Part shown: one piece after another, positions 1 to 64,000 of the stretch
How the letters are laid out: the number at the start of each line of letters is the position of its first letter
Numbering within the stretch: position 1 is the first letter of the stretch
DNA from: Bdellovibrio sp. 22V
GTDB lineage: Bacteria; Bdellovibrionota; Bdellovibrionia; Bdellovibrionales; Bdellovibrionaceae
Assembly: GCF_030169785.1 (NCBI RefSeq)
Contig: NZ_CP125854.1
Coordinates: 496,001 to 560,000 of the forward strand
Length of the DNA: 64,000 nt
Direction of reading: 5' to 3'
Translations under genes and position numbers: made by a program
Notes under the pieces: model-generated
Told to the model about the DNA's origin: nothing
Database searches by the model: none
Seen by the model: only the letters and a program-made list of their open reading frames with translations

Positions 1-20
1 TCAGCAATAAGAGCGATCAT
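1..20 (-). CDS. Start of a further operon gene (partial, cut by window edge)
   Basis: An ATG at 18-20 on the minus strand overlaps the TGA of the upstream mlaE-like gene in an ATGA arrangement, and six codons (MIALIA) stay open to the window edge. mlaE is itself joined to mlaF by the same kind of overlap, so a third translationally coupled gene is likely. In Mla operons this would often be the MlaD substrate-binding subunit, but six codons cannot show that. Confidence 0.3.
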
Positions 21-796
21 GAGCGATATCCCCGAATCATTTGCAGAATAATCTCACCCAAAAAGCTTGTGAGCCAATCCATCACCACAATACAAACCAT
101 TGTTGTGACGGCTGTGGCAACCACCGATCGACCCACGCCTTTTGCTCCGCCTGTCGTTGTATAACCGCGGAAAGTACAGACCGTCGCCAGAACCAAAGAG
201 AAAAAGAAGCATTTCACAAGTCCGCTAAGAACAGAGACAGGACTAACAATCGTCGGAACATGACGAAGATATTCTTCAAAGTTCACGCCCGCAAAAGCCT
301 GTCCCATAAGCATGCCGCCAAAGACAGACATAATCAGGCCGCCTCCTAACAGGAAGAAGCTTGAGATAATAATTCCGATAAATCGCGGGACAATAATTTC
401 CTGCATCGGATCTGCACCAAGACAGCGAACGGCATCAATTTGTTCTGTCACTCGCATCGTTCCAAGTTCAGCGGAGGTGAATGCTCCCACTTTTCCGCTG
501 AGCATAAAGGCAATTAAAAGAGGACCCACTTCGCGGAAGGTTCCGCTGGTTGCCAGTCCTCCCAAGTATCCGAGAGCTCCAAACTCTTTCATTTGCATCG
601 CAAACTGGACTGTCATAATAGCGCCGACAAAAAATCCAGCCATTGCTGTCGTGAAAAAACTGTCCGCTGTGACTTTCCAAATCTGCTCAAAAACTTCATG
701 GGTTTTCAGCTTCTTTTGAAAAAGTGTTCTTAGAATATTGCGAAGGAAAAGAAGTGTTCCGCCCACTTCGTCGAGAATGGAGATTACGAACGTCAT
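17..796 (-). CDS. mlaE: MlaE-family ABC transporter permease
   Basis: Inner-membrane permease of an Mla-type transporter, the family that moves phospholipids between inner and outer membrane. The 259-residue length matches the family. The conserved core is clear: a GPLLIAFMLSGKVGAF segment, then AELGTMRVTEQIDAVRCLG, then VPRFIG, which is the MlaE signature (PF02405). Several hydrophobic segments surround it, including one near the C-terminus. The ATG at 794-796 overlaps the stop of the ATPase gene (ATGA), so the two are translationally coupled. Another start codon overlaps its own stop at 17-20. The family call is firm. The transport direction and substrate are inferred from the family. Confidence 0.93.
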   Translation of the reverse strand: MTFVISILDEVGGTLLFLRNILRTLFQKKLKTHEVFEQIWKVTADSFFTTAMAGFFVGAIMTVQFAMQMKEFGALGYLGGLATSGTFREVGPLLIAFMLSGKVGAFTSAELGTMRVTEQIDAVRCLGADPMQEIIVPRFIGIIISSFFLLGGGLIMSVFGGMLMGQAFAGVNFEEYLRHVPTIVSPVSVLSGLVKCFFFSLVLATVCTFRGYTTTGGAKGVGRSVVATAVTTMVCIVVMDWLTSFLGEIILQMIRGYRS

Positions 797-1524
797 GCGC
801 TGAGAACCTCAGCTAAAAAGTCTTTCACAAGCGGGTGCGTGGATTTTTTTAATTCGTCAGGCGTGCCCAGAGCGACAATCTCGCCTTTGTCTAAAACGAC
901 AATTCGATCCGCAATAGACAGAGCGCAATTCATGTCATGACTAACCACCAACGAGGTGGTTTTGAGTTCACGGGAAAGATCAAGAATCAACTGATTCACC
1001 GCCGTTGTTGTGACCGGATCCAGTCCCGTCGTCGGCTCGTCGAAAAGCAAAACCCGGGGCTCAAGTGCGATGGTTCGTGCTAAGCTCACTCGTTTTTGCA
1101 TTCCATAAGAAATTTGGCCGGGCTTTTTATTCACGATCCCATGTAAATGCACGAGCTTCAGAGCCTTCATCACTTTGTCTTCAATCGTTTTTTCGTCCAA
1201 GCGATAGTGCCGGCGCAAACCGAAAGCAACGTTTTCAAATATCGTCAATGAATCAAACAAAGCGGGATGTTGAAACACCATTCCGCATTTTTTTCTGACG
1301 GGAAGATATTGTTCTTCGGAAAATTTGGAGACTTCTTCGTTGTCGATCCAAATTTCGCCTTCATCAGGAGTCATCAGACCTACGATATTTTTGAGAAGAA
1401 CCGATTTTCCTGTCCCGGATGTCCCCAAAATAAAAATGATCTCGCCCTCGCGGATTTTCAAATTCAATCCGTTAAGTACCGTCCTTGTACCGAATCTTTT
1501 TACGAGGTTTTTAAACTCAATCAC
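793..1524 (-). CDS. mlaF: MlaF-family ABC transporter ATP-binding protein
   Basis: ATPase partner of the MlaE-type permease encoded immediately downstream with a 4-nt overlap. The 243 residues carry a Walker A GTSGTGKS at 34-41, a signature region ISYGMQKR, a Walker B VLLFDEPTTGLDP and an H-loop SHDMN. The signature has tyrosine where LSGGQ-type motifs have glycine (SYGMQ rather than SGGMQ), which is unusual. It would energise lipid movement across the periplasm. A second, different MlaF-like ATPase lies at 2701-3456, so the organism probably has more than one such system. The gene follows a small DUF2784 gene by about 50 nt and may be co-transcribed with it. Confidence 0.92.
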   Translation of the reverse strand: MIEFKNLVKRFGTRTVLNGLNLKIREGEIIFILGTSGTGKSVLLKNIVGLMTPDEGEIWIDNEEVSKFSEEQYLPVRKKCGMVFQHPALFDSLTIFENVAFGLRRHYRLDEKTIEDKVMKALKLVHLHGIVNKKPGQISYGMQKRVSLARTIALEPRVLLFDEPTTGLDPVTTTAVNQLILDLSRELKTTSLVVSHDMNCALSIADRIVVLDKGEIVALGTPDELKKSTHPLVKDFLAEVLSA

Positions 1525-1577
1525 ATAGTCATGTTAGATGCCCGTAAGACAACGGGTCAATAGACAAATCCGAGTAT

Positions 1578-1964
1578 TTATCTGCGTGGAGGAATCCAAA
1601 TGTAGAGTTCCCAGATCAAAAGCGCCACCAAAAGATACTGAAGAGTAAAAATCCAAGGCGGAAATGAAAAGAACATGACTCGTGAAATCCATGTAGCAAT
1701 AAAACCTTGGGAATAGTCGGTCGCTGCCGGATCGCCTTTTCTTAAAGCCTCTTCCCACACCGTCAACGGGCACATCATTCCAATCAAGGATTCAAAAACC
1801 ACAATCAATATCATCGCGAAATGAATTCGCCGCAAGGTTCGGTTGCGTATCCAACTCCAGCCTCTTCGCGCTCCAATCACAATCAGCGGAATCGGCACGA
1901 CAACACCGAGAACATATAAAAAGTGCGCATAAAGAATGATATCCGCAAGGGTTGAAGTATCCAC
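1578..1964 (-). CDS. DUF2784 family membrane protein
   Basis: A 128-residue protein with about four hydrophobic segments: residues 8-30, the region around FAMILIVVFESLIG, VMFFSFPPWIF, and LQYLLVALLIWELY. The pattern, with CPLTVWE after the second or third helix, is that of the DUF2784 family, whose function is unknown. The start is GTG at 1962-1964. It lies about 50 nt upstream of the mlaF-like gene on the same strand and is divergent from the tetR gene, so the palindromic operator at 2118-2141 could also control it. That regulatory link is an inference. Confidence 0.8.
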   Translation of the reverse strand: MDTSTLADIILYAHFLYVLGVVVPIPLIVIGARRGWSWIRNRTLRRIHFAMILIVVFESLIGMMCPLTVWEEALRKGDPAATDYSQGFIATWISRVMFFSFPPWIFTLQYLLVALLIWELYIWIPPRR

Positions 1965-2117
1965 ATTTCCACATTCCGTTTCTTCATCTGCAAAAGCAAT
2001 CCCGCCGCCGTTTTTCAGAGGGGAATTGTGGAAAACTCTGTGTGTATTGTGGATAAGTGTGAGGCGGCAAAAATAAAAATGTTTTTTATCAAAAATAATT
2101 ATTGCGCGGCTTTTTTA

Positions 2118-2141
2118 TTTATGAACTAATTAGTTCATAAA
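2118..2141. promoter_or_regulatory. Perfect 24-bp palindrome, probable TetR operator
   Basis: A perfect inverted repeat centred between 2129 and 2130, with core ATGAACTAATTAGTTCAT and three further pairing bases on each side. It ends 10 nt before the TTG start of the tetR gene and lies in the gap between this gene and the divergent DUF2784 gene. TetR-family proteins normally bind such palindromes next to their own gene, so autoregulation is the simplest reading. Confidence 0.8.
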
Positions 2142-2151
2142 CGGAGTTGCA

Positions 2152-2685
2152 TTGGCGAGACCCAAAGATCACGCGCGACGCGAAGAAATTCTAAAATCGA
2201 TTCTGAAAGCGTATAGAAAACATCGCAGCTGGGATTTGTCTTTGAATGAAGTCGCCCGCCAGATCAATTCGACGACGCGACTTTTAGTGCACCATTTCGG
2301 TACGAAAGAAAAAATGATTGCCGAGTGCCGCAAGGCTTTGGCGACACAGCAGTTGGATTCTTTGCCTTTAACGGCGAAGAAAAATTGGAAGTCCCTGGTT
2401 TGCGATTATTGGTTGTTTCTAACGGAAAGACCTCTCATCGAAGAAAGACGCCTCTGTACTCTTGCAAGTCTGCAGTGGCCGGCGAAAGGAACTCTGACTG
2501 CGGATAAAACTCAGATCCTCACCACCCTCCGCGAACTTCTCCCCTCCCGGTTTAAGAAGTTCGCGGAGGAGCTTTTTATTTTTACAAACGGTTTGGATGT
2601 CTATGTTCTCTCGGGCGGAAACCCTGAAAAAGCATTGAAACGACTGCAAACGTATTTGCGCCGTCTTGAAGTTCACGCCGAATAA
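2152..2685 (+). CDS. TetR family transcriptional regulator
   Basis: A 177-residue protein with a TetR-type N-terminal helix-turn-helix: MARPKDHARREEILKSIL, then SLNEVARQINSTTRLLVHHF followed by GTKEKMI. The C-terminal ligand/dimer domain is not recognisable as a subfamily. The start is TTG at 2152, preceded by GGAG at 2143-2146 and by the palindromic operator at 2118-2141. It is divergent from the DUF2784-mlaF-mlaE genes and convergent with a second MlaF-like ATPase gene 15 nt away. The setting suggests control of membrane-lipid or efflux functions, but the target genes are an inference. A strong terminator-like hairpin lies inside the coding sequence (see 2526-2585). Confidence 0.88.
   Translation: MARPKDHARREEILKSILKAYRKHRSWDLSLNEVARQINSTTRLLVHHFGTKEKMIAECRKALATQQLDSLPLTAKKNWKSLVCDYWLFLTERPLIEERRLCTLASLQWPAKGTLTADKTQILTTLRELLPSRFKKFAEELFIFTNGLDVYVLSGGNPEKALKRLQTYLRRLEVHAE
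2526..2585 (+). terminator. Intrinsic-terminator-like hairpin inside the tetR coding sequence
   Basis: A perfect 15-bp stem (arms 2526-2540 and 2555-2569, 14-nt loop) is followed by GCTTTTTATTTTTAC. It has the full form of a rho-independent terminator but sits about 100-120 nt before the tetR stop codon. The reading frame runs through it without interruption. It may attenuate tetR mRNA. Confidence 0.55.
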
Positions 2686-2700
2686 TTCTTTTAAAATATT

Positions 2701-3456
2701 TTAAACGATCGCCGTCAGCGGACCCTCTAAAGATCCGCGAATGAATTGATGCACACGAGGGTCACTGTGATTCTTTGTTTGCTCCGGAGTTCCCGTAATC
2801 AAAAGACTCTGATCAATAACAACACCGATGCGATCCGCCATCTGAAAGGCGCGATTCATATCGTTGGTGATGGCAACCACTGTCGAGTTTTTTTCCTTCT
2901 TCAACTTTAGAATCAACTCGATGATTTTTTTCGATGTGATGGGATCCAAGCCTGCTGTCGGATCATCATAGAAAATAATCTCTGGATCTAGAGCCAGCGC
3001 TCTAGCAATACCGAGGCGCTTTTGCATCCCACCGCTGATTTCATCGGGGTACAAATCTCTCGCATGCGGAATCCCGACAGCACCCAAGAAGGACTCTGCT
3101 TTTTTTGTAATTTCCCATTCCGTGAGTTGCGTCGTTTCCCTCAGTGGAAAGCAGATGTTTTCAATACAGGTGAGCGAATCAAAAAGAGCGTTTTTCTGAA
3201 ACAAAATTCCCATTTTTTTAAGCAATGGCAGACGCTCTTTGGGGCTCAGCGTTAACCATTCCTTCTGTTCGATAAAAACTTTGCCATTCTGAGGAGTTAT
3301 CAAACCTGACATGGTCTTAAGCAGAGTCGTTTTTCCCTGTCCGCTCGGCCCCACGATCACGAAACACTCGCCGGCCGCGATTTCGAGATTGATTCCTTTT
3401 AACACCTCGTAGGAGTCAAAAGTGACCGTGATGTCTTTCAAGCTGATCATACTCAT
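2701..3456 (-). CDS. MlaF-like ABC transporter ATP-binding protein (stand-alone)
   Basis: A 251-residue ATPase of the Mla/Ttg2A group with Walker A GPSGQGKT, signature ISGGMQKR and Walker B IIFYDDPTAGLDP. The catalytic glutamate after the Walker B aspartate is replaced by aspartate (DDPT instead of DEPT), which in other ABC ATPases lowers hydrolysis. No permease gene adjoins it: the downstream neighbour is the convergent tetR gene and the upstream neighbour is mdh on the other strand. It may serve a permease encoded elsewhere or the mlaE product. ATG at 3456 or 3450 could be the start. No strong ribosome binding site is visible for either. Confidence 0.88.
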   Translation of the reverse strand: MSMISLKDITVTFDSYEVLKGINLEIAAGECFVIVGPSGQGKTTLLKTMSGLITPQNGKVFIEQKEWLTLSPKERLPLLKKMGILFQKNALFDSLTCIENICFPLRETTQLTEWEITKKAESFLGAVGIPHARDLYPDEISGGMQKRLGIARALALDPEIIFYDDPTAGLDPITSKKIIELILKLKKEKNSTVVAITNDMNRAFQMADRIGVVIDQSLLITGTPEQTKNHSDPRVHQFIRGSLEGPLTAIV

Positions 3457-3595
3457 GGGCCGTCCAGTTTCTTGCGCCGATGTCCTCTGCGCCTAGCGGT
3501 AAATCTTGTCTCTATATACGATTTGATATTGAATGTGTCATCGAACGCAAGTTTTAAATTTTTCCATTCGTTTTGAAGCCTTATAGGAGATTAAC

Positions 3596-4540
3596 ATGGC
3601 TCACAAAAGAAATAAAATTGCCGTTATCGGCGCGGGATTCGTAGGTTCAACAACTGCTCACTGGGCAGCACAAAAAGAACTTGGCGATGTTGTAGTTTTG
3701 GATATCAACGAAGGTGCAGCCATCGGTAAAGCGTTGGATCTAGCTCAAGCTGGTCCGATCGAAATGTTTGATTCAAAAATCAAAGGAACAAACAAGTACG
3801 AAGACATCGCGGATTCTGATGTTGTTATCATCACTGCAGGTATGCCACGTAAACCAGGCATGAGCCGCGATGAGCTTGTTGGCATCAATGCAAAAATCGT
3901 TAAAGACGTTTGTGAAGGCGTTAAAAAATACGCTCCAAATTCTTTCGTCATCGTTGTTTGTAATCCAATGGACGTCATGGCTGTTTACGCAAAACAAATC
4001 TTGGGCTTCCCGCGTGAGCGCGTTCTTGGTATGGGCGGTTGCTTGGATTCAGCTCGTTTCCGTGAATTCATCGCTGAAGAGTTGAATGTTTCTGTTAAAG
4101 ACGTCACTGGTATCGTTATCGGTAACCACGGTGATGCGATGATGCCTCTTGTTCGTCACGCTTCCGTTTCTGGTATTCCTCTTACAGAGCTTCTTCCTGC
4201 TGACAAAATCGCGGCGATCGTGGCTCGTACAAAACAAGCGGGTGCTGAAATCGGCGGCCACTTGAAAACAGGTTCTGCTTACTACGCTCCTTCTCGCGGC
4301 GCAGTTGAAATGGCGGAAGCCATCTTGAAAGACCAAAAACGCGTTCTTCCAGTAGCTGTTGAGCTGACTGGTGAGTTCGGCGTAAATGAAGGTTTGATGG
4401 TGGGTGTTCTTGCTACTATCGGCGGCAAAGGTCTTGAGAAAATTCACAAGTTCGAAATGAACCCTGCTGAACAAGAAGAATTCAAAAAATCAGTAGATGC
4501 AGTTCGCGCACTTGTTTCTGCTCTTAAAAACGTTCAATAA
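3596..4540 (+). CDS. mdh: Malate dehydrogenase
   Basis: Interconverts malate and oxaloacetate with NAD in the TCA cycle. The 314-residue length and motifs fit the LDH-like malate dehydrogenases: the dinucleotide motif [12 protein letters not shown] near the N-terminus, the substrate loop [21 protein letters not shown], and the catalytic histidine in [17 protein letters not shown] precedes the ATG by about 6 nt. It is the first gene of an mdh-sucC-sucD operon, 11 nt ahead of sucC, so three consecutive TCA-cycle functions are co-expressed. Confidence 0.97.
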
Positions 4541-4551
4541 TCGGAGTTAAA

Positions 4552-5718
4552 ATGAATATTCATGAGTATCAGGCCAAAGAGATTCTCAGAAAATTTGGCG
4601 TAGCGACTTTAAAAGGTAAAGTCGCTCACTCACCTGAAGAAGCAGTAGCTGCTGCGAAAGAAATCGGCGGAAATATTTGGGTTGTAAAGGCTCAAATCCA
4701 CGCCGGTGGCCGCGGTAAAGGCGGCGGTGTTAAGATCGCAAAGACTTTGCAAGAAGTTGAAGATCTAACAAAGAAAATGATCGGCATGACTTTGGTGACT
4801 CACCAAACAGGCCCTGAAGGTAAAGTTGTTCAGAAAGTTTTCATCGAGCAAGGTTGCAATATCGCGAAAGAATACTACGTTGCTTGCTTGATCGACCGTG
4901 CCACTGGCAGAGCGGCAATGATGGCTTCCTCTGAAGGTGGTATGGACATCGAGGAAGTGGCTGAGCACAATCCAGACGCGATTAAAAAAGTCGACATCGA
5001 CCCGACAATCGGTTTGGCTCCTTTCCAAGCTCGTCAATTGGCATTTGAAATCGGCATGGCTCCTGAAATCGTGAACAAAGCTGTGAAGTTCTTCCAAGGT
5101 CTTTACAACGCGTTCGTGACAACAGATTGCTCTATCGCGGAGATCAACCCGCTTGTTGTAACTAAAGAAGGCGACGTTCTTTGCTTGGATGCGAAAATGA
5201 ACTTCGACTCCAACGCTCTTTACCGTCACCAAGACATCGTTGAAATGCGCGATTTGAACGAAGAAGAACCTTCTGAAATCGAAGCTTCTAAATTCGACCT
5301 CGCGTTCATCAAGCTTGATGGTAACATCGGCTGTCTCGTGAATGGTGCGGGTCTTGCGATGGCGACTCTTGACATCATTAAACTTCATGGCGCTTCTCCT
5401 GCGAACTTCTTGGACGTCGGCGGCGGCGCGAATAAAGAAAAAGTAACAGCTGCTTTCAAAATCATCCTTAAAGATCCAAACGTAAAAGGGATCTTGGTGA
5501 ACATCTTCGGTGGTATCATGAAATGTGACATCATCGCTGAAGGTGTGGTTGCGGCTTCTCGCGAATTGGGTCTGAAAGTTCCACTTGTTTGCCGCCTTGA
5601 AGGTACAAACGTAGAACTTGGTAAGAAAATCTTGAAGGAAAGTGGTTTGGATATCACTCCTGCGGATGACCTCACAGATGCTGCGAAGAAAATCGTAGCG
5701 GCAGTTAAAGGAAAATAA
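4552..5718 (+). CDS. sucC: Succinyl-CoA synthetase beta subunit
   Basis: Beta subunit of ADP/GDP-forming succinate-CoA ligase, which makes a nucleoside triphosphate from succinyl-CoA. The 388 residues match the family. The N-terminal ATP-grasp domain starts [17 protein letters not shown] and has the glycine-rich [13 protein letters not shown]. The C-terminal ligase domain contains [12 protein letters not shown] and [16 protein letters not shown]. The gene lies between mdh and sucD with gaps of 11 and 2 nt, a tight operon. Confidence 0.97.
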
Positions 5719-5720
5719 CG

Positions 5721-6590
5721 ATGGCTATTCTTATTAACAAAGACACAAAAGTTATCTGCCAAGGTTTCACTGGCGCTCAAGGTACTTTCCACTCTGAGCA
5801 AGCGATTGCTTACGGAACTAAAATGGTCGGTGGCGTGACTCCAGGTAAAGGTGGCACGACTCACATCGGTCTTCCGGTATTCAACACGGTTCACGATGCG
5901 AAAGAAAAAACAGGCTGTAACGCTTCTGTTATTTTCGTTCCGCCTCCATTCGCAGCGGACTCTATCATGGAAGCTGTCGATGCTGAGTTGGACCTAGTGA
6001 TCTGTATCACTGAAGGCATCCCTGTTCTAGACATGGTGAAAGTGAAAAAATTCATGCAAGGTAAGAAGACTCGCTTGGTGGGTCCGAACTGCCCTGGCGT
6101 GATCACTCCGGGTGAATGTAAGATCGGTATCATGCCTGGTCACATTCACAAACCAGGTCGTATCGGCGTTCTTTCTCGCTCTGGCACATTGACATACGAA
6201 GCTGTCGGTCAGTTGACGGCATTGGGCTTGGGTCAATCTACTTGCGTAGGTATCGGCGGTGACCCAGTGAATGGAACAAACTTTATCGACGTTCTTGAAA
6301 TGTACAACAAAGACAAAGACACCGACGCCGTGATCATGATCGGTGAAATCGGTGGTTCTGCTGAAGAAGAAGCGGCAGAGTACATCAAGCGCGAATTCAA
6401 AAAGCCAGTAACAGCGTTCATCGCGGGTGCAGCAGCTCCTAAAGGTAAACGTATGGGTCACGCCGGCGCGATCATCAGCGGCGGCAAAGGCACAGCAGAA
6501 GCGAAGTTCGAAGCTTTGTTGTCTGCAGGCTGTAAGATTTCTCGCTCCCCAGCAGAAATGGGCATCACGCTGAAATCTATGTTGAAGTAA
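5721..6590 (+). CDS. sucD: Succinyl-CoA synthetase alpha subunit
   Basis: Alpha subunit partner of SucC. It binds CoA and carries the phosphorylated histidine. The 289 residues show the N-terminal CoA-binding fold ([25 protein letters not shown]), the ligase motif [18 protein letters not shown], and the phosphohistidine region [17 protein letters not shown] about 40 residues before the end. It starts 2 nt after the sucC stop and is followed by an intrinsic terminator at 6622-6653, which marks the operon end. Confidence 0.97.
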
Positions 6591-6621
6591 TCCTTCGACG
6601 GATAAAATCGTTTAGATTTGC

Positions 6622-6653
6622 AACCCACGGTGGAAACATCGTGGGTTTTTTCT
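6622..6653 (+). terminator. Intrinsic terminator after sucD
   Basis: AACCCACG (6622-6629) pairs perfectly with CGTGGGTT (6640-6647) across a 10-nt loop, and a run of T follows. It lies 31 nt after the sucD stop. Confidence 0.85.
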
Positions 6654-6715
6654 ATCTCGAAACTTCAGTTAGGTCGCCATTCTGAAATTTTACCCCAAGA
6701 CGACCCATCACATAA

Positions 6716-6859
6716 TTCATTTTAATCTCGTCTCGCATTCATGCTCATGAGCTAGGTCATCTTACTGGCACAAGAGACAACGGGCGAATGAACAATGTGA
6801 ACGGATATGAAAATCCAATTATGACTCCCATTGATGGGCTAATCCGTACATCATATTAG
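6716..6859 (+). pseudogene. Remnant of a metallopeptidase toxin tip (HExxH, M91/NleD-like)
   Basis: This frame, closed by an in-frame stop just upstream (6713-6715), reads through HELGHLTGTRDNGRMNN and then YENPIMTPIDGLIRTSY before a stop at 6857-6859. HELGH is a zinc-protease motif. The spacing to ENPI...R.SY at the C-terminus resembles M91 (NleD-type) peptidase domains found at the tips of Rhs and related polymorphic toxins. Only about 47 codons survive, with no start codon or toxin body, so it is a decayed end. The gene immediately downstream (6875) starts 15 nt later with a good ribosome binding site and may be its immunity gene. The family assignment rests on motif memory only. Confidence 0.5.
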
Positions 6860-7356
6860 AGAGGAGAAACTTATATGAAAATTGTTAAGACCTTGGTGAT
6901 GGGATTTCTCTTATTCTTGCCAGGAGTAATTTGGGCTTGTTTTGCGCCCAAGCCTGAGCAAGTTGCGGACCCAGTAGTTCTCATTAAAAGGACAAATAAT
7001 ATTTATTTGGCAGAAGCTCTGGGGAGCTTAGATGGAAAAGTTGATTTCAAGGTTATTGAAAGAATAAAAGGGAAAAAGAGGGAGAAGTTTCAAGTTCCCG
7101 CCCTGATAACAGAAGAAACCGGAACGGATTTCAAGGCCCATACACTTGAAAGCTTCTGGTCGAAATCAGGAGGACGAGGGCAGATAGAGCCAAGCTGTGA
7201 AATTGTTCCTAACTTCCAAAAAGGAAAGAAGTATCTTGTTTTCTTAGATAAGCCTTATCATCTAAAAAGTTTCGAGCTAATTGAAACTGATGGGGACGTA
7301 TGGCTCAAGAAAGTACGGGAAAAGGCTAAGCCGAAATAGATTGATGGGCTTATTCG
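6830..7356. repeat. Near-identical 18-bp direct repeats flanking a small gene
   Basis: The 18-mers at 6830-6847 and 7339-7356 differ at two positions (consensus ATTGATGGGCTWATYCGT). The first copy is coding in the toxin remnant (IDGLIR). The second directly follows the stop of the 6875-7339 gene and would encode IDGLIRGQTV then stop. They bracket the putative immunity gene, as expected if cassettes were exchanged by recombination between toxin 3' ends. Confidence 0.6.
6875..7339 (+). CDS. Hypothetical exported protein, possible immunity protein
   Basis: A 154-residue protein not recognised as a known family. Residues 1-21 form a signal peptide or membrane anchor, ending in IWACFAPK. The cysteine there could be a weak lipobox but is not canonical. 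The mature part is lysine-rich with two further features, VIERIKGKKREKF and the C-terminal KKVREKAKPK. GAGAGGAGA precedes the ATG at good spacing. It lies just downstream of a metallopeptidase toxin remnant and between two direct repeats, the usual place of an immunity gene in a polymorphic-toxin cassette. An exported location would suit neutralising a periplasmic or incoming toxin. This role is inferred. Confidence 0.65.
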   Translation: MKIVKTLVMGFLLFLPGVIWACFAPKPEQVADPVVLIKRTNNIYLAEALGSLDGKVDFKVIERIKGKKREKFQVPALITEETGTDFKAHTLESFWSKSGGRGQIEPSCEIVPNFQKGKKYLVFLDKPYHLKSFELIETDGDVWLKKVREKAKPK

Positions 7357-7436
7357 TGGCCAAACCGTGTGACCTGCACCCCTTAACTTAGCTCACCCTA
7401 TAAGGTATATTGTGGTGGTATGAACATCGGGGTCAG

Positions 7437-7691
7437 TCAATATCTCTCGATAAAGTCACTGATTTGCTCTGCTGGTGCTGGCGGTACAATCGAACCAACA
7501 CGACCGACTTCTCCTGGAGTTTGCCAGTTTTGGCGAAACCAATAAAGACCCGTTGGATCAATCAGGTTGATTGGATCATTGGCAACATACCCGTACAGAT
7601 TCGTATCCCCGCCTTCAAACAAGATCGGGTCCTTGCTTGTCCACCGACCAACCCGTCCAAATTTTCCAGATTTTCTGGATTTTGTTGGCAC
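7437..7691 (-). pseudogene. Displaced Rhs core-tip fragment
   Basis: An 84-codon fragment reads [16 protein letters not shown], then [19 protein letters not shown], the conserved end of the RHS repeat-associated core, followed by only 35 residues of variable tip. There is no Rhs body upstream. The start of the frame is arbitrary, because the upstream sequence belongs to the end of the 7695-8198 gene. The core part repeats that of the gene at 8200-8964 at DNA level (30 identical bases at 7599-7628 and 8605-8634). This is the classic layout of an orphan tip left by homologous recombination at the core. The tip looks cut short, so no toxin activity is proposed. Confidence 0.7.
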
Positions 7692-7694
7692 GAT

Positions 7695-8198
7695 TTAGGC
7701 ACGCTCCGGTCTTACCTTCTTCAAAAGAAGCATGAGGACTTTGTATAAGATGAATACAATCAGGACATATGTCAAAAGCACGCTGATAGTTCTTATTAAA
7801 TAATTGGGGTCAGATTCGATCGTTTGCTTGCCTTCGATAAGTTGATTATCTTCGACAGTGACAGTGTCTTTAAAATCCGAGCCAGCAGTGACATAGCCGA
7901 ACTCAGCATTCAAGAGCTTGTCGCCAGTTAGGCGAGCTTGAATGGAGTAATGGCAGTCGCCTAATACATTGAATTTAAGTGACGCCGTCTTGCCTGGATC
8001 TACGGGGCCAATCGTCTGAAGATCGGAGCATAATCGAACATCAATCGATTCAACTTGTAGGCTCGATCTATTTTCAAAGGCAATCTCTGCGGTATTCGGG
8101 TTAACAAATAGCCCGAAAATCTTCGCGTTAATTGGTACGGCAATAACGATACTAACCACGCCTATTGCCAACCTAGGAATAATTCTTTTTAGCGTCAC
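7695..8198 (-). CDS. Membrane protein, probable immunity protein of the adjacent Rhs toxin
   Basis: A 167-residue protein with an N-terminal hydrophobic segment (residues 6-30), a central extracytoplasmic beta-rich stretch with two cysteines (RLCSDLQ, GDCHYS), a C-terminal helix LIRTISVLLTYVLIVFILY and a basic tail. The start is GTG (8196-8198), read from GGAGG 8 nt upstream that lies inside the end of the toxin gene. The toxin stop at 8200-8202 is 1 nt away, so the two are coupled. Position directly behind a toxin tip and no known family are typical of immunity genes. The function is inferred from position only. Confidence 0.75.
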   Translation of the reverse strand: MTLKRIIPRLAIGVVSIVIAVPINAKIFGLFVNPNTAEIAFENRSSLQVESIDVRLCSDLQTIGPVDPGKTASLKFNVLGDCHYSIQARLTGDKLLNAEFGYVTAGSDFKDTVTVEDNQLIEGKQTIESDPNYLIRTISVLLTYVLIVFILYKVLMLLLKKVRPERA

Positions 8199-8199
8199 T

Positions 8200-8964
8200 T
8201 CAATATCCTCCGGAACCAGGCTGAGTAGATAAATTTGACGGACATATCAAATTTCCATTTCTGCCATTTTGGCGTCCCAAAGCATTATTGTGCACATCCA
8301 TCATTGATTCTCGCAAGTATTGACTCGCAGGCATAGTGCCGCGCCTAAAGAAGTATTCAATTTCATGGGCCCATCCGGCTGTGAATGCCGTAAAGGAGTT
8401 GGTCTCTGCGGTAGTCCGTCGACTCCACTCATAATGCCTCATTGCATCTCCCCGGTCATTGTGGTGACCGCTCCAATTTGCATACTCCTCGTTGGCAATC
8501 TCACGTGATCTATTGTAGTTCGCAGGCAAGTCCCACCAGTCACCAACAGCCAAACCACTTGGGTCAATGAAGTTCACGGGGTCGTTGAAAGTATAACCAT
8601 ACAAATTCGTATCCCCGCCTTCAAACAAGATCGGATCTTTCGAAGTCCACCGCCCCACCTCAGGATCATAATCTCTGGCACCGAATCGAACGAGCTTAGT
8701 ATCGTAATCGTATAATCCCGAATTGAATGTAAGTGGTTGGAAGAAAGGGTTCTTTGCATTCAGAATCGCGCCGTATTCGTCGTATTCGAATTCTTGTGTG
8801 AGATTTCCTTGGAGATCGTAAATAGCCTTTACGCTTCCTTTAGGCGTTGAAAGTATCTTATAAACCTTTCCGTAGCGAACCGTCACCGAAAGATGAACTT
8901 CCTTTATGACATTATGCTGACCTTCAAGTAACTTCGTCCGTTCACGGGGATAAATGATCGCCAA
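8200..8964 (-). CDS. Truncated Rhs-type protein with DUF6973-like C-terminal toxin domain
   Basis: A 254-residue open frame with three parts. Residues 1-30 match nothing known. From about 30 to 135 it is the end of an RHS repeat-associated core ([62 protein letters not shown]). The remaining 120 residues form a variable tip with DRGDAMRHYEWSRRT, GWAHEIEY and DVHNNALGRQNGR. This HxxW...HE...DxxNNxxGR pattern is that of DUF6973, a domain recurrent in polymorphic toxins. The usual Rhs N-terminus and beta-cage repeats are absent, so this is a displaced tip or a 5'-truncated gene and may be silent unless recombined. A membrane immunity candidate is coupled directly downstream. Confidence 0.75.
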   Translation of the reverse strand: MAIIYPRERTKLLEGQHNVIKEVHLSVTVRYGKVYKILSTPKGSVKAIYDLQGNLTQEFEYDEYGAILNAKNPFFQPLTFNSGLYDYDTKLVRFGARDYDPEVGRWTSKDPILFEGGDTNLYGYTFNDPVNFIDPSGLAVGDWWDLPANYNRSREIANEEYANWSGHHNDRGDAMRHYEWSRRTTAETNSFTAFTAGWAHEIEYFFRRGTMPASQYLRESMMDVHNNALGRQNGRNGNLICPSNLSTQPGSGGY

Positions 8965-9364
8965 TGCGATAAATCTCTAGCGTCAGCCAAATACTATAAA
9001 AGCCCAAAAGAGTTCCAATAAGAGTCAAACAGCTTCCCACCAAGGTTCAACAAGAAATTTCATACTGACCAGTAAAACCACTGCCGTCGTGATAAATGCA
9101 ACTGAAAGAAAAGGCCGTGCTAGCTTCACTAAAATTGCAGAAATATTTTTGTTTATCTTATTTTTCGATATTATTTTCCTCTCTATGGCTATACAAAATC
9201 TTTGAAAATTGGGTCCCTTTTGGAAAAATAGCCTGCGTAAGAATCGCGGGCGGCCCCAGACCCGAGAGGGGTTTTGGGCTGGATTTCGAGAATTTCAGTG
9301 AACTTTTGGCCACGGTTTGGCCCCTATATGTCTTAATAGTTGCCCGCTTCAAGCAATTTAGTAT
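8965..9364. other. Gene-poor stretch upstream of the Rhs fragment
   Basis: No convincing gene was found in these 400 bases. On the minus strand, frames around 9090-8950 read VAFITTAVVLLVSMKFLVEP... then stop, and TLIGTLLGFYSIWLTLEIY... in another frame. This suggests a decayed membrane-protein gene broken by a frameshift. The Rhs body expected upstream of the tip is not here. Confidence 0.4.
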
Positions 9365-9748
9365 CTATCTATATTGAAAAAGGTATTCATCGGGCGCATC
9401 GGATTTTTGTCCATTTTTGTTAACAATAATTCCATCCGCAAACATTTTACCGACACCATTGACAGAAAAATACGTTGGAAATTTCCAAGTTGGTAAAAAA
9501 ACCTGTACTACAATCAGTATCGATTGTTCATCAAGATCACATCTATGGATTGTCAATGCAGTTTGAATTCCCTTAATATCAAAATTTTCGTACTCTTCCT
9601 CGGGAAAGTTTTTAAGCTGCTCAAACGATAGAGCTTTTATGTGCTCCAATCTCATTAAGACAACTTCACAAAGAGATGTTTCTTCAGCACTTCTTGCTCT
9701 ACACTCGACACAAGAAGCGCCCCCAAAAGAAATTCTAAATTTTCCCAT
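9365..9748 (-). CDS. Hypothetical protein
   Basis: A 127-residue protein, if the internal ATG at 9746-9748 is used rather than the TTG two codons upstream. No clear ribosome binding site is seen for either. It is acidic in the middle (EQLKNFPEEEYENFD) and has a CVEC pair near the N-terminus (residues 14-17). It lacks a signal peptide or membrane helix and matches no family I recognise. It lies in the AT-richer accessory island between the Rhs remnants and small secreted proteins. Between it and the next gene (9749-10034) I see no gene. Confidence 0.5.
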   Translation of the reverse strand: MGKFRISFGGASCVECRARSAEETSLCEVVLMRLEHIKALSFEQLKNFPEEEYENFDIKGIQTALTIHRCDLDEQSILIVVQVFLPTWKFPTYFSVNGVGKMFADGIIVNKNGQKSDAPDEYLFQYR

Positions 9749-10034
9749 GTCCAATTTTATCTATTTTTTCGGTACTGGACAACTATTTGGTTCCTTAAGG
9801 TGTCTGGAAAAGCAGGCGTGAAGTTAGCCACCCCATTTGAGATATCAATGATGAGATAGACCCTTTGTAGGGTCAGCAGACCATGCTCTAAGTTTTTCTT
9901 GAATAGGCACCTACTGTCTTAACCAAAACCAAACCCAATCCAGTATGTAATCTTAACAACGTGGTCTTTCAAATTCAGGGAAAAGTTGGTACACCCTCTC
10001 CGTCCACATAAATAATTAAAAACGGAGGTCTTTT

Positions 10035-10415
10035 GTGAAGTCGGTGGCTTTCCTTTTCTTGTCAGTGTTGGTTTCTTTTTCTCAAATATCTTTTGCTGAA
10101 CAGCTTGAGCTTCCTCTCGAGCCTAAAGAGTGCATCAGCTTAAATGAAGCGCAATCTACTCTTAAAAAGTATATGAACCCGCTTGTGGGCACAGTACCGG
10201 TAGATGATTTCTACTGGTTGAGCGAAGACGATGCTCCTCTTACACAAAGAGACGTTTCTCACGCTGTTAAATCCCTGGAATGGGATGCTCGCGGTATGGT
10301 CTACCAAACATCTGCGGTTTATGACGGCTACTGTGCCGCTGGCGCTTCTTGCTGGGGCTGGTACGTTGTTGATTGCTCCGGAAAAATCGAAGCGCGCATG
10401 GATGGCGAAGAGTAG
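10035..10415 (+). CDS. Hypothetical secreted protein
   Basis: A 126-residue protein with a clean signal peptide (residues 1-21, ending QISFAEQ). The start is GTG at 10035, with GGAGG at 10023-10027. The mature protein has four cysteines, at KECIS, DGYCAAGASCWGWY and DCSGK, which probably form two disulfides after export. A strong terminator follows at 10436-10470. I do not recognise a family, and the neighbours are other small secreted or membrane proteins. Confidence 0.75.
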   Translation: MKSVAFLFLSVLVSFSQISFAEQLELPLEPKECISLNEAQSTLKKYMNPLVGTVPVDDFYWLSEDDAPLTQRDVSHAVKSLEWDARGMVYQTSAVYDGYCAAGASCWGWYVVDCSGKIEARMDGEE

Positions 10416-10435
10416 TTTCTACGGCACTTAGAACT

Positions 10436-10470
10436 AAACCCCAACACAAAAAATTATGTTGGGGTTTTTG
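10436..10470. terminator. Terminator between convergent genes
   Basis: AAACCCCAACA (10436-10446) pairs with TGTTGGGGTTT (10457-10467) and is flanked by T on the plus strand and A on the other side. It can serve the 10035-10415 gene and possibly the convergent gene at 10479. Confidence 0.8.
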
Positions 10471-10478
10471 CGTTTTGC

Positions 10479-10757
10479 TTAGATAAAACGCTTAGCAGAG
10501 AATATGAAAACCAACGCAATCATTAAGTAATAAGAATATAGTAGACGTCTGGAATATTCTCGCATCAATTTACTAAAACTTTGGTCAACATAAGGCACCC
10601 ATCTGCTACCAAACGGAAAGATTCTTACATAAAACCTCGTTTTAAAGTCCAAACTCTTTAAAGCGGAGTCTGGTGGATAACTCTGTGCCACCCACTTTGC
10701 CATGGCAATTGAGATTCCAATTAAGCCCATTGTAACTATCGTCGAAATAATTTTCAT
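10479..10757 (-). CDS. Small membrane protein
   Basis: A 92-residue protein with two hydrophobic helices: residues 1-20 and the C-terminal segment YYLMIALVFIFSAKRFI. Between them is a basic stretch (FKTRFYVRIFPFGSRW). The ATG is preceded by GGGAG at good spacing. Its stop is close to the bidirectional terminator at 10436-10470. It follows the multi-pass protein gene at 10807-11325 by about 50 nt and may be in an operon with it. No family is recognised. Confidence 0.65.
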   Translation of the reverse strand: MKIISTIVTMGLIGISIAMAKWVAQSYPPDSALKSLDFKTRFYVRIFPFGSRWVPYVDQSFSKLMREYSRRLLYSYYLMIALVFIFSAKRFI

Positions 10758-10806
10758 TATTTTACTCCCGACTTATCAGGTCACGTAATCTTCACATGTT
10801 TATTAA

Positions 10807-11325
10807 TTATCGAATCCCATAGTAAGGCATTAAGCTCCAACACACGTTCAGAGTAATAAGAAGCGCATTTACCGAGCGATAAACATTGGCACTCATCGGT
10901 CGTTTGAATTTTAGGGCGACGATCCAGCAGGCACTTTGCACACATATGAACGCGAGAATCATCCAAAGGTAAAAACTTACCGGATAATAAGGAGTGATAT
11001 ATCGTTTAGAACCAACCAGCCAATATGTTCCGATGGCAGTTGTAATTAAATTTAAAATAATTGCGACGTAAGGAACGGACTCTCGAGGAAAGATTCCGAA
11101 TATAAGCCAAAACAAAAGCCCTGAAATAAGAACGAAAGCGAGAGGGTGAACTCCGATATTCGCGGCAATCCAAATATAGATTGGTGTTATAAAATAGCTG
11201 TCGGGACCCACAAAATATGGTGAAACTGACGATACAAGAATTACACCTAAAGCAAGCGTTCCAACTCCTATAATTGATCTATCAAAAAAATATGATCCAA
11301 GACTCTTCGATAACCGCCCGTTCAC
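10807..11325 (-). CDS. Hypothetical multi-pass membrane protein
   Basis: A 172-residue protein with about five hydrophobic helices (RSIIGVGTLALGVILVS, YIWIAANIGVHPLAFVLIS, LLFWLIFGIF, VAIILNLITTAIGTYWL and FYLWMILAFICVQSACWI). The GTG at 11323-11325 is chosen over an upstream TTG because GAGG lies about 5 nt before it. It is probably co-transcribed with the small membrane protein downstream. I do not recognise a family. Base composition is AT-richer than the housekeeping genes, in keeping with the surrounding island. Confidence 0.65.
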   Translation of the reverse strand: MNGRLSKSLGSYFFDRSIIGVGTLALGVILVSSVSPYFVGPDSYFITPIYIWIAANIGVHPLAFVLISGLLFWLIFGIFPRESVPYVAIILNLITTAIGTYWLVGSKRYITPYYPVSFYLWMILAFICVQSACWIVALKFKRPMSANVYRSVNALLITLNVCWSLMPYYGIR

Positions 11326-11482
11326 AGTAACCTCTTCAAAATACAACTTAATAACTGCTCTAATGTTATGAAATACCCGAAGCGGGTTTTTATCAACTTA
11401 TTTATGTTTATAACGATAAATATCAATAATTGATTTTCAATGGCTTCCTTATACGAAAAGGAAGCCATTAGTTCTTTGTCTT

Positions 11483-11845
11483 CTAATAACAGTAATAAGT
11501 CCACCAACGAGTGTAGCCGCTGCGGGAAGTGGCGCTGCAGGAAACTTTGTAGCCGGGGATGACGGAAGAGCTACAGCGATAGCCGCGTGACCAGCAGGAA
11601 ATTTGGTAGCCGCCCGGGCATGTTGTCCATGCACGGCATGTGTAGGTTTGGTTCTCGACATCGTCATTTCCCTGCGGAGTCAGAAGACGTTCAGCGAAAT
11701 CCGGCAAGCTCATTTTATCTTCGGTGAGTGGCAAGACATTCTCTAAAGTGCCGGGTCCTCCCTCGGGAGTAAACTCAGCGGCGACGCTCGTGTTTGTAAC
11801 AAGACAGAGCGAAAGAGCCATAAAAGATGCTACTAGGAACTTCAT
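11483..11845 (-). CDS. Small secreted cysteine-rich protein
   Basis: A 120-residue protein with a signal peptide (residues 1-22, ending SVAAEF). An acidic middle part is followed by a C-terminal 50-residue module rich in Cys, Trp and Tyr: TCRAWTTCPGGYQISCWSRG, then YRCSSSVIPGYKVSC and ending WWTYYCY. The six to seven cysteines suggest a disulfide-stabilised extracellular module. The ATG is preceded by GGAGGG. The middle could be a propeptide. The family and function are unknown. Small secreted Cys-rich proteins are frequent in predatory bacteria, but no role is claimed. Confidence 0.75.
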   Translation of the reverse strand: MKFLVASFMALSLCLVTNTSVAAEFTPEGGPGTLENVLPLTEDKMSLPDFAERLLTPQGNDDVENQTYTCRAWTTCPGGYQISCWSRGYRCSSSVIPGYKVSCSATSRSGYTRWWTYYCY

Positions 11846-12070
11846 GGGACCCTCCTTGGCGAGACAGATTTAAAAGTCGCGCTCAGGGAAATTTTAGGTA
11901 GTGAGTCTCGTGAAGTAAACGACGCTTGAGGGCTGGTGGCAAAAGACCTCTTGTCCTCAGTTCCAACCTCCCCATTTATTGCCTGTAAATTTTTTAAAGA
12001 ACATCGCGCCTTACAGCAAAGAACAGATAGTGATTGTCTTGTATTGCTTGTTCGTAATTAAACTGACGTC

Positions 12071-13750
12071 ATGAATAGATGTCTTCTTGTAATATTCGCT
12101 CTTTCTTTTGCTTCCTTAAGTCACGCTTTCAGCGAGCCTGATTGGTCTGAAGGAGCCGTGGTCCCAGCAACAGGTCGCGAAAATATTTATCAATGGAGCG
12201 ATGAGGATTTCGTTCAATTTAAAAATCAGGGAAAGATTCACACGCAGATTTATCCCGTAAGTGTCACCGGCATGCTGCCACCCTATGCACCCGTGCAAAG
12301 GCTCATCGAAGAAGATCCCAAAAATCCATTCAAAAAGTGGCTGCAAAAGATTCTAAACGGTGTGAGTGGTTACAAAAGTTTCGACGACGTTCTTAGAACT
12401 TTAGGACTTCACAAATATCCAAAAGCAACAGATGAAGGCGTTTACGCCGTTCCTTATCCCAACAACATTCGTCCCGATGAACGCATGGGTTTTGGTTTGA
12501 TCGAAAGAAACGGCGCTCAAGGTTTTACCTTCAGCTGCGCTGCCTGCCACTCAAGCAATCTTTTTGGAAAAACAGTTCTTGGGATGACCAATCGCTTTCC
12601 GCGCGCCAATGAGTTCTTCATTAAAGCAAAACAAGCGATGACAGTCATCGATCCCCACATCTTTGGCGCCTACACGGGGGCCACGAAAGCAGAAGTGGAT
12701 CTTTTGTCGCAGTCGAAAGATCGTTTGCGTTTCGTCTCTTTAAAAGCGCCGATCGCCTTGGGGCTGGATACTTCACTTGCGCAAGTCAGCCTGTCACTCA
12801 ACCGCCGTGCAAAGGATGCCTATGCCTCTTACAGCGAATGGCATGCGCGCTTTCCTCGTCGTGATGCGCTTTTGGATGATCATCCTGCCGATTCAAAACC
12901 GGCTGTCTGGTGGAACTTGAAATATAAAAATCGCTGGCTTTCTGACGGAAGTGTCCTTAGCGGCAATCCCATTTTTACGAACTTGATTTGGAATGAAATC
13001 GGCCGTGGTGCCGATCTCCACGAGCTTGAACAGTGGCTGGCAGAGAACGATCAAGTTATTAAAGAATTAACGACTGCTGTTTTCTCTAGTCAGGCTCCTC
13101 ATATCACGGATTTCTTTCCAGCTTCGAAGATCGACTTAGGCAGAGCCAAACTGGGAGAGCAGGTTTTCAAAAACAACTGCGCGAAGTGCCATGGTCATTA
13201 TGACAAAGCATGGAGTGTCGCAGGTTCAGAGAGTTTACCTTTGAAAGAACAACTCAAGACGGTCCAAGTGCGCTACAAAGAGAAAACGCCGGTCGTTGAC
13301 GTCGGCACCGATCCCTATCGCCGCTTGGGAATGAAATCCCTTGAGCAACTCAATGATCTCGAAATTTCCAAAAAGAACGGCATCGTCATCAAAGCTCAAC
13401 CTGGATACGTGCCGCCACCTCTTGTAGGTATTTGGGCGCGTTGGCCTTACTTCCATAACAACTCAATTCCAAGTTTGTGCGCTCTTTTGACTCCATCGGC
13501 GAAAAGACCGAAAGCTTATTATTCCGGAGAAGCCTTAAATCCTGTGACGGATTTCGATTTCGCCTGCAACGGTTACCCGACAGGAGTGATGACTCCGCAG
13601 GCTTGGAAAACTCCTGAGCACCTCTACGACACTCGAAAAAAGGGCATGTCGAATGCGGGCCACGACGATCGCATTTTCATCAAAGACGGCAAAGAAATCC
13701 TCTCTGCGGAAGACAAGAAAAACCTCATAATCTTCTTGCAGACTCTTTAG
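12071..13750 (+). CDS. Diheme c-type cytochrome, RoxA-like candidate
   Basis: A 559-residue exported protein (signal peptide residues 1-19, ending LSHAFS) with two covalent haem motifs: CAACH with its first cysteine at residue 156, and CAKCH at residue 370. The second follows GEQVFKNNC, a typical cytochrome c start. It is too long and differently arranged for ordinary bacterial cytochrome c peroxidase (about 330-430 residues). Length and motif spacing are closer to RoxA/RoxB-type diheme oxygenases and their uncharacterised relatives. It acts in the periplasm or outside the cell. The substrate is unknown, and the RoxA link is an inference. A second, MauG-like diheme protein is encoded at 22185-23465. 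Confidence 0.82.
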   Translation: MNRCLLVIFALSFASLSHAFSEPDWSEGAVVPATGRENIYQWSDEDFVQFKNQGKIHTQIYPVSVTGMLPPYAPVQRLIEEDPKNPFKKWLQKILNGVSGYKSFDDVLRTLGLHKYPKATDEGVYAVPYPNNIRPDERMGFGLIERNGAQGFTFSCAACHSSNLFGKTVLGMTNRFPRANEFFIKAKQAMTVIDPHIFGAYTGATKAEVDLLSQSKDRLRFVSLKAPIALGLDTSLAQVSLSLNRRAKDAYASYSEWHARFPRRDALLDDHPADSKPAVWWNLKYKNRWLSDGSVLSGNPIFTNLIWNEIGRGADLHELEQWLAENDQVIKELTTAVFSSQAPHITDFFPASKIDLGRAKLGEQVFKNNCAKCHGHYDKAWSVAGSESLPLKEQLKTVQVRYKEKTPVVDVGTDPYRRLGMKSLEQLNDLEISKKNGIVIKAQPGYVPPPLVGIWARWPYFHNNSIPSLCALLTPSAKRPKAYYSGEALNPVTDFDFACNGYPTGVMTPQAWKTPEHLYDTRKKGMSNAGHDDRIFIKDGKEILSAEDKKNLIIFLQTL

Positions 13751-13878
13751 ACAGCTCTAATTCAATTTAGAGAGGACAGAAAGTGTCCTTCTGTCGAAAG
13801 AGTCGACAGCTACAGAATTCTTTTCTGGAATCATTACGGGTCCCACACGATGGGGCTTGTTGTGATAAAAGCTCCTAT

Positions 13879-14631
13879 ATGAAAAGAACAAGTCTTTTAA
13901 TTATTACTTCGATCCTACTCAGTGCAATCAACTCACTTGCATCTTCTGAAGAGTCGTTCGCTCGAGGTTTTATTATCGCTGCTGATTCCCGCGATCACAG
14001 AGCTTGTGATATCGCTCAGCAAAAGGTGCTTGCGCTCACAGGCACGAACGTTCTTTCATTCTGTACTGGTGGCGGTGAAAATCCATTCTCTGTCGCCATT
14101 ATCACTGTTCCTGCCAATGAGTTTGAATTTGTCTCGGAGGCTGAATCCGCCCATGCAGATAAACTGACGATAGCGTCTCCAGGAGTCGCCGTCATCGTAG
14201 GCATTCCCAGAAGTCGAGAGACAGACAATTATTTCCGTGTGAGTTCCCGCCGTGACAAAGCCAATTTGACAGTTTTCCGTCAACGCGATTTCGGCGCCAT
14301 GGAAGAACGTAGAGAAACAACATTTACTCTCGCATTCGTGCTGAAAAGTCACACCGAGGAAGGCAAAAGAAAAGATCACCGCATTGCCAACTCCGTTTCG
14401 CGTAAGCTTATCTACAATCGCGGAGAAATCAGCATCACGGAATCTCAGTATAAATCCATCGTAAAGAAGGCCGCGAACATCATGGAGACTATCAACGCCG
14501 CGATCGGCTCCGTCACAGATAACAGAACCTCCGTCGGTTTCTTTAAACCACCTCCATCGTGTGACCCGAACCGAAATTGCCCTAAGCCAGCGGGTCTGAG
14601 TATCGGCCTTTCCGTCAGCATCCGTTTCTAA
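13879..14631 (+). CDS. Hypothetical secreted protein
   Basis: A 250-residue protein from the ATG at 13879. The open frame extends upstream, but only this start gives a proper signal peptide (MKRTSLLIITSILLSAINS). No clear Shine-Dalgarno precedes it. The mature part has single cysteines at RACDIAQ and FCTGGGEN and two near the end (SCDPNRNCPKP). It is not a recognised family. The C-terminus ends in alternating hydrophobic residues (LSIGLSVSIRF) with a terminal Phe, which would suit an outer-membrane beta strand, but one strand is weak evidence. Confidence 0.65.
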   Translation: MKRTSLLIITSILLSAINSLASSEESFARGFIIAADSRDHRACDIAQQKVLALTGTNVLSFCTGGGENPFSVAIITVPANEFEFVSEAESAHADKLTIASPGVAVIVGIPRSRETDNYFRVSSRRDKANLTVFRQRDFGAMEERRETTFTLAFVLKSHTEEGKRKDHRIANSVSRKLIYNRGEISITESQYKSIVKKAANIMETINAAIGSVTDNRTSVGFFKPPPSCDPNRNCPKPAGLSIGLSVSIRF

Positions 14632-14716
14632 AATAACGACTCTTTTCCTGGATGAGATTTTTATTTGACTATTTGCAGCAATAGTCCTAAGAAAAGCCCC
14701 ATCCAGGAGATCTAAG

Positions 14717-15019
14717 ATGAAGAAATTATTGGTTTTTGCCCTGCTTGCAGCGAGCCCCGCTTTTGCCGGTCGTATCGATGAAATCGTGATCATGACAACG
14801 GAAAGTGTGGAAGAAACTTTGAGCCTTCTTGATGCCGACAAAACTTATCAAATCACGTATCAGGACTTCACCACGCCGGACCAAGGTTATGACCTCGCGG
14901 TGCAAACCAAGCTTAACGTAAGGAATGTCCATTCAGGACGAAACCAGGAGTGGACATGTGTCACTCAATTCGTTAAAACTCCTAGGTTCTTTGACGTTTC
15001 TAAAACAGATTGTAAATAA
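14717..15019 (+). CDS. Small secreted protein
   Basis: A 100-residue protein with a signal peptide (residues 1-18, ending SPAFAG) and a short mature domain with two cysteines (EWTCVTQ, KTDCK), likely disulfide-linked. AGGAG lies 8 nt before the ATG. The gene ends 14 nt before ndk, so co-transcription with ndk is possible. The family is not recognised. Confidence 0.7.
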
Positions 15020-15033
15020 ACAAGGAGATATCC

Positions 15034-15459
15034 ATGGCTATCGAGCAAACATTCTCAATCATTAAGCCAAACGCAATGAAGAAAAACGCTATCGGCGACA
15101 TCATCAGCATGTTTGAAGCAAACGGCTTGAAAATCGCTGCAGCGAAAATCACTATTCTTTCTAAAGCTAAAGCTGAAGAGTTCTACGCTGAACACAAAGA
15201 GCGTCCTTTCTTCGGTGAGCTTGTTTCTTTCATGACTTCTGGCCCAGTTTGTTTGATGTGCTTGCAAGGTGAAAACGCAGTTTTGAAAAACCGCGAAATC
15301 ATGGGTGCTACGGATCCTAAAAAAGCTAACGCAGGAACAGTTCGCGCTAAGTTCGGTGACAACGTTGGTGAGAACGCAGTTCACGGTTCTGACTCTGCAG
15401 CTTCTGCAGCTCGCGAACTTGCTTTGTTCTTCGAAAAACACGAAATCTGCAACGTTTAA
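15034..15459 (+). CDS. ndk: Nucleoside diphosphate kinase
   Basis: Transfers phosphate between nucleoside tri- and diphosphates to balance NTP pools. The 141-residue length and motifs are standard: [20 protein letters not shown] at the N-terminus, [34 protein letters not shown], and the catalytic phosphohistidine in [19 protein letters not shown] precedes the ATG by about 5 nt. It lies between a small secreted protein gene and an RNA methyltransferase gene. Confidence 0.97.
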
Positions 15460-15486
15460 TTATTTAAACTGAAACAGCGATTTTAA

Positions 15487-16665
15487 ATGTCTGTAAAAAC
15501 AAACAAGGGGGGAGCGCAAGCTCCCCTTCTTGGTTCAAAGATCAAACTCAATATCGAAAAACTCGCCATTGGCGGTGCTGGAGTCGCTCGACACGAGGGC
15601 ATGGTTGTCTTCGTTCCTCAAGCAGCGCCCAATGAAGAAGTTTTGGCCGAGGTCACTCTCGTCAAAAAGAATTTCGTTGAAGCCAAGATCGTTGAAATTC
15701 TCAAACCAGGTCCTGCTCGCCGGGATGCACCCTGTGCTGTCGCTTCTATCTGTGGCGGTTGCAACTGGCAGCACATCACGGAAGAAGAACAGCTTCGCCA
15801 AAAAGAAAAACTGGTTTTAGAGACGATCAAAAAGTTCAATCCCGGTTTGCAGTTTGAATATCTTCCGATCAAAGGAAGTCCGCGCCATCTTCGTTATCGC
15901 AATCGTATTCAACCAAAGTTCAAAGACGGAAAGTTCGGTTTCTTTGCAAGAAACTCGCACGACATCGTTGAGATCAAAGACTGCTTAATCACAGAAGAAA
16001 CTTTGACCAATAAGTTTTCTGAAGTCCGTGATTGGGCAAAACAGAAACAGTCCAAAGATTTACAGAGAATGGAAATGTACATCGCTGAAGAAGGCGATGT
16101 GCGCTACGGGCTCATCACCGATGAAGATGACGGCATCGGTTTTTCTCAAGTGAACCGCTTTCAAAATGAAGACCTGGTGAACAGGGCTCTTGAATGGGCT
16201 GGCGATTACAACTATGAACGGGTTTTCGACCTTTACGCCGGCGCTGGCAACTTTACTTTCCCTTTGGCATCGAAGTATCAAAATTCGTCGGTCGTTGGTG
16301 TCGAGCTCAACCCCAAACTTGTCGAACGCGCTAAATCCCGTATCAAAGAAAAGCGCATGCGCTATTTTCTGTCTGATGTCGAAAGCTACATGCGCAGAGC
16401 CGTCATCGGAAACCAGGATTTAGTCCTGCTCGATCCGCCTCGCGCCGGTGCGAGCAAGTACATTATGCGTGCATTGGCGGCAGCTCACCCGAAAAAGATC
16501 GTTTATATCAGCTGTCACCCTGTTTCCCTGGCGCGCGACCTTAACTGGTTCTTTGCGTGGGCCGAGAAACTCGGTAAGCGTGTCACCCTCTCTCGAGTTC
16601 AAGCGTTCGAGATGTTCCCGCAAACAGACCATGTCGAGACTATTGCTGAGCTCAGGGTTGACTAA
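15487..16665 (+). CDS. RumA/TrmA-type RNA (uracil-5-)-methyltransferase
   Basis: SAM-dependent methyltransferase of the RumA/TrmA group, which methylates C5 of a uridine in 23S rRNA or tRNA. The 392 residues show an N-terminal TRAM-like domain (KLAIGGAGVARHEGMVVFVP), an iron-sulfur cysteine cluster (APCAVASICGGCNWQH), the SAM motif DLYAGAGNFTFPLA, LLDPPRAGAS, and the catalytic cysteine in YISCHPVSLARDL. The base glutamate is in TDHVETIAEL. SCHP replaces the more common SCNP. The exact target (U747, U1939 or other) cannot be read from the sequence, so no gene symbol is given. Confidence 0.9.
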   Translation: MSVKTNKGGAQAPLLGSKIKLNIEKLAIGGAGVARHEGMVVFVPQAAPNEEVLAEVTLVKKNFVEAKIVEILKPGPARRDAPCAVASICGGCNWQHITEEEQLRQKEKLVLETIKKFNPGLQFEYLPIKGSPRHLRYRNRIQPKFKDGKFGFFARNSHDIVEIKDCLITEETLTNKFSEVRDWAKQKQSKDLQRMEMYIAEEGDVRYGLITDEDDGIGFSQVNRFQNEDLVNRALEWAGDYNYERVFDLYAGAGNFTFPLASKYQNSSVVGVELNPKLVERAKSRIKEKRMRYFLSDVESYMRRAVIGNQDLVLLDPPRAGASKYIMRALAAAHPKKIVYISCHPVSLARDLNWFFAWAEKLGKRVTLSRVQAFEMFPQTDHVETIAELRVD

Positions 16666-16691
16666 TAGCTCTCGAGTGATACCTTTTTAAC

Positions 16692-17441
16692 ATGCGTAAA
16701 TGGATTCTCGCGCTCTGTGCACTTTCAATAGTGGGCTGTGCCAGTAAGGACAAAGAAAAAGCCGATCTCTATCTTCGAATGGGAGCTTCCCAACTCGAGA
16801 GCGGCAACTATCCGGCAGCCCTTCGTGATCTTCTTAAGGCTGAAGAACTCAACTCTTCCGACCCGGTCGTTCAGAACAATCTGGGCTTGGTCTATTTTTT
16901 CAGAGAGCGCTATGATCTTTCTGAAAAACATTTGCGTAAAGCTATAGACCTAGAGCCAAAATATACGGAAGCTCGCAACAACCTTTCGCGCGTGCTTATC
17001 GAGGAAGGCAAATACGCCGAAGCTGAGAGCGAGTTGAAAATCGTCTTGAACGACCTTACCTACGGAAGTCCAGAAAAAGCGTACGTTAATTTCGGTCTCG
17101 CGAAATTCAATCAAAAAGATTATTCGGCAGCTCGCAGTGCTTTTTCAAAGGTGCTGAGCTCACAACCTGACGACTGCATCGCGAATACTTATTTTGGCAG
17201 AACGTTCTTTGAAACCCAGGACTATTCACGAGCCACCGAGGCTCTGGATCGCGCCATTGGATTTTGCCAAAAGAACTTGTACGATGAACCTCATTACTTC
17301 AGCGCTTTAGCTTACTATCGTCTAGGTGACAAATCCAAGGCGATCGCACGCTTCGAGGAAATCGTGAAATACTATCCGACAGGAAAGTATCGCGAGAAAG
17401 CCAAGGGAATGCTTAGTTTGATTCGAAAGGGACACGGATGA
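16692..17441 (+). CDS. TPR lipoprotein, PilF/PilW-like
   Basis: A 249-residue lipoprotein (lipobox IVGCAS, cysteine at residue 16) built of consecutive tetratricopeptide repeats. Examples are GNYPAALRDLLKAEELNSSD, YDLSEKHLRKAIDLEPKYTE and KSKAIARFEEIVKYYPTG. Size and layout match PilF/PilW, the outer-membrane pilotin for type IV pilus secretin assembly. Type IV pili are needed for Bdellovibrio prey entry, but TPR lipoproteins are diverse. The stop overlaps the start of the RodZ-like gene by 4 nt (ATGA), so the two are coupled. Confidence 0.8.
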   Translation: MRKWILALCALSIVGCASKDKEKADLYLRMGASQLESGNYPAALRDLLKAEELNSSDPVVQNNLGLVYFFRERYDLSEKHLRKAIDLEPKYTEARNNLSRVLIEEGKYAEAESELKIVLNDLTYGSPEKAYVNFGLAKFNQKDYSAARSAFSKVLSSQPDDCIANTYFGRTFFETQDYSRATEALDRAIGFCQKNLYDEPHYFSALAYYRLGDKSKAIARFEEIVKYYPTGKYREKAKGMLSLIRKGHG

Positions 17442-18574
17442 AAAAGACCGGAGAAATTTTAAAGAAAGCCCGCGAGGAAAAAGGTCTTTCTCTCAACGAG
17501 ATTGGTCTTTCTTTAAAAATTAACAGCAAAGTTTTAAAAGCGATTGAAGAGGGCGACGACGCTCACCTTCCCGCGAAAACTTTTCTGCGCGGTTTTGTGC
17601 AAAGTTATGCGAACTTTTTGCATTTAGATTCCGACAAAGTCCTTGAGGTTTTTTACGAAGAAATGGGTTCGACAAAACCGAAACCTTATATTCGTCCCAC
17701 GGAGTCTGACAAATCAGCGACTTTAATCACTGAAAATGCGCCCGGTGCCGGTGCCGCTACTGCGACGGGAAGTGAGCCTCAGGAAAACAAAACGGAAGCA
17801 AGCGTAACGCCGATTCGCAGAACGCCTCCACCTTCTTCTAAATCTGATGGAATGGAATCTCTTCGCGAAAATAAAACAACGAAAACCGTCGCCATCATTT
17901 CTGTCGGTGTTGTTCTGGTAGGCTTGATTCTATTCACTAAAAAAATGATCGATAAGTATTCTAAAGAAGCCGAAGTTCCAAGCTCTGAAGTGGCACAAAC
18001 CATGGAAGGAGCGACTCCGGTAACCGCAGAAACGCCACAACTCACAGAAGTTGAAACGTCTGCTGCGACAACAACTGAGAGCCCGTTGGGTTCTTTGACG
18101 ACGCCCGCAGCGACTGTGCCTGCGACATTGCCAAGTCCAACCCCGGCCGCTTCACCTGCCGTTTCAACTCCGGCGAAGCCTATAGCAACAGCGTCACCGA
18201 CACCGGCGGTTTCACCATCACCTTCGCCAACTCCAGTAGCTACAGCGAAACCGACGCCAACTCCCGCTGTGAGTCCTTCGCCGACAGCAACGCCTGTCGC
18301 AAGCCCGTCTCCAACACCGACGCCGACTCCAAAAGAGTCAAACAAACCTGTCGAGTTGATCGTCGAGGCATTGGATACAGTTGAGATCGAATACGCAGCT
18401 CCAAATGGCAAGCCACAGAAGATCCGTCTTTCTGCTGAACAAGTACATACTTTCAAGAGCAAGAGCGGACTTAAAATCAACTTCTCTAACGGCGGCGCTG
18501 TAAATCTTATTCATAACGGAAAAGAAGTCGGTATCCCGGGCGATCTCGGTAAACCTATTAAGTTGAGCTATTAA
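17438..18574 (+). CDS. RodZ-like protein (HTH_25, TM, Pro-rich linker, DUF4115)
   Basis: A 378-residue protein with a cytoplasmic Cro/C1-type helix-turn-helix (residues 1-70: LKKAREEKGLSLNEIGLSLK, FLRGFVQSYANFL), one membrane helix at about 150-167 (VAIISVGVVLVGLILFT), a long Pro/Ala/Thr/Ser-rich periplasmic linker (about 185-300), and a C-terminal DUF4115 beta domain. This is the RodZ architecture; RodZ links MreB to the cell-wall elongation machinery. Here it sits behind a TPR lipoprotein (4-nt overlap) rather than near mreB or ispG. The linker DNA is low complexity (CCG/ACC-rich) and may vary in length between strains. Confidence 0.88.
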   Translation: MKKTGEILKKAREEKGLSLNEIGLSLKINSKVLKAIEEGDDAHLPAKTFLRGFVQSYANFLHLDSDKVLEVFYEEMGSTKPKPYIRPTESDKSATLITENAPGAGAATATGSEPQENKTEASVTPIRRTPPPSSKSDGMESLRENKTTKTVAIISVGVVLVGLILFTKKMIDKYSKEAEVPSSEVAQTMEGATPVTAETPQLTEVETSAATTTESPLGSLTTPAATVPATLPSPTPAASPAVSTPAKPIATASPTPAVSPSPSPTPVATAKPTPTPAVSPSPTATPVASPSPTPTPTPKESNKPVELIVEALDTVEIEYAAPNGKPQKIRLSAEQVHTFKSKSGLKINFSNGGAVNLIHNGKEVGIPGDLGKPIKLSY

Positions 18575-18576
18575 TC

Positions 18577-19890
18577 TTGAAAGACCTTCGTCGTCTTTGG
18601 ACCCTCAGTCTTATTTTTAAACTCGTTCTTGCGGCACTCATACCCTTGAGTGCCGATGAAGCCTATTACTGGGTTTGGTCCCAGCGCCTGCAACTTTCTT
18701 ACTTTGATCATCCACCCATGGTGGCGTGGCTTTTTTCACTGGGAAGTTTTTTGGAGCCGTTGCTGCATGCGGTCCGTTGGCCATCAGTAATTCTCGGTCA
18801 TCTTACGATTTTAGTTTGGTACTTCATTCTGAAGGATCGTGTCTCGCTTGAGAAGTTTAAGATCTGGATTTATCTCGTTCTGTTCTCTCCTCTTTTAGGT
18901 TTTGGCTCTTTAATCGTGACACCGGATGTTCCCGTCGTGTTCTTTTGGTCCCTTTCCATGTACTTCGCACTGCAAGCCTTGGAAACCAAAAAAATTTCAT
19001 CGTATGTGGCTCTCGGTTCGGCGCTGGGGTTGGGATTTTGCTCGAAGTATCACATCGTCCTTTTTGTGCCATGTCTTCTGATTTATTTGCTTGCGGAAAA
19101 AAAATGGCGTGAGGCGCGTTGGACCGGTGTCCTGCTTACGATCATCACGGGTCTTATTTTTTGTGCGCCAGTTTTAGTTTGGAATCTGCAAAACGATTTC
19201 CAGTCTTTCCGATTTCAACTCAATCACGGTCTTGAAAAATCCGTCTACAATCCCGAGTGGACTGTTTCCTATCTGCTGGGACAAGTTCTGATCATCTTTC
19301 CTTTGGTCTTTTGGGCTGCTTTGCGTGCGAAAGTCCCAACGAATATGCGTTGGCTTTATTATTTTGCCTGGGGTCCGATTTTATTTTTCTTCGCGACTTC
19401 ATTCCGCGCCTTGGTTGAGGCAAATTGGCCCATCATTGCATATCCTGCGGTGTTGGCGTTGGCGCTATTTTATCCACGAATTGAAACGTGGCTTAAGTAC
19501 TACATTGGTTTTTGGGGCCTCATTGTTACGGTCGTTGTGGCCACTCTTTTTATTCCTCAGCTTCGCAATCTAAACTCGAAAGTTCGCGAGCCTTATGACT
19601 TCCAAAACCTGAGCGCCGTTGCTAAAGAAGTGTCTCCTCTTTACGCCAGCAGCTATCAAATGGCGGCTTCGCTTTGGTATTTTAGCAAGGTTCCTACGTT
19701 TAAGCTTAAAGATATCAGCCGTTTTGATTTCTTTGACACGCTTCCCGAGGCCATGCCAACCGGAAATAGGTTTTATTTAGTGAAGCGCGAGACAAATGGT
19801 TTACCTGCGTGGGTTTCCGAACAACAATGGCAAATGAAGGAAATCAAAAAGATCTCCCCTGACTTTGTGTTGTTGGAATTCACACGCTAA
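18577..19890 (+). CDS. Glycosyltransferase family 39-like membrane protein
   Basis: A 437-residue protein with about ten hydrophobic helices and the family signature near the N-terminus (ADEAYYWVWSQRLQLSYFDH, then PPMVAW). Acidic residues in that loop are catalytic in GT39/GT83 (ArnT, PMT-like) enzymes that use polyprenyl-phosphate sugar donors. It would glycosylate lipid A, another lipid or proteins at the outer face of the inner membrane. The acceptor is unknown. The start is TTG at 18577, 2 nt after the RodZ-like stop, and its stop overlaps the ATG of the next gene by 1 nt (TAATG). Confidence 0.85.
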   Translation: MKDLRRLWTLSLIFKLVLAALIPLSADEAYYWVWSQRLQLSYFDHPPMVAWLFSLGSFLEPLLHAVRWPSVILGHLTILVWYFILKDRVSLEKFKIWIYLVLFSPLLGFGSLIVTPDVPVVFFWSLSMYFALQALETKKISSYVALGSALGLGFCSKYHIVLFVPCLLIYLLAEKKWREARWTGVLLTIITGLIFCAPVLVWNLQNDFQSFRFQLNHGLEKSVYNPEWTVSYLLGQVLIIFPLVFWAALRAKVPTNMRWLYYFAWGPILFFFATSFRALVEANWPIIAYPAVLALALFYPRIETWLKYYIGFWGLIVTVVVATLFIPQLRNLNSKVREPYDFQNLSAVAKEVSPLYASSYQMAASLWYFSKVPTFKLKDISRFDFFDTLPEAMPTGNRFYLVKRETNGLPAWVSEQQWQMKEIKKISPDFVLLEFTR

Positions 19891-21098
19891 TGAAACTGAT
19901 AGGCGCTATTTCTTTTTTGCTGGTCACTTTTTTCTTGTACGGTTTTTACGTAAACCAGTACGAGCCCAGCGTTATTCCTCCGCAAATCGCCCGCGAACAC
20001 TCTGCAAATATCAATGATTATAAAGGCGTTCTTAACGTACATACGGAATTAAGCAGTGGCTCTGCCAGTGCCAGCTTCGTTATCACTTCGGCGAAATTGG
20101 CGAACCTGGATTTTTTGATGTTCACGGATTTGAATATCTTCAATATGCCAACGACGTTCGAATCTTATCACGGCAATCTCTTGGTTTTTTCCGCGGGCAA
20201 ATACAGTTATCTGGATTCGCGTTTGATTTATTACTCATTAAATCAGGAGAGCATCGGCAACAACTTCGGCGAAGCGCAGGTCAAGCTGGCGGACCTTCTT
20301 TCACAAAATCTTGGTGCGAGTAAAGAATCGCTCGTCATCCTCTCACATCCTTATAAAGCCGGCTACTCGTGGAGCGGAGACATTCCCACGGGTCTTGACG
20401 GGTTTGAACTCGTCAATCTTAAGAGTCTCGCTAACAGAGCCTGGGAAGAGTCAAAAATTTCCACTCTATGGAGTTTTTTGATTTATCCATTTAATCCGCG
20501 TTTGGCGTTTCTTCGTCTTTACACGGAACCCACTGACGAAATCGCTCTTCTGGATAAACTCAGTCAGCAAAGAAAAATTATCGTGTATGCAGGGACAGAA
20601 GCGTCCGCGCGCGCGATTCCTTTGGCAAATTATTTCATTCGCTTTCCTAGCTACAAAAGATCGTTTGAGTTCGTGAGCAATCACGTTTTGCTTAAGTCAG
20701 AACTGACGGGAAGTTTCAACAGTGATCGCGTGAAAGTGTTCAATGCTTTAAAAAACGGAAACTTCTATATTGCTCTTGATATGCTCGGCGACCCAAAAGG
20801 TTTCACAGCGACTTTGGAAGAGGAAAACAAATCGCATTTAATGGGTTCTGAAGTGAAGTTTTCCAAGAACATGTCTTTGCGAATTGCTCTGCCGGCAAAA
20901 CCTAAAGATTTCTTTGAGATTCTTGTCTTCAAAAACGGAGAAGTCGTCACACGCTTTAATCAGCCGGAAGGCGTCTATCAAATTACGGAGCCTGGTACTT
21001 ACCGTGTCCAGGTGCGAGTCAGCCCTATGCTCCCGCTTCCTGACGCTAAAAAGTGGATTACCTGGATTTACACAAATCCGTTCTTCGTGAAGCCCTAA
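19890..21098 (+). CDS. Membrane-anchored PHP-like domain protein
   Basis: A 402-residue protein with one N-terminal membrane helix (residues 2-20). The next segment, YKGVLNVHTELSSGSASASF then LANLDFLMFTDLN, follows the pattern of PHP phosphoesterase domains (HxHT..SDG ... GLDFLxITDHN). Here the metal-binding HxH is reduced to NVH and TDHN to TDLN, so metal-dependent catalysis may be lost. LSHPYKAGYSW could be a later motif. It overlaps the glycosyltransferase gene by 1 nt and so probably works with it at the cell surface. The PHP assignment is moderate. The C-terminal 100 residues look beta-rich. Confidence 0.6.
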   Translation: MKLIGAISFLLVTFFLYGFYVNQYEPSVIPPQIAREHSANINDYKGVLNVHTELSSGSASASFVITSAKLANLDFLMFTDLNIFNMPTTFESYHGNLLVFSAGKYSYLDSRLIYYSLNQESIGNNFGEAQVKLADLLSQNLGASKESLVILSHPYKAGYSWSGDIPTGLDGFELVNLKSLANRAWEESKISTLWSFLIYPFNPRLAFLRLYTEPTDEIALLDKLSQQRKIIVYAGTEASARAIPLANYFIRFPSYKRSFEFVSNHVLLKSELTGSFNSDRVKVFNALKNGNFYIALDMLGDPKGFTATLEEENKSHLMGSEVKFSKNMSLRIALPAKPKDFFEILVFKNGEVVTRFNQPEGVYQITEPGTYRVQVRVSPMLPLPDAKKWITWIYTNPFFVKP

Positions 21099-21445
21099 GA
21101 ACCACTCGGGATACGCACCTTAAGACCATGGATCGGATGAATTTGGCAGGCCAGACGCTCCTCTTTGCGGAACGTTCGGTCCATGGCCATTTCGGCCTCC
21201 AATTCACTGCGCGGATGGAGTTCTTCAAGACCTTCTTCCACCCAAAGCAGACATGTTCCGCAGGTCCCATTCCCGCCACAAGTATGATTGATGTTTACGC
21301 CATTCCGTAAAGCCACGTCCAAGACAGACTCGTCTTTTTGACCCACCGGGACAATAAGCTCGTCCGGTAAAAAGGTTATATATTTTCCAGACTTAGGCTT
21401 CACTCCAGGGAACTCCTTCAAAAGGGCACTCTTTAGTTGAAACAA
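21095..21445 (-). CDS. [2Fe-2S] ferredoxin
   Basis: A 116-residue electron-transfer protein with the cluster ligands CGGNGTCGTC (C-x5-C-x2-C) and a fourth cysteine in RLACQIHP about 40 residues later. The x5 spacing puts it in the adrenodoxin/Isc-type group rather than plant-type (x4). The N-terminus has a 25-residue extension before the domain. It overlaps the preceding plus-strand gene by 4 nt at the stops. The partner enzyme is not evident from the neighbours. Confidence 0.88.
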   Translation of the reverse strand: MFQLKSALLKEFPGVKPKSGKYITFLPDELIVPVGQKDESVLDVALRNGVNINHTCGGNGTCGTCLLWVEEGLEELHPRSELEAEMAMDRTFRKEERLACQIHPIHGLKVRIPSGS

Positions 21446-21472
21446 CCCTCTCCATTTTGTATCAATATTTTC

Positions 21473-22093
21473 ATGAGATTCATAGCTTTTGACTTAGAGA
21501 CCACTGGTACTGTTCCTGGAGTAGATCAAATTGTAGAAATCGGAGCCGTGCGCTTCATCGATGGACAGCCGGAGGCGATCTTTGCGACTCTCGTTGACCC
21601 ACAACGTCCGATTCCGCCAGGCGCTTCTGCAGTCAACGGCATCAGCGACGACATGGTTAAAGGAAAACCACTTATCGAAAGTCTTTTGCCTTCATTGGCA
21701 GAATTCTGCGGCGACGACATTCTTGTTGCTCACAACGCGCCTTTCGATGCTCAGTTCCTTACAGCAGACATCAAAAAGTACGAAACAGTCGCGCCTAAAG
21801 GTTTGATTCTCGACACTCTTCCGATCGCAAGAAAAGTTTTTCCAGGACTTCCTAACTACAAGTTGGGAACTCTTGTACAGCACTTGAAGATTCCTACGAC
21901 AGATTTCCATAGAGCTGAAGAGGATGCTTCATATTGCGGTCACTTATTCCATCAGATGGTAAAAAGAATTTCCATCGGTGGCCAACCACCTCAAGTAGGA
22001 AATCTTGTGGCGTTGACGGGTAAACCTGAGCTTCGTTTCCCACAAATCGTGCGCCAACCAAAACAAATGGATTTGTTCGGAAATCTTCTTTAG
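21473..22093 (+). CDS. DnaQ-like 3'-5' exonuclease (DEDDh)
   Basis: A 206-residue exonuclease of the DNA polymerase III epsilon superfamily, with Exo I FDLETTG, Exo II HNAPFDAQFL and Exo III HRAEEDASYCG. The start ATG at 21473 is chosen because the fold begins at once (MRFIAFDLETTG). An in-frame TTG at 21437 would add 12 residues lacking any motif and would run into the ferredoxin gene. It could proofread, repair or process RNA ends. No polymerase subunit is adjacent. A second family member fused to a WYL domain is at 58150. Confidence 0.9.
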   Translation: MRFIAFDLETTGTVPGVDQIVEIGAVRFIDGQPEAIFATLVDPQRPIPPGASAVNGISDDMVKGKPLIESLLPSLAEFCGDDILVAHNAPFDAQFLTADIKKYETVAPKGLILDTLPIARKVFPGLPNYKLGTLVQHLKIPTTDFHRAEEDASYCGHLFHQMVKRISIGGQPPQVGNLVALTGKPELRFPQIVRQPKQMDLFGNLL

Positions 22094-22115
22094 TTTTTCC
22101 TTTTAAAAAATGAAT

Positions 22116-22155
22116 AAAAAAAGCCTGCGAGTTTTAAACAAGCAGGCTTTTTTTT
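22116..22155. terminator. Bidirectional terminator
   Basis: AAGCCTGC (22121-22128) pairs with GCAGGCTT (22142-22149), with A-runs before and T-runs after, between the convergent exonuclease and diheme cytochrome genes. Confidence 0.85.
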
Positions 22156-22184
22156 GCCTCGTTCTCGGAAATGGGTCTTTGCCC

Positions 22185-23465
22185 TTAAAGGGATTTAAGG
22201 AATTCAACGAGGTCCGCTTTTTCACCACTCGACAAACCGAGCTTAAAGTGTCCGTTGTAGTGATTCACAACTTCCGCAAAATTTGCGAAACGACCGTCAT
22301 GATAGAAGCCTCCTTGCGCGTGAGCCCAAGCCCCTTTTAGCGGCGTAGTTCGATAGCGCTCATCCGGAGATCGCTTCGCTTGAAATTCATCAATACCAAT
22401 CTCAGAGCCTTTATGCATATTCCAACCTGGTTCCGTATAAAGAGGCGGAACATGACAAGTGGCGCACTTAGCTTTACCGTTGAAAAGAGTTTCCCCGCGC
22501 GTAGCCATAATTTGGTCATAAGAACTTGGCGGAGCTTGCGGCGCTAAAAGAGACAATTGATAAAAATGCAAAGCCGCAAGTTTTGGTGTGATCAAGTCAT
22601 TGTCCGTTTTTGTGTGACCCATGCGTGCTCGAGCTGCCACCGGAAACTTCACCGGATCATCAAGACGAGGGTCATAGAAATTTCCTTGGCCGTGCATTTC
22701 TAAATTCGCCACGAATGCATTCCAATACGTGACAGAACCCCAGCCTGTATATGTATGAAGATTCACACCCGCCAAGCCATAGGCCGGTGGAAGCAAAGTC
22801 GCAGCCGTTTTTCCGTCAGGGCGGAAGCCTTTTCCATCAAGGAAAAGCTCTGCATCGAATTTTCCCGGTCCCCACGCGAGAATCACTTTTCTTGTCGTAG
22901 CATCATCGACACCCAAAAGATTATTTACGACTGTCAAATCAGGTGAAAGATTTATGATCGCGCCGACGTTCAAATCGCGATTAGGCCAACCATCAAGACG
23001 ATGTCCAATCCCGGTCGTCAGGGAGTTATCTACAGTGGAATGGCAAAGAGCGCAGGTAATGCCCACCGAAGTCATTTTGCCGGATTTATTGAAGATACCT
23101 TTAAGCCCCACAATGGCTTCTTCTTTTAAAAGCTGAATGCTTGTGTTGGGATCATCGAGATCGGCAGTTCCATTTTGAATGGCCGCCAGTGTTTCAGGAG
23201 ACAGCGAATCCACATCGACTTTCAAGCCCACCGCCAATGCGGTTCTAGGGCTTACGCCAGCGCCCACTCCACCATTTTTGGCACCAATAATGGCGCGATG
23301 AATTTTTAGCTTTCCACCCCAAAAGGCTTCACTACCAAAAGTATCAAAACGGAAAATATCTCTTCCGTCTGACAGCAAATCTTGTTTGTGAAAGTTCCAA
23401 GCCAGCGCCGTCGCCGTTGTTGCTAGTATTAAAAGAGAAGCCAAAAATATTTTTTTGTTTTTCAC
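22185..23465 (-). CDS. Diheme cytochrome c peroxidase/MauG-family protein
   Basis: A 426-residue exported protein (signal peptide residues 1-22) with two haem motifs, CALCH at 138-142 and CATCH at 334-338. The C-terminus has KRSPDERYRTTPLKGAW and HDGRFANFAEVVNHYNGHF, typical of the CcpA/MauG family. Such periplasmic enzymes reduce peroxide or oxidise protein or small substrates. The N-terminal part is longer than in classical CcpA and the first haem lies late. The ATG follows AGGAGG. The physiological substrate is unknown. Confidence 0.88.
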   Translation of the reverse strand: MKNKKIFLASLLILATTATALAWNFHKQDLLSDGRDIFRFDTFGSEAFWGGKLKIHRAIIGAKNGGVGAGVSPRTALAVGLKVDVDSLSPETLAAIQNGTADLDDPNTSIQLLKEEAIVGLKGIFNKSGKMTSVGITCALCHSTVDNSLTTGIGHRLDGWPNRDLNVGAIINLSPDLTVVNNLLGVDDATTRKVILAWGPGKFDAELFLDGKGFRPDGKTAATLLPPAYGLAGVNLHTYTGWGSVTYWNAFVANLEMHGQGNFYDPRLDDPVKFPVAARARMGHTKTDNDLITPKLAALHFYQLSLLAPQAPPSSYDQIMATRGETLFNGKAKCATCHVPPLYTEPGWNMHKGSEIGIDEFQAKRSPDERYRTTPLKGAWAHAQGGFYHDGRFANFAEVVNHYNGHFKLGLSSGEKADLVEFLKSL

Positions 23466-23584
23466 CGAATCCTCCTGGTGCGATGGATTCGTTGAGCTTA
23501 GGCCTCTAAAGAGGAAGGCAGCAATAACTTAAGTCTTGTATTTTGATGCCTTCAATACGGTAACGTCTGCCTCATTAACAAATG

Positions 23585-25204
23585 TTATTCTTTTGCTTTG
23601 TGAGCAATCGGATATCTGCGTCCGCGTCCGAAAGAGTGTGAAGACACTTTCAAAATCGGCGGCGCTTGCCAACGCTTGAACTCGGTTCTTAACAAAACCG
23701 GAAGCAACCATTTGTCTGCTGTCGTCCTTGCAGCTCCAGACTGCGCAACAAGATTTTCCACAGACTTATCCAGGTCCTCATAAGGCGGTAATGTGTCTTG
23801 ATCTTTTTGATTCGGGCGAAGTTCTGCTGATGGTGCACGGTCAATAATCTGGCTGGGAATGACTTCGCCTTGTTTGTTATAAAAACGTGCTAAAGCGTAG
23901 ACTTGCTCTTTTGTAAGATCGCCGAGCGGAGCCAAACCACCACACATGTCTCCATACAGTGTCGAGTAACCAGCAGCGTATTCACTTTTATTACTGGTTG
24001 TAAGAAGAAGGCTGTTTTCCTTATTGGAATAGGCCATCAAAGTAATTCCACGCAAACGCGCTTGCAAATTCTCATTCACCAGACTGAACCCTGAAAGACC
24101 CAAACCTTTTTCAAGAGAATTTACAACCTCTTCATACATGGAGCCAATTTCAACGACTTTGAATTCCACTCCCAGATTTCCTGCAAGATCTTTTGCTAAA
24201 GATAAACTCTCAGGAGCATTAAACGGCCCCGGCAATCCGATAGTGACGACGTTGTTGGGACCGAGAGCATCGACTGCCAGAGCGGCCACCACCGCAGAAT
24301 CGATGCCACCACTCAACCCCAAATGAATTTTCTTTAGACCTGTTTTTGCGCAGAAATCGCGGATACCCAGAACCAACGCGCGACGAAGCTCTTCTGTCGC
24401 TTCGAGTTTGGGATTTTCGTTCCATGCTTCCAATGTATCGAGATCAATAACGTTGATATCTTCTTCGAACTGCTGGCACGTCAGAACTTTCTTGCCTTTT
24501 TTATCAACGACGAAACTTCCGCCATCGAAAATGATTTCGTCTTGAGCGCCCACAAGGTTGACGTACATCATCGGCGCTTTAAAAGCGGCTGCGGTTTGGC
24601 TAACAACGTATTCTCTTTGCTTCATTTTCCCAACAAAGTACGGAGAAGCGCTAAGATTGATGACCATATCCACTTTTTGCTTTTTTACTTTTTGCAGAGG
24701 ATTTTCAATATAAGGAGAATGACCTTTTTTATCCGGCCATGCCCAGATGTCTTCACAGATTGTCAGGAAAAACTTTTTTCCCTTCCACGCAAAATAATTT
24801 TTAGAGAGATCGCCTTGTTCAATAAAGCGAGCCTCATCAAAAACGTCACCCGTAGGCAGAAGCTGCTTGTGGAAGAAGCGCGGCTTTTGCCCTTTGGCGA
24901 CAAACATGGCACTGTTAAAATACGGGCGGCCTTTTTTTGCGGGATTCTTAGTTATGAGTCCGAAGATAACGCCGATCCCTTTCGGTAGTTTGCGAATCAA
25001 TTCCTTGCAGACGGCTTCCTGCTTGGCGACGATCTTGGCGCGTTCAAGAAGATCGAAGGGATGATAGCCAAAAAGAGAACACTCAGGAAACACGACAAGA
25101 TCACACTTGCGTTGTTGCGCCTGGTGGACGAAATCTAAAATTTTTTCTTTGTTGGATTCAAAGTCTGCTAACGTCGGATTGATTTGGGCTAAGGCGATTC
25201 TCAT
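23585..25204 (-). CDS. nadE: Glutamine-dependent NAD+ synthetase
   Basis: Last step of NAD biosynthesis: amidation of deamido-NAD with glutamine nitrogen. The 539 residues contain an N-terminal nitrilase-type glutaminase domain (VFPECSLFGYHPFDLL, lysine in HKQLLPTGDVFDE, cysteine in TICEDIWAWP) and a C-terminal synthetase domain with the PP-loop LGLSGGIDSAVVAALA and TSNKSEYAAGY. Length is normal for the two-domain form. Its start overlaps the downstream end of the DUF2203 gene by 4 nt, so both are probably in one operon. NAD synthesis also appears at 31821-32855 (NadD fusion). Confidence 0.95.
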   Translation of the reverse strand: MRIALAQINPTLADFESNKEKILDFVHQAQQRKCDLVVFPECSLFGYHPFDLLERAKIVAKQEAVCKELIRKLPKGIGVIFGLITKNPAKKGRPYFNSAMFVAKGQKPRFFHKQLLPTGDVFDEARFIEQGDLSKNYFAWKGKKFFLTICEDIWAWPDKKGHSPYIENPLQKVKKQKVDMVINLSASPYFVGKMKQREYVVSQTAAAFKAPMMYVNLVGAQDEIIFDGGSFVVDKKGKKVLTCQQFEEDINVIDLDTLEAWNENPKLEATEELRRALVLGIRDFCAKTGLKKIHLGLSGGIDSAVVAALAVDALGPNNVVTIGLPGPFNAPESLSLAKDLAGNLGVEFKVVEIGSMYEEVVNSLEKGLGLSGFSLVNENLQARLRGITLMAYSNKENSLLLTTSNKSEYAAGYSTLYGDMCGGLAPLGDLTKEQVYALARFYNKQGEVIPSQIIDRAPSAELRPNQKDQDTLPPYEDLDKSVENLVAQSGAARTTADKWLLPVLLRTEFKRWQAPPILKVSSHSFGRGRRYPIAHKAKE

Positions 25205-25578
25205 TCAATCAATATACGCCCAGAAAAGCCGTCTTGGTAGCCATGCCAGTGATTAATTTCAACCTCAGGATATTTCCAGCAATAGTAGCCATCCCCGTTG
25301 TCAAAATCGGCCATCCATAGGCCCTTAGGTTGAGCTCCCAACTTTTCGATCTTGCTCTGCCAACGGTCAATGATGGCATTGATTTCCGCTTCGATAATAG
25401 CCACGGATGGATGTGATTTATCCGAGAAAGCTTCAATGCGGTTTAAATGAGTTTTTACCTCGCGGCTTGATTCCTCAGTCATGCGGTAAATGATGGGAAG
25501 AAGACGGCGCGCGTCCTGTAACGTAAAAGTCTTATTGCGATTGATTTCAACCACATTTTCCAAATGGAAGTCCCCCAT
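25201..25578 (-). CDS. DUF2203 family protein
   Basis: A 125-residue protein with the DUF2203 pattern: FTLQDARRLLPIIYRMTEES at the N-terminus, a helical middle, then LGAQPKGLWMADFDNGDGYY with CWKYPE, WHGYQDGFSGR at the end. The function of the family is unknown. It is translationally coupled to nadE (4-nt overlap). The reading frame opens at 25578; an internal methionine is not better supported. Confidence 0.82.
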   Translation of the reverse strand: MGDFHLENVVEINRNKTFTLQDARRLLPIIYRMTEESSREVKTHLNRIEAFSDKSHPSVAIIEAEINAIIDRWQSKIEKLGAQPKGLWMADFDNGDGYYCWKYPEVEINHWHGYQDGFSGRILIE

Positions 25579-25690
25579 CCCGCATTTCTGATGAACGGTG
25601 TATCCATTAAAGATCTTTGGCTTTCAAGAAATTAAAGCGATAACAGACAACTTAAGAATTTCTATGAAGAATTTCTAAACGCGACGCAGA

Positions 25691-26554
25691 TTATTTCTCA
25701 AAACTCTTCGACATTTGCAGAGCTTGACCGCCAATGAAAATCACTAAGGCGATAACGATCGCGGCAATGAAAAGATAACGTATAAAATTTCCAATGGTCA
25801 TCGGAGCTTCTTCTTCGATAACTGTTTTAGGCTCCGGTTTTTTCACCGTCATTTTCTTTGGTGGCGGCGCAAAACCCTCGCCCGCATTAAGAATCTTTGC
25901 CGTACCTTCGGCTTTCTTTTCTAACTTCTTCTTCTCGGCCTCCGTAAGACCGGTAATGGCCACAGACGTGATCTTTCTGCGTGCACCTACATAGGTAGCT
26001 CCGTTACTGCCTTTAAAGAAATCACCACTCCCCCCGCCCTCTAAAGCGATTTCAATGGTTTTTCCAGCGCGGCCATTCCCCGTTTCTACACCGGAAGACG
26101 GGCGACGGTTGTTTCTAAAATAGCGGCTGCCACCGCGAGACGCGGAACCGGCATAAGTGCCACTGGAACCCCCGTAAGAACTCGAAGAAGAAGATGACGA
26201 GTTTGCGGGCGGAGGTGGATTGGTTTGAGGCGGAGTCGTATTAGTATTGCTGTTGTTGATTGGTGGTCTTCCATTACCCACCGTGGCTGCGGCAAACCGG
26301 GCATTACAGCCTTCATCAGCGACTGCTGTATCCTCGCCCCCCAAAGTAGGCAGTTCACCCATCTCAAGAAGGCACTGCACGTAATCGCCCATGTAAGATT
26401 TTAAAAACGTTTGCATCGGAGTGAAGATTTGCGAAATCAAAGCCAGCACGAGCGATACGGTAATCACCAGCATTAGGACATATTCAATCAAGGCCTGGCC
26501 CTTATTGTCCCGGAGTCTAGCTGTAAATTGAGATTTCTTCACTCGAAAGAGCAT
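25691..26554 (-). CDS. TadE/Flp-like membrane protein of unknown function
   Basis: A 287-residue protein starting with a pilin-like segment KGQALIEYVLMLVITVSLVL (about residues 19-38). The G-Q-x-x-x-E-Y motif before a hydrophobic helix is that of Flp/TadE-type prepilins processed by a class III signal peptidase. The middle is Asn/Pro/Ser-rich, with NTNTTPPQTNPPPPANSSSS and a Gly/Ser/Arg-rich region. A second membrane helix (FIRYLFIAAIVIALVIFIGG) lies near the C-terminus. Two helices make a simple pilin unlikely, so it may be a minor or scaffold protein. It is divergent from the TPR protein gene by only 19 nt. Confidence 0.72.
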   Translation of the reverse strand: MLFRVKKSQFTARLRDNKGQALIEYVLMLVITVSLVLALISQIFTPMQTFLKSYMGDYVQCLLEMGELPTLGGEDTAVADEGCNARFAAATVGNGRPPINNSNTNTTPPQTNPPPPANSSSSSSSSYGGSSGTYAGSASRGGSRYFRNNRRPSSGVETGNGRAGKTIEIALEGGGSGDFFKGSNGATYVGARRKITSVAITGLTEAEKKKLEKKAEGTAKILNAGEGFAPPPKKMTVKKPEPKTVIEEEAPMTIGNFIRYLFIAAIVIALVIFIGGQALQMSKSFEK

Positions 26555-26573
26555 TTAGGTCATACTACAACAT

Positions 26574-27797
26574 ATGATGAATGGACTGAATTTCAATCGC
26601 TTCTTATTTATTCTGTTCTTGTCTTTTGTCTCATTATTAAACACCGGCACGGCAGAGGCCCAGACTTCCGGACAGGCGAAGGATGAGTTTTCGCTCTTCG
26701 AAGAAGAGGTAAAACCCGCCGCCACTCCGGCAGCGAAGCCCGCGACACCCACACAAACGCCGTCAGCGTCGGCTCTTCCTGCTGTGACACCAGCTCCTGT
26801 TGTCGCGGAAATTCCTGCGGAAGAAACGGCCGACCAAAAAATTGAAAGACTGAAAAAAGAAATTCGGAAAGGTCCACAAAACGCAGGACTGATTGTGCAG
26901 TTGGCGGACGAACTCTTTAAAAAAGGCGAATACGAAAAGGTCACTCTGCTTTTGTGGAAACATGTCGACAAAATCGACCGCAAAGGTTTGCTTTTGTTAG
27001 CCAAGGCTCATGAACAGCGCAAAGAACCAACAGAGATGATCCGCGCTCTGAATGTTCTTATCGGGAAAGACGAAAAAGATTTTGAAGCCTATAGCCTGAT
27101 GGGAAATGCGTATGTCTTGCAAAAGAAAAGCAAAGACGCCATGGAAAGCTACAAAAAATCCATTGAGCTAAATGCGAAGTACGAACCCGCATATGAAGGT
27201 CTTGTGCAGCTCTATGAAAAAAGAGATCCTCCGAACCTTTATGAGCTACGCATCTTGTATCAAGACATGATTCAGAATATTGGAGCTCGCCCGCAGTATC
27301 TGCGTAAAATGTGTGAGATCAACACTCAAGACGGCACTTATGAACCCGCGATCCAATCATGCAAGGAAGCGATTCAAAAAGATCCTAAAGTCGCAGATCC
27401 CTATGTTTATCTCGGCGTCGCTTACAAAGCGATTGGTGAGGACGATACCGCGATGAAAACTTTGAAGAAAGCGTCCAAGGACTTCCCGAAGTCGGAGCTC
27501 GCCCAATACCAGTATGGTCGCTTGCTTGAAGAACAAAAAAGCTATGTAGACGCGATGAAGGTATTTAAAGTGGGAACGGAAGCAGATCCGCAAGCGGCGC
27601 GCTCCTGGTTGGGATTAGCGACGACGTCTTTTGAGATTCGTAAATACGAGTTATCACTTTTGGCTTACAAGAACGCCTGCAAGTACGACAAAAAAAATGC
27701 GGTGGCCTTTCGCAGAGCCACCACAGTTTTAAGAAATGCTAAAAATAAACAATGGGTCGATAAGTTCGAAAACGCTTCAGAGAACTGTACGTTCTAG
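26574..27797 (+). CDS. Exported TPR protein
   Basis: A 407-residue protein with a signal peptide (residues 1-29, ending AEAQTSG), a Pro/Ala-rich linker, and about eight tetratricopeptide repeats (for example DFEAYSLMGNAYVLQKKSKD and SELAQYQYGRLLEEQKSYVD). It is probably a periplasmic scaffold. It starts only 19 nt from the divergent TadE-like gene, so the two share a compact promoter region and may act together. Its stop overlaps that of rimO tail to tail. Partner proteins are unknown. Confidence 0.82.
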   Translation: MMNGLNFNRFLFILFLSFVSLLNTGTAEAQTSGQAKDEFSLFEEEVKPAATPAAKPATPTQTPSASALPAVTPAPVVAEIPAEETADQKIERLKKEIRKGPQNAGLIVQLADELFKKGEYEKVTLLLWKHVDKIDRKGLLLLAKAHEQRKEPTEMIRALNVLIGKDEKDFEAYSLMGNAYVLQKKSKDAMESYKKSIELNAKYEPAYEGLVQLYEKRDPPNLYELRILYQDMIQNIGARPQYLRKMCEINTQDGTYEPAIQSCKEAIQKDPKVADPYVYLGVAYKAIGEDDTAMKTLKKASKDFPKSELAQYQYGRLLEEQKSYVDAMKVFKVGTEADPQAARSWLGLATTSFEIRKYELSLLAYKNACKYDKKNAVAFRRATTVLRNAKNKQWVDKFENASENCTF

Positions 27798-29167
27798 TTC
27801 TCGACAACGATCTCACCAAGAAGATCGTATTCCATGCTTTGGGTGATGTGAACTTTAACCATGTCACCCACTTGCGCTTCACCATCGTTGATCAAGACGA
27901 CACCGTCGATGTCTGGAGCTTGACCCCAGAAACGGCCTTGCAACAACAAATCAGTTTCTTCACTGAAGCCTTCGACGATCACTTCAATCGTTTTACCAAT
28001 GAAGTCTCTGTGCTTTTCACGAGAGATGTTTTGTTGAATTTCCATCACGGCGTCGTGACGATATTGTTTTGTCTCTTCATCAACTTGGTTGTCCATACGG
28101 CCGCCTGGAGTGTTTTCTTCAGGTGAGTATTTGAAACAACCTACACGGTCGAATTGTTGATCCGCGATGAAATTCAAAAGCTCTTCAAACTGCTCTTGCG
28201 TTTCGCCTGGGAAACCCACGATGAATTGCGTGCGGATCACAGCCTCAGGAATATGTTCGCGAATATTCATCAAAGCTGTCTCGATCTCGTCACGAGTCAT
28301 CTTGCGGTTCATGCTCTTAAGAACCTGATCGTTGATGTGCTGCAAAGGCATGTCGAAATACTTTACGATCTTTTTGCTGTTCTTAATTACTTGAACCATC
28401 TCTGGAGTGATTCCATCTGGATACAAGTACATCAAACGAATCCATTGCAGACCTTCAACTTGATCCAAGGCTTTCAGAAGTTCCACAGGGCTTTCTTTAC
28501 GAGTTGGATCTTTACGACGGATGTCCCAACCGTAGTCCGTGAAATCATGGCTGATGATGATAAGCTCTTTAACGCCGCCAGCAACCAAAAGTCTCGCTTC
28601 CGCAACAATCGCATCAATCGAACGAGATTGAAGATTTCCACGGATCAAAGGAATCGCACAGAACGCACAACGCTTCATGCAACCTTCAGAGATTTTTAAA
28701 TAAGCACGGTGGCCCGGTTGAGAGTTCACGCGCGGAGTTTCATCTTCCTGCAAATAAGTCGGAAGGTTGAAGAATGTTTTTTGTTTGTCGCCATCATTGG
28801 ATTTTTTAAGAATCTTCGCGATGTTTTGGAACTCTCCAGAACCAACAAAAAGATCGGCCTCTGGAAGACCCTCAACAAGTTCGTCTTTGTAACGTTGAGT
28901 AAGACAACCCGCCACGACGACTTTTTTGATTTTACCTTCTTGCTTCAACTCACCCATTTCAAGAATGCGCTGAATAGATTCTTTCTTTGAATCTTCAATG
29001 AAGCCACACGTGTTCACGATGACTGTGTCCGCCTGATCCGCCTCGCCTACGACTTGGTAGCCGTCTTTCATCAACGTGCCGGCCATGATCTCACTGTCGA
29101 CAAGATTCTTAGGACAACCTAGAGAGATAAAATGAACTTTGTTATTTGCCGCTGTCTCTTGTTTCAT
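27794..29167 (-). CDS. rimO: Ribosomal protein S12 methylthiotransferase RimO
   Basis: Radical-SAM enzyme that methylthiolates an aspartate of ribosomal protein S12. The 457 residues have the UPF0004 N-terminal domain (SLGCPKNLVDSEIMAG, NTCGFIEDSKKES, VAGCLTQRY), the radical-SAM cluster motif CMKRCAFCAIP and a C-terminal TRAM domain (about 390-457). SLGCPKN-x-VDSE and the FIEDAK/S-type motif favour RimO over MiaB. The start overlaps the stop of the lolA-like gene by 4 nt, so it is in an operon with lolA and comF. Confidence 0.95.
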   Translation of the reverse strand: MKQETAANNKVHFISLGCPKNLVDSEIMAGTLMKDGYQVVGEADQADTVIVNTCGFIEDSKKESIQRILEMGELKQEGKIKKVVVAGCLTQRYKDELVEGLPEADLFVGSGEFQNIAKILKKSNDGDKQKTFFNLPTYLQEDETPRVNSQPGHRAYLKISEGCMKRCAFCAIPLIRGNLQSRSIDAIVAEARLLVAGGVKELIIISHDFTDYGWDIRRKDPTRKESPVELLKALDQVEGLQWIRLMYLYPDGITPEMVQVIKNSKKIVKYFDMPLQHINDQVLKSMNRKMTRDEIETALMNIREHIPEAVIRTQFIVGFPGETQEQFEELLNFIADQQFDRVGCFKYSPEENTPGGRMDNQVDEETKQYRHDAVMEIQQNISREKHRDFIGKTIEVIVEGFSEETDLLLQGRFWGQAPDIDGVVLINDGEAQVGDMVKVHITQSMEYDLLGEIVVEN

Positions 29168-29811
29168 AGATCCGTCACCTGTGCACCTTTGGGAGGTTGA
29201 TATTTGAACAAACTTTTCTTTTCTTTTTTCTTAAACTCGACATTGGAAAAACTGAGAGTCGTTAGATTGCCAATGTCATCCGTGTAGTTGATCTCTTTCA
29301 TCGTGTTGGATTTTGTATCCAAAACCACTTGCAGAGACTTCACCGTGAGATCCTCATAAAGCGGAGTCACATCCAGCTTCACCAGGTCACCATCTTTAGT
29401 TTCTTTTTTAATTTTAAAATTCTTTTCAAGATTGGCGCCCATCAACGAAGAAATCAAAATATGCGAGCGCGTTTTTTTATCTACCTGGCCTTTGGCAACT
29501 TGCACAGGACCGCCGAATTCTTTTGGCGGAGTTTGCTCACTCCAAATGGTCGAGCCGTCAAACACCAGCAATGATTTTTCTGGCGTCGTGTTTTCCCAAC
29601 GGAACTTTCCGCTCGCCAAATAAATCTTTCCGGAGTGTTTTGTTTCTTTTCCGAGAAGTTCTGACTTCACCGTCTTATCCACATTCATCTCCACAAGTTT
29701 CGCCGCGCGATACTTGCTTGAAACTTTTTGTAGAGCTCCGTTTGTAGCGGCCATCGCAAACAGGGCGATGAAAGACGTGATAAAAAACAAGATACTGAAT
29801 CTTTTAGACAT
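29164..29811 (-). CDS. lolA: LolA-like outer-membrane lipoprotein carrier
   Basis: A 215-residue periplasmic protein with a signal peptide from MSKRFSILFFITSFIALFAM. The start is the ATG at 29809-29811; the frame is open far upstream, but that part overlaps the comF gene and lacks a signal peptide. The mature part has the LolA-like beta-rich pattern, with KSELLGKETKHSGKIYLASG then KFRWENTTPEKSLLVFDG, and the long YEDLTVKSLQVVLDTKSN. LolA carries lipoproteins through the periplasm from LolCDE to LolB. Homology to LolA-like non-transport proteins is possible. It is coupled to rimO (4-nt overlap). Confidence 0.85.
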   Translation of the reverse strand: MSKRFSILFFITSFIALFAMAATNGALQKVSSKYRAAKLVEMNVDKTVKSELLGKETKHSGKIYLASGKFRWENTTPEKSLLVFDGSTIWSEQTPPKEFGGPVQVAKGQVDKKTRSHILISSLMGANLEKNFKIKKETKDGDLVKLDVTPLYEDLTVKSLQVVLDTKSNTMKEINYTDDIGNLTTLSFSNVEFKKKEKKSLFKYQPPKGAQVTDL

Positions 29812-29818
29812 TCCGGCT

Positions 29819-30487
29819 TTATAGCAGATCCTTGGACGCTCCGCAAGAGAGGCTCCTTCGTGCAAAGACCCAAACTTCAAAGTGAGAAGGACTCCCAAGA
29901 GCCTTGTGGGCCGCCCGCGCTGTAGCCCCTGTTGTAAGGATATCATCGACGAAAACCCAGAGGATCTCTGTCGAGTCTGTAGACAGGTCTGAATATTTTT
30001 CAAGAAGCTCCATCTCAAGCAAAGCTCGCTCTCCGCGAGCGGCTCCCCTTTGATGGACGGAGGTGGATTTGCGTAGGCACGGCATAAATTCAGCACCAAG
30101 CAAATGAGCCAATGCCTCCCCCCAATTGTAGGCATGGTCTTCCATGTTCGCGCGCCGTGCGGGCGCTGGCACAATGCGGATGTGTTTATTTGTTGGCAGT
30201 GTTTCTAACATAAACGCCATGAACTGATTCGCGTAATAATTCCAGCCGGATTTGGTGCCAGGCCCTTTGAGGTTCAGAATCAGAGTGGAAAGGAGATCGC
30301 TTTCCCCCGGATGCCACCGATAGAGAGATCGCACTTTGAGCGGATGTGACGGGGTAAAGACGCATTCGCGGAACCTTGCGAGTTGCTTTGCGCAGGGTTT
30401 GCAAAGGTATCCGAAATGAACCTGTAAAGATCCGCAATGAAGACAGCAAGAGCCGTAAAATTTTAAGAAATCACAAAAAAGATTCAT
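29819..30487 (-). CDS. comF: ComF family phosphoribosyltransferase-like protein
   Basis: A 222-residue protein with an N-terminal zinc-finger-like cysteine set (CCLHCGSLQ, LCKPCAK) and a C-terminal phosphoribosyltransferase fold whose PRPP loop is VFVDDILTTGATA. The middle motif HQRGAARGERA matches ComF (QxxL...R...N). ComF is required for DNA uptake in competent bacteria, but homologues occur widely. The ATG at 30485-30487 is preferred because the first cysteine motif follows soon. An upstream in-frame start at 30505 is possible. Confidence 0.88.
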   Translation of the reverse strand: MNLFCDFLKFYGSCCLHCGSLQVHFGYLCKPCAKQLARFRECVFTPSHPLKVRSLYRWHPGESDLLSTLILNLKGPGTKSGWNYYANQFMAFMLETLPTNKHIRIVPAPARRANMEDHAYNWGEALAHLLGAEFMPCLRKSTSVHQRGAARGERALLEMELLEKYSDLSTDSTEILWVFVDDILTTGATARAAHKALGSPSHFEVWVFARRSLSCGASKDLL

Positions 30488-30556
30488 CCCAATGGCCCCC
30501 TGCAATTTCTTTGACTCTCTCTAAGTGGCGTCCTAGAAGTGGCTTAAGAGGGGACC

Positions 30557-31354
30557 ATGAAATTATTCGCATTCATTCTAGCTTTGGGATTTTCACTGAC
30601 CGGTTTTGCATCAACAAAGGGCGTGTCTGCTGTTCGTCACGCGCATGAAAGCTATGATCAAGCTTTGCACCGCCACCTTTTCTTGAACACTTTCCAGGTT
30701 CAGTTTCCTCTCGACAGAGAATCCCGTTCCGTTCCCGCGGAGCGTGCGAAAAAGCCTTTGAAGAATCTAAATCTTAACGACATTCCGGATGTAGGTTCTT
30801 ATGCTGACCTAGAGAACGAGTTTAAATACATCCGCGACACACGCTTCATGAAATCTCAGGACCCCCATTTTCCGCGTCGCATGACTTGGCTTTATCCCGA
30901 TGACGGCTGTTACGCACGTGCTGAGATGGCGAAAGTGGAGCTCGTAGATCATCATTTCCCTGCTCCGAAAAAACTTTTTGTCTTCGGAAATCTGTATGCG
31001 AAAACATCGAACTCCCCGACAGGCGATGTTCAGTGGTGGTACCATGTGGCCGTCACATACCGCGTCGGCAACGAAGCTTATGTGTTCGATCCGGCTGTAG
31101 AGCCCAAGCGTCCTTTAAAAATCACAGAGTGGAACGATCTTATCGGCGGCAGCAAAGCGGTTCTTCAATACTCTATTTGTTCTGCGCACACATTTGATCC
31201 AATGATGGATTGCTATCATCCGCATGAGATGACGACGGATGAGGCGATTTATGAGCAGAAAGCTTTCTTCAGCGACGAGTGGGATCGTTTGCTTGAACTC
31301 AAGCGCAGCCCTGAAAAAGAACTAGGCAACTATCCGCCTTGGCTTGAGAACTAA
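30557..31354 (+). CDS. Secreted protein-glutaminase-like deamidase
   Basis: A 265-residue exported protein (signal peptide residues 1-18, ending LTGFAS). Three motifs line up with the protein-glutaminase fold (a papain-like triad): DDGCYARAEMA (Cys118), WWYHVAVTYRV (His163) and YVFDPAVEPKRP (Asp178). Enzymes of this fold, such as Chryseobacterium protein glutaminase and several toxin domains, deamidate protein glutamines. A further SICSAHTFDP...DCYHP motif near the C-terminus provides cysteines. GGGGACC precedes the ATG. Its target could be prey proteins, which is inference. It is convergent with rlmH with a 4-nt overlap. Confidence 0.78.
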   Translation: MKLFAFILALGFSLTGFASTKGVSAVRHAHESYDQALHRHLFLNTFQVQFPLDRESRSVPAERAKKPLKNLNLNDIPDVGSYADLENEFKYIRDTRFMKSQDPHFPRRMTWLYPDDGCYARAEMAKVELVDHHFPAPKKLFVFGNLYAKTSNSPTGDVQWWYHVAVTYRVGNEAYVFDPAVEPKRPLKITEWNDLIGGSKAVLQYSICSAHTFDPMMDCYHPHEMTTDEAIYEQKAFFSDEWDRLLELKRSPEKELGNYPPWLEN

Positions 31355-31821
31355 ATATTGTGATACGGAATTTTTTTGATGATGGTGAAAGCGCGATAGA
31401 TCTGCTCTAGACTCATTGCCTGAGCCATTAAATGGTTCATCACCATCGGCGACAACGCCACTTTGAGGTCAGCTCTTTTGCGGACCTCTTCATTCACTCC
31501 GAATGCGCCGCCGATAATAAAGATCGCGCGCTTCTTGGAACTTCCCAAAATGTTTTCTATTTTTTTCGAGAACTGAATGGAATCAAAGGTGGAGCCTCTT
31601 TCATCAAAGAGGACTACATAGTCATCGCTATTGATATTTTTAAGAAGGAGTTCGGACTCTTCATTGCGCTTGAAGTCCGCATCTTCACGCGCAGACTTCT
31701 TGGCTTTGAGCGTTTGAATTTCGAAGGGAACAAAGAAAGAGATTTTCTTTTTGTACAACTCGCTGGCTTCGTCAGCCCAAGCTTCCTTTGCCGTCGCGAG
31801 ATTGTACAAAACGAATTTCAT
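31351..31821 (-). CDS. rlmH: 23S rRNA (pseudouridine1915-N3)-methyltransferase RlmH
   Basis: SPOUT methyltransferase that modifies pseudouridine 1915 of 23S rRNA. The 156-residue length is typical, and the C-terminus shows the conserved run IGGAFGVNEEVRKRAD, the SPMVMNHLMAQAMSLEQIYRA segment and the terminal KIPYHNI. It overlaps the preceding nadD-rsfS fusion gene by 1 nt, as expected of the common rsfS-rlmH neighbourhood. Confidence 0.95.
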   Translation of the reverse strand: MKFVLYNLATAKEAWADEASELYKKKISFFVPFEIQTLKAKKSAREDADFKRNEESELLLKNINSDDYVVLFDERGSTFDSIQFSKKIENILGSSKKRAIFIIGGAFGVNEEVRKRADLKVALSPMVMNHLMAQAMSLEQIYRAFTIIKKIPYHNI

Positions 31822-32855
31822 TAGGCTTTTGCCTCTGGTTTTCCAACATAAGGATCTTTAAGACCCATGTCCTTGCCTTCTCTCCAAAGGTTTTCAAGGC
31901 TGTATTCCTGACGAACGAAATCGTAGAACACGTGCACGATCAAAGAGCCGTAGTCGACAAGAACCCAGCGTCCTTCGTCCATACCTTCGACGCTTTGTGG
32001 ATGAACGTTGTACTCTTCTTTTACGGCCATCACGACGTTTTCAGCCATCGCAGCCGCGTGACGAGTCGACGTACCCGAGGCAATCAAAGTGTATTCGCTG
32101 GAAGAAGCTACGCCTGTAAGGTCGAAACCACGAACGTTGATACCTTTTTTCGCGAACAAAACATCAGCACAGAACTCAGTGAATTTTTTGAAGTCACCGA
32201 TGCGGTCGCCCAAGTTTCTGTAAAGCTTGTTTTCTTTGATGTAGGATTCAACAGCCAACGGAAGATATTTTTCAACCGGCTTTCCTGTGCGCAACCACTT
32301 ACGAACTTCGCTGGCAGAAATCTCGATATCACGCAAAGTGATGAACTGAATGTTTCTGCCTGTGTTCAACTCGATGAAGTTAAAGTCGAAATCAGAAACC
32401 ATCGGCTTCAAGTAACCTGGCATCTCATCCAAAGATTCCGGTGTTTCATAACCAGGACGAGTCGTGACGATCAAATTCGCTTCCGTCAAAAGCTTCTGAT
32501 AGTCTTTCCATTGAGAAAGCTCTTCAAACTTATCTGCACCGACAACAAGATAAAGATCCGCAGCTTCGTATGTTTTACGAAGATTCATCACTGTATCGAT
32601 TGTGTAGCTCATGCCACCGCGTTTGATCTCTTGATCGTCAACAAAGTAAGTGTCACCGTATTGGCCGAATGCCAAACGAGTCAGTTCCAAGCGCTGCTCA
32701 GGCGTCGGGCCTTCAACCGGCGTCTTCAAAGGATTTTGAGCCGCAGGGATGATATGGACTTTGCCAAGACCCGCTTTTTTCGCCACTGTTTGAATGGCGT
32801 TGATGTGGCCCATATGAGGAGGATTAAAGCTTCCGCCAAAAATTCCAATTTTCAT
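31821..32855 (-). CDS. nadD: NadD-RsfS fusion: nicotinate-nucleotide adenylyltransferase plus ribosomal silencing factor
   Basis: A 344-residue fusion. Residues 1 to about 205 form NadD, with GGSFNPPHMGHINA (7-20), VVGADKFEELSQW and ISASEVRKWLRTGKPV. NadD adenylylates nicotinate mononucleotide in NAD synthesis. From about 225 the rest is RsfS (ribosome silencing factor, formerly YbeB): FDLTGVASSSEYTLIASGTS, then RHAAAMAENV, and RWVLVDYGSLIVHVF. RsfS blocks joining of the ribosomal subunits through L14. The two are usually separate neighbours (nadD, then rsfS, then rlmH), so this looks like a stop-codon loss and linker fusion. Both parts keep their motifs. Overlaps obgE and rlmH by 1 nt each. 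Confidence 0.93.
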   Translation of the reverse strand: MKIGIFGGSFNPPHMGHINAIQTVAKKAGLGKVHIIPAAQNPLKTPVEGPTPEQRLELTRLAFGQYGDTYFVDDQEIKRGGMSYTIDTVMNLRKTYEAADLYLVVGADKFEELSQWKDYQKLLTEANLIVTTRPGYETPESLDEMPGYLKPMVSDFDFNFIELNTGRNIQFITLRDIEISASEVRKWLRTGKPVEKYLPLAVESYIKENKLYRNLGDRIGDFKKFTEFCADVLFAKKGINVRGFDLTGVASSSEYTLIASGTSTRHAAAMAENVVMAVKEEYNVHPQSVEGMDEGRWVLVDYGSLIVHVFYDFVRQEYSLENLWREGKDMGLKDPYVGKPEAKA

Positions 32856-33886
32856 TATTCTTCTTCCTCTTTTAAAATCTGACGAGCGAGCTCTTGGATA
32901 AATTCTTTGATGTTCTTACCCGTAACGGCAGAAATCGCATATGGCTCTGAGCCCGAGACTTCTTTAAATTTATTTTTTAGTTTCAATAACTGCGTTTCAC
33001 CCAAAGTGTCGATTTTGTTGAGCACGACAAACTGAGGACGCGTGGCAAGAGGGAAAAAGCCCTCTTTGTCCTTGTTCTTTTCATCGTACATTTTGAGTTC
33101 ATAGTTAATGTCTTCAAAATCTTGAAGCGGATCACGGCCTGACATTCCCGAAGCATCCACCAAGTGAATGAAAAGACGTGTACGTTCAATGTGTTTTAAG
33201 AATTGAATTCCGAGTCCAACGCCTTCGTGCGCACCCTTCACCAATCCTGGAATGTCAGCGACAACAAAAGACGTGTAATCACCCGCCTTCACCACACCGA
33301 GATTTGGTGTTAGCGTCGTAAACGGATAGTCAGCAATTTTTGGTTTCGCTGCAGAGATACGCGAGATCAAAGTAGATTTACCCGCGTTCGGGAAGCCGAT
33401 GATACCGACGTCCGCGATGAGTTTCAGCTCAAGCTTCACTTCGATCTCTTCGCCTTCTTCACCAGGTTGAGCATAGTCTGGAGCCTGGTTTACTGAAGTT
33501 TTGAAGAATTCATTGCCTTTACCGCCACGTCCGCCTTTAAGCAGAACGTGTTCTTCAATGCCGGTCATATCAACGATGATTTCGCCCTCAAGAGTACGAA
33601 GTACAGTTCCTTGAGGAACGATCAATACAAGATCTTCCCCGTTAGGCCCTGCCTTCTGGCGCCCCATACCCATATGTCCGTTTTGAGCGGCGTAACGTTT
33701 GTTAGGTCTTATATCGACGAGAGAGTTGATATGTTTAGACGTGCGGATAATAACGTCGCCGCCTTTACCACCGTCACCACCATCTGGTCCACCACGAGGC
33801 ATAAGAGATTCACGGCGGTAGCTCACGCAACCGGGACCGCCACGACCAGAGGCTAAAGTAATTTTGACTTCATCGATAAATTTCAT
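32855..33886 (-). CDS. obgE: GTPase ObgE/CgtA
   Basis: Ribosome-associated GTPase required for large-subunit maturation and growth control. The 343 residues have the glycine-rich Obg domain (ASGRGGPGCVSYRRE, GGDGGKGGDV, FKTSVNQAPDYAQPGEEGEE), then a G domain with GFPNAGKSTLISRIS, DIPGLVKGAHEGVGLG and NKID. Length is that of the short Obg form, without a C-terminal tail. It is the last standard gene of the rplU-rpmA-obgE group and overlaps the nadD-rsfS start by 1 nt. Confidence 0.95.
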   Translation of the reverse strand: MKFIDEVKITLASGRGGPGCVSYRRESLMPRGGPDGGDGGKGGDVIIRTSKHINSLVDIRPNKRYAAQNGHMGMGRQKAGPNGEDLVLIVPQGTVLRTLEGEIIVDMTGIEEHVLLKGGRGGKGNEFFKTSVNQAPDYAQPGEEGEEIEVKLELKLIADVGIIGFPNAGKSTLISRISAAKPKIADYPFTTLTPNLGVVKAGDYTSFVVADIPGLVKGAHEGVGLGIQFLKHIERTRLFIHLVDASGMSGRDPLQDFEDINYELKMYDEKNKDKEGFFPLATRPQFVVLNKIDTLGETQLLKLKNKFKEVSGSEPYAISAVTGKNIKEFIQELARQILKEEEE

Positions 33887-33904
33887 TGCAGCACCGTGTA
33901 TACT

Positions 33905-33935
33905 AAAAAAGGAGCCATGAGGTGGCTCCTTTTTT
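33905..33935 (-). terminator. Intrinsic terminator between rpmA and obgE
   Basis: AAAAAAGGAGCC (33905-33916) pairs perfectly with GGCTCCTTTTTT (33924-33935), a 12-bp stem with a 7-nt loop and U-run on both strands. On the minus strand it ends the rplU-rpmA transcript, or attenuates read-through into obgE, whose start is 19 nt beyond. Confidence 0.85.
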
Positions 33936-33986
33936 AATCTATTGAAAAAATGTCTTGGTGCTTATCGAACTGACTAATCTAAAAGA

Positions 33987-34247
33987 TTAAACAGCTTTTG
34001 GATAAACACTGACTTTGAAACGCTCTTTAGAGAAACGTTCAAACTTAACAAGACCTTCGATAACAGAGTAGATCGTGTAGTCACGACCCATTTTTACGTT
34101 GTTGCCCAAGTGGAATTTTGTTCCACGTTGACGAACAATGATTGTTCCAGGAAGAACTTTTTCACCACCGAAGCGTTTTACACCTAAGCGTTTACTCTGT
34201 GAATCACGACCGTTCTTTGTACTACCACCGGCTTTTTTACTTGCCAT
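33987..34247 (-). CDS. rpmA: 50S ribosomal protein L27
   Basis: An 86-residue L27. The N-terminus [20 protein letters not shown] and the next [20 protein letters not shown] are conserved; the lysine-rich, glycine-rich start reaches the peptidyl-transferase centre. Length is normal. It lies 29 nt after rplU on the same strand, the usual arrangement. Confidence 0.97.
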
Positions 34248-34276
34248 GACTAACCTCTCTTAAGGGAATTAAAAAG

Positions 34277-34843
34277 TTATGCTTTCTTTGAAGTCTTCTT
34301 AGCAACTTTTTTCTTCGCGCCAGCTTTAGTCGCTTTTTTAGCAGTTTTCTTTGCTGCTTTTTTTGCAACTTTCTTTTTCGCTACTTTTTTAGCTGCTTTT
34401 TCTACAACTTCTGCAGTTCCTTTGTTCGCTGCACGCTCTTTACGAGCTGCTACGCGACCTTGTGCTTTTTCTGCACGAACTGCTGCAACGTCTACTACAT
34501 TTGCAGAAGAATCTGTCTTAGCCACTTTTCCATCTGGAGAAGTGATTGCTTTAACAAAAAGCTCTGTGAACTCTTGCTTGTGAGTTGCGAACTTTCTGTA
34601 ACCTTGACGACGCTTCTTTTTGAAAACGATTTGTTTTCTTGTCTTAGCTTGCTTTGTAACAACAACAGTTACCTTAGCGCCTTTAACAAGAGGTTGACCA
34701 ACATGAGTGGACTCACCACCAACCATCAAGATTTCGTTGATATCAAACTCTGCACCAAGCTTTTGCTCAAGCTTATCAACTTGAAGAACATCACCAGCTT
34801 GAACTTTATATTGCTTACCGCCTGTACGAATAATCGCGTACAT
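34277..34843 (-). CDS. rplU: 50S ribosomal protein L21 with a long basic C-terminal extension
   Basis: An L21 whose fold begins MYAIIRTGGKQYKVQAGD, with start ATG at 34841-34843. A frame open upstream to 34894 adds 17 residues with no L21 homology, and AGGT lies about 6 nt before the ATG. The normal L21 domain occupies about 103 residues and contains KKKRRQGYRKFATHKQEFTE. The protein then runs on to 188 residues with a Lys/Ala-rich tail (EKAAKKVAKKKVAKKAAKKT and beyond), like histone H1-type repeats. The tail may bind rRNA or another nucleic acid. It is the first gene of the rplU-rpmA pair. Confidence 0.93.
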   Translation of the reverse strand: MYAIIRTGGKQYKVQAGDVLQVDKLEQKLGAEFDINEILMVGGESTHVGQPLVKGAKVTVVVTKQAKTRKQIVFKKKRRQGYRKFATHKQEFTELFVKAITSPDGKVAKTDSSANVVDVAAVRAEKAQGRVAARKERAANKGTAEVVEKAAKKVAKKKVAKKAAKKTAKKATKAGAKKKVAKKTSKKA

Positions 34844-35048
34844 GAAATACCTCCAGCTACCCGAATTAAGCCAATGGTAAATGCCACCTTGCACCAGGCT
34901 TTGTCAACCTAATCGTGCTCTTTTTTTCAGCTTTTTAGGGAGAAAGAGAGAGTAAACGGAAGGACTTTCAAAAGCAAATCATTTTGGCAAAAAGCGAGAA
35001 GGTCCAGGGTTTCCATAAAAGCCCCTTATTTCAGAGGCTTAGAAAAAA

Positions 35049-36512
35049 TTAAGGCTTTAAAAGTTCGCGCTTCCAGCTGTCGCCCATTTTTAGGTTCGGA
35101 TTGTTGACGATGGCTTCGATCATCTTGCGATGGTCTTCGTAAGCCTTCTGAACCCCTGGGTTGTTGCGATTTTTAGCCGCGATGACACGCAGCTCGTCCT
35201 TTTCACGATTCAAGGTCTCAAAAATGACCTGCGCTTTTTCATCGGAACGAGTGATAGCCTGTTTGCTGCTCAAAAAATACTCAGCCGCCTTTTCGTAGCG
35301 TTCGGCATGAGCATTCAAGCTGGCTCCCACCAAATAGTCACGCTCGGATTTTTGCACCTTAGGATCTTTTATATAGACCTCATAAGAGTCGGCAGAGTTT
35401 CTATACGAACTGACAGCGCCCTTCACATCTCCCGAAACACGCAGCTTATCTGCTTCCAATCTCATCTTATTAGAAGCCGCCCGCGCTGTTTGAGTATTGC
35501 TCATCTGCCCGGCGATTCCCCGGCGCATAAGCGTGTCACGCTCGGCCTCGTTGAAACCGGCGGTCCTTAATATATCCGCCTTCTGCTTCAGGTCCGTTGG
35601 AGAATAAGTTCCATAACCGCGGCCCGTATCCATGCCGACTTCATGCGCTTTGATTAACGCTTTTTTCTGTTCCTCGGAAAGGCCTCGGCCCAAAAGTTTT
35701 TCAGCTTCGCTCACACGTTGTGCATTTGTGAGTTTTGCGGCTCTTGCCAAATCCACGGCACCATTCGCCACCTTGGTTTCTTTTCCGGCTGTTGTCGCTA
35801 CCTTCACTAACTTCGCAAGCTTAGGAGTTTTTGCCAAAAGGCCTGCCGCCCCGGCCGGGTTGACGACAGAGAATACGCCATAACAAATCATTTCGGCCTG
35901 AGTCTTCGCATCGTAACACGCCAGCTTCACGCCTTGTTTTGCCAGATAGTCTTTTCCTTTTTGCAGAAGATTTTTCGTCACCTCTAGCATCTTCTTTGTA
36001 TCGCTGTCAGAGATCTTTCCGGTCATGCGCATGTGCGCGTAGGCGATCGTCGCAAAGATCGGGTTGGACATGAGCATCGCATTTTGGGCATTTTTCAAAG
36101 ACGTGTCGATGGCGTTGGAACGACATTCTTCGCTTCTCCAGCATTTCTTTAAATTATCTGCGGCTTTTCCGGCAAGATCCGGCACTGAGGCAATTGCATC
36201 CCAAAATTCAACCGCAATTTCTTTGGTTCCGGCAAAACATCCTTTTAATTGATCCAATGATTTGTTAGCCGCCTGATCACAAAGCGACTTGGCGTCGCAC
36301 GAAGCAATATGCTTTGCGGTTTCAGGATCACTCTTCGCAAGATCCGCACACCCCATCGTATTCTGATGCATCTTACACATGTCCACCGCAAGCTGCAGAG
36401 ATTGCGGTAACTTATCGCATTTTCCCAATTGCTGAGAGCACGACATAGAAAGATCCGCCGAAGCGATGAGGGGAAAGATAAAGCTAAATAAAAAGAGAAT
36501 CGCAGTTCGCAT
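35049..36512 (-). CDS. Large secreted hypothetical protein with cysteine-rich N-terminus
   Basis: A 487-residue protein with a signal peptide (residues 1-19). The next 110 residues have repeated cysteines (SMSCSQQLGKC, DMCKMHQNTMGCADL, IASCDAKSLCDQ, LKGCFAG), likely disulfides in the periplasm or outside. The C-terminal 250 residues are helical and charged, with AEKLLGRGLSEEQKKALIKA, which resembles a tandem helical repeat (TPR/SEL1-like), but I cannot place it in a family. The gene is isolated between the rplU leader and an XRE gene. Function unknown. Confidence 0.7.
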   Translation of the reverse strand: MRTAILFLFSFIFPLIASADLSMSCSQQLGKCDKLPQSLQLAVDMCKMHQNTMGCADLAKSDPETAKHIASCDAKSLCDQAANKSLDQLKGCFAGTKEIAVEFWDAIASVPDLAGKAADNLKKCWRSEECRSNAIDTSLKNAQNAMLMSNPIFATIAYAHMRMTGKISDSDTKKMLEVTKNLLQKGKDYLAKQGVKLACYDAKTQAEMICYGVFSVVNPAGAAGLLAKTPKLAKLVKVATTAGKETKVANGAVDLARAAKLTNAQRVSEAEKLLGRGLSEEQKKALIKAHEVGMDTGRGYGTYSPTDLKQKADILRTAGFNEAERDTLMRRGIAGQMSNTQTARAASNKMRLEADKLRVSGDVKGAVSSYRNSADSYEVYIKDPKVQKSERDYLVGASLNAHAERYEKAAEYFLSSKQAITRSDEKAQVIFETLNREKDELRVIAAKNRNNPGVQKAYEDHRKMIEAIVNNPNLKMGDSWKRELLKP

Positions 36513-36861
36513 GCTAGGGTGATCGGAAACTTGTTTTTTCTTCTTAAGGATTTAGATCGCTCAGTGACTTTTTACTGGATCGAAGTCGGTGACAATCCTG
36601 GACATTGATGGGGTGTTATCTTCACAGTTAGTAAATAAATCAGAGATGATTTTGCCGCATGTAATCTACATTAAGTAATAAATTTCGATTAAACACGCAC
36701 TTGATTCTGTTAAAAAAAATGGATAGTGTGCCCGCCAAAGAGCAATTTGATCAAAAACATTCCGGCTCGTTACTTCCGTTTACGACTCAAATTACTCCCT
36801 AAATGAAATATTTTTTTGCCCTAATGAAGGGCCCTCTTTCATTTTATTTACGGAGAAGTAT
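36513..36861. other. Intergenic region upstream of the XRE regulator
   Basis: No gene recognised in these 349 bases between divergent genes. It is AT-rich towards the XRE gene and contains a near-palindrome at 36823-36843 and the ribosome binding site GGAG at 36852-36855. Confidence 0.5.
36823..36843. promoter_or_regulatory. Near-palindrome upstream of the XRE gene, possible operator
   Basis: AATGAAGGGCCCTCTTTCAT and its last T form an imperfect inverted repeat around GGGCCC, 18 nt before the XRE start codon. Cro/C1-type regulators often bind such sites next to their own genes. This is based on position and symmetry only. Confidence 0.35.
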
Positions 36862-37140
36862 ATGAATAAATGTGGAGATTTCCTTAAGAAGAGCCGTGAA
36901 GCACAGAACCTTTCGCAAAAAGATGTCGCTTCATTTTTCGAATACAATACACCTCAGTTCATCAGCAACTGGGAGCGCGGGCTTTCGCTTCCGCCTGTTC
37001 CAACAATTAGAAAACTGGCGAAGCTTTATAAAATCAGTGCGGAAAAGCTTTTCGAATTGATTCTTGAAGAGCAGCTTTTCCTGACGGAAAAATCTTTAAG
37101 AGAAAAGTTCGAAGAAGACAAAAAGCGCAAGCGTTCGTAG
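36862..37140 (+). CDS. XRE-family helix-turn-helix protein
   Basis: A 92-residue Cro/C1-type DNA-binding protein. Residues 8-60 form the helix-turn-helix, with LKKSREAQNLSQKDVASFFE then YNTPQFISNWERGLSLPPVP, and IRKLAKLYKISAEKLFEL. A basic tail (KKRKRS) follows. ACGGAGAAGTAT precedes the ATG. It has no effector domain, so it is probably an autoregulatory switch. It is convergent with the RNase E/G fragment and shares a hairpin at 37143-37163 with it. Confidence 0.85.
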   Translation: MNKCGDFLKKSREAQNLSQKDVASFFEYNTPQFISNWERGLSLPPVPTIRKLAKLYKISAEKLFELILEEQLFLTEKSLREKFEEDKKRKRS

Positions 37141-37142
37141 TC

Positions 37143-37163
37143 AAGGTGCTCTTAGAGCACCTT
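37143..37163. terminator. Hairpin between convergent XRE and rng genes
   Basis: AAGGTGCTC (37143-37151) pairs perfectly with GAGCACCTT (37155-37163) across a 3-nt loop. No U-run follows on either strand, so it may be a weak or processing hairpin rather than a classical terminator. Confidence 0.4.
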
Positions 37164-38013
37164 ATACAAAGAAAATCTCGTACTGTTCTAAGTGATAGTT
37201 TGGTTCGATCTTAAATGCGACAGAGCGACCGAGTTTCTTCTCGATGCTCTCAAGGCTTTCGCCTTCCACTTCATAAATCCAGTCGACGACTTCGCTGTGA
37301 CAATGAATCACGACATTGGTTTTTTTATTCGTGAGCATGTCTGCATCGCGCTCAAGTTCGCGGAAGATTTCATTCGCGACTGTGGACTTGCGTTTGATGT
37401 AGCCTTTGCCGTCACAATAAGAGCATGGTTCGCACAGAGTTTTAATAAGACTTGGGCGAATACGTTTACGAGTCATTTCGACAAGACCCAACTGGGACAT
37501 CGAAGCGATGTTCGTTCGTGCGCGGTCTTTTTGCAGCTCTTCCGCCAAAGCTTCAAGAACCTTTTCGCGATGAGATTCTTTTTCCATATCGATAAAGTCG
37601 ATAATGATGATCCCGCCGCAATTACGAATGCGCAGCTGATGAGCTGTCTCACGAACCGCTTCCAGATTGGTTTTTAAGATGGTGTCTTCCAAATCTTTTT
37701 TACCAACGAACTTACCTGTATTGACGTCGATCACAACCAGCGCTTCCGCTTCGTCAATGACGATGTAACCGCCGGACTTCAACCAAATCTTTCTTTCCAT
37801 CGAACGAGAAATTTCAATGTCGATGTCATAAAGATCGAAAAGAGGTTTTTTCTCTTCGTAAAGCACGATATTTTGTTTGTACTTGGGCATGAATTGCGAA
37901 ACGAACTTCACAACTTTCTTGTGAATCTCAACGTCATCCACCCATACACTTGTCACGTCTTCGCTCATCAAGTCGCGCAAGGCGCGCAACTCGACATCCA
38001 GCTCCGTATGCAC
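37162..38013 (-). CDS. rng: Ribonuclease E/G, 5'-truncated
   Basis: C-terminal part of an RNase G-type endoribonuclease: 283 codons with SGGYIVIDEAEALVVIDVNT (catalytic acidic motif), GGIIIIDFIDMEKESHREKV, the zinc-link cysteines in CEPCSYCDGKGY and the terminal YHLEQYEIFFV. Full RNase G is about 490 residues. The N-terminal S1 and RNase H-like segments (about 200 residues) are missing. In frame the sequence continues as P-T-P-G-N before running into a poly-A/poly-T tract at 38029-38065, so the cut lies exactly at the homopolymer. The annotated GTG start is arbitrary. Either the gene is broken or the sequence is misassembled here. Confidence 0.85.
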   Translation of the reverse strand: MHTELDVELRALRDLMSEDVTSVWVDDVEIHKKVVKFVSQFMPKYKQNIVLYEEKKPLFDLYDIDIEISRSMERKIWLKSGGYIVIDEAEALVVIDVNTGKFVGKKDLEDTILKTNLEAVRETAHQLRIRNCGGIIIIDFIDMEKESHREKVLEALAEELQKDRARTNIASMSQLGLVEMTRKRIRPSLIKTLCEPCSYCDGKGYIKRKSTVANEIFRELERDADMLTNKKTNVVIHCHSEVVDWIYEVEGESLESIEKKLGRSVAFKIEPNYHLEQYEIFFV

Positions 38014-38110
38014 ATTCCCCGGCGTGGGTTTTTTTTTTTTTTTTTTTTTTTAATTATTTTTTTTTAAAATAAACAAAAAAATGAGGGGGGAGGAGAAGAA
38101 ATTAGTCGCA
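38014..38110. other. Homopolymer junction (possible misassembly or deletion scar)
   Basis: A run of 23 T (38029-38051), then AATTA, then 9 T, then a purine-rich stretch to about 38100. It separates the truncated 5' end of rng from the truncated 3' end of the first fibre gene. Fibre homology stops at about 38104, where the paralogues continue in frame. Two genes broken at one low-complexity point suggests a joined-contig error or a real deletion. Confidence 0.7.
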
Positions 38111-40155
38111 ATCGCAGAATTCGCTGCCGCCGTTAAACGCCCTTGCGCATCCACCGTGAATGTTCCAACTTGCGTTGTTGAACCATAAGAACCCGCAGTT
38201 ACCGCCGTATTTGCTAATGAAATAGTTCCAGTAGAAGTAATCGGTCCGCCACTAAGGCCCGTGCCCGTCGCGATATTCGTAACAGTACCGCCCGCATTGC
38301 TATCCGCAGCCGGAGCCCAATTCGTTCCATCAAACTTCAATACTTGTCCTGTTGTTGGTGCTGTCGCACTCACGGGCTTCGTTTGAAGTTTTGCCACAGT
38401 TGGGTTTGGATAAGTACCGCTAAGGTCTCCACCAGCAGAGCCAGTCGGAGTTCTTGAGTCAGTAAAACGTGCATCATTACCAGCAGCCACAGTTCCTGCG
38501 GCTGTTCCCACGTTCACGGTAAGAACGGGTGTCGAAGAGCCTGTCGCAACAGAGAGATAGCTATTGGCACTACTAACATTCGTAACCGTACCACCAGAAG
38601 AAGTGTCCGTATCATTCGCACACTCCCAACGAGAGTTGGCAGTAATCCACTTCAAGACTTGGCCATCCGTACAAGCAACGTTATTAGGTTTGTAAGTGAG
38701 ATATTTCGAAGCAGCACTATTGATATCACCGTAATCCAAAGTGACAGCACCGGTTTTAGTCGCAACCGAAGTAACGGGGAATGCAATCGCTGCATTTGAA
38801 GCCGCCGTCAAACGCCCTTGCGCATCAACAGTAAATGTTCCAACTTGTGTTGTTGAACCATAAGATCCAGCCGTTACAGAAGTATTTGCTAACGAAATAG
38901 TTCCAGTGGAAGTGATAGGACCACCACTTAATCCAGTACCTGTTGCGATATTCGTAACAGTACCACCCGCATTCGAGTCATTAGCAGGAGCCCACTTCGT
39001 GCCGTCATACTTCAACACCTGACCCGAAGTTAAACCTGTCGTATCAACATCCACGCCTTTAATTTTATTAACAGACACGGCACCAATAGTTCCACTCACG
39101 TCACCTGCAACGGAAACATTGATCGCCTGACATTGGAAGGATCCCGAAACGGAATTCCAATAAGGCGTTTGGTGAGCCGCACAGTTCCCACTTCCGACGG
39201 CTGCATTAAATGCCGCCACCGTATGATAGTTACTGAGCGTCGTATTTAAATTAGTAACATCACTCATCGCAATAGCTGAACTCGCCCATTGCGAACCATC
39301 ATATTTTAAAAAATGACCTGAAGTCGGCGCCGCAGCTGAAACCGCTACACCTTGAACCTTAGCGACAGAGGGATTCGGATATGTACCGCTCAAATCTCCG
39401 CCAGCGGCTCCTGTTGGAGTGCGGGCATCACTTAAGCGTGAATCATTTCCTGCGGCAACAGTTCCAGCTCCGCTTCCGACGTTTAAGGTGAGCTGAGGAG
39501 TTGAAGTGCCATTCGCGACAGTAATATAGGCATTTGTCGAAGTGACGTTGGTGACAGTACCGCCACTGGCTCCGGAAACGGGTGAACAACCCAGCGCCGT
39601 TCCGTTCCAAGTCAAAAACTCTCCCGAAGCACACGCGGGCAATCCCGTTTTTACAAAGAAATCATTTTCAGTTTTTGTTCCCAATCTTTCGGAAGACTGG
39701 GCGAACGCAGAAAAAGGGACCGTACGAATTTCATTGGATGGAGAGATGACCTTCCACCCGCTGCCATCATGAAATTGCACTTTCAATAAACGAATGTCGC
39801 CAGAAAGAGAAGAATAAGTTGCTCCGCCGACGCAATCGTGAGTTTTTGTATTATTGAAGGCGTCTAAGAGTGAATAGAATGGATCCGCAGGGAAAAGTTT
39901 TGTGCCAGAGCCGATTGGTACGTCAAAGACCCCTTTGGAGTTCACCATGTTAATGCCGTCTTTTTGTTCACGATAGATAACACAGGTTCCGTTCGGGTTT
40001 GTGATTTCGAAAATAAAACTGACCGAGTTGTGCTCAAGAGCTTGGCCATCAGATTTTAGGATGCGTCCTTGATAAGTGAACAACGCCGGCGCAGCTTCAA
40101 CAACGAGCGCAGCGAAAAACGCGAGAAATAAAATAAGCGACGTACCAATTCTCAT
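38050..40155 (-). CDS. Fibre-like repetitive surface protein, 3'-truncated (MAT/S74-type paralogue)
   Basis: A 701-residue exported protein (signal peptide residues 1-21). It has the same N-terminal module as the next two genes ([20 protein letters not shown], then [20 protein letters not shown]). A series of beta-rich units follows: [15 protein letters not shown]-type, [20 protein letters not shown] and [20 protein letters not shown]. The paralogues continue with a tail of sugar-binding-like units and a C-terminal S74 chaperone domain. Here homology stops after AAANSAIAT and the last about 17 residues ([17 protein letters not shown]) are unrelated, at the junction near 38.1 kb. It has the TCCGATAAG motif 6 nt before the ATG. 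If the truncation is real it would lack its chaperone domain. Confidence 0.85.
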
Positions 40156-40161
40156 GTATAT

Positions 40162-40178
40162 CTTATCGGAATCTTAAC
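40162..40178 (-). promoter_or_regulatory. Motif 1 (GTTAAGATTCCGATAAG), 6 nt before fibre gene 1
   Basis: Reads GTTAAGATTCCGATAAG on the minus strand and ends 6 nt before the ATG. CCGATAA is the -10 core of sigma-28 (FliA) promoters. Identical distance and core occur at 43888, 47341 and 50053. Confidence 0.6.
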
Positions 40179-40299
40179 AACTATTTAGAAGGGCTTAAGT
40201 CCTGAATTATTCGAATGTAAGATCCTTTTAAGAAACCGTCTCAATTTGAAAGGGTTGCGAATGAATTACCAGTCTATTTTTGGTGATTTGTAACGAGGG

Positions 40300-43200
40300 T
40301 TATTTTTTGCAGAAGTCGAGATTCTTATCTTGTTTGCACAGCGCTTTTTTGATGGAAGAGATTTCTTCAACCTGTGTTTTCAATTTTTTATTTTCTTCTT
40401 TGAGAGAAGCGATCTCTCGTTTTTGCGCGACCAATTCTTTGTGAATGATTTGTGAGTCCGAAGACCATCGGTGATTCACCTCTTTAATGGCTTCAATGAT
40501 TGGAGCCACCAAGTTTTGATAGGCAACAGACTTAAATCCGTTTTTATCTGTTTTAACGACCTCAGGGAAAACCTTCTCAACATCTTGAGCGATAAGACCC
40601 ATTTGTTTTGATTGGTCTTTTTCTTTATCGATCCATTGATAAGTCACACCCTGAATGTTTGTGATTTTATCCAGGGCGTTGAGGATCGGCGTGATATCAT
40701 TCTTAAGGCGAACATCCGAAGACTGAGTCAAAGTTCCCGAAAGAGTCGCATTACCTGTCGCATATAAACTGAAATAACAAACGTTCAGCGCAAAGCACAT
40801 GGAGTCTGCACCGAGCGGAGCCGCCGTGGATGAGGACAACCATCTCCATGCCTGACCGCCGGCGGCTGTGTTGGTGTTGTAAATCATCGTATAGGCGGAC
40901 GCCGAAGAAACCGAGAGGTGTCCTCCAGGTAATGTCGTTCCGATACCGACGTAGCCGTTAGAATGAATTCTCATTCGTTCCGCGACAGTTCCCGATGCGA
41001 GAGTATTGAAGGTCAATATCGCCGACTTGGATGTCGCAAAATCCGAAGCGGCATACGACGAAATACTTCCGGCGTTCACAAATGCGGCGCCGTCGTATCC
41101 ACGGAAGGAAAGAAAGCCTAAACTATCATTTGTCAGAACAGCGGCGGGAGCTCCGGCAGAGTCGCGAGCGCGTGTCAGGATCAAAGCACCCTCGCCCGTC
41201 GAGCTGTGTTGCGATTGTATGTATACGTCGTCATCGGAACCGCCAGTCCCTTTGATATGGAGGACTCTTTCAGGATTTGTGGTCGTTGCACCAATTCCGA
41301 TTCGCCCTGGAACTTGCAGAGCTAAATCTTGAGTAGCTCTCCAGTCACCGGTTGGATTTGCGTTTCCGATGCGCACGACACCATTGGCAGGATTTGCCAC
41401 GGGACCGATACCCCAATAACCTGTACTGTTCCAATTACCGACAAACTGCGCTTGACCCAAAGTGTTGTGATAACTGCCGACGAAAATACTGTTGTAAGTG
41501 GCCTGCGCGTCCCAAGCACCGACTTGAAGAAGTGCTCCAGGGCCGCTAGAACCAATGCCGACTTTGCCATCGGCCTGAACACGCATTTTTTCATCGTTAT
41601 TAGTGTCAAAAATAATAGGTCCGTTCACTCCGTTAGAGATATAAAATTCATCGCCAGCGCCATTTGCGAATCCAAGAGTTCCCTTCCAGGTTCCGTTACG
41701 AAGGAAATCAATCGACGGAATACCCGAAGCCGGGGAGTCGAGAATCATCGGAACTTGGGTTGTCGAGCCAGAGCGAATTTTCATTTTCGCATTTGTATCT
41801 ATCGTTGTGTTCACGGCAAGATCACCAGCGGCGCTGATTGTAAGACGAGTTGTATTGTTCGTTTCAATATTCATGGCGTTTGAATCATTGGTTCCAAGAA
41901 CACCCGCGGCACCAAAAGAATTTCCTCCATTCACAAAAACAGAACTGGTCGTGAATGTTGAACAGATCATCATGCCAGTCGCATCGAACGTAACAAGCTG
42001 TCCTGTTGCGCAGTTGAAGGCTGTTATCGCGCTGCCAGTGCCATTGGAAGCTAGCAGACGATTCGCCGTCAGAGATGTCGCTCCTGTGCCACCATTCGCA
42101 ACAGGCAAAGTGCCGGTGACTTCACTCGCAAGATTGACGGAAGCGCCATTGCTAGCCGCCGTCAAACGGCCCTGTGCATCGACTGTGATATTTGCACGAG
42201 TATAGGAACCCGCAGTCACCGCTGTGTTCGCAAGAGAAATAGTTCCTGTGGAAGTAATAGGTCCACCAGTTAAGCCAGTACCTGTTGCGATATTTGTAAC
42301 CGTACCACCACTTGAAGTGTCCGTGTCATTCGCACACTCCCAACGAGAGTTGGCAGTGATCCATTTCAAAACCTGACCGTCTGTACAAGCAACATTGTTA
42401 GGTCGATAAGTAAGATATTTTGTAGCAGCGTTGTTAATGTCGCCATAGTCAAGAGTCACCGCGCCAGTTTTTGTAGCGACAGATGTAACGGGGAATGTAA
42501 TGGCGGTATTGCCCGCGGCAGTTAAGCGGCCTTGAGCATCAACAGTGAACGTACCGACTTGAGTTGCAGATCCATAAGAGCCCGCCGTCACCGCCGTATT
42601 TGCCAATGAAATAGTTCCTGTCGAAGTAATAGGACCACCACTTAAGCCAGTACCTGTTGCGATGTTTGTAATAGTACCGCCCGCATTCGAGTCATTTGCA
42701 GGAGCCCATTTTGTTCCATCGTATTTCAACACCTGGCCTGAAGCTAAACCGGTTGTATCAACATCAACACCTTTGATTTTATTTACGGAAACCGCACCAA
42801 TAGTTCCACTCACATCACCCGCAACGGAAACATTGATTGCCTGACATTGGAACGAACCCGAAACAGAATTCCAATAAGGAGTTTGGTGAGCCGCGCAGTT
42901 TCCGCTTCCGACCGCCGCATTGAAAGCAGCTACTGTGTGATAGTTGCTTAACGTCGTCGATAAGTTCGTGACGTCAGCAATCGCAATGGCCGAGCTCAAC
43001 CAATTCGTGCCATCATACTTCAAGAAATGACCTGAAGTCGGAGCGACCGCAGAAACAGCGACACCTTGAAGTTTCGCAACGGAAGGATTGGGGTAAGTTC
43101 CGCTTAAATCTCCTCCGGCAGAACCTGAAGGAGTGCGCGCGTCTGTAAAGCGTGAGTCATTACCGGCAGCGACAGTTCCCGCAACCGTACCCACATTCAC

Positions 43201-43881
43201 CGTCAATTGTGGTGTAGAGGTTCCATTAGTGACAGAGAGATATGCATTCGCAGACGAAACGTTTGTGACGGTCCCGCCGCTAGCTCCGCTGACGGCGGAA
43301 CAAGAAAGGGCTGTTCCATTCCAAGTTAAAAACTCACTGGCTCCGCACGTCGGGATCCCTGTTTTAATGACAAAATCAGAGGCCAGGTTCTCTCCCAATT
43401 TTTCAGCGGACTTTGCATATGCGGCGTACGGCACAGTACGAATTTCGTTATCAGGACTGATGACTTTCCAGCCGCTGCCATCGTGAAACTGCACGCGTAA
43501 CAAACGCGTATGTCCAACGGCGGGAGTGTACGTGCCTGCGACATTGTTATCGCCGTCAGCACAGTCGTGAACGACGCTGTTATCAAAAGCACTTAACAAA
43601 GTTTTTGTGGGTGATGATGGAAACATCTTTGTTCCCGTACCGATAGGAACGTCGAAGACACCATGACTGTTCGTCATATTGATGCCGTTCTTTTGTTCAC
43701 GGTAGATAACGCAAGATCCAGAGTTGTTGGTGATCTCAAAAAGAAAGCTGACGCTGTTGTGTTCGAGAGGTGCTCCGTCGGATTTAAGAATACGGCCTTG
43801 ATAGGTCAGTGAATTGGGCGAAGCCAATCCTACAGACGCCGACAAGAAGAGCAAAAGAGCCAAATACGTACCGTATAGCAT
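40300..43881 (-). CDS. Fibre-like surface protein with C-terminal Peptidase_S74 chaperone domain
   Basis: A 1193-residue exported protein with signal peptide (residues 1-20). The N-terminal module ([20 protein letters not shown]...EIRTVPYAAYAKSAEKLGE) is followed by beta-rich repeats with [34 protein letters not shown] and [21 protein letters not shown] second fibre section has VGIGSSGPGALLQV-type knobs. The C-terminus is a Peptidase_S74 intramolecular chaperone (SDVRLKNDITPILNALDKIT, KQMGLIAQDVEKVFPEVV) followed by a coiled coil. S74 domains trimerise phage tail spikes and cut themselves off. In Bdellovibrio, MAT-family fibre proteins display prey-binding tips, which is the likely role. Carries the shared motif before the ATG. 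Confidence 0.9.
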   Translation of the reverse strand: MLYGTYLALLLFLSASVGLASPNSLTYQGRILKSDGAPLEHNSVSFLFEITNNSGSCVIYREQKNGINMTNSHGVFDVPIGTGTKMFPSSPTKTLLSAFDNSVVHDCADGDNNVAGTYTPAVGHTRLLRVQFHDGSGWKVISPDNEIRTVPYAAYAKSAEKLGENLASDFVIKTGIPTCGASEFLTWNGTALSCSAVSGASGGTVTNVSSANAYLSVTNGTSTPQLTVNVGTVAGTVAAGNDSRFTDARTPSGSAGGDLSGTYPNPSVAKLQGVAVSAVAPTSGHFLKYDGTNWLSSAIAIADVTNLSTTLSNYHTVAAFNAAVGSGNCAAHQTPYWNSVSGSFQCQAINVSVAGDVSGTIGAVSVNKIKGVDVDTTGLASGQVLKYDGTKWAPANDSNAGGTITNIATGTGLSGGPITSTGTISLANTAVTAGSYGSATQVGTFTVDAQGRLTAAGNTAITFPVTSVATKTGAVTLDYGDINNAATKYLTYRPNNVACTDGQVLKWITANSRWECANDTDTSSGGTVTNIATGTGLTGGPITSTGTISLANTAVTAGSYTRANITVDAQGRLTAASNGASVNLASEVTGTLPVANGGTGATSLTANRLLASNGTGSAITAFNCATGQLVTFDATGMMICSTFTTSSVFVNGGNSFGAAGVLGTNDSNAMNIETNNTTRLTISAAGDLAVNTTIDTNAKMKIRSGSTTQVPMILDSPASGIPSIDFLRNGTWKGTLGFANGAGDEFYISNGVNGPIIFDTNNDEKMRVQADGKVGIGSSGPGALLQVGAWDAQATYNSIFVGSYHNTLGQAQFVGNWNSTGYWGIGPVANPANGVVRIGNANPTGDWRATQDLALQVPGRIGIGATTTNPERVLHIKGTGGSDDDVYIQSQHSSTGEGALILTRARDSAGAPAAVLTNDSLGFLSFRGYDGAAFVNAGSISSYAASDFATSKSAILTFNTLASGTVAERMRIHSNGYVGIGTTLPGGHLSVSSASAYTMIYNTNTAAGGQAWRWLSSSTAAPLGADSMCFALNVCYFSLYATGNATLSGTLTQSSDVRLKNDITPILNALDKITNIQGVTYQWIDKEKDQSKQMGLIAQDVEKVFPEVVKTDKNGFKSVAYQNLVAPIIEAIKEVNHRWSSDSQIIHKELVAQKREIASLKEENKKLKTQVEEISSIKKALCKQDKNLDFCKK

Positions 43882-43887
43882 ATTATT

Positions 43888-43904
43888 CTTATCGGAATTT
43901 TAAC
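43888..43904 (-). promoter_or_regulatory. Motif 2 (GTTAAAATTCCGATAAG), 6 nt before fibre gene 2
   Basis: Same 17-nt form as motif 1 on the minus strand, ending 6 nt before the ATG at 43879-43881. Upstream, TAATTCAG lies about 39-40 nt further in both motif 1 and motif 2. Confidence 0.6.
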
Positions 43905-43986
43905 TGTTAATAACAGAGGCGAAGGTCTGAATTACGTAGTGTTAACTACACATGTCTCGTTATGAGACGACTGTCTAAGACGTCTT

Positions 43987-46900
43987 TTATTTTTTTCGAC
44001 AGATGTTCGACTTCGGACTCATCTCGCAGATAGCAGATTTTAAGTCGTCGTTTTGCTTTTCTAGCTCTTTTAACTTCGCGTTGAGATGAGCGTTATTCTC
44101 TTTCAGAGAGGCTATTTCGCGATCTTGTTTTTTGTTTTCGCTCGTCATCAGCTGATACAACTCTTTAATGGAGTTGATGAGAGGCGCGACAAGCTTTTGA
44201 TAAGCGACGGACTTTGCGCCCTCTTTGTCAGTGCGAACGACTTCGGGATAAATTTTTTCGACTTCTTGGGCAATAAGACCGATTTGTTTTTCTGGAGCTT
44301 CAGGATTTTTCCAATAGTAAGAGACACCATTGAGACTCAGAATTTTTTCGAGGCTATGTGGAAGAGTCTCGATGTTTTTCTTCAAGCGTGCATCCGATGC
44401 TTCCGTCAGAGTTCCGCCGATCCACATATTTCCGTTGTAATCAAAATACATTTTTTGCGCACAAGCACCACCAGGACAATAGTACCACTGCGCAATGTAG
44501 CCGCTGCTATTCGCATGGTGAATTGTAAAGCCGCGTTTTGTAGCGTGATTGTTCGTGACGTTCAGTGCTGAGTCGGAACGCGAAAGCAACTCAAGATAAG
44601 AACTTCCGTCAGTGATGTATCCTGTACCGACAACATGCAGAGGATACAATGGACTTCCGGTGCCGATACCCACATGCCCTGTGTTTGTGATGCGCATCAC
44701 TTCGTTCAACGCGATAGCTGAGCCCGCTGTCACCGTTTGCGCGGCACTACTATAAAAACGGATTCCATCAATACCGCCCATAGATAAAGCGGCCCGGGTA
44801 AGACCCGCACTCGACGTGGAAGATAAAAATGAATTGGAGGCTCCCGCACCATAGACACCATAGCCGATAAGAGGTCCCCCGCTGGAGTATTCCGTACCGT
44901 ACGTAGTTAAGTGTCCTGATGAGTAAGCATCCACCAACATAAGACTTGCCGATGTCGCCGTCGCATTTCCGGCACGAACGGTTCCAATGACATGTAAAGC
45001 TTCCGCTGGAGTGTCGGTGCCTATGCCCACTTTGCCGTCAGCTTGAATACGCATTTTTTCGGTATTATTCGTATCAAAAACGATGGGTCCACTGACGCCG
45101 TTGGAAACATAGAGTTCATCGCCAGAACCGTTAGCAAAACCCAGAGTTCCTTTCCATGTGCCGTTACGAAGGAAATCAATAGACGGAATCCCCGATGCGG
45201 GAGTATCCAAACTCAAAGGAGCTTGTGTTGCTGATCCCGCACGAATTTTAAGTTTCGCGTTGGTATCGACCGTCGTATTGATCGCAAGATCTCCCGCCGC
45301 ACTGATAGACAGACGGATCGTGTTGTTTGTTTCAATGTTCATCGGATTTGCGTCATTCGTACCCAAAATCCCTGCGGCGCCGAATGAATTTCCGCCGTTC
45401 AAGAAAACCGATCCGTTCACAAATGAAGTACAAGTCATCATTCCTGTCGCATCAAAGGTCAGAAGCTGTCCCGTTGTACAGTTAAATGTCGTGACGGCCG
45501 AGCCTGTGCCATTCGAGGCAAGAATTCGATTTGCAGTGAGTGAGGTCGCGCCTGTACCGCCATTCGCAATCGGCAGAGTTCCCGTGACTTCCGTGGCAAG
45601 ATTCACTGCGGCTCCATTAGAAGCAGCAATCAAACGACCTTGAGCATCGACCGTGATATTTGCGCGAGTGTAAGACCCTGCAGTGACCGCTGTATTCGCA
45701 AGTGAAATAGTTCCCGTTGAAGTAATTGGCCCCCCTGTAAGACCGATTCCTGTTGCGATATTCGTCACGGTACCACCAGAGGAAGTATCTGTGTCGTTCG
45801 CACATTCCCAGCGCGAGTTGGCCGTGATCCACTTCAAAACTTGGCCATCCGTACAAGCCACATTATTAGGTTTGTACGTAAGATATTTAGAAGCGGCACT
45901 ATTGATGTCACCATAATCTAATGTGACAGCACCGGTTTTAGTTGCAACAGACGTTACTGGAAAAGCGATCGCTGCATTTGAAGCCGCCGTCAAGCGCCCT
46001 TGAGCATCAACAGTAAATGTTCCAACTTGCGTTGTTGATCCATAGGAGCCAGCAGTAACAGAAGTGTTTGCAAGAGAAATAGTTCCAGTGGAAGTGATAG
46101 GGCCACCACTTAATCCAGTACCTGTGGCGATATTCGTAACAGTGCCACCCGCATTCGAGTCATTAGCGGGAGCCCACTTCGTGCCGTCATACTTCAACAC
46201 CTGACCCGAAGTTAAACCTGTCGTATCAACATCCACGCCTTTAATTTTATTCACAGACACGGCGCCAATAGTTCCACTCACATCACCAGCGACGGAAACA
46301 TTGATTGCCTGACATTGGAATGAACCCGAAACGGAATTCCAATAAGGAGTTTGGTGAGCCGCACAGTTCCCACTTCCCACGGCTGCATTGAAAGCGGCCG
46401 TTGTATGATAAGTCGCAAGAGTTGCACTTAAATTCGTAACGTCGGAAATAGCAATAGCGGAGCCTATCCACTGCGCTCCATCGAATTTAAAGAACTGTCC
46501 ATTACTGGGAGCCGCGTTCGCGACGGCCACGTTTTGAATTTTTGCAACGGAAGGATTGGGATAAGTGCCGCTTAAATCACCACCCGCAGCGCCATTCGGA
46601 GGACGGGCATCTGACAAGCGAGGATCATTACCTGCGGCAACGGTATTAGCGGTTGTGCCGACATTCAAAGTGATTTGCGGAGTCGAACTGCCATTTGCAA
46701 TCGTAACATAAGCATTCGCGGACGTGACGTTTGTGACGGTTCCTCCGCTCGCTCCCGAAACGGGTGCACAAGTCAGATTCGTGCCATCAAATGAAAGAAA
46801 TTCGCTGGCACTACAAGTCGGCACTCCCGTCTTTAAAACAAAATCGGAAGCTTGTTTGTCGCCCAAGGTCTCAGCGGAAAGAGCGTAAGCAGAAAAAGGC

Positions 46901-47334
46901 ACAGAACGAATTTCATTGGAGGGGGAAATCACTTTCCAGCCTGATCCGTCATGAAACTGCACTTTGAGTAAACGAGTGTCGCCGGAAGCGGCATTGTAGG
47001 TGGAGCCTCCTGAACACGAATGAAGAACAGAGTTTTTAAATGCGTCGACAAGTTTGAAAGTGGGTGCCGTCGGGAAAAGTTTTGTACCTGAGCCAATGGG
47101 AACGTCAAAGATCCCTTTGGAATTGATCATGTTCACATCATCGACTTGCTCACGATAAATGACGCAAGTACCGGTTGGATTCGTAATCTCAAAAAGGAAA
47201 CTGACGTGCCCGTATTCAAGCGCGGTCCCATCTGATTTTAAAATACGGCCCTGATAAGTCAGCGAATTCGGTGAGCCTGATGCCACCGACGATATGAGAA
47301 GAAAAATGAGAGCCAGATACGTGCAGTTCCTCAT
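43987..47334 (-). CDS. Fibre-like surface protein with C-terminal Peptidase_S74 chaperone domain (paralogue 3)
   Basis: A 1115-residue exported protein (signal peptide residues 1-20). N-terminal module and beta-repeats are close to the other two paralogues, with runs of near-identical DNA (for example around 45900-46400 compared with 38700-39200). It then diverges in the middle third, where it carries different knob-like units (SSGGPLIGYGVYGAGASNSF). Its S74 domain is SDARLKKNIETLPHSLEKIL and KQIGLIAQEVEKIYPEVVRT, then a coiled coil. Divergent tips on shared stems suit prey-recognition fibres with variable adhesins. This role is an inference from Bdellovibrio MAT proteins. Shared motif before the ATG. 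Confidence 0.9.
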   Translation of the reverse strand: MRNCTYLALIFLLISSVASGSPNSLTYQGRILKSDGTALEYGHVSFLFEITNPTGTCVIYREQVDDVNMINSKGIFDVPIGSGTKLFPTAPTFKLVDAFKNSVLHSCSGGSTYNAASGDTRLLKVQFHDGSGWKVISPSNEIRSVPFSAYALSAETLGDKQASDFVLKTGVPTCSASEFLSFDGTNLTCAPVSGASGGTVTNVTSANAYVTIANGSSTPQITLNVGTTANTVAAGNDPRLSDARPPNGAAGGDLSGTYPNPSVAKIQNVAVANAAPSNGQFFKFDGAQWIGSAIAISDVTNLSATLATYHTTAAFNAAVGSGNCAAHQTPYWNSVSGSFQCQAINVSVAGDVSGTIGAVSVNKIKGVDVDTTGLTSGQVLKYDGTKWAPANDSNAGGTVTNIATGTGLSGGPITSTGTISLANTSVTAGSYGSTTQVGTFTVDAQGRLTAASNAAIAFPVTSVATKTGAVTLDYGDINSAASKYLTYKPNNVACTDGQVLKWITANSRWECANDTDTSSGGTVTNIATGIGLTGGPITSTGTISLANTAVTAGSYTRANITVDAQGRLIAASNGAAVNLATEVTGTLPIANGGTGATSLTANRILASNGTGSAVTTFNCTTGQLLTFDATGMMTCTSFVNGSVFLNGGNSFGAAGILGTNDANPMNIETNNTIRLSISAAGDLAINTTVDTNAKLKIRAGSATQAPLSLDTPASGIPSIDFLRNGTWKGTLGFANGSGDELYVSNGVSGPIVFDTNNTEKMRIQADGKVGIGTDTPAEALHVIGTVRAGNATATSASLMLVDAYSSGHLTTYGTEYSSGGPLIGYGVYGAGASNSFLSSTSSAGLTRAALSMGGIDGIRFYSSAAQTVTAGSAIALNEVMRITNTGHVGIGTGSPLYPLHVVGTGYITDGSSYLELLSRSDSALNVTNNHATKRGFTIHHANSSGYIAQWYYCPGGACAQKMYFDYNGNMWIGGTLTEASDARLKKNIETLPHSLEKILSLNGVSYYWKNPEAPEKQIGLIAQEVEKIYPEVVRTDKEGAKSVAYQKLVAPLINSIKELYQLMTSENKKQDREIASLKENNAHLNAKLKELEKQNDDLKSAICEMSPKSNICRKK

Positions 47335-47340
47335 GGGTTT

Positions 47341-47357
47341 CTTATCGGATTTTTAAC
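47341..47357 (-). promoter_or_regulatory. Motif 3 (GTTAAAAATCCGATAAG), 6 nt before fibre gene 3
   Basis: Same motif and same 6-nt spacing to the ATG at 47332-47334. Confidence 0.6.
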
Positions 47358-47436
47358 AGGAAGTTATAAGAGTCCAACGTCCAAATTGCGATGGCTTAAT
47401 TGGCCATCGTCTCAGATTGCGACACGCAGTTAAGGA

Positions 47437-50046
47437 CTAATCTGAGAGGTTATATACATTCGATATAACTAACGGCAGAACGGGAACGCTATCGAAAGTC
47501 GTGTCGTATTCATATTCAAGATGCTGAACTGCCGGTAAGAAAAAGTCGGCGATGACGATACCTTTGAACTGTCCATAATAACGGCTATGAATAATCGGTG
47601 CGTTGAGAAGCAGACGTTTAAAGTTCACAGTTTTTCTTCCGGTCTCTTGCGCCCACTCCAAGATGCAAGGAATGGAATTCGTCGTTGCCAAAGTCGTATC
47701 GGTTGTACAGTTAGAGCGAATCGCATTGTACGTAGCTTCTTGCCCCGGAATTGCGGCCCAGCCGGTTCCTGCGGCAATGAGGGCGGCCTGATCCGCCGTT
47801 GAGGCTGTCTGATTTTGTAAAATTCCGACGGGAGTTTTCGTGGCGATAGCGCCACCGGAATATGTCGTATAAGAAGCCCTCATGATAGGACCTGAATCAT
47901 TTGTGAGATCAGGTATGCGGGCAGCATCATTAAGAACGGCGGAAATATTTCCCGATGCCGAAGCGTCATCAGGATAATTTTTCGAAGGAACCTTCGGCCA
48001 CACTGTGGAGCTAAAGCGTTCGAACATATAGTTAGGATTGAATCCTACGATGACGGCCCTTGCACTTGTGATTTGCAGATTGACCTTCGAATACGTCGCT
48101 TCATTTAAATAATTCACGGCATCGCGAATGAAGACGGCTCCGGTGACATGCAGACGGCATCCCATGGCTCGCGAGTTCAATTGCAAGTTATCCAAGAAAA
48201 GAGCTCCTTGAATGACAATATCACCCCAACATTCGACAGTGCCGCTGTTGCGCACATACCTCTGACCGCCAACACCGGAAACGATATTCAGATTGGTGAG
48301 AGTCGCCGTCGATTTTTTATAAATGGAAACGCCGGAATCACTCGCTACTAAAGTCATCGAGGCCGTTAACGCGTTTATTTGCGCCACCGTCGGCGCGGAA
48401 ATCAACACATTGTTTTTCGTAATCGCCGTACCAAACAAACCTGGAGCCGCATCCGTCGGTGCGACACCGATGTAGTTGGCAAGTCTTACTAAGACGGCGC
48501 GGGCCGTGCTGTACATTTGTTTTGTCACGACGTCGAGCAAGGTCCATCCGCCTCCGGGAATAGCATTACCGGTGCTGGGATCTGCGAGCGCATTCACATA
48601 ATCTGTCAGAACGACAGAAGCATTCTTTGTATAAAGATTCCCCGTTATTTGCACGCCGTCGCGCCAGTCCTCATAATAAATACCGGCTTCATAAGGACGG
48701 ATTTGCACTCCAACGGTGGGCGCTTCGTGTCCTAGGAAATAAGATTGTCCATGACCGAAATCGGTGACGATATCGCCTTTGACCTTCGCATGGCACATGG
48801 CGCAGGCGACTCCACGCACCGCTAAAGCGGGACGAGCACCGCTCAATGCAAAAACCGGAGGATCCGCAATTAGATTCACGGTTTCAGAGTCCGAGTGATT
48901 TAAAGTATCCGTTTGGGTCACGGTGAAAGTTTGCGCTTCGCCCTCTTGCGTGAAGTTCACAACAGCGCTCCACGTTCCGTTGCTTTGACAGGTTACTGTT
49001 TGTGCCGCCTCCGCAATCGTGCCGCCTAAAGTGATCGTGTCGCCAACCGTACAACTTCCAGAAACGGAAAGACCCACAGGATCTATCGTGCTGTTGTTTG
49101 TCGGTGAGGCAATCGTGATAACAGGCGCCGTCGTATCTTTCACAACGTCGTGTGAAAGCGTTCCGATGTTTCCGACATCGTCGAGTTGTTGAAGCGAAAG
49201 ATTTTTTCCGCCATCGGCTCCCGTTGGTTGCAAGGTTCCCGTGAACGATCCCGCGACACAGGCAAGAATCACCGGGCTGTTATCAATTCCGCCAGTAATG
49301 GCAACACTGTTGCCGTTGTCTTCACAAGATCCGTTGATCGTAAAAGAAGATTCCACCGCTTCATTCAACGCGGGCGAGGTCACCGTCACGACCGGTGCGG
49401 TGAGATCAATCTCAAGAACCGCACTTTGGTTCGCCGAAGTTTGCCAGTTTCCGGCATTGTCTTTCAAAAGAGTGCAGAGGTAATAATTGTTTTCAGAAGA
49501 GACATTCAATGTTACGGCTTCTTCGACGTCTTTTTCCGGTTGGGCTTGCAAGACCGCTAATTGACCCGCGCAAGGTGTGTTGCTTAAAAGATATTTGTAA
49601 GACACGACCGAAGAATCGGCCGGATCAATATTTACCGTGCGATCACTGATGTCATTCGATGCTCCTCCACTCCATCCCTGTAAAGAAGGAGCGGACGCCG
49701 GTGGAGTCACATCGTACAAAACCGCTACTTGATTTCGTTCAAGACGATCGATTTTTTTATCGTATTCAACATAGATAGTTTTAAGACCTTCATCACCCGA
49801 AAGCTGTACCGTGGTCGCGTATTTATCATTCTCGCACGGAACGATTTCGTCGATGCTTCCATCTTCGCTGTATATATGGACGTCGAAACCGCTTTTACAG
49901 GATCCTTTGAGAGGAGTCGGGCCGTTTGAAATTTGCAGATCTGTGGCCACTTGAATGTCAGGAGCGGAAAGGGATGCGCCAATATCGGCAGCCAAATGGC
50001 AACCCATAAGAGACAGCAATACCAAAACGTTCCATAAGTGCTTCAT
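47437..50046 (-). CDS. Large lipoprotein with Ig-like repeats and a CxxCH haem motif
   Basis: An 869-residue protein with a lipoprotein signal (LSLMGCHLA, Cys16). Residues about 30-400 hold several Ig/cadherin-like beta units with conserved APVVTVTSPALNEAV and APVITIASPTNNSTI starts. A single haem-binding motif CAMCHAKV follows at about 415-420. The C-terminal 400 residues are beta-rich, with CWGDIVIQGALFLDN and LHVTGAVFIRDAV resembling a bactofilin or beta-helix pattern. A long Ig-like stalk with one c-type haem is unusual. It lies directly upstream of the fibre genes and carries the same TCCGATAAG motif, so it probably belongs to the same surface system. Confidence 0.8.
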   Translation of the reverse strand: MKHLWNVLVLLSLMGCHLAADIGASLSAPDIQVATDLQISNGPTPLKGSCKSGFDVHIYSEDGSIDEIVPCENDKYATTVQLSGDEGLKTIYVEYDKKIDRLERNQVAVLYDVTPPASAPSLQGWSGGASNDISDRTVNIDPADSSVVSYKYLLSNTPCAGQLAVLQAQPEKDVEEAVTLNVSSENNYYLCTLLKDNAGNWQTSANQSAVLEIDLTAPVVTVTSPALNEAVESSFTINGSCEDNGNSVAITGGIDNSPVILACVAGSFTGTLQPTGADGGKNLSLQQLDDVGNIGTLSHDVVKDTTAPVITIASPTNNSTIDPVGLSVSGSCTVGDTITLGGTIAEAAQTVTCQSNGTWSAVVNFTQEGEAQTFTVTQTDTLNHSDSETVNLIADPPVFALSGARPALAVRGVACAMCHAKVKGDIVTDFGHGQSYFLGHEAPTVGVQIRPYEAGIYYEDWRDGVQITGNLYTKNASVVLTDYVNALADPSTGNAIPGGGWTLLDVVTKQMYSTARAVLVRLANYIGVAPTDAAPGLFGTAITKNNVLISAPTVAQINALTASMTLVASDSGVSIYKKSTATLTNLNIVSGVGGQRYVRNSGTVECWGDIVIQGALFLDNLQLNSRAMGCRLHVTGAVFIRDAVNYLNEATYSKVNLQITSARAVIVGFNPNYMFERFSSTVWPKVPSKNYPDDASASGNISAVLNDAARIPDLTNDSGPIMRASYTTYSGGAIATKTPVGILQNQTASTADQAALIAAGTGWAAIPGQEATYNAIRSNCTTDTTLATTNSIPCILEWAQETGRKTVNFKRLLLNAPIIHSRYYGQFKGIVIADFFLPAVQHLEYEYDTTFDSVPVLPLVISNVYNLSD

Positions 50047-50052
50047 GGAACA

Positions 50053-50069
50053 CTTATCGGAAAGCCAAC
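50053..50069 (-). promoter_or_regulatory. Motif 4 (GTTGGCTTTCCGATAAG), 6 nt before the lipoprotein gene
   Basis: Same TCCGATAAG core with GTT at the same distance and the same 6-nt gap to the ATG at 50044-50046, but the bases between differ from the three fibre genes. Confidence 0.55.
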
Positions 50070-50133
50070 ACGAAAAATTATCTTACAAACGTGAACTTGA
50101 TTATATTTTGTCGAGAAAGTTTCCGTCAGCGTA

Positions 50134-51027
50134 TCAGTTTGAGATGGATTGCTTCTTGGCAATCGTATTCACGACAAGAGCGCCGGCAATAATAAGGGCA
50201 CCGATAAATTGACGAAGACTCAGGCTTTCGTGAAAAAGAATCGCACCCATGATCGCGGCTGTAAGCGGTTCGATCATCATAAGCAAAGCCACTTCGGTGC
50301 TTTTTAATTTTTGCAAAGCTGCGAGTTCTAACGTCAAAGGCAAAATCGTGCAGATCAAGGCGATTCCTAAAATGCACGATGCCTGAAAGCTTGTAAGGCT
50401 TTGCACTTGGGAAAAATCAGGACGATGGAACAAAGACAGCGCGATCGCTCCAAACGTAATAACATACAGAGTGGATGAAATCGGTCTGACATTTTTTTGC
50501 AAACGCCCTGAAAGCAAAACATAAATGGCGTAACTAATTCCTGAAAGCAGTCCCGCGACGATCGCCCAAATGTTTTGTACTTCGATATGACCCCATAACA
50601 AAAGAACAAGTCCTGTGGAAGCGGCAACAAGACAAAGAGCTTCTTTGCGTGAAATTTTATCGTGAGTAAAAAAATGCGAAAAGACGTTCACCCAAAACGG
50701 ATACGTATAAAGCAACAAAGCCGCCAGCGTGACGCTGACACCTTCCACCGCTTCAAAATACAGAGTCGAAAATAAAGCGTAACCGAAAATTCCCAGCAAA
50801 GACGCAATGACAGTTTGTTTTCCCGTCAAACGAATCCAGCCTGGTTTGAAGAGCAGAAGAAAAATCCAGATAAGAAGAGCGGCCAGAGTGAAGCGATAAG
50901 AAAGAAACTCGCCGACAGAAAGCCCCGAAGCAAAAGCCCATTTTCCGAAGATCCCTAAAAAACCAAAACCCACGCTGGCGATGGAAATTTGAATCGTTCC
51001 TCGTAAGCGTGGGCTGAGTGCGGGCAT
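50134..51027 (-). CDS. EamA/DMT-superfamily transporter
   Basis: A 297-residue protein with ten hydrophobic helices arranged as two EamA repeats; the second repeat begins near FAIYVLLSGRLQKNVRPISS. It is a drug/metabolite transporter family member, and the substrate is unknown. The stop of the RluB-type gene lies 2 nt away, upstream on the same strand, so they may share a transcript. Confidence 0.88.
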   Translation of the reverse strand: MPALSPRLRGTIQISIASVGFGFLGIFGKWAFASGLSVGEFLSYRFTLAALLIWIFLLLFKPGWIRLTGKQTVIASLLGIFGYALFSTLYFEAVEGVSVTLAALLLYTYPFWVNVFSHFFTHDKISRKEALCLVAASTGLVLLLWGHIEVQNIWAIVAGLLSGISYAIYVLLSGRLQKNVRPISSTLYVITFGAIALSLFHRPDFSQVQSLTSFQASCILGIALICTILPLTLELAALQKLKSTEVALLMMIEPLTAAIMGAILFHESLSLRQFIGALIIAGALVVNTIAKKQSISN

Positions 51028-51029
51028 CT

Positions 51030-51893
51030 TTATTTTTCTTTGCTCTTTTTAACTCTCAAGCGAGAGGCAGGTTTTGCGGTTTTTTTGAAAGAAGCCGCGC
51101 GGCCTTTGTAAGTGCGTTTTGTTTTCACTTCATCCGGATCGTCAGGAAGGAAAACACGCTCAATTGCAACGTCATTTAAGTAAACAAGCTCGCCTGGCTT
51201 CAACGCGCCCAAGCGCAAGCGGCCGACACCGACACGTTGAAGTTTCAAAACGTCAAAGCCCACTTTCGCGAACATCTGACGGATCTGACGATTCTTACCT
51301 TCCGTGATCACGATTTTGTACCAATCGTATTTGCCGGATTTGTTATCGCCTGCTTTTTTAATTTTCTCTAAGTGACGGGCAGAAACTTTACCGCCCACGA
51401 TGGTCACGCCTTTTTTCAGCTTTTCAATGTGGTGAGGCAGAGGTTGGCCATCTAGCTTCACAAGATAAGTTTTTGTGACTTCCGCTTTCGGGTGCATAAC
51501 CTTGTTGGCGAAATCACCGTCATTCGTCAAAAGAAGCATGCCTTCAGAGTCCCAGTCCAAACGGCCCACAGGGAAAACGCGAGTTGGAACACCTTCAAGA
51601 TATTCTGCAATCGTTGGACGATCATGCGGATCTTCCATCGTTGTCAAAACACCTTTTGGCTTGTTGAACATGATGTAAAGTTTTTGAGTCAAAGGCTTGC
51701 GAAGAGGTTTACCTTCAACAAGAATGCGATCATTTTGCGGATCGACTTTGATACCCAACTCGTAAACGCGTTTGCCGTTCACTGTGACTTGGCCTTCTTC
51801 GATCATGCGATCTGCATGACGACGGGACGCCAAGCCGCTATCTGCGATTAATTTGTTAAGTCGAACTCTTTGAGTGGAGTTATTTTCAGACAT
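51030..51893 (-). CDS. RsuA/RluB-type pseudouridine synthase
   Basis: A 287-residue rRNA pseudouridine synthase with an N-terminal S4 RNA-binding domain (RLNKLIADSGLASRRHADRM, IEEGQVTVNGKRV), the catalytic aspartate in VGRLDWDSEGMLLLTNDGDF, and GKNRQIRQMFAKVG. A basic C-terminal tail follows (KTKRTYKGRAASFKKTAKPA). The subgroup (RsuA, RluB, RluE or RluF) cannot be fixed, but the RluB pattern of an S4 domain and basic tail is the best fit. Its start overlaps the downstream end of the 51848-52897 gene by 46 nt in a different frame, so they are co-translated. Confidence 0.92.
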   Translation of the reverse strand: MSENNSTQRVRLNKLIADSGLASRRHADRMIEEGQVTVNGKRVYELGIKVDPQNDRILVEGKPLRKPLTQKLYIMFNKPKGVLTTMEDPHDRPTIAEYLEGVPTRVFPVGRLDWDSEGMLLLTNDGDFANKVMHPKAEVTKTYLVKLDGQPLPHHIEKLKKGVTIVGGKVSARHLEKIKKAGDNKSGKYDWYKIVITEGKNRQIRQMFAKVGFDVLKLQRVGVGRLRLGALKPGELVYLNDVAIERVFLPDDPDEVKTKRTYKGRAASFKKTAKPASRLRVKKSKEK

Positions 51894-52897
51894 TCTTCAT
51901 CTGCCTCAGGTAATTGTTGAACTCGCAATATATCACCAGTGAGGTCAGAAGAGGAGAGATTCTTGCGGTTGAACTCAGCAATAGCATGGCGGAGGTCGCG
52001 CGCGAGCAAGGTCATGAGCTTGTCTCCCAAGAACACGTTGTCGACAGCGGTTTCCGCCTTACCCAAGATGATGGAAGACCATTTCAAGGCCTCAGAGTCA
52101 CCCTGTTGGATAAGAGCGCAAGTTCGCTCAAGTTGGCTCACCAAATCCTGATAGTAAGGATCTGTGCGGCGGTCGACGAAGAACTGCTCTAAACGCTTAA
52201 TAGGGAACAAAACGCGGGTCTGTTCAGCCAAAGGTTCGTTCTTCATTTCTTGTAATTTTTGGAAAACATAACCACGCAAAAGTGAACCCGTCACTTTATC
52301 GCCAAGAACGCGGAACTGCGCCGTGATGTAAGGAGCGACCTCAATTTTGTGCGTGTGATGCGAGCTTAACTCCAACTCCGGCGTATAATAAAGAACCAGA
52401 TCCTTGCGGAGAGGCTCCAAAGCACCTTCGCGAATTGTGAACTTGCGATCGAAAGTGCGAACCTCAAGGCTCTTATCTTCGCGCAGAAGAATTGCCACCG
52501 CTCTTTTGTTCTGATCAGGAAGAATGCGGAACTTATCATTTTCGCCGCAGAGAGTCTTAACATATGAACTCACCGCGTCAACAAGATCGGAGAAATGCTC
52601 GATCTCGATCAGCTGCATATTTTGCGGAAAACGGATCGGACTGAGATCAAACTTCTGCTGGTAGAAGCTATTGAAATTCTCCAACAAAAACTGAACTTCA
52701 TGACCGAGCTGCTGCTTGTTCGAAGCCCAGTGCGGATAGTCCATGCAGTAATTGAAAAACATCTCGATCAGCTCTGGCGTCAGAACGTCTTCAGGGTGAG
52801 GAAACCCTCTGAGGAAGTTGTAAAAAGACAAACGCGTCGGAGTATTTTGAGGATTAAGATCCGAGACGAATTTGAGAAGCTGGCCGACTTTAAGCAT
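51848..52897 (-). CDS. Conserved hypothetical protein
   Basis: A 349-residue soluble protein without signal peptide or known motif. It has acidic and basic stretches and ends with LTGDILRVQQLPEADEECLK and PLKEFDLTN. It overlaps the rRNA pseudouridine synthase start by 46 nt, which indicates co-transcription and perhaps coupling. It might be specific to the Bdellovibrio group, but I cannot verify that. Function unknown. Confidence 0.75.
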   Translation of the reverse strand: MLKVGQLLKFVSDLNPQNTPTRLSFYNFLRGFPHPEDVLTPELIEMFFNYCMDYPHWASNKQQLGHEVQFLLENFNSFYQQKFDLSPIRFPQNMQLIEIEHFSDLVDAVSSYVKTLCGENDKFRILPDQNKRAVAILLREDKSLEVRTFDRKFTIREGALEPLRKDLVLYYTPELELSSHHTHKIEVAPYITAQFRVLGDKVTGSLLRGYVFQKLQEMKNEPLAEQTRVLFPIKRLEQFFVDRRTDPYYQDLVSQLERTCALIQQGDSEALKWSSIILGKAETAVDNVFLGDKLMTLLARDLRHAIAEFNRKNLSSSDLTGDILRVQQLPEADEECLKITPLKEFDLTN

Positions 52898-52986
52898 GGC
52901 CCTAAAGTATGAACATTTGAATTTTTAGTCCAGAGAAAATATGATGGAAAACGTAGAATTTTTTGAAGTCCCAGGAGGGGCAAAAT

Positions 52987-53490
52987 ATGCATAAAGAGTT
53001 GAATCCGGAATTGTTTGGCGAAAAGAAAGTCTCCAAATCTCCAAGCCTGGAAATGCCCGTCAATATGGGAACAGGCGGGAATAACTATTTGAACACAGAT
53101 CGCCAAATTTTCGAATTGAAGGCGCAAAACCAAGCCTTGGCGGAACAGTTGAACAAGGTTGTCGCGACTGTGAACGAGCTGATCAAAACTTCCAACGTGA
53201 AGTTCGAAAAGCACAGCTCTCTTTTGAGCCGCCTCGAGCAAAGCCATAACGGCCTGGCTACAGAAGCCGGTCAAAAAATCACGCAACTAGCGCAAAGAGT
53301 GAACGAGCGCAAAAGCTTGGATCTTAAAGTTCAAGAGATGGTCGATCGCCACAACAATGTGATCAAAAGTTTTGAAGTCAGAATGAATCATCTGCAAAAA
53401 CTTTTGGCTGAAAAAGAAGCGCAAATGATTTCCTGCCAAACAGCTTTGAACGAAGCCAAAATGGAAATCGCGCGGTTGAAACGCCTGTAA
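52987..53490 (+). CDS. Coiled-coil protein
   Basis: A 167-residue protein from the ATG at 52987, with AGGAGGGG 6 nt upstream; the frame is open 24 nt further upstream, but that start has no ribosome binding site. The first 40 residues are non-helical, then an almost continuous heptad pattern follows, with FELKAQNQALAEQLNKVVAT, VQEMVDRHNNVIKSFEVRMN and LQKLLAEKEAQMISCQTALN. It is probably a rod-like scaffold. It ends in the terminator at 53509-53540. Confidence 0.8.
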   Translation: MHKELNPELFGEKKVSKSPSLEMPVNMGTGGNNYLNTDRQIFELKAQNQALAEQLNKVVATVNELIKTSNVKFEKHSSLLSRLEQSHNGLATEAGQKITQLAQRVNERKSLDLKVQEMVDRHNNVIKSFEVRMNHLQKLLAEKEAQMISCQTALNEAKMEIARLKRL

Positions 53491-53508
53491 GCTTTCCCGT
53501 AAAAATAA

Positions 53509-53540
53509 AAAAAAAGCCGGTGATCCCAACCGGCTTTTTT
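53509..53540. terminator. Bidirectional terminator
   Basis: AAAAAGCCGGT (53511-53521) pairs with ACCGGCTTTTT (53529-53539), an 11-bp stem with a 7-nt loop, between the convergent coiled-coil and dsbD genes. Confidence 0.88.
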
Positions 53541-53557
53541 ATTTCTTGCATGTGCGG

Positions 53558-55366
53558 TTATTGTCCCGCTTTTTCCATTCTCTTCAAAAAGGCATCGGCT
53601 TTTTCGAATTGGGTGAGAGTCAGTGAATCAATCCACACACCGTGAGGATTGATAAAGATCACTGTGGGCAAGCCTTGAATGTTGTATTTCTTCTTCAAGG
53701 CTTTCAACTGCTCCGAGTCTTTCGTAGCATCGAATTTTAAAAGTACATAGTTCTGCGCCATGGCGCGCACGCGAGCGTCCGTGAATGTCTGTTCTTCCAG
53801 CTCATGACATGCGACGCACCAGTCGGCCCAGAAGTCGATAATCACGGGCTTTTGTTCTTTAGCCGCTTTTTCCAAAAGCTCTTCAGAATAAGGCTGCCAA
53901 TTTATTTTTTGAATTTGGTTCAAGCTGTCGTTGGCCATGATACGTCCCTGAATGTAAGGACGAAGATCAAAGGCGGAGATCGCAATGTAACCAATTCCGA
54001 CGATAAGAACGGCTTGCATCAGTCCTTTGCGAATACGCTTGAAAGGGCTGACTCCGGAACCGGTCGCAAGGAAGGCGCCATAGATGCTTGCCAGTGTGAT
54101 CAAGCCCACACCTAGTGCAAGATCAAACCAGCGGTCGGGCAGGAGTAATTCCAAGTAATAATAAAAAGCGCTCAACATCAAAGTGCCAAGAACAAATTTA
54201 AATCCGTTCATCCACGGGCCGGAGCGTGGCAAGGCACGGCTCAACTCTGTGAATACACCCAAGGCGATAAAGATCAAACCCAATCCCAAGGCATAGACGA
54301 AGAGATATAAAAATCCCATCATCTTGTTCTGTGTTGAAGCCACGAAAGTCAAAATCGCAACAAGCACTGGTCCGACACAAGGACTTGCGACAATACCCGC
54401 AAACAATCCTGTTAGATAAGCGCCGCCAAGTCCTTGCTTTTGTTTTCCCGTACCCAAGCGGTTGCGGATAAACGCCGGAACTTGCAAATCGTAAAGACCG
54501 TACATGCTTAAGGCCATCGCCAAAAAGATCACGCAAATGACGGACAGAACGTATGGATTCCCCAGTGTTGCGCCGAAGACGCCTCCGGTGGAGGCCGCCA
54601 GCAAACCTAAAAGAGAATAAGTGGTCGCGATTCCCAAAACATAGAAGCAACTCGTGATGAAGTTTTGCAAACGTGTGCGCTCATTGGCGTGATTTCCTAA
54701 AACCGCAAGAGTGATCGGAATCATCGGGAAAATACAGGGCGTGAAGCTTGTGAAGATACCCGCGATGAAAACGAAGAACAAACCCGTCAACATGCTTGTG
54801 CCTAAGTATTTCTGAAAACCTCCAGCATCAAAGAACGGAGCTTTTTCCATGGGCTTGACTTCAGCCGCTTGCAATTGCGCTTCACCCTCAACGACCGTCA
54901 CGGAAATAGGGACATCAATAATCTTTGTCGTTGGGAATAAGCAAAACTGGTCCGTGCAGGCTTGATAGACCAGTTCCAGTTTCATTTTGTCGTGACGTTT
55001 TAAAAAGCGGGAAGGCGCTTCGATATGCGCCGTCAGTGTCGCGGACCTCTCGACACCTTGCCGCTCGCGTTTGGAAAATTTATCGAACCATTTTTTGAGA
55101 GGTTCCACTTTGAACGGTGCGATTTGAAAACCATCCGGTTCAAGGATGATCACTTTGAATTGATCTTCGTAAGCGTGATAGCCCTCAGGCAGTTTCATTT
55201 TAATTTCAAGACTGCCGCCTTGGCCGGGACTCCATTCATAAGGAAGAACTTTCGTTTCTACTAATAAAGGATCTGTATTCTCAGGATCGGCGACTTGCGC
55301 CCACGACCTAGGACCAAAGCTGAAGAGAAGGGCCAGTACTAAAATGTGCTTCAGGCTGAAATTCAT
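53558..55366 (-). CDS. dsbD: Thiol:disulfide interchange protein DsbD
   Basis: A 602-residue inner-membrane electron carrier that passes reducing power from cytoplasmic thioredoxin to periplasmic DsbC and similar proteins. It begins with a signal peptide (MNFSLKHILVLALLF); ATG at 55364-55366 with AGGAAAG upstream, not the open extension to 55489. N-terminal DsbD-alpha-like domain has cysteines in YQACTDQFCLFP, followed by about eight membrane helices (FTPCIFPMIPITLAVLG with Cys, ASPCVGPVLVA) and a C-terminal thioredoxin domain with DFWADWCVACHELEEQ. All expected cysteine pairs are present. It may support cytochrome c maturation for the several c-type haem proteins here. Confidence 0.94.
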   Translation of the reverse strand: MNFSLKHILVLALLFSFGPRSWAQVADPENTDPLLVETKVLPYEWSPGQGGSLEIKMKLPEGYHAYEDQFKVIILEPDGFQIAPFKVEPLKKWFDKFSKRERQGVERSATLTAHIEAPSRFLKRHDKMKLELVYQACTDQFCLFPTTKIIDVPISVTVVEGEAQLQAAEVKPMEKAPFFDAGGFQKYLGTSMLTGLFFVFIAGIFTSFTPCIFPMIPITLAVLGNHANERTRLQNFITSCFYVLGIATTYSLLGLLAASTGGVFGATLGNPYVLSVICVIFLAMALSMYGLYDLQVPAFIRNRLGTGKQKQGLGGAYLTGLFAGIVASPCVGPVLVAILTFVASTQNKMMGFLYLFVYALGLGLIFIALGVFTELSRALPRSGPWMNGFKFVLGTLMLSAFYYYLELLLPDRWFDLALGVGLITLASIYGAFLATGSGVSPFKRIRKGLMQAVLIVGIGYIAISAFDLRPYIQGRIMANDSLNQIQKINWQPYSEELLEKAAKEQKPVIIDFWADWCVACHELEEQTFTDARVRAMAQNYVLLKFDATKDSEQLKALKKKYNIQGLPTVIFINPHGVWIDSLTLTQFEKADAFLKRMEKAGQ

Positions 55367-55429
55367 ATCTTTCCTCTTAGTCTCACTCTCGACTATGGGC
55401 AAGTTTATTCGGCAGTGACTCAATATTAA

Positions 55430-55460
55430 CACACTTCTCTCCGATAGAGAAACTGAGAGG
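55430..55460 (+). promoter_or_regulatory. Candidate sigma-28-like promoter upstream of motA
   Basis: TCCGATAG at about 55440-55447 with TTAA about 10 nt upstream resembles a FliA promoter, as expected of a motility gene. GAGAGGT, the ribosome binding site, follows before the ATG at 55470. Spacing is shorter than the E. coli consensus, so this is tentative. Confidence 0.4.
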
Positions 55461-55469
55461 TCATACCAT

Positions 55470-56336
55470 ATGGGATTTGTAGGTATCATAGTTGTATTCG
55501 TGATGGTGTTCGGCGGCTTCCTTTTAGCCGGTGGTCACATGTCCGTAATTATCAAAGCAGCTCCGCTGGAATTGATGATTATCGGGGGCGCGGCATTAGG
55601 TGCATACATCATTGCCAATCCGATGAAGATCATTAAAGCCGGTTTCAAACTCAGTATCAAAGCGATGACTGCGAAAGGACCGCAAAAGAAAGACTACGTC
55701 GAACTTTTGCAGATGATGTTTCAACTTTTTCAGGCTTTCAGAAAAGAAGGACCTCAAGGGATTGAAAAACATATTGAAGAACCGGATAAGAGCGACATCT
55801 TCAAAGCCTATCCCAGCTTCATGCACAATCACCACGCGGTTCACTTCTTGTGCGATACGATGAAGATCACTCTTTCTGCAGAGATGTCTCCTTACGACGT
55901 CGATGATCTTTTGGATGCCGATATTAAAGCGATTCACTCGGAAGAACACATGGCAGCTCATGCCGTGCAAACTGTGGCGGATGGTTTCCCGGGTTTGGGT
56001 ATCGTCGCCGCCGTTTTGGGTATCGTAAAAACGATGGCTCACTTGACCGAAGGGGTTGAAAAGATTGGTGCCCTTGTTGCCAGCGCCCTTGTGGGAACGA
56101 TGTTAGGGGTTTTCGGTGCCTACGGTTTGATTGGTCCGACAGCAACAAAGATGAATGCGGATATCGAAGCGGAAGGTCGTTACTTGTCTTGTATTAAAGC
56201 GGCGATGGTGGCTTTGCAAAGAGGCGCTCCGCCAATCGTGTGTGTCGAGTATGCGCGTCGGTCGATCATGCCGGAAGAGCGTCCTTCTTTCGATGAGATC
56301 GACAAGGCAACAAAAGAAATTAAGAAAGCGGCTTAA
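55470..56336 (+). CDS. motA: Flagellar stator protein MotA
   Basis: A 288-residue proton-channel stator subunit with four membrane helices: IIVVFVMVFGGFLLAGGH, APLELMIIGGAALGAYII, FPGLGIVAAVLGIVKTMA and GALVASALVGTMLGVFGA. The cytoplasmic loop carries the typical basic and acidic residues that touch FliG (KIIKAGFKLSIKAMTAKG). The conserved proline near helix 3 (GFPGLGIVAAV) is present. It is followed by motB after 59 nt, with two hairpins between them. Bdellovibrio carries several motAB pairs, of which this is one. Confidence 0.95.
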   Translation: MGFVGIIVVFVMVFGGFLLAGGHMSVIIKAAPLELMIIGGAALGAYIIANPMKIIKAGFKLSIKAMTAKGPQKKDYVELLQMMFQLFQAFRKEGPQGIEKHIEEPDKSDIFKAYPSFMHNHHAVHFLCDTMKITLSAEMSPYDVDDLLDADIKAIHSEEHMAAHAVQTVADGFPGLGIVAAVLGIVKTMAHLTEGVEKIGALVASALVGTMLGVFGAYGLIGPTATKMNADIEAEGRYLSCIKAAMVALQRGAPPIVCVEYARRSIMPEERPSFDEIDKATKEIKKAA

Positions 56337-56376
56337 TTCGGCGAGCGCCGAAGATGCGAAGCGGGCGCAAGCCCGC
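56337..56376 (+). other. Two consecutive hairpins between motA and motB
   Basis: TTCGGCG and CGCCGAA (56337-56352) form a 7-bp stem with a 2-nt centre. GCGGGC-GCAA-GCCCGC (56361-56376) is a 6-bp stem with a GNRA tetraloop. No U-run follows, so they are not terminators. They may protect or separate the motA and motB messages and set the MotA:MotB ratio. Confidence 0.6.
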
Positions 56377-56395
56377 GGAACTGGACTGATAAAAA

Positions 56396-57361
56396 ATGGC
56401 AGAGAAAAAACAGACAATCGTCATCAAAAAGATTATCGTCTCTGGCGGCGGTCACCACGGGGGATCCTGGAAGGTGGCCTTGGCCGACTTTATGACGGCG
56501 TTGATGGCCTTTTTCCTCGTGATGTGGCTTGTGGGTCAATCTGAAGAGACGAAGAAGGCCGTGTCTGATTATTTTTCGACGCCTTCAGTGATTGAATATA
56601 ACTTCCAAAACTTCGGTGCGGAATTAACTCTGGAAAAACTTTTCTTGGATATCTTGAACGAACCATTGAAAGCCTTCCAAAGTTTTATGGAGCCCGTGGA
56701 TAAAACTCCGAATCTTTTGGATATGGGATCTGCAAAAGTCGTAGCGGCTTATCTTGCGGATCAGATGAACGATGTGGCAAAGAACGTCGTTGTCACTCCG
56801 GAAGGTTATGACTTCGATATCCCTGATTACATGCTTTTTGAAAGAGGTTCCGCTCAACCGAATGCGAACTTCGTTAAAGTCATGGACAAAATCAAAGGCG
56901 TTACTTCCGGCTTGAAAGACGCGGACATTAAGATCACCTCTGGTCTTTTCGTACAAGCGGTTCCAGACGGCAGTGTGATGTCGGCGAATAAAGTGGCTTC
57001 GGAAAGATTTGATATCGTACGCAACAAGATCCTGGCGTCACTCGAGGGTAATACCACGACGATTTCCGGCGGCATCAACGTTAAAGAAAAGCGCGGTGAA
57101 ATTGATCCGGCAAAGCTGATTGGTTTTATCCGCATTAAGATCGCGCAAAAAGAAATTACGTCAGACGGCAGAAAACCGCGCAAGCTCGAAACTTTGTTCG
57201 GGCCTTCTCGTGTGGATATGTCTGTGTATGATAACTTTGTGAATCAGATCAGCAACCGCAAAAAAGAAAAAGCGGCTGCAGGACAAGATTTGAAACAACA
57301 AGTGGATCAAGAGCTGAAAGAAGAAACGGGAATTACAACTCCGTCTTCGCAGACAGAATAA
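56396..57361 (+). CDS. motB: Flagellar stator protein MotB
   Basis: A 321-residue stator subunit that anchors MotA to peptidoglycan and carries protons. The N-terminal helix is [20 protein letters not shown] with the essential aspartate at residue 31. The C-terminal OmpA-like domain (about 150-290) binds peptidoglycan but is weakly conserved here, with [11 protein letters not shown] in place of the usual R-x-x-x-V-x-x-x-L. The last 30 residues are charged. A start without a strong ribosome binding site follows the two hairpins after motA. The stop overlaps the torF-like gene by 29 nt tail to tail. Confidence 0.93.
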
Positions 57362-58016
57362 AGAAAAAATCTCCAGCGCCATGGAATTGCGAGCTTTCGC
57401 TGGTACCGGTGAGAGCTCCCTCAAAGAAAATCACACCCCATTTTGTTCCCAATCCGGTGCGAGCATCAAAATAAGGATTGATGGTGTCGACCTGCGGAGT
57501 GTTGTAACCGATCTCATTATTCCATTTCCAAGAACCAAAAACTGTCGTGAGAGCCCCAAAGGCAACGCGCGTAGAGCGTTCGTCCGTGGCTTCCCAGTTA
57601 CTGAAACCCTCATACACAATGCGATAATCCCAGAAGTGAAGATGCAGACCTAAGATATTTCCGTTGTGCTCGCCACCGTTGTAGTACTGGCTTTCGCTGT
57701 AACTGATGACAGCGTGAGTGTTTGCAGTGAAGTTGACTTTGATGTCGGCGTTCAAACGCAGGTTGAAATGATCATCGCTATTATCGAAATTTGTATTCGA
57801 TCCCCATACACCCAGGCGGAATTGCGGGCCGAAGTTAAACCAAAACGAGCCCTGCAAAGCCGGGGATTGGTCGCTTTGCGAGAGTCCATTTTCCACATAG
57901 TGGGAAAGAAGACTCACGTCTCCGGAAAGCGCAAAGGTGGGAGAGTGATTTCCATCGGCAGCGTAAGCACCTAAGGACGTCGCAAGAATAATTATAAAAG
58001 CAATGTATCTTCGCAT
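57333..58016 (-). CDS. TorF family putative outer-membrane porin
   Basis: A 227-residue exported protein (signal peptide ending GAYAAD). It has alternating beta strands, starting [20 protein letters not shown] with [19 protein letters not shown], and ends LSAKTEL. The N-terminal S..Y..G.s......p..q....y pattern matches the TorF (Gcw_chp) family. It is probably an outer-membrane channel or transport protein of unknown substrate. It overlaps motB by 29 nt at the 3' ends. Confidence 0.82.
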
Positions 58017-58149
58017 AGATAGTTCGTCTCATTGTGACTTACTCAGGATTGAAAAACAAAGAATTCGAGGGAATTGTGATCCTGGAACTGGACCAAAAGC
58101 GAAGACCGATGTACTCTCTCGCCATCAACGCAAGGGTCGGACGGTATTA

Positions 58150-58977
58150 ATGAACTTGGATCTTCCATTAAACGAGTACACATATGTCGCATTTGATACG
58201 GAAACGAGCGGAGCTTATCCGGTCGGTTTCGATATCGTCGAGTTGGGTGCCGTGAAGTGGTACAAGGGGCAAGAGATCGGGCGAATGCAGTTTCTGCTCA
58301 AACCCCGCGAGCTCATGAGCGATTTTATTATCGGCATTCATGGCATCACCAACGAAATGGTTCAGGACGCACCGACCATGGCGGATAAAATCCACGAGGT
58401 GCACGAGTTTATTAAAGGTTCTGTTGTGATGGCTCATCACGCGCCTTTCGATTTGGGATTTGTGACGTTGGATTTTGAAAAAGCGCTTTTGCCGTTGCCT
58501 GCCGAACCTGCTTTATGCACAAGTCTTCTTTCGCGCAAATGGATTCACGGTGTGGACAATCACAAACTGCAAACTTTGGTGAAGCACCTGCAGATTGACG
58601 GTGGGCAGGCACATCGTGCGTACGACGACGCGAAGTCGTGCTTGCATGTTGGCTTGGCGTGCTTTGAAAAAATGGGTGAGCAAACAACGCTCGCTCAGGC
58701 GATCAAAAGTCAGGGCAAAAACCTGTATTGGAAAGACTATGCTTTGATGATGTCAGCCAATACTCACATTAAAACTCTGATTGAAGCCGTTCAGAATAAA
58801 AAGCATGTGGATATGGTTTATCAAGGCGGCTCTGCCAAAGGAGAAGTTCGCCGTTTGACTCCGATTGGAATTGTCAGAAACCCGGACGGAGATTATTTGC
58901 AGGCTTTTTGTCACAAAGACCAAACCGCAAAACGTTATTACTTAAATCGTATTGGTGACGTTGCGGTCGTTTTTTAA
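58150..58977 (+). CDS. DnaQ-like exonuclease fused to a WYL domain
   Basis: A 275-residue protein; the frame opens at 58003, but the ATG at 58150 starts right before the fold (NEYTYVAFDTETSGAYPVG). Exonuclease motifs are FDTETSG, HHAPFDLGFV and HRAYDDAKSC (DEDDh). From about residue 200 it has a WYL-like domain, with LIEAVQNKKHVDMVYQGGSA, VRRLTPIGIVRNPDGDYLQA and KRYYLNRIGDV. WYL domains bind nucleic acids or nucleotide ligands and are common in regulators of stress and defence systems, so a nuclease controlled by ligand or DNA ends is possible. This combination is rarer than DnaQ alone. Confidence 0.85.
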   Translation: MNLDLPLNEYTYVAFDTETSGAYPVGFDIVELGAVKWYKGQEIGRMQFLLKPRELMSDFIIGIHGITNEMVQDAPTMADKIHEVHEFIKGSVVMAHHAPFDLGFVTLDFEKALLPLPAEPALCTSLLSRKWIHGVDNHKLQTLVKHLQIDGGQAHRAYDDAKSCLHVGLACFEKMGEQTTLAQAIKSQGKNLYWKDYALMMSANTHIKTLIEAVQNKKHVDMVYQGGSAKGEVRRLTPIGIVRNPDGDYLQAFCHKDQTAKRYYLNRIGDVAVVF

Positions 58978-59147
58978 ATTCCGAAAAATCTATCGTCTTT
59001 TCGTGAAGAATCATTACACAAAAAATAATTTATAAATAGGACTTAAGTTACCTCGTTCTATTCCGAAAATGAGCAACAATTTAATTTTAATGCTGGAAGC
59101 CGCCTCCGGAGCGGCTTTTATGGATCGTTATTGCACATGGAGAAGAA

Positions 59148-60707
59148 ATGAAAAAAAGAAGCCTGAACTTTAAGTTCATGTTGGTGTTGTCTATTTTAAT
59201 TATTGGATCAATTGCAATCGCAGGAATCGGTTTGAGCCGCATGGAGCAAATCAATGCCGCTTTAAACACGATCGTACACGAAAGAAGTGCGCGTGTTTCT
59301 TTGGTTAAAGATATCAAAGCGCTGTTTTACCTGCAGATGATGAATGAAAGAAACTTCGTGCTGGAAGAAAATCCTCAAGCCATGGAGACCGTGGGCGCTT
59401 TAATGCAAAATCGTCATAACGAAATGTTGCAGAAAGTAGATAAGCTCTACGATATCTCCACTGAAAAAGGCAAAGAGGAGATGGCGCACTTCAAGGAAAA
59501 CTATTTAGCTTGGTGGGCTTTAAGCAAAGAGATCCAGCAGTTGGCTCTTCATGGTGAAGATCAAAAAGCAATTCAGCTGAGCCATCAAAAAGGGACGGCT
59601 CTGCGCAAAACCGGCGAAGAAGTGATCAACTCGACAGTCGAGCGTAATGAACAGCGCATGGTCGAAGACGCGCAAAAGGCAGAGACTGATTATTCCCATG
59701 CTAAACTGCTGATGGTTCTCACCAGCGTTGTGGCAATTCTTTTAGGTGTTACGATTGGTGCCGTGGTTTTGGTGTCCCTCAGCCGCGCGATCAACAGCAT
59801 CATTGAAAGTTTGTCGAGCTCGTCTCACCAGGTGTCTGGGGCATCCCAGCAAATTGCCACTTCGGCAGAGCAATTGTCTCAAGCAACGACGGAGCAGGCT
59901 TCTTCGCTTGAAGAAACCGTGGCCACGATTGAAGAACTTTCTTCGATGGTGCGGGTGAATGCGGATAATGCCAATCAAGCGGCGGCGCTTTCCAATTCAA
60001 CAAGTGAAGTTGCCAGCCGGGGCGAAAATGAAATCCGTCATTTGGTTATGTCTATGAGTGAAATCTCAACAGACTCTAAAAAAATCGCGGATATCATCAA
60101 CGTGATTGATGACATCGCTTTCCAGACAAATCTTTTGGCGTTGAATGCAGCGGTGGAGGCGGCTCGCGCCGGAGAACAAGGAAAAGGTTTTGCTGTCGTC
60201 GCGGAGGCCGTCCGGGCCTTGGCGCAACGAAGTGCCTCAGCCGCGAAAGATATCACGGGTCTTATTCACACCAGTGTTGAAAGAATTGAACGTGGCAGCG
60301 AGCAGGCCGAGCGCAGCGGAACTGTTTTAAGCGAGATCGTAACGTCAGTGAAAAAAGTGACAGCTTTGAACAATGAAATTGCAGCAGCCAGCACGGAACA
60401 ATCCAACGGTATCGCGCAAATCAGCAAGGCCATGAATCAATTGGACCAAGTCACGCAAGTGAATGCGGCTTCTTCCGAAGAGGCAGCGGCGTCCGCAGAA
60501 GAACTCTCCGCCCAAGCTGAAAGCATGAGCCAAGTGATTTCAACATTGGTGGAAGTGATCAAAGGCGGCGGCGGATCTGTCGAAGTGAAAGCCCCCGTCG
60601 CAGCTTTCAAGACCGTGACAACGAAAAAAGCCGCTCCCGTCTTAGCGGCAACGCGCAAGTCTTCTACAAACAATGAAGATTTATTACCTTTGGAATCTGC
60701 AAGCTAA
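59148..60707 (+). CDS. Methyl-accepting chemotaxis protein
   Basis: A 519-residue membrane chemoreceptor with TM1 (residues about 10-30), a periplasmic four-helix-type sensor (about 35-185), TM2 ([20 protein letters not shown]), then a cytoplasmic domain. The receptor tip is the conserved [20 protein letters not shown] then [20 protein letters not shown]. Methylation helices with Q/E pairs ([20 protein letters not shown]) flank it. No CheB/CheR tether pentapeptide is seen at the C-terminus. The ligand is unknown. It might link prey finding to the motAB motor upstream. Confidence 0.93.
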
Positions 60708-60717
60708 GAAAACAGTC

Positions 60718-60746
60718 GGGAAAAAGGTACCTGGTACCTTTTTCCC
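60718..60746. terminator. Long palindrome between convergent genes
   Basis: GGGAAAAAGGTACC (60718-60731) and GGTACCTTTTTCCC (60733-60746) are perfect inverted arms of 14 nt around one T. It lies between the chemoreceptor gene and lspA-HAMP fusion, and could stop both transcripts. It could also be a repetitive extragenic palindrome, as no second copy was seen in this window. Confidence 0.65.
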
Positions 60747-60747
60747 A

Positions 60748-61683
60748 TTATTTGGAATCGTCTTCGCTGTATTCGATAACGTTGACGGTACGTTCTTTTT
60801 TGATTTGATTAAGGCGTTCGTTGATTTGTTCAGCGAGTTCTTCAAGATGTTTGAATTCATCGCCAGCGCGCAACTTCAACGGAGACGAAGTGCCTTCCAA
60901 AGATGTTTTCAAAAATCTTTCAAAGGCATAAAGCGGCCCCGCGATACGATGGGAAATCAGACGTCCGACCGCAAAGAGAATCGCGCAGAAAGCGACGCAA
61001 ATAATAATGAAAGTAATAACGTACGGAACAAGAAACTTGTTCAGCAAAAAGGCGTTATTGCCCACAAGCTCCTGAATCGTCACACGCATATAGGTGTATG
61101 AGAACACCAAGCAGATCAGCGTCAGACTTAAACCCACAGCCATCAGAATAAAACAATATTTCAGCTGAAAGGGCATATTGACCCAATATTGCTTGCGCAC
61201 GTTGTTTTCAGGCCACAACAACTCGCCCTCACGAATGATTGCGTAAACGATCAAGCCGTAACCCAACCACTGCAAAGCATCGGCGACGTTGAAAGCCGGA
61301 CTGGAAAGGGAGGGAGTCCCGACAACGATAAAATCAACGACGTAACCCCAAATGATACGGTCCGTGACGTTCCCGATAATACCGCCGATCAAGATAGAAA
61401 GGCCCGAACGCAAAGTCAGTGACTTGATAGGCAGAAGATATTGAATCAACGCATAGGTGCAAAGAAGAAAAGCCCCGCCGGTCGATAAAGACACGATACG
61501 CAACACGGAAGGAAGATCTGAAAACAAACCGAGCATAGCGCCGTGATTGTGATGCAGGACGAAGTGGACCGGACCAAAAGACTTAAGCTGTGTAATTCCC
61601 GTCGCCCAGAGTTTGGTAACACGGTCGAGCAACCAAGTCGCCAACAGAGGAAGAATCACGATGAGCCATTCACGTTTTTTCAT
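60748..61683 (-). CDS. lspA: Signal peptidase II (LspA) fused to a HAMP-like domain
   Basis: A 311-residue fusion. Residues 1-165 are a prolipoprotein signal peptidase with LLDRVTKLW, the active-site aspartates at 117 (GNVTDRIIWGYVVDF) and 135 (FNVADA), and four membrane helices. The C-terminal part adds two membrane helices, FILMAVGLSLTLICLVFSYT and FLVPYVITFIIICVAFCAIL. A HAMP-like region follows, with RIAGPLYAFERFLKTSLEGT then DEFKHLEELAEQINERL. The catalytic part is complete, so it probably cleaves lipoproteins. The HAMP part could make activity respond to a signal or aid dimerisation. Confidence 0.88.
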   Translation of the reverse strand: MKKREWLIVILPLLATWLLDRVTKLWATGITQLKSFGPVHFVLHHNHGAMLGLFSDLPSVLRIVSLSTGGAFLLCTYALIQYLLPIKSLTLRSGLSILIGGIIGNVTDRIIWGYVVDFIVVGTPSLSSPAFNVADALQWLGYGLIVYAIIREGELLWPENNVRKQYWVNMPFQLKYCFILMAVGLSLTLICLVFSYTYMRVTIQELVGNNAFLLNKFLVPYVITFIIICVAFCAILFAVGRLISHRIAGPLYAFERFLKTSLEGTSSPLKLRAGDEFKHLEELAEQINERLNQIKKERTVNVIEYSEDDSK

Positions 61684-61809
61684 GCACTTCAGTCTAACAA
61701 TTCACTCTGCTTCTTGCGAATAAAAACCGCTGCCATTACTATTGTCCAGAGCTGCTGTTTATTCGAGCACAACAGCGAGCCTGGACTCATCATCATCGGA
61801 GATTATCGA

Positions 61810-63246
61810 GTGAAATTTCTAGCACGATTCCTTCTGTTGTTCCTTTTTGTTTCAATGAGCGCTTATGCAGAGGAAAAACTCGCCGACGTTCAAACCATTC
61901 AAAAAGAATTTCAAGCATTGGCGAAAAAATACGGTGTTGATAATAAAGACCTCGGGATTTACGCAACCGTGGGTGAAGGCGAGGACATGAAAATCCTCCT
62001 GGACGTAAACGGAGCGAAGTTGATGGTGCCGGCCTCTATTTCAAAAATCGCGACAGCGTCGGCGGTCTTGGCGCATTTTCCTCCGGGCCATAAATTCAAA
62101 ACACAGCTGCTTTCCAGCGGCGCTATTAAAAACGGCGTTCTCAAAGGAAATCTGTATCTGAAAGGCGGCGGCGATCCGTCTTTTGTTTCTGAAAACATGT
62201 GGTTTTTGGTCAACGCTTTCACGCGCAACAAAATCACCAAGATCGAAGGCGATATCATCGTGGATGATTCTCTTTTTGATAAAGTGCGCTACGACGTCAG
62301 CCGGCAGAAGGAACGCGTCGATCGCGCTTATGATGCTCCGGCCGGCGCGATGAGTTTTAACTGGAACTCCGTAAATATTTTTGTGCGCCCGAATGGCAAG
62401 GGCAATGGCGCAGATGTTTTTATTGATCCTGAAAACGAGTACATCCGTTTGGTCAACAAAGCGAAAACAGTCGGCGGAAGTGCTAACAATCTTCTCGCTG
62501 ACAGACAAGACGATAAAAAATTTCCCGGCGACGTCATTCATGTCGGTGGCAGCATCGGCCAAGGGGTTAAAGAAGTCGTGGTCTTTAAGAACATCACGCA
62601 ACCAGACCTTTGGGCAGGTTATAATCTGAAAGCGTTTTTAGCGCAAAGAGGAATTCAACTCACCGGCGGAGTCAAAAACGGTGTCACAGCAGAGAAGGCC
62701 GAGGTGCTTGCGGAATCAGAAAGCAAGCCGATCGAGCAGATGGTCGCCGACATGAATAAGTTTTCCAACAACTACGTCGCGGAAATGCTGACAAAGAATT
62801 TGGGAGCCGTGAAAAAAACAAAAGGTGCCAGTCTCGCCGACGGGATGTTGGTCCTCAATGAGCATATGCAAAGCTTGGGTCTTCCGGCGGATCAGTATCG
62901 ATTGGAATCACCGTCTGGTTTGACACGTGAAAATAAACTGTCTTCTTTTGCGATGTGGAAAGTGTTGCAGCATTTGCGCGACGATTTCCGAGTCCAGCCC
63001 GAATTTCTCACATCCTTGCCCATCGCGGGAGTTGATGGCACGCTCAAAAAACGCATGAAGAACTCGCCCGCAGAGCGTTGGGTGCGTGCAAAAACGGGAT
63101 TCCTCACAAACGTCGTGTCTCTTGCGGGATACGCGGGCTTGGAGGATGGACGTGTGATCACATTTTCATTTGTTTACAACGGTTCTACAGATGAAACAAA
63201 GATTCGCGCGTTTTTTGATAATTTGCTTATCTATCTTGTAAAATAA
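61810..63246 (+). CDS. dacB: D-alanyl-D-alanine carboxypeptidase/endopeptidase (PBP4, DacB)
   Basis: A 478-residue exported penicillin-binding protein that trims or cleaves peptidoglycan cross-links. Starts at the GTG at 61810 (GGAGATTATC upstream), giving a signal peptide VKFLARFLLLFLFVSMSAYA; the frame is open far upstream but without a signal peptide. Motifs are PASISKIATA (SxxK), FSNNYVAE (SxN) and RAKTGFLTNV (KTG). Bdellovibrio uses PBP4-type DacB enzymes to round the prey cell after entry, so a predatory role is possible. A lytic transglycosylase gene follows. Confidence 0.93.
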   Translation: MKFLARFLLLFLFVSMSAYAEEKLADVQTIQKEFQALAKKYGVDNKDLGIYATVGEGEDMKILLDVNGAKLMVPASISKIATASAVLAHFPPGHKFKTQLLSSGAIKNGVLKGNLYLKGGGDPSFVSENMWFLVNAFTRNKITKIEGDIIVDDSLFDKVRYDVSRQKERVDRAYDAPAGAMSFNWNSVNIFVRPNGKGNGADVFIDPENEYIRLVNKAKTVGGSANNLLADRQDDKKFPGDVIHVGGSIGQGVKEVVVFKNITQPDLWAGYNLKAFLAQRGIQLTGGVKNGVTAEKAEVLAESESKPIEQMVADMNKFSNNYVAEMLTKNLGAVKKTKGASLADGMLVLNEHMQSLGLPADQYRLESPSGLTRENKLSSFAMWKVLQHLRDDFRVQPEFLTSLPIAGVDGTLKKRMKNSPAERWVRAKTGFLTNVVSLAGYAGLEDGRVITFSFVYNGSTDETKIRAFFDNLLIYLVK

Positions 63247-63277
63247 GCCGACGAGATCTAGAGAAAAAGGACGTTCA

Positions 63278-64000
63278 ATGAAGAAACTAGGTGTCTCATT
63301 ATTATACGCAGTACTTGCTATGGCTCCGGTTGCGGGAGCTCAAGAAGATATCGCCTCGCAAGTGGTGCCACAAGTTTTAGGAAGAAGCCCGGAAGAAAGC
63401 CGCCCATGGCGTTCTCCTAGCTTTGCCAATCAGCCTTCTGCTTTGGGTTATCACGAAGCAGCGTTTTCTATTCCTAAAGGCATGGAAAAGCAGGTTCAGT
63501 TCTGGGTGGATATTTATACTAAATATTCCACTGAGCATGGCGTGATCCATGACGCTGAAAACGTCGAAAAAGTTTATGAAGTCGTCGACCTTAAAGGTTT
63601 GAAAACGGAACGCGAAAAGCAAAAAAGAGTCGATGAAGTTAAAAAGGTCATCGCCGAGAAGCTTTCAAAAGAAGAAGCCGATCGTTTGCGTTTTCAATTA
63701 GGTCAAAAAGATCGTATGCAGGATGCGATCTTTTATTCAGGTCGCTATCTTGAAGACATGGAACAAATCTTCCGTGACGCGAAAGTGCCAGTAGAGTTGA
63801 CTCGCCTGGCTTTCGTGGAAAGTTCTTTCAATATCATGGCGCGTTCTAAAGTCGGCGCGAGTGGTATCTGGCAAATCATGCCGTACACGGCAAGACCTTA
63901 TAAAATGATTTCTCCGGTGGTTGATAAACGCAATCATCCGTTGGAAGCGACAAAACTGGCAGCGAAACTTTTGCGCAATAACTACAACATGCTCGAGTCT
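63278..64000 (+). CDS. Lytic transglycosylase, MltD-like (partial at window end)
   Basis: At least 241 codons are open to the window end; the start ATG is at 63278 with AAAGGA upstream. The signal peptide ends at VAGAQED. The catalytic region of an SLT domain is present near the end: VELTRLAFVESSFNIMARSK with the catalytic glutamate in VESSFN, then GASGIWQIMPYTARPYKM. It cleaves glycan strands of peptidoglycan. It follows dacB by 31 nt, so two murein hydrolases probably act together. Downstream LysM repeats, as in MltD, would lie outside the window. Confidence 0.9.
   Translation, partial: MKKLGVSLLYAVLAMAPVAGAQEDIASQVVPQVLGRSPEESRPWRSPSFANQPSALGYHEAAFSIPKGMEKQVQFWVDIYTKYSTEHGVIHDAENVEKVYEVVDLKGLKTEREKQKRVDEVKKVIAEKLSKEEADRLRFQLGQKDRMQDAIFYSGRYLEDMEQIFRDAKVPVELTRLAFVESSFNIMARSKVGASGIWQIMPYTARPYKMISPVVDKRNHPLEATKLAAKLLRNNYNMLES

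Follow-up and report, generated by a model that had tools for sequence, protein, structure and literature searches.

A FliA-type −10 box next to the start codon and an in-gene GNACGT element in fibre and lipoprotein genes of Bdellovibrio

Four consecutive genes on the minus strand of the window, the 64,000-nucleotide stretch of Bdellovibrio DNA analysed here, carry the box CCGATAA exactly 7 nt before ATG and the word GNACGT just inside the coding region. The sequences themselves show the box, its spacing, the element, its conservation and its independence of frame; that FliA is used, where exactly transcription of these genes starts and what GNACGT does are inferred, in an explanation that we consider likely as a whole. 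TCCGATAAG would be the −10 element of a FliA (sigma-28) promoter, placed so that transcription begins at the A of ATG, and the fibre and lipoprotein mRNAs would hence be leaderless and have no Shine-Dalgarno sequence. Their synthesis would fall in the FliA-driven attack phase, so that the cell would bear prey-binding fibres on meeting prey. Fibre promoters would additionally have a weak −35 and a family-specific GTTAA, and a nucleotide-level GNACGT, with G rare at N, would mark the fibre genes and some surface lipoproteins. This element most probably works at the mRNA level, where its candidate partner would be a small RNA or an RNA-binding protein that controls initiation or decay.

Results

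Three MAT fibre paralogues and an Ig-like-domain protein

The genes are listed below with their predicted products; gene starts used throughout are predictions.

38050..40155, minus strand: gene 1, MAT fibre paralogue, 701 aa, S74 domain not detected (alignment to the 43987–47334 protein)
40300..43881, minus strand: gene 2, MAT fibre, 1193 aa, S74 chaperone domain at the C-terminus (PF13884, 1.6e-18)
43987..47334, minus strand: gene 3, MAT fibre, 1115 aa, S74 chaperone domain at the C-terminus (PF13884, 2.6e-18)
47437..50046, minus strand: gene 4, exported Ig-like-domain protein, probable lipoprotein with lipobox-like LSLMGC, 869 aa

Genes 1–3 are close paralogues, with 80–82% identity across their common N-terminal part. 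Genes 2 and 3 both combine the S74 domain, similarity to PDB fibre tips and the N-terminal part found throughout the MAT family: the gene 2 protein matches the fibre-tip entries 8ol4, 8oml and 8ojn, and the gene 3 protein matches 8ond (bd2133), a solved Bdellovibrio fibre tip. A Pfam search with the gene 1 protein gave no match; its residues 11–527 align at 82% identity to the protein of gene 3. For the gene 4 protein, Pfam gave weak Big_6/Big_7 matches only, under the gathering score, and it is absent among the fibre matches listed, the N-terminal MAT part not being found in it. Judged by its sequence, gene 4 is unrelated to the fibres and is not a MAT fibre. Since genes 1–3 are paralogous and gene 4 is unrelated, the four promoters count as about two independent instances. 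The MAT (mosaic adhesive trimeric) family has been shown to recognise or bind prey (PMC10769870), and the proposal in the initial annotation that these genes form a co-regulated surface set for prey contact is supported by their identity, three of the four encoding fibres of that family. Positions 37162–38013 on the minus strand of the window hold an RNase E/G ORF of 283 aa with a profile match only from position 87, the N-terminal part apparently missing.

A fixed distance between the box and ATG

The box occurs once before each gene.

40163..40169, minus strand: FliA-type −10 box CCGATAA of gene 1, 7 nt before ATG
43889..43895, minus strand: FliA-type −10 box CCGATAA of gene 2, 7 nt before ATG
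47342..47348, minus strand: FliA-type −10 box CCGATAA of gene 3, 7 nt before ATG
50054..50060, minus strand: FliA-type −10 box CCGATAA of gene 4, 7 nt before ATG

The arrangement TCCGATAAG-N6-ATG, described earlier for all four genes, was confirmed, and each ATG opens a long ORF. Exactly four copies of TCCGATAAG are present in the window, all on the minus strand (40162–40170, 43888–43896, 47341–47349 and 50053–50061), against 0.48 expected, and 0 of 100 shuffles get to four. Pattern searches were genome-wide, and 369 background genes came from a 400-kb spread sample of the genome. In its own genome (one contig, 3,601,631 bases) the 9-mer TCCGATAAG has 45 copies and its reverse has 9, and TCCGATAAG-N6-ATG is found 9 times against once for the reversed pattern. 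A contig scan gave one useful relative. Among relatives, the distance from TCCGATAAG to ATG forms a single sharp peak, with 33 cases at N6, while the remaining distances between 0 and 30 average 3.4 each, and CCGATAA-N7-ATG gives 568 matches versus 55 for the reversed control (summed over 24 genus genomes). Instead of lying at random distances from start codons, the motif therefore has a genus-wide fixed spacing, as the initial annotation had claimed for these four genes.

The starts of 76 fibre genes, selected for similarity of their proteins with the motif disregarded, were also compared: nearly all have a CCGATAA-like box, mostly at exactly 7 nt, and column statistics give the box and ATG with little else upstream. 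A looser box (6 of 7 matches) proved unusable in the genome sample, where chance matches dominate. Outside the fibre family, 23 of 27 genes with a box match have a hydrophobic N-terminus, compared with 157 of 369 sample genes, and these 23 encode lipoproteins, membrane or secreted proteins. The expectation that genome-wide matches would be surface proteins was thus borne out in that most non-fibre matches are exported, but not all are; an ABC ATPase is a clear exception, and a few others are also cytoplasmic. These matches bear on the idea that the motif was merely inherited with duplicated fibre genes, its spacing having no function. Three of the four genes are indeed paralogues with further upstream and coding sequence in common. 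Inheritance is nevertheless very improbable: the same spacing before non-fibre genes already contradicts it, the genus-wide peak is sharp, and fibre family members that differ in upstream sequence retain only the box and its spacing.

Predicted transcription start at the A of ATG

In B. bacteriovorus HD100, the attack-phase consensus TTAAG-N16-CCGATA is found in 92 of 140 promoters and has been attributed to FliA (PMC3627812). The assignment of CCGATAA as a FliA −10 element in the initial annotation is well supported, since the box is exact in all four genes and equals this published consensus. FliA control has been shown experimentally for another surface system, the TAD/Flp pili (PMC5430801). 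For the position of the start site, we compared three HD100 sRNAs having both a published FliA promoter and a published start (PMC3627812). APsRNA6 starts 7 nt after CCGAAAA and APsRNA7 starts 7 nt after CCGTAAA; the start of APsRNA3 is 11 nt after CCGAAGA, 4 nt later than the 7-nt rule. The genome used here as HD100 (G006) was identified as such in part by a c-di-GMP-I riboswitch lying where the same paper places merRNA. In all four genes of the window, the base 7 nt after CCGATAA is the A of ATG. Because two of the three sRNA starts obey this distance, the four mRNAs are probably leaderless, with a start predicted at the A of ATG. Leaderless candidates in HD100 include those at 1072420, 3181743, 3186519 and 1279251.

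Translation signals point the same way. A Shine-Dalgarno-like sequence precedes only 1 of the 76 fibre genes of the genus, and ATG is the start codon in all of them except one; GTG starts are common in genus g13. A Shine-Dalgarno-like sequence is often present where the box lies 25–40 nt from the start codon, which fits a single promoter type used both with and without a leader. No excess of sigma-70-like promoters emerged from a scan for such sites. The leaderless or almost leaderless FliA transcripts first suggested for these genes are well supported by the consensus, the fixed spacing in the genus, the sRNA starts and the rarity of Shine-Dalgarno sequences. Sigma-28 use and a start at ATG are strongly indicated, and attack-phase timing of these four genes moderately so.

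A weak −35 and a family-specific GTTAA

A −35 box had been described as not evident at the normal distance. This stands for each single gene, TTAAG at N16 being weak in all four (1–3 of 5 matches per gene), but not for the family, in which it is enriched: 54 non-redundant fibre promoters peak at N16 with a mean of 2.52 matches versus 1.49 expected. Non-fibre leaderless sites have a mean of 2.67 matches to TTAAG at N16, and canonical −35 boxes lie upstream of some leaderless sites. A second TTAAG peak in fibre promoters, at N3, corresponds to the GTTAA of the initial annotation, whose placement of GTT at an identical offset in all four genes and of GTTAA in three was also correct.

40174..40178, minus strand: GTTAA element of gene 1
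43900..43904, minus strand: GTTAA element of gene 2
47353..47357, minus strand: GTTAA element of gene 3

Of 9 fibre sites 6 contain GTTAA, and of 27 non-fibre leaderless sites none does, which makes it a feature of fibre promoters rather than of leaderless sites as such.

To our knowledge, TCCGATAAG has no complementarity to the anti-Shine-Dalgarno sequence, which counts against the reading that it is no promoter element but an atypical ribosome site that serves translation from within a longer leader. We think that reading quite improbable. Its fixed distance from ATG does resemble Shine-Dalgarno spacing, but the box matches the mapped FliA −10 (PMC3627812), and both the canonical −35 boxes upstream of some leaderless sites and the Shine-Dalgarno-like sequences that accompany distant boxes argue for a promoter element.

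GNACGT inside the fibre genes

A short start-proximal word overlooked in the initial annotation, GNACGT, appears to be an undescribed regulatory site.

40140..40145, minus strand: GNACGT as GTACGT in gene 1, ORF position +11 to +16
43866..43871, minus strand: GNACGT as GTACGT in gene 2
47319..47324, minus strand: GNACGT as GCACGT in gene 3
50027..50032, minus strand: GNACGT as GAACGT in gene 4, in a reading frame different from that of the fibre genes

GNACGT lies within the first 45 nt in 69 of 76 fibre genes, with frames divided 58/7/4, and ACGT is the most enriched 4-mer at fibre starts without prior choice. After removal of redundancy it is found in 59 of 66 fibre genes (background 3.3%) versus 1–4 of 66 in each window nearby. 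Since fibre paralogues have a common ancestry, counts for main-frame members are not independent and p-values computed for the genus family assume too much independence, a problem that is smaller for non-fibre genes and for other genera. Of the one-letter variants, almost all are rare or missing, and N is A in 24, T in 17, C in 16 and G in 2 cases (n = 59). The predicted unpaired state at the element is unremarkable (0.55 vs 0.51). A protein constraint on the signal peptide (Gly/Cys-Thr) might be suspected from the 58 of 69 fibre instances in a single frame, but it is scarcely credible as the cause. The encoded residues differ by frame (GT, VR and YV/NV), all 49 Thr codons in the main frame are ACG versus 32% in sample genes, the wobble base before this codon varies, and one-letter variants are rare or missing. 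Use of three frames, the ACG-only Thr codon and the variable preceding wobble base together argue for selection on nucleotides.

The element and the promoter occur in combination well beyond this locus. The box followed by N7, ATG and GNACGT within 25 nt gives 110 matches versus 1 in the control (summed over 24 genomes), and boxes at other distances (8–38 nt) with GNACGT give 146 matches over 31 distances, about 5 each (also summed). In HD100 the combined rule has 11 exact matches, namely seven fibres and four lipoproteins; in the genome of the window, gene 4 and a second lipoprotein are among the matches, as are a membrane protein with a PilZ domain and an exported Cys-rich protein. Across these two genomes GNACGT is present in 8 of 53 non-fibre genes versus about 1 expected. 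Lipoproteins with GNACGT include non-homologous ones. As a general start signal it was rejected, being found in 18 of 369 other sample genes. The gene for the PilZ-domain protein (1536720, L204) has a leaderless FliA box with GNACGT, and similar starts occur in several genus genomes. Lipoproteins of the set often have C-S-[LI]-x-A-x-L after the lipobox Cys, for example CSLDANLEDL or CSLEAQLDDF (HD100 L215 and L217–L219; L199 and L200 in the genome of the window; L099 and L101), and may be one family or have a common sorting signal.

In other genera of the order, 68 fibre starts were picked without using GNACGT, and 24 of them contain it (background 3.3%; frames 11/4/9). Box-led fibre genes have it in 13 of 36 cases and Shine-Dalgarno-led ones in 6 of 16, box counts here being upper estimates, since the start-codon rule favours a box or a Shine-Dalgarno sequence. 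GNACGT was absent from the fibre starts of g33 (in f6) and of one g13 species. Spacing from box to start in these two is often 6 instead of 7 (loci L284–L288 and L292–L294), which hints at a shifted start site.

The main alternative to an RNA-level role is that GNACGT is a DNA operator, bound by a transcription regulator just downstream of the start site. In leaderless genes the element falls roughly between +3 and +25 relative to the predicted start of transcription, as is typical for a repressor; ACGT is palindromic, and non-homologous genes have the element in common. We nonetheless regard an operator as rather unlikely. GNACGT still adjoins the start codon in Shine-Dalgarno-led genes (6 of 16) and leadered FliA genes, and its position varies without helical phasing. 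Because it stays beside the start codon in leaderless and Shine-Dalgarno-led genes alike, its position is tied to the start codon rather than to the promoter, and this favours action in the mRNA.

Several candidate partners at the RNA level were considered. A search of attack-phase sRNAs for the complement of GNACGT gave no consistent ACGTNC site. GGAACGUAU resembles what we take to be the complement of a conserved 16S rRNA stretch; pairing with 16S rRNA was rejected, as G is nearly absent at N despite a possible wobble pair and other leaderless genes have no such element. A CsrA site was rejected too, the GGA core that is invariant in such sites being dispensable here (G at N in only 2 of 59). 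CsrA/RsmA GGA sites (PMC4894983) resemble GNACGT in being short and start-proximal in many mRNAs of one regulon, but the invariant part of GNACGT is ACGT.

Discussion

In bacterial leaderless genes, a Shine-Dalgarno sequence is usually missing and the promoter box keeps a constant, short spacing to the start codon. Compared with such genes (PMC3160421), the box described here is of the sigma-28 type and marks mainly surface proteins. The HD100 FliA regulon (PMC3627812, PMC5430801) is alike in its −10 CCGATA(A) and the surface genes among its targets; its −35 TTAAG at N16 has a counterpart here in the enrichment across the fibre family. Here, in contrast, the promoter abuts the start codon, the −35 is weak in single genes, and fibre genes add GTTAA and GNACGT. 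The word "leaderless" is absent from the main text of PMC3627812, and a literature search for a study of leaderless genes in Bdellovibrio found none. With the MAT family (PMC10769870) our fibres share the common N-terminal part, S74 chaperone tips and similarity to solved HD100 fibre tips, but the gene-start architecture is new relative to that paper, whose main text makes no mention of promoters or FliA.

Through the leaderless messages proposed here, the set of fibres with which Bdellovibrio recognises prey would be linked to the sigma factor of the attack phase, and the rule CCGATAA-N7-ATG plus GNACGT can be used to list prey-contact candidates in any related genome. We found no description in the literature of a regulator reading GNACGT. 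We suggest tentatively that, near the start codon, it could be the target of a dedicated order-wide post-transcriptional regulator of fibres and partner lipoproteins in predatory bacteria, acting independently of promoter class. The element points to a candidate regulator and is amenable to testing by synonymous changes.

Two further observations were made. A stretch resembling the middle of a MAT fibre, at 34% identity, is present on contig JAUSMW010000267.1 (L056), a MAG contig binned as Saccharibacteria. APsRNA5, an abundant attack-phase ncRNA (PMC3627812; HD100 605441–605617, minus strand, L214), contains a Shine-Dalgarno sequence and a 29-codon ORF, MAKKHVVRKEYIWNREIRELALLTETGPP. The ORF is kept in the genome of the window (1412389) as MAKSNVARHELILSQEIRELTLHPETGPP, with a CCGATAAG box upstream, and APsRNA5 is probably an mRNA for a microprotein.
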